Below are positions 1 through 6,843 of a stretch of DNA of 6,843 nt, piece by piece. Numbering within the stretch: position 1 is the first letter of the stretch; each line of letters begins with the position of its first letter. This DNA is from a bacterium (GTDB lineage: Bacteria > UBP15 > UBA6099 > JAJRTR01), in the NCBI GenBank assembly GCA_024278215.1, contig JAJRTR010000028.1:1-6843 (forward strand). Direction: 5' to 3'. The notes beneath the pieces were generated by a model. It made no database searches and was not told the origin of the DNA. It was given only the letters and a program-made list of their open reading frames with translations. Both the position numbers and the translations under genes were made by a program.

Positions 1-708
1 CAGGCGCGCGGCGTCGTCGAGCGTCTTCCGCTGGTTGATGCAGAGCATGACATCCTGGACCATAGCATCCTCGGGGTTCAGGTAATGCGTGTCGTTCGTT
101 GCAATCAGCGGTATTGAAAGTTCCCGCGAAAGATCACACAGCACCCGGTTGACTTTGCGCTGTTCGGCAAGACCGTGGTCCATCAACTCGAAGTAGAAAT
201 TACCTTCGCCGAATGTTTTCAGGTGCCACAGCGCGGCCTCCTTTGCCGCCTCGATATTATCCTGCATAATCAGCTTGGGAATCTCGCCGCCCAGGCATGC
301 GGAAGATGCTATAAGTCCATCGCTCAGTTCGGCGAGAAGAGCCCTGTCCGCCCTCGGTTTGTAGTAGAAACCTTTTGTGTACGCCAGAGAAACGATGCGC
401 GTCAGATTTTTGAATCCGATTTCGTTTTTTGCAAGCAGCAGCAGATGGTAAGCGCCTTTGTCGTATGGATGTTCCTTCTGGTCCATACGGCGGGGCGCAA
501 CATATATTTCACAGCCGTATATCGGTTTTACATCAGCTTTTCTGGCTTCCTTGTGGAACTTCACCATTCCAAACATGACGCCGTGATCGGTCATGGCGAC
601 GGTATCCATGCCAAGCTCTTTAACTTTTGCCATGAGAGCGTTTATTCTTATGACCCCGTCGAGCAGGCTGTATTCAGTATGAACATGCAGATGAACAAAA
701 TCCGGCAT
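1..708 (-). CDS. dnaE: DNA polymerase III subunit alpha, N-terminal PHP part (partial, cut by window edge)
   Basis: Catalytic subunit of the replicative DNA polymerase. Only the first 236 residues are present; the family runs to about 1,100 residues, so the polymerase palm and fingers lie outside the window. The protein begins MPDFVHLHVHTEYSLLDG, the hallmark PHP-domain start of DnaE. Candidate metal ligands are all present: H6/H8/H10, D41-H42 (TDHGVMFG), E67 (CEIYVAP), H88, C138 (SACLGGEIP), H178 (MDHG) and D206/H208 (TNDTHY). A complete set is known from DnaE proteins whose PHP domain is metal-bound and proofreading-competent, unlike the degraded E. coli site; activity here is inferred. The start at 708 is supported by TGGAGGAT (GGAGGA at 714-719) five bases upstream. 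It is a DnaE1-like protein, not PolC, since it opens directly with PHP and no OB domain or exonuclease precedes it. Confidence 0.97.
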   Translation of the reverse strand, partial: MPDFVHLHVHTEYSLLDGVIRINALMAKVKELGMDTVAMTDHGVMFGMVKFHKEARKADVKPIYGCEIYVAPRRMDQKEHPYDKGAYHLLLLAKNEIGFKNLTRIVSLAYTKGFYYKPRADRALLAELSDGLIASSACLGGEIPKLIMQDNIEAAKEAALWHLKTFGEGNFYFELMDHGLAEQRKVNRVLCDLSRELSIPLIATNDTHYLNPEDAMVQDVMLCINQRKTLDDAARL

Positions 709-721
709 TTATATCCTCCAC

Positions 722-776
722 GGATTGCCTGAGAGTCAATTGCAGAATCGTATTCTACTGTACCCGCCTGCAATCC
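722..776 (-). promoter_or_regulatory. Two-stem leader immediately upstream of the dnaE ribosome binding site
   Basis: Read on the minus strand, GGATTGC (776-770) can pair with GCAATCC (728-722) in a 7-bp outer stem. Inside it, GTAGAAT (758-752) pairs with ATTCTGC (748-742) around an ACG loop, giving 7 bp with one G-T wobble. The outer stem ends two bases before the GGAGGA of dnaE. Such a structure could influence translation or be a protein-binding site. The pairing is seen in the sequence; any regulatory role is inference. No convincing -35/-10 pair was found for dnaE. Confidence 0.4.
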
Positions 777-806
777 AGCTCCAATGACATATCGCGCAAA
801 AACATC

Positions 807-864
807 TATTTGCGGTCTTTGCAATACTTTTCAGCACTATCGCAAATATTCACCACTATTTGCG
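807..864. repeat. Three copies of an operator-like octamer (TATTTGCG / CGCAAATA)
   Basis: TATTTGCG lies at 807-814 and 857-864, with its exact reverse complement CGCAAATA at 841-848. The last two form a perfect 8-bp dyad around an 8-base spacer (849-856), an arrangement typical of sites for dimeric helix-turn-helix regulators. The cluster lies about 100-155 bases upstream of the dnaE start, a reasonable place for a regulator or for an element serving an unseen transcript. The repeats are seen directly; the binding role is inferred and the cognate protein is unknown. Confidence 0.45.
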
Positions 865-1043
865 CACAAATAACCATTTCACACCATTATTATATAATAT
901 ATTCTGCTATATGGAAGGAGGAACAGAATATTCTTATGGACCAATTATATTCACTACAAGCCCGACCGCACCGGTTCGTTTACGGCACAATGAACTACAA
1001 ACCGGCATTCATGACAAGCGTTGCAAGGTGACGCACGAAAATC

Positions 1044-1060
1044 AAAAAGTGGCCTGCCAC
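1044..1060 (-). terminator. Weak candidate terminator downstream of hbd
   Basis: On the minus strand GTGG (1060-1057) and CCAC (1052-1049) form a 4-bp stem with a CAGG tetraloop, followed directly by TTTTT and then GATTTT. The U-rich tail is good, but the stem is short for an intrinsic terminator. It lies about 70 bases beyond the hbd stop codon. Confidence 0.3.
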
Positions 1061-1127
1061 ATCGACCGGCCCCTTTATATTTCCGTTTCATGTTGTAAAC
1101 GAACTTGTGCTTTTATAAAAACCGAAC

Positions 1128-1982
1128 TCAGTTGTCATAAGTGTAGAAGCCCCTGCCCGATTTGCGCCCCAGATGTCCGGCGTCGACCATCTTTTTGAGC
1201 AGCGGGCAGGGCCTGTATTTCGGATCGCCGTAGCCGGTAGTCAGCCTTTCCATGACATTGAGGCATACGTCCAGACCGATGAAGTCAGCCAGCGTGAGCG
1301 GTCCCATCGGATGGTTCATTCCCAGCTTCATACCGGTGTCGATCGACTCTGCGTCGCCGACGCCCTCCCACAGTGCGAAAACCGCTTCATTGATCATTAT
1401 CATTATCAGACGGCTCGTCGCGAAACCGGGGAAGTCGTTGATCTCGATAGGCGTCTTGCCGAGTTTAACGCTGAGTGCCTCGATAGTCTTATATGTCTCG
1501 TCGGAAGTGTCGTAGCCGCGTATGATCTCGATGAGTTTCATCATCGGCACCGGGTTGAAGAAGTGCATGCCGATGACTCTGTCGGGACGGCCTGTGGCGG
1601 CGGCTACCTGCGTGATCGACTGCGAGGAGGTGTTCGTCGCCAGAATCGCGTCTGCCGGCATGACAGCGTCGCAATCTTTGAACACTTTTTTCTTCAGTTC
1701 GATGTTCTCGTTTACCGCTTCAACCATGAGCTGCGCGTCTTCCGCACCGTCATAAGTCGTGACCGCTTTGATTCTTCCGAGCGCAGCCTGTTTGTCATTT
1801 TCCGTGATCTTTTCCTTTTTAACCATGCGCCCCAGGTTTTTTTCGATTGCGGAAATGCCGCGTTGCACAAACTCGTCGCTGATGTCTTTCAGCAACACTT
1901 CCAGTCCGGCCTGCGCACATACGTGAGCGATGCCGTTTCCCATTGTCCCCGCTCCAAGCACCAGTACTTTTTTTATTTCCAT
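1128..1982 (-). CDS. hbd: 3-hydroxybutyryl-CoA dehydrogenase (3-hydroxyacyl-CoA dehydrogenase family)
   Basis: Cytoplasmic NAD(P)-dependent oxidoreductase interconverting 3-hydroxybutyryl-CoA and acetoacetyl-CoA, in butyrate-type fermentation or beta-oxidation. At 284 residues it matches stand-alone clostridial Hbd (about 282). The Rossmann motif is GAGTMG at 10-15. The substrate-site serines are at 119-120 (NTSSQSIT), the catalytic His is H140 (GMHFFNP) and its partner Glu is E152 (IEIIRG). The C-terminal helical domain carries NHPMGPLTLADFIGLD (223-238) and ends LGRKSGRGFYTYDN. The usual active-site Asn of the PGFxxNR motif is Ser190 here (PGFATSR). Only one start is sensible, with AAAGGAGA 10-17 bases upstream. 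The gene has its own candidate promoter after the terminator of the upstream gene. No thiolase, crotonase or acyl-CoA dehydrogenase gene is adjacent in the window, so the pathway cannot be fixed. Confidence 0.93.
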   Translation of the reverse strand: MEIKKVLVLGAGTMGNGIAHVCAQAGLEVLLKDISDEFVQRGISAIEKNLGRMVKKEKITENDKQAALGRIKAVTTYDGAEDAQLMVEAVNENIELKKKVFKDCDAVMPADAILATNTSSQSITQVAAATGRPDRVIGMHFFNPVPMMKLIEIIRGYDTSDETYKTIEALSVKLGKTPIEINDFPGFATSRLIMIMINEAVFALWEGVGDAESIDTGMKLGMNHPMGPLTLADFIGLDVCLNVMERLTTGYGDPKYRPCPLLKKMVDAGHLGRKSGRGFYTYDN

Positions 1983-2033
1983 ATCTTTGTCTCCTTTCGG
2001 CTCTTCCTCGTTTGCATTTTGCTTCTTTATAAT

Positions 2034-2062
2034 AATCTATTAGCAGACAGCTTTTTAATCAA
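2034..2062 (-). promoter_or_regulatory. Candidate sigma-70-type promoter for hbd
   Basis: On the minus strand TTGATT (2062-2057) and TAGATT (2039-2034) are separated by 17 bases, between the terminator of the upstream gene and the hbd start. Predicted transcription start is near 2027, giving a leader of about 45 bases. Both boxes are imperfect (4 of 6 each), but the location just after a terminator makes a promoter here necessary or likely. Confidence 0.42.
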
Positions 2063-2087
2063 TATGACGACAATCTTTTGTACGTCC

Positions 2088-2120
2088 AAAATAAAAGACC
2101 GCCTCGAAACCGAAGCGGCC
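2088..2120 (-). terminator. Intrinsic terminator of the saccharopine-type dehydrogenase gene
   Basis: On the minus strand GGCCGCTTCG (2120-2111) pairs with CGAGGCGGTC (2106-2097) over 10 bp, including two G-T wobbles, around a GTTT loop. TTTTATTTT follows at once. GC-rich stem plus U tract is the classical factor-independent form. It begins 34 bases past the stop codon at 2154 and separates this gene from hbd. Confidence 0.88.
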
Positions 2121-2153
2121 TGTTGTCGATGCTGCGCGGATATTCACCTGTGC

Positions 2154-3248
2154 CTATTCGAAATATCTCAGGTCGATACCTCTTTTTTCGAGTTTCGGCA
2201 GAAATTCGTCGGGTTCGAGTGCAGATTCCGCCGCATGAACACCGGGTTTGTCGAGTTCTCCGCGTGCTATCATCAGCGCGCCTTCGACACACGGAATACT
2301 TGTAATCTCGGCAATGTGCCCTACTCCTGTATAGTAATTATGCGTTCGCTTTCCTTCGTTTTTACCGTAGACGTCGATCCTGAAAACGGACTTGTCGACG
2401 CCGCCTCCGCTGAAAACACCTTTTTCTTCGAGCGGTACAAGTATTTTCGCCAGGCGGTCGCGTTTTTTGGGCGTGTTGGCCAATCTAAGAAAACCGAACA
2501 CTGTAGCCAACGTCGAGATATAAGGTGGATGTGTTCCGCCATGCAGAGTCACTTCCTTGAGTCCCGGCAGGTTCATCGGCACAGAAACGGATTCCGCATG
2601 GCCCGTATAATAAACCGGCAGTTTGCCGATAGGTTCGGGAAATTCGACAACCCGTCTGTTCATACCTGTCTTGACTTTTACCCTCTTGCCGTCTTTCCAC
2701 TGGATGGTCTTGCCCGCGAAAATGTGCAGTACATGTTTTACGTTCGCCTCGCCGACATCTTCGCCCGAGCCGCCCGCCCACTGGATGTGTATCTTCTCCG
2801 GCGTGTCCATCGACTGGTAGCCCTTCTTCGCCAGCAGGTTCGTGATACCCGGCGAATTGCCCAGTCCACAGATCACTGTTACTTTCTTTTCCTTTGCCTT
2901 TTCGTCCAGTTCGATGACTTCGAGATAGGCGTCGAAATCGTCCATAATGCTTACATAGGGTGTTCCCGCCTCTATGCAGGCGCCCACAATATTCTTCTCG
3001 AACTTGTAGAACGGACCGATGAATCCGAGCGCGACATCGTAGTCCTTCACCGCTTCGGTTATCGTCGCGGGGTCCATGGCGTCCACTTTGCAGGCTGTGG
3101 CCTTCGGCCCCATTTCCGAGGCGGTTTTCTCCGCCTTCTCAAGATTTATGTCAGCTATCATTACCTCTTCTACATCCTGCTCGTCCACAAGCAGTTTCAC
3201 GGCGACGACAGCCATGTCTCCACATCCGCCCAATACTATTGTCTTCAT
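2154..3248 (-). CDS. Saccharopine dehydrogenase-family NAD(P)-dependent oxidoreductase
   Basis: A 364-residue cytoplasmic oxidoreductase of the saccharopine dehydrogenase-like family; the exact substrate is not evident. The N-terminal Rossmann domain starts MKTIVLGGCGDMAVVAVKLL, with the dinucleotide loop at residues 7-12. D33 (IADINLEKA) sits where an acidic residue contacts the adenosine ribose. Further family signatures are GFIGPFY (75-81), YVSIMDDFD (98-106), GLGNSPGITNLLA (128-140) and the C-terminal GVHAAESALEPDEFLPKLEKRGI (337-358, broadly), typical of short bacterial members. Relatives include saccharopine, lysine and carboxynorspermidine dehydrogenases, so an amino-acid or polyamine substrate is likely but unproven. 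The start at 3248 is chosen for AGGAGGT five bases upstream; an in-frame ATG at 3329 would add 27 residues that are not family-like and would run through the promoter. It is transcribed away from the kinase-like gene and ends in its own terminator. Confidence 0.85.
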   Translation of the reverse strand: MKTIVLGGCGDMAVVAVKLLVDEQDVEEVMIADINLEKAEKTASEMGPKATACKVDAMDPATITEAVKDYDVALGFIGPFYKFEKNIVGACIEAGTPYVSIMDDFDAYLEVIELDEKAKEKKVTVICGLGNSPGITNLLAKKGYQSMDTPEKIHIQWAGGSGEDVGEANVKHVLHIFAGKTIQWKDGKRVKVKTGMNRRVVEFPEPIGKLPVYYTGHAESVSVPMNLPGLKEVTLHGGTHPPYISTLATVFGFLRLANTPKKRDRLAKILVPLEEKGVFSGGGVDKSVFRIDVYGKNEGKRTHNYYTGVGHIAEITSIPCVEGALMIARGELDKPGVHAAESALEPDEFLPKLEKRGIDLRYFE

Positions 3249-3253
3249 CCGGC

Positions 3254-3260
3254 ACCTCCT
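3254..3260 (-). promoter_or_regulatory. Ribosome binding site deciding the saccharopine-type dehydrogenase start
   Basis: AGGAGGT on the minus strand lies five bases before the ATG at 3248. It matches the anti-Shine-Dalgarno sequence almost fully and fixes the 364-residue form over the longer frame that opens at 3329. Confidence 0.85.
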
Positions 3261-3272
3261 CTGGGTTTCTGA

Positions 3273-3316
3273 ATTATATCTTTTATATTTTACACCCAAA
3301 ACCGGTTCCGCAACAA
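3273..3316 (-). promoter_or_regulatory. Candidate promoter(s) for the saccharopine-type dehydrogenase gene
   Basis: Two overlapping arrangements are visible on the minus strand. TTGTTG (3316-3311) and TAAAAT (3292-3287) lie 18 bases apart. A perfect TATAAT (3278-3273) lies 17 bases after a poor TTTTGG (3301-3296). Either would give a leader of about 20-35 bases ending in the AGGAGGT site. Confidence 0.45.
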
Positions 3317-3320
3317 TTTT

Positions 3321-3365
3321 CGCAATCAATTCTTTTTCACTTCAATTTCAGGAATCTTGATTGCG
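3321..3365. repeat. Perfect 9-bp inverted repeat in the divergent promoter region
   Basis: CGCAATCAA (3321-3329) and TTGATTGCG (3357-3365) are exact reverse complements, 27 bases apart. The dyad lies between the divergently transcribed oxidoreductase and kinase-like genes. Its right arm overlaps a candidate -35 box (TTGATT) of the plus-strand gene. It could be a regulator site coordinating both genes or a transcript hairpin; the sequence cannot decide. Confidence 0.45.
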
Positions 3366-3385
3366 GCATGTTTTTAATGCAAAAT
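3357..3385 (+). promoter_or_regulatory. Weak candidate promoter for the ROK-like gene
   Basis: TTGATT (3357-3362) and CAAAAT (3380-3385) are 17 bases apart. A start near 3392 would leave only about 11 bases before the ATG at 3403, consistent with the missing Shine-Dalgarno sequence there. The -10 box is poor. Confidence 0.28.
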
Positions 3386-3402
3386 GATCATTACACATAG
3401 CG

Positions 3403-4659
3403 ATGACAACCAAAGGGAAAACAACAGAACCATTTGCCGATTGTGTTCAAACACCCGGGTGGGTGATCGGACTCGATCTTGGCGGCACCAAATTGGCATC
3501 GGCGCTTTTCAGCGTGGCCGAAGACGGAAATATTGGATTCGTGCGGGCACTGAAAAACAAAACGTATGATGACATACTGGGCGCAGAACAAGACAGAAAC
3601 ACAGGCACCGCGGAGTGCTCCCGCCGGATAGAGGACGCGATGGTGGCGTCTGTAGAGGAATTGCGCGGCGGCCGGTCTCCCGCCTCCGGCTCTGTCGGTA
3701 TTTGCAGCGCCGGTTTCGTCGAAAACGGCATGATCATCGAAGCATGGAACACAGGGATGAAAAACTATCCGCTGAGGCGGAATGTCGCCCGCCGAACCGG
3801 AATGAGAGCATTCCTCTACAAAGACGCGTGGGCTCCCGTTTTCGGTCTTCAGCCCTGCGAACCCTCGATTATTTTCAGCATCGGCACCGGGCTCGGCGGT
3901 GTTTCCTGCGAACCCGGCAACATCATAGAAATACGAAGTTATACCTCACGACATAAGCCTAAATGGATACCGCATCTTTATTGTAACGACGATCCGGGCT
4001 ACGCCGTTTCCTTCTCACGCGGCATGCTGTCCGCAATTATTGAAAGGGTTATAATAACAAATAAAACGCGCTTCCCCGGAACCACCATCCCGACACTCGA
4101 CAACAGCACCGCTCCGGCACTCGCGAATAAAATATTCGAACTGGGCCGCGCGCGCGGCAGGCTGACCCCATCACGACCTGAACTTTTCGCCGCACGCATT
4201 CTCGCCCCGAAAGCTGTTGCAGGCATGAGACCGGGAGCGGTCTTTGCTGACCTTGTCTGCGCTGCGGAAACAGTTCCTTTCCTTTATGAATGCATCTCCG
4301 GCAGACAGATCGCTCCGGCAGCGCTCGATCTTCTGCTCGTGCAAAACGATCCGGCGGCCTCGCTCGCCGCTCTCATACACGCGTGGTTCATTGGTTATAC
4401 ACTTTTCAGAATGCAGAAGGAAAGAATTGAATTCAAGCTGCCGTCCGCCCGAAAGATATTCGGCACCGGTTCCGGTTTCAACAAGGTAAACGCACCTTTA
4501 ATAGGGAAAGATATTGTTGATGCAATGAATGCGTTTTGTGCTGAAGCAGGCATAGAAGAGGTGAAGACCGGCCCGGTGGAATTGATAGACACCGGAGAAA
4601 TGCCGACAACATTCGCCTGCATGGGTGCCGCTGCGGGCGCCGCGATGGGGATCAAATAG
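3403..4659 (+). CDS. Divergent ROK-family (sugar kinase-like) protein
   Basis: A 418-residue cytoplasmic protein of the actin-like ATPase/sugar kinase fold, best matched to ROK proteins. The phosphate-1 loop is VIGLDLGGTKLA (21-32). VGICSAGFVENG (98-109) and the following WNTG fit the ROK sugar-binding segment. D141 (LYKDAWAPVFG) aligns with the catalytic Asp of the usual NDAN motif, and FSIGTGLGG (158-166) is the phosphate-2 loop. C-terminal FGTGSGFNKV (353-362) and MGAAAGAAM (407-415) resemble the adenosine and terminal motifs. The Cys-rich zinc motif of typical ROK kinases and repressors is absent. Residues about 175-300 are not recognisable. No N-terminal helix-turn-helix is present, so this is kinase-type rather than a repressor. 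The ATG at 3403 has no Shine-Dalgarno sequence, and an in-frame stop (TGA) lies at 3385-3387. GTG at codon 21 would be an alternative start just before the phosphate loop. Substrate unknown. Confidence 0.7.
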   Translation: MTTKGKTTEPFADCVQTPGWVIGLDLGGTKLASALFSVAEDGNIGFVRALKNKTYDDILGAEQDRNTGTAECSRRIEDAMVASVEELRGGRSPASGSVGICSAGFVENGMIIEAWNTGMKNYPLRRNVARRTGMRAFLYKDAWAPVFGLQPCEPSIIFSIGTGLGGVSCEPGNIIEIRSYTSRHKPKWIPHLYCNDDPGYAVSFSRGMLSAIIERVIITNKTRFPGTTIPTLDNSTAPALANKIFELGRARGRLTPSRPELFAARILAPKAVAGMRPGAVFADLVCAAETVPFLYECISGRQIAPAALDLLLVQNDPAASLAALIHAWFIGYTLFRMQKERIEFKLPSARKIFGTGSGFNKVNAPLIGKDIVDAMNAFCAEAGIEEVKTGPVELIDTGEMPTTFACMGAAAGAAMGIK

Positions 4660-4671
4660 ACACATTTACCG

Positions 4672-4705
4672 CGCCGCAAACGACAATATATCGTCGCTTG
4701 CGGCG
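4672..4705. terminator. Hairpin between convergent genes, candidate bidirectional terminator
   Basis: CGCCGCAA (4672-4679) pairs with TTGCGGCG (4698-4705). After one A-C mismatch, CGAC (4681-4684) pairs with GTCG (4693-4696), closing an 8-base loop. It starts 13 bases after the kinase-like stop codon and ends 17 bases before the stop of the protease gene read from the other strand. No run of T follows immediately in either direction, so it is not a textbook intrinsic terminator. It may still block read-through or stabilise 3' ends. Confidence 0.55.
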
Positions 4706-4722
4706 GAAGCTGTGGTATAATT

Positions 4723-6207
4723 CTATTCTTTCGCGCCTACCGGTTTGCCGTGAATCTTCTCTTTCAGGAATTCAGTGGCACGCTTTATCATTATGTCTTC
4801 TTCGCTCTTTTTTATATCATCAGGATTCTTTTCGATGTCCAGGATGCCGGTTGTTTCATCAAGCTGCATCGAGTAATTGAAAAGCTTTGCCACATCGTCT
4901 ACAGCGATAAACTTCTCGTTGTCTACTTCCTTGTACCTGATATCCGTCAGTGGCATTCCATTGAAAATAATGCCGTTTTTCCCCTTCAGTTCGGCGAGTG
5001 GGAATTTCGCGACTTTGCCATATTCCCTGCCGTCGTCTTTCTGCGATTTGTGGACGTCTACCTGCTTTTTGGAGACAATGATATCCGGAACAATTCCTTT
5101 TTTATTGATGTCACGCTTTTTAGCAGTGAGATACCGGTCGGTGGTGATCAGAACAGCTGAGTTGTCGCTCAGTCGGTAAACCGTCTGCACGAGCCCCTTG
5201 CCGAAAGTCGTATGCCCCATGAGAGTCGCAACGCCGTCGTCATGGAGCGCACCGGATACGATCTCCGAAGCGGAAGCGCTGTATTCGTTGACGAGAACGA
5301 CCGTGGGACAATTGATAATTTTCTGACCGCGCTCGGCATAGTAAGTAGTCAACCTGCCGTCCCTGTTTTCGCGGTGTACGATGGGGCCTTCGTCAATAAA
5401 AAGATTAGCGATTTTCACAGCGGAGTCGAGCAGTCCGCCGGGGTTGTTGCGAAGATCGAGAATGAAACCTTTCATGCCTTCTTTGTTGAATTTATTTATG
5501 TTGTCACGCAACTTGTTGCGGGAAACCTCGCTGAATGTTTCGAGCTTCACATAGCCGATTTCTCCGTCGATCATCTTGGCTTTGTTGATCGGTTTCAGTT
5601 CGATTATATCGCGGATGATGTCATAGTCTTTTCCATCTGAATCGAGACCTGGACGCCAGATAGTGAGCGTAACCTTCTCGCCCGGCTCGCCGCGGATTCG
5701 AGCCACGGCATCGTCGAGCGCCATATCTTCCGTGGAAGTGCCGTCAATCTTTATTATGATGTCGCCTGATACGAGGCCGGCCTTGAATGCGGGCGTGCCC
5801 TCGAGCGGCGATATTACCGTCAATTGCTGGTTCCTGATCCCTATGACGATCCCCACACCGCCGAATTTGCCTTTCGTTTCAATCGACATGTTTTCATACG
5901 ATTCGGGGTCCATGAATCGCGTGTACTGATCGCCCAGTGACCGCAGCATGCCTCGGATTGCACCGTATTCGAGCTCAGTCTGTTTATCTTCATTATCGAG
6001 TTTTTCGAGATAATACCTGTTTATGAGATGATATACTTCCATCAGGCGGTTGAATTCACCGGCATTTGAAAAACCGCCCTGCGCCTGAACTTTTTCCACT
6101 CCCAGCAGCTTCAAAATACGGGATTCATTCCTTCCGCCCCAGAACGACATTGCTATGATCACAAGGAAAAGTGCAAAATAGAAAAAAACTCTGAAAGTAC
6201 GTTTCAT
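4723..6207 (-). CDS. ctpA: S41-family carboxyl-terminal processing protease with PDZ domain
   Basis: Serine protease of the Tsp/Prc/CtpA/CtpB group, which trims or degrades secreted and envelope proteins from their C-termini outside the cytoplasmic membrane. A basic start and one hydrophobic segment (residues about 7-22) form a signal anchor. A helical cap follows (about 45-110), then a PDZ domain (about 112-200, FGGVGIVIG at the start and SGDIIIKIDG at 147-156), then the protease core (about 205-375). The Ser/Lys/Gln triad is visible as S312 (NEYSASASEIVSGAL), K337 and Q341 (FGKGLVQ); the spacing equals that of Bacillus CtpB. DLRNNPGGLL (251-260) is a family hallmark. Residues about 410-458 form an extra C-terminal module resembling the copper amine oxidase N-terminal-like stalk repeat, followed by a charged tail. 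AGGAGA lies six bases before the start. It is convergent with the kinase-like gene and appears monocistronic in the window. Confidence 0.95.
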   Translation of the reverse strand: MKRTFRVFFYFALFLVIIAMSFWGGRNESRILKLLGVEKVQAQGGFSNAGEFNRLMEVYHLINRYYLEKLDNEDKQTELEYGAIRGMLRSLGDQYTRFMDPESYENMSIETKGKFGGVGIVIGIRNQQLTVISPLEGTPAFKAGLVSGDIIIKIDGTSTEDMALDDAVARIRGEPGEKVTLTIWRPGLDSDGKDYDIIRDIIELKPINKAKMIDGEIGYVKLETFSEVSRNKLRDNINKFNKEGMKGFILDLRNNPGGLLDSAVKIANLFIDEGPIVHRENRDGRLTTYYAERGQKIINCPTVVLVNEYSASASEIVSGALHDDGVATLMGHTTFGKGLVQTVYRLSDNSAVLITTDRYLTAKKRDINKKGIVPDIIVSKKQVDVHKSQKDDGREYGKVAKFPLAELKGKNGIIFNGMPLTDIRYKEVDNEKFIAVDDVAKLFNYSMQLDETTGILDIEKNPDDIKKSEEDIMIKRATEFLKEKIHGKPVGAKE

Positions 6208-6278
6208 TTAATGTCTCCTGAACATGTGAAAATTGTACAATAAAACAAAAACAGATCGAATACTTCGCATAAATGTCA

Positions 6279-6307
6279 AGTATAGCCTATTTTCCCGATC
6301 AAGTAAA
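6279..6307 (-). promoter_or_regulatory. Candidate promoter of the S41 protease gene
   Basis: On the minus strand TTTACT (6307-6302) and TATACT (6284-6279) are 17 bases apart, 4 of 6 and 5 of 6 consensus matches. Transcription would begin near 6272, giving a leader of about 65 bases. A perfect TTGACA (6279-6274) sits just downstream but has no acceptable -10 box at 16-18 bases. Confidence 0.5.
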
Positions 6308-6370
6308 ATAATTACAGCGGTTATCAATTTGAATTGCGTATGTGAAATCGAGAAATAACATAGAGCGCCG

Positions 6371-6425
6371 CGCAGCTAAAGTGCCGTTTCCGATGTGCAT
6401 GATAGTCCGTTCACAGGTAGCTGCG
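6371..6425. repeat. 8-bp inverted repeat CGCAGCTA / TAGCTGCG
   Basis: CGCAGCTA (6371-6378) and TAGCTGCG (6418-6425) are perfect reverse complements 39 bases apart. The right arm directly abuts the long palindrome starting at 6426. The same octamer CGCAGCTA returns at 6832-6839 in the repeat-like segment at the window edge, which may link the two elements. Confidence 0.5.
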
Positions 6426-6537
6426 ACGGTACATCTGAAATTTCTGGAATGCAACGACTGTGTCGTTGCAACTGTGAAGAAGTCGCATTTCGCAAAAACT
6501 GACGTTATTGCATTCCAGGATTTTCTGACAGTGCCGT
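6426..6537. repeat. Long imperfect palindrome (112 bases) with a nested alternative hairpin
   Basis: The core arms CTGGAATGCAA (6444-6454) and TTGCATTCCAG (6508-6518) are a perfect 11-bp inverted repeat. Going outward, the match continues for about nine more positions, with two mismatches and one wobble. After a small bulge ACGGTAC (6426-6432) pairs with GTGCCGT (6531-6537). Arms of about 29 bases enclose a 53-base loop. TGCAA at the inner end of the left arm is also used by a tight hairpin at 6450-6470, so the two folds exclude each other. It could be a miniature mobile element, a REP/BIME-like repeat or a structured RNA; no transposase is nearby. Confidence 0.6.
6450..6470. repeat. Perfect 9-bp hairpin inside the long palindrome
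   Basis: TGCAACGAC (6450-6458) and GTCGTTGCA (6462-6470) are exact reverse complements around a TGT loop. The hairpin is not followed by a T run on either strand (plus: ACTGTGAAG), so it is not an intrinsic terminator. Confidence 0.65.
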
Positions 6538-6559
6538 TAAACTCAAAATCCGTGGGTTG

Positions 6560-6585
6560 TTATTCTGAGCGAAGCGAAGAATCTC
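6560..6585. repeat. Short dispersed-type repeat (TCTGAGCGAAGCGAAGA core)
   Basis: The stretch has ATTCT (6562-6566) and AGAAT (6578-6582) as a 5-bp stem around GAGCGAAGCGA. From general knowledge, this sequence recurs between genes in many unrelated bacterial genomes and yields the junk peptide YSERSEESP when translated, as it does in the plus-strand frame here. Only one copy is in the window, so its repeat status rests on recognition, not on internal evidence. Confidence 0.6.
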
Positions 6586-6704
6586 CAGGTGTTTAAGTAT
6601 TATTCTCAGTGCTCCCCGTAAACAGTTACATAATTATTCTACCCACACAAAATAGCGAAGAGGCATAAATATTATATTCATGTACCGCCTGCAAAGAATA
6701 ATTT

Positions 6705-6843
6705 CAGTAGAGCCAATTGCAAAATTATGTTCGTAGCGAGGTCGAGCGAAATTGTTCCGAAGCAAGGCGGAGATGCGAAATCCCCGCAGGCGTACTTGTA
6801 GAGTACGTCGAGGACGATTTTACACCGACAACGCAGCTATGGA
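6705..6843. repeat. Left part of a probable large palindromic repeat, cut by the window edge
   Basis: The segment centres on a clean hairpin: GGCGTACT (6789-6796) pairs with AGTACGTC (6802-6809), with one wobble, around TGTAG. Outward, the two sides still match in about 17 of the first 30 mirrored positions, so a longer imperfect stem is likely. No coding signal is visible. Its left end appears to be near CAGTAGAGCCAATTGCAAAA (6705-6724); the mirror image of that end would lie beyond the window. Similarity to intergenic repeats of uncultured bacteria is an impression, not a database result. Confidence 0.45.

Follow-up and report, generated by a model that had tools for sequence, protein, structure and literature searches.

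The palindrome and its folds

The window analysed here (6,843 nucleotides in all) contains, roughly 200 bp upstream of where a gene for an S41 (C-terminal processing) peptidase starts, an old, damaged copy of a dispersed, non-coding mobile element, at positions 6405-6629 of the forward strand. Its interior is a palindromic core (6426-6537, forward strand) in which an imperfect outer stem surrounds two hairpins. The arms of a perfect 11-bp inverted repeat, CTGGAATGCAA at 6444-6454 and TTGCATTCCAG at 6508-6518, are exact reverse complements, and further out 6426-6432 pairs with 6531-6537. A perfect 9-bp hairpin at 6450-6470 of the forward strand, TGCAACGAC-TGT-GTCGTTGCA, has the bases TGCAA in common with the left arm. 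These three features had been noticed in a sequence-only reading of the window and are confirmed here. That reading missed that the right arm is likewise shared, with a second hairpin (6492-6511, reverse strand) that is free of mismatches in the consensus of the family (GCAAAAAC-TGAC-GTTTTTGC). The stretch 6420-6543 folds at -47 kcal/mol, better than any of 200 dinucleotide shuffles (z = -5.4). As for perfect 11-bp inverted repeats with a gap of at most 60, the window holds one, compared with 0.085 per shuffled window, and 13 of 200 shuffles hold any.

In the family consensus, the core consists of two different hairpin units in inverted orientation, both headed by CTGGAATGCAA, i.e. CTGGAA(TGCAA). 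The head of unit 1 lies at 6444-6454 on the forward strand and that of unit 2 at 6508-6518 on the reverse strand. Unit 1 has the same hairpin as the window copy, and unit 2, read on the other strand, is TGCAAAAAC-GTCA-GTTTTTGC(G). The consensus folds at -55 kcal/mol into a three-way junction, in which hairpin 1 and most of the long stem coexist. Across 26 copies, the helices are kept in 92.6% of cells; the values are 97.6% for the pairs of hairpin 1 and 98.6% for those of hairpin 2, for which C203 has the variant TGGAATGCAATAAC.

It had been proposed that the long stem and the 9-bp hairpin are mutually exclusive. This holds only for the five innermost pairs of the arm, since the hairpin is compatible with the remainder of the long stem. 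In the window copy, a rod (-44.9 kcal/mol) competes with a three-way junction (-43.9 kcal/mol), and forcing the 9-bp hairpin costs 1 kcal/mol while the outer stem is retained in the junction. That two folds were seen at all is explained by the two hairpins with the same head in inverted orientation. The unit heads would pair with each other to give the long stem and its 11-bp inverted repeat, the unit tails would give the hairpins, and branch migration by a few base pairs would generate the alternatives. Hairpin 2 of the window copy has an A in place of T at 6507, which breaks this hairpin and makes the rod competitive. The near-equal folds thus appear to be due mainly to a mutation private to that copy. 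The rod is also the best fold for a few other copies, e.g. C48 and C111.

Copies, ends and target duplications

Searching the 4.55-Mb genome (207 contigs) with the segment 6340-6620 returned at least 56 BLAST places. With the full consensus of 232 bp, whose positions 4-232 align to 6406-6629 of the window at 93% identity, we found at least 49 places. At least 11 of them are full or near full length (92-98% identity), and at least about 20 are partial but substantial, so that the substantial copies number at least about 30 overall. None of the six other genomes of the phylum contains the element. Searches of the own and related genomes had been suggested in the sequence-only reading, which named a single unconserved copy as the outcome that would speak against it; the segment is multicopy.

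The boundaries of the copies coincide across the alignment, and the ends are imperfect inverted repeats of about 15 bp that start with GTAACTG and GTATCCG. The left one is GTATCCGTTCACAGG and the right one GTAACTGTTCACGGG, the reverse complement of the right end being GTAACTGTTCACGGGG. Fifteen-mers resembling these ends occur at 136 sites, compared with 21 for the reversed pattern; at most of the single sites that we examined, the genes enclosed are ordinary ones rather than transposases. Among the 15 copies with both ends, seven are flanked by 8-bp duplications with at least 7 of 8 identical positions in a fixed register, a level reached by one of the 210 control pairs in which left and right flanks were taken from different copies. 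Examples are CAATTTAT (C112), GTCTTTTC (C181), ATTACCAG (C79) and, for another copy, CCGAAATC. C48 has lost its terminal bases and shows a perfect duplication, TCCATGAT, with the register shifted by one base. Shared boundaries, inverted-repeat ends and 8-bp duplications are marks of transposition.

The copy in the window bears traces of its age. Its left terminal repeat (6405-6419, forward strand) is damaged, with GT--CCGTTCACAGGTA for GTATCCGTTCACAGGTA in the consensus, and its flanks match at 4 of 8 positions only, i.e. with no clear target duplication. The right terminal repeat (6615-6629, reverse strand), GTAACTGTTTACGGG when read inward, was retrieved by the pattern search with one mismatch and resembles the ends of IS66 elements. 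Most copies sit between open reading frames. Joining the flanks of the copies in the own genome yielded no convincing empty site, and an empty site in a relative is not demonstrable because the element is absent from all six. The family thus has the features of a MITE, namely a length below 300 bp, interspersed copies without coding capacity, terminal inverted repeats and a target duplication of constant size (8 bp). Of the possibilities raised for the palindrome from the sequence alone, that of a miniature element was the right one.

Other repeats occur in and around the element. Five copies (L064, L065, L071, L072 and L074) harbour nested insertions at the same point, GTTAA, at element position 143-148 or so; the inserted sequences are small palindromic repeats such as CCCGCATATTTCACCAATGCGGG, and also an element that has CCCAATACCGTTTACTTAAG at its borders. 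The right half of the MITE contains a second palindromic motif, ATTCTGAGCGAAGCGAAGAATCT (6562-6584, forward strand), which is unrelated to the core. Nine of the 145 genomes sampled, from different families, contain exact matches to it, often several (23 in G038, 6 each in G093 and G143 and 5 in G136), with no match for the control. Variants changed on both sides of the stem occur (GAACGAAGTGAAGAATC), and no IS66-like ends surround the motif in the other genomes. Downstream of the MITE, the stretch from 6710 to 6843, where the contig stops, is another dispersed repeat, about 130 bp long and unrelated to the first. It has more than ten copies in the own-genome loci examined (75-93% identity), and it is probably what ends the contig.

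Relationship to IS66 elements

Published features of IS66 are a terminal repeat starting with GTAAGCG and 8-bp direct repeats (PMC11946415), duplications of that length being also described in PMC3281130. For comparison, we collected IS66 elements from 145 genomes with the PF03050 model. Two 1493-bp elements of genome G053 (L109 and L127) each encode a single 494-residue PF03050 transposase (E about 1e-39 to 1e-40) and are flanked by the 8-bp duplications AAGTAAAC and CATGATTC. When the right end of the MITE is compared with the windows of 18 bases along such a locus (about 7,600), the two best (14 of 18) are the true ends of the element, GTAACTATTCAGGGGGTA and GTAACCATTCAGGGGGGT. As for the left end, the best of 6,218 windows at L110 (genome G051), GTATCCGATCACAGGGTA, matches at 15 of 18 positions and is located immediately past the 3' end of a gene for an IS66 transposase. 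At L113 (genome G093), an IS66 gene is likewise bordered by the best matches to the MITE ends or lies next to them. L104, which belongs to another IS66 subgroup and is a longer element with two ends, does not match at these ends (7-8 of 18), and the assignment of the MITE is therefore restricted to a single end type and does not extend to the whole family.

The MITE shares with these single-ORF elements (L109, L127, L110 and L113) ends of the form GTAAC(C/T)nTTCA(C/G)...GGGG / GTATCCGnTCACAGGG and target duplications of 8 bp. It differs from them in the lack of a transposase gene, in its size (232 bp as opposed to about 1.5 kb or more) and in a left end that begins with GTATC. Taken together, the element is very probably a MITE with IS66-type ends, presumably recognised by an IS66 transposase, and the palindrome is its internal core. 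As a family it is new, although ordinary in kind; our search of the literature, partial in coverage, returned no IS66-derived MITE. An analogous MITE is present in an unrelated genome, beside the IS66 gene of L113 (2724-2923, G093). This 200-bp hairpin element (fold of -82 kcal/mol) resembles our MITE in its ends (ATAACCGTTCAGCC / GTAACCGTTCACCC) and in being flanked by a duplication of 8 bp, AAGAAAGA; its internal sequence, examined at a single locus, is different.

The PF03050 search detected no IS66 transposase in the own draft assembly and, elsewhere in the phylum, one copy without matching ends in G001 and a fragment in G004. The MITE is presumably mobilised in trans. An IS66-family transposase absent from the draft assembly would recognise its ends and move it by the ordinary DDE route, the palindrome travelling as a cargo-like internal core. 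Two contigs of the own genome, C38 and C200, start inside an element with the end GTAACCGTTCACAGGGTAGC, of which about 140 bp are covered (1-139 and 1-141, L079 and L084). Its end, with the bounding sequence GTAACCGTTCACAGGG, is of the same type as those of the MITE. Contigs that break off inside an element are the usual sign of an unassembled repeat. It is thus likely that this is an unassembled insertion sequence and a candidate parent of the MITE. As both contigs stop inside an element with the matching end type, the transposase-bearing partner may simply be missing from the assembly; alternatively, the genome may have lost it. The interior of the element was not found in relatives or plasmids, and no peptide is recognisable in its short end.

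Possible roles of the core and comparison with known systems

Is the core more than cargo? A composite parasite may be envisaged, namely a MITE of the IS66 type whose cargo is a REP-like doublet of inverted hairpins together with the second, widely distributed palindrome. Selection would act on the core and on the orientation of the element relative to genes, and the element would serve as an oriented 3'-end structure for the right gene. We regard this as unlikely, if slightly less so than the two readings that follow. In the first of these, the core has a selected, domesticated function, for instance as an mRNA 3'-end structure, and mobility is now incidental. Variation does affect 2.6% of cells in the core (24 of 937) and 8.1% in the rest of the element (179 of 2203; Fisher p 5.5e-10 by cells, which are not independent since the copies are related). 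By sites, 18 of 67 are variable in the core and 82 of 165 outside it (p 0.002). The core, its unpaired linker included, is about a third as variable as the remainder. Furthermore, the right gene is directed toward the element at 21 of the 25 loci (p 0.0009), compared with 10 of 25 for the left gene. These counts were made on the own-genome copies L051-L075 with genes called by a simple longest-frame rule, and the bias is robust to the open-reading-frame cut-off. Nevertheless, several copies lack one hairpin, and two copies devoid of the core (L147 and L148, on C105 and C22) share one deletion junction, which suggests that a core-less form has spread and counts against the core being needed for transposition. 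Conservation and orientation bias could reflect function, a target preference or descent from a few recent source copies. A domesticated core is, in our view, improbable.

About equally improbable is that the core is of the REPIN or BIME type, i.e. a pair of REP-like hairpins in inverted arrangement for which a RAYT (Y1) transposase provides the mobility, the IS66-like ends belonging to a separate, older carrier. The core does have two inverted hairpin units that share their head, as in the inverted REP doublets predicted to form hairpins that define REPINs (PMC3116915), and the own genome encodes six Y1_Tnp proteins. Hairpin 1 matches at least 37 places in the own genome with at most one mismatch (none for the reversed control pattern) and none in the six relatives. 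Outside the 232-bp copies, it is found mostly in decayed or related elements, including ones with the end GTAATTGTTCACGGG, and also as a few solitary units (C56, C6, C186 and C83); at the C83 locus, the two units are in the opposite, divergent arrangement. However, none of the six Y1_Tnp loci has hairpin units within about 1.5 kb. The unpaired tags GTAG and CGTC, which characterise two superfamilies described for most REPs (PMC3733652), are lacking, the head being CTGGAA/TGGAG. In addition, clean boundaries and target duplications belong to the 232-bp element, not to the doublet, and the linker is conserved to almost the same degree as the hairpins that it joins, unlike a REPIN spacer. Another repeat, CCCGCATATTTCACCAATGCGGA, is found some 60 bp upstream of a gene for a Y1 (RAYT-like) transposase (L153:2004, on C201), and the two possibly form a REP/RAYT pair of their own. 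In other genomes, a 23-mer of the core had two matches of 23-25 bp with no similarity beyond, which we judged coincidental, and the core is absent from the viral contigs, phages and plasmids searched.

The sequence-only reading had also suggested a switch or attenuator, which would be an RNA that acts in cis and whose two folds would each correspond to one regulatory state of the transcript, an idea to which the strength of the fold and the 1 kcal/mol between the alternatives in the window copy lent some appeal, but which is highly implausible given that the many copies lie beside unrelated genes, that the two folds are largely compatible and the consensus favours one of them, that no terminator-like site was found and promoters are at chance level, that Rfam, at gathering and relaxed thresholds, returned no family reaching its gathering score and only two sub-threshold microRNA hairpin models, and that the proposed covariation analysis of 26 copies, whose low divergence limits its power, gave no signal above shuffles (two pairs with a double change, as many as in 223 of 500 shuffles). 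The palindrome is not evidence of an RNA switch. A switch-like structure is thereby explained as a mobile element, which serves as a warning that folds of this kind near genes can be transposon interiors. Our study also adds an IS66-type MITE family for a sparsely sampled phylum (seven genomes). With its nested palindromes and its orientation bias, it provides a concrete system for how small palindromic repeats spread inside transposon-derived elements.

As in REPINs and BIMEs (PMC3116915, PMC3733652), the core is made up of two inverted hairpin units that can form one long stem or separate hairpins; the title of a supplementary figure in PMC3116915 mentions two alternative REPIN folds. The core differs from them in that it sits within a larger element, which has target duplications of its own, and it is not filed as a REPIN because it lacks the tags described for REPs and has no RAYT gene next to it. 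Compared with known MITEs, MITECca01 of Cardinium, a 240-bp derivative of an IS982 element (PMC9769881), and MITEPsy1 (PMC3189936), the present family stands out by its IS66-type ends, its strong internal palindrome and a parent element that is not assembled. Like both of them, it is shorter than 300 bp and non-coding, with inverted terminal repeats and interspersed copies, and, like MITECca01, it is present in high copy number and mostly intergenic.
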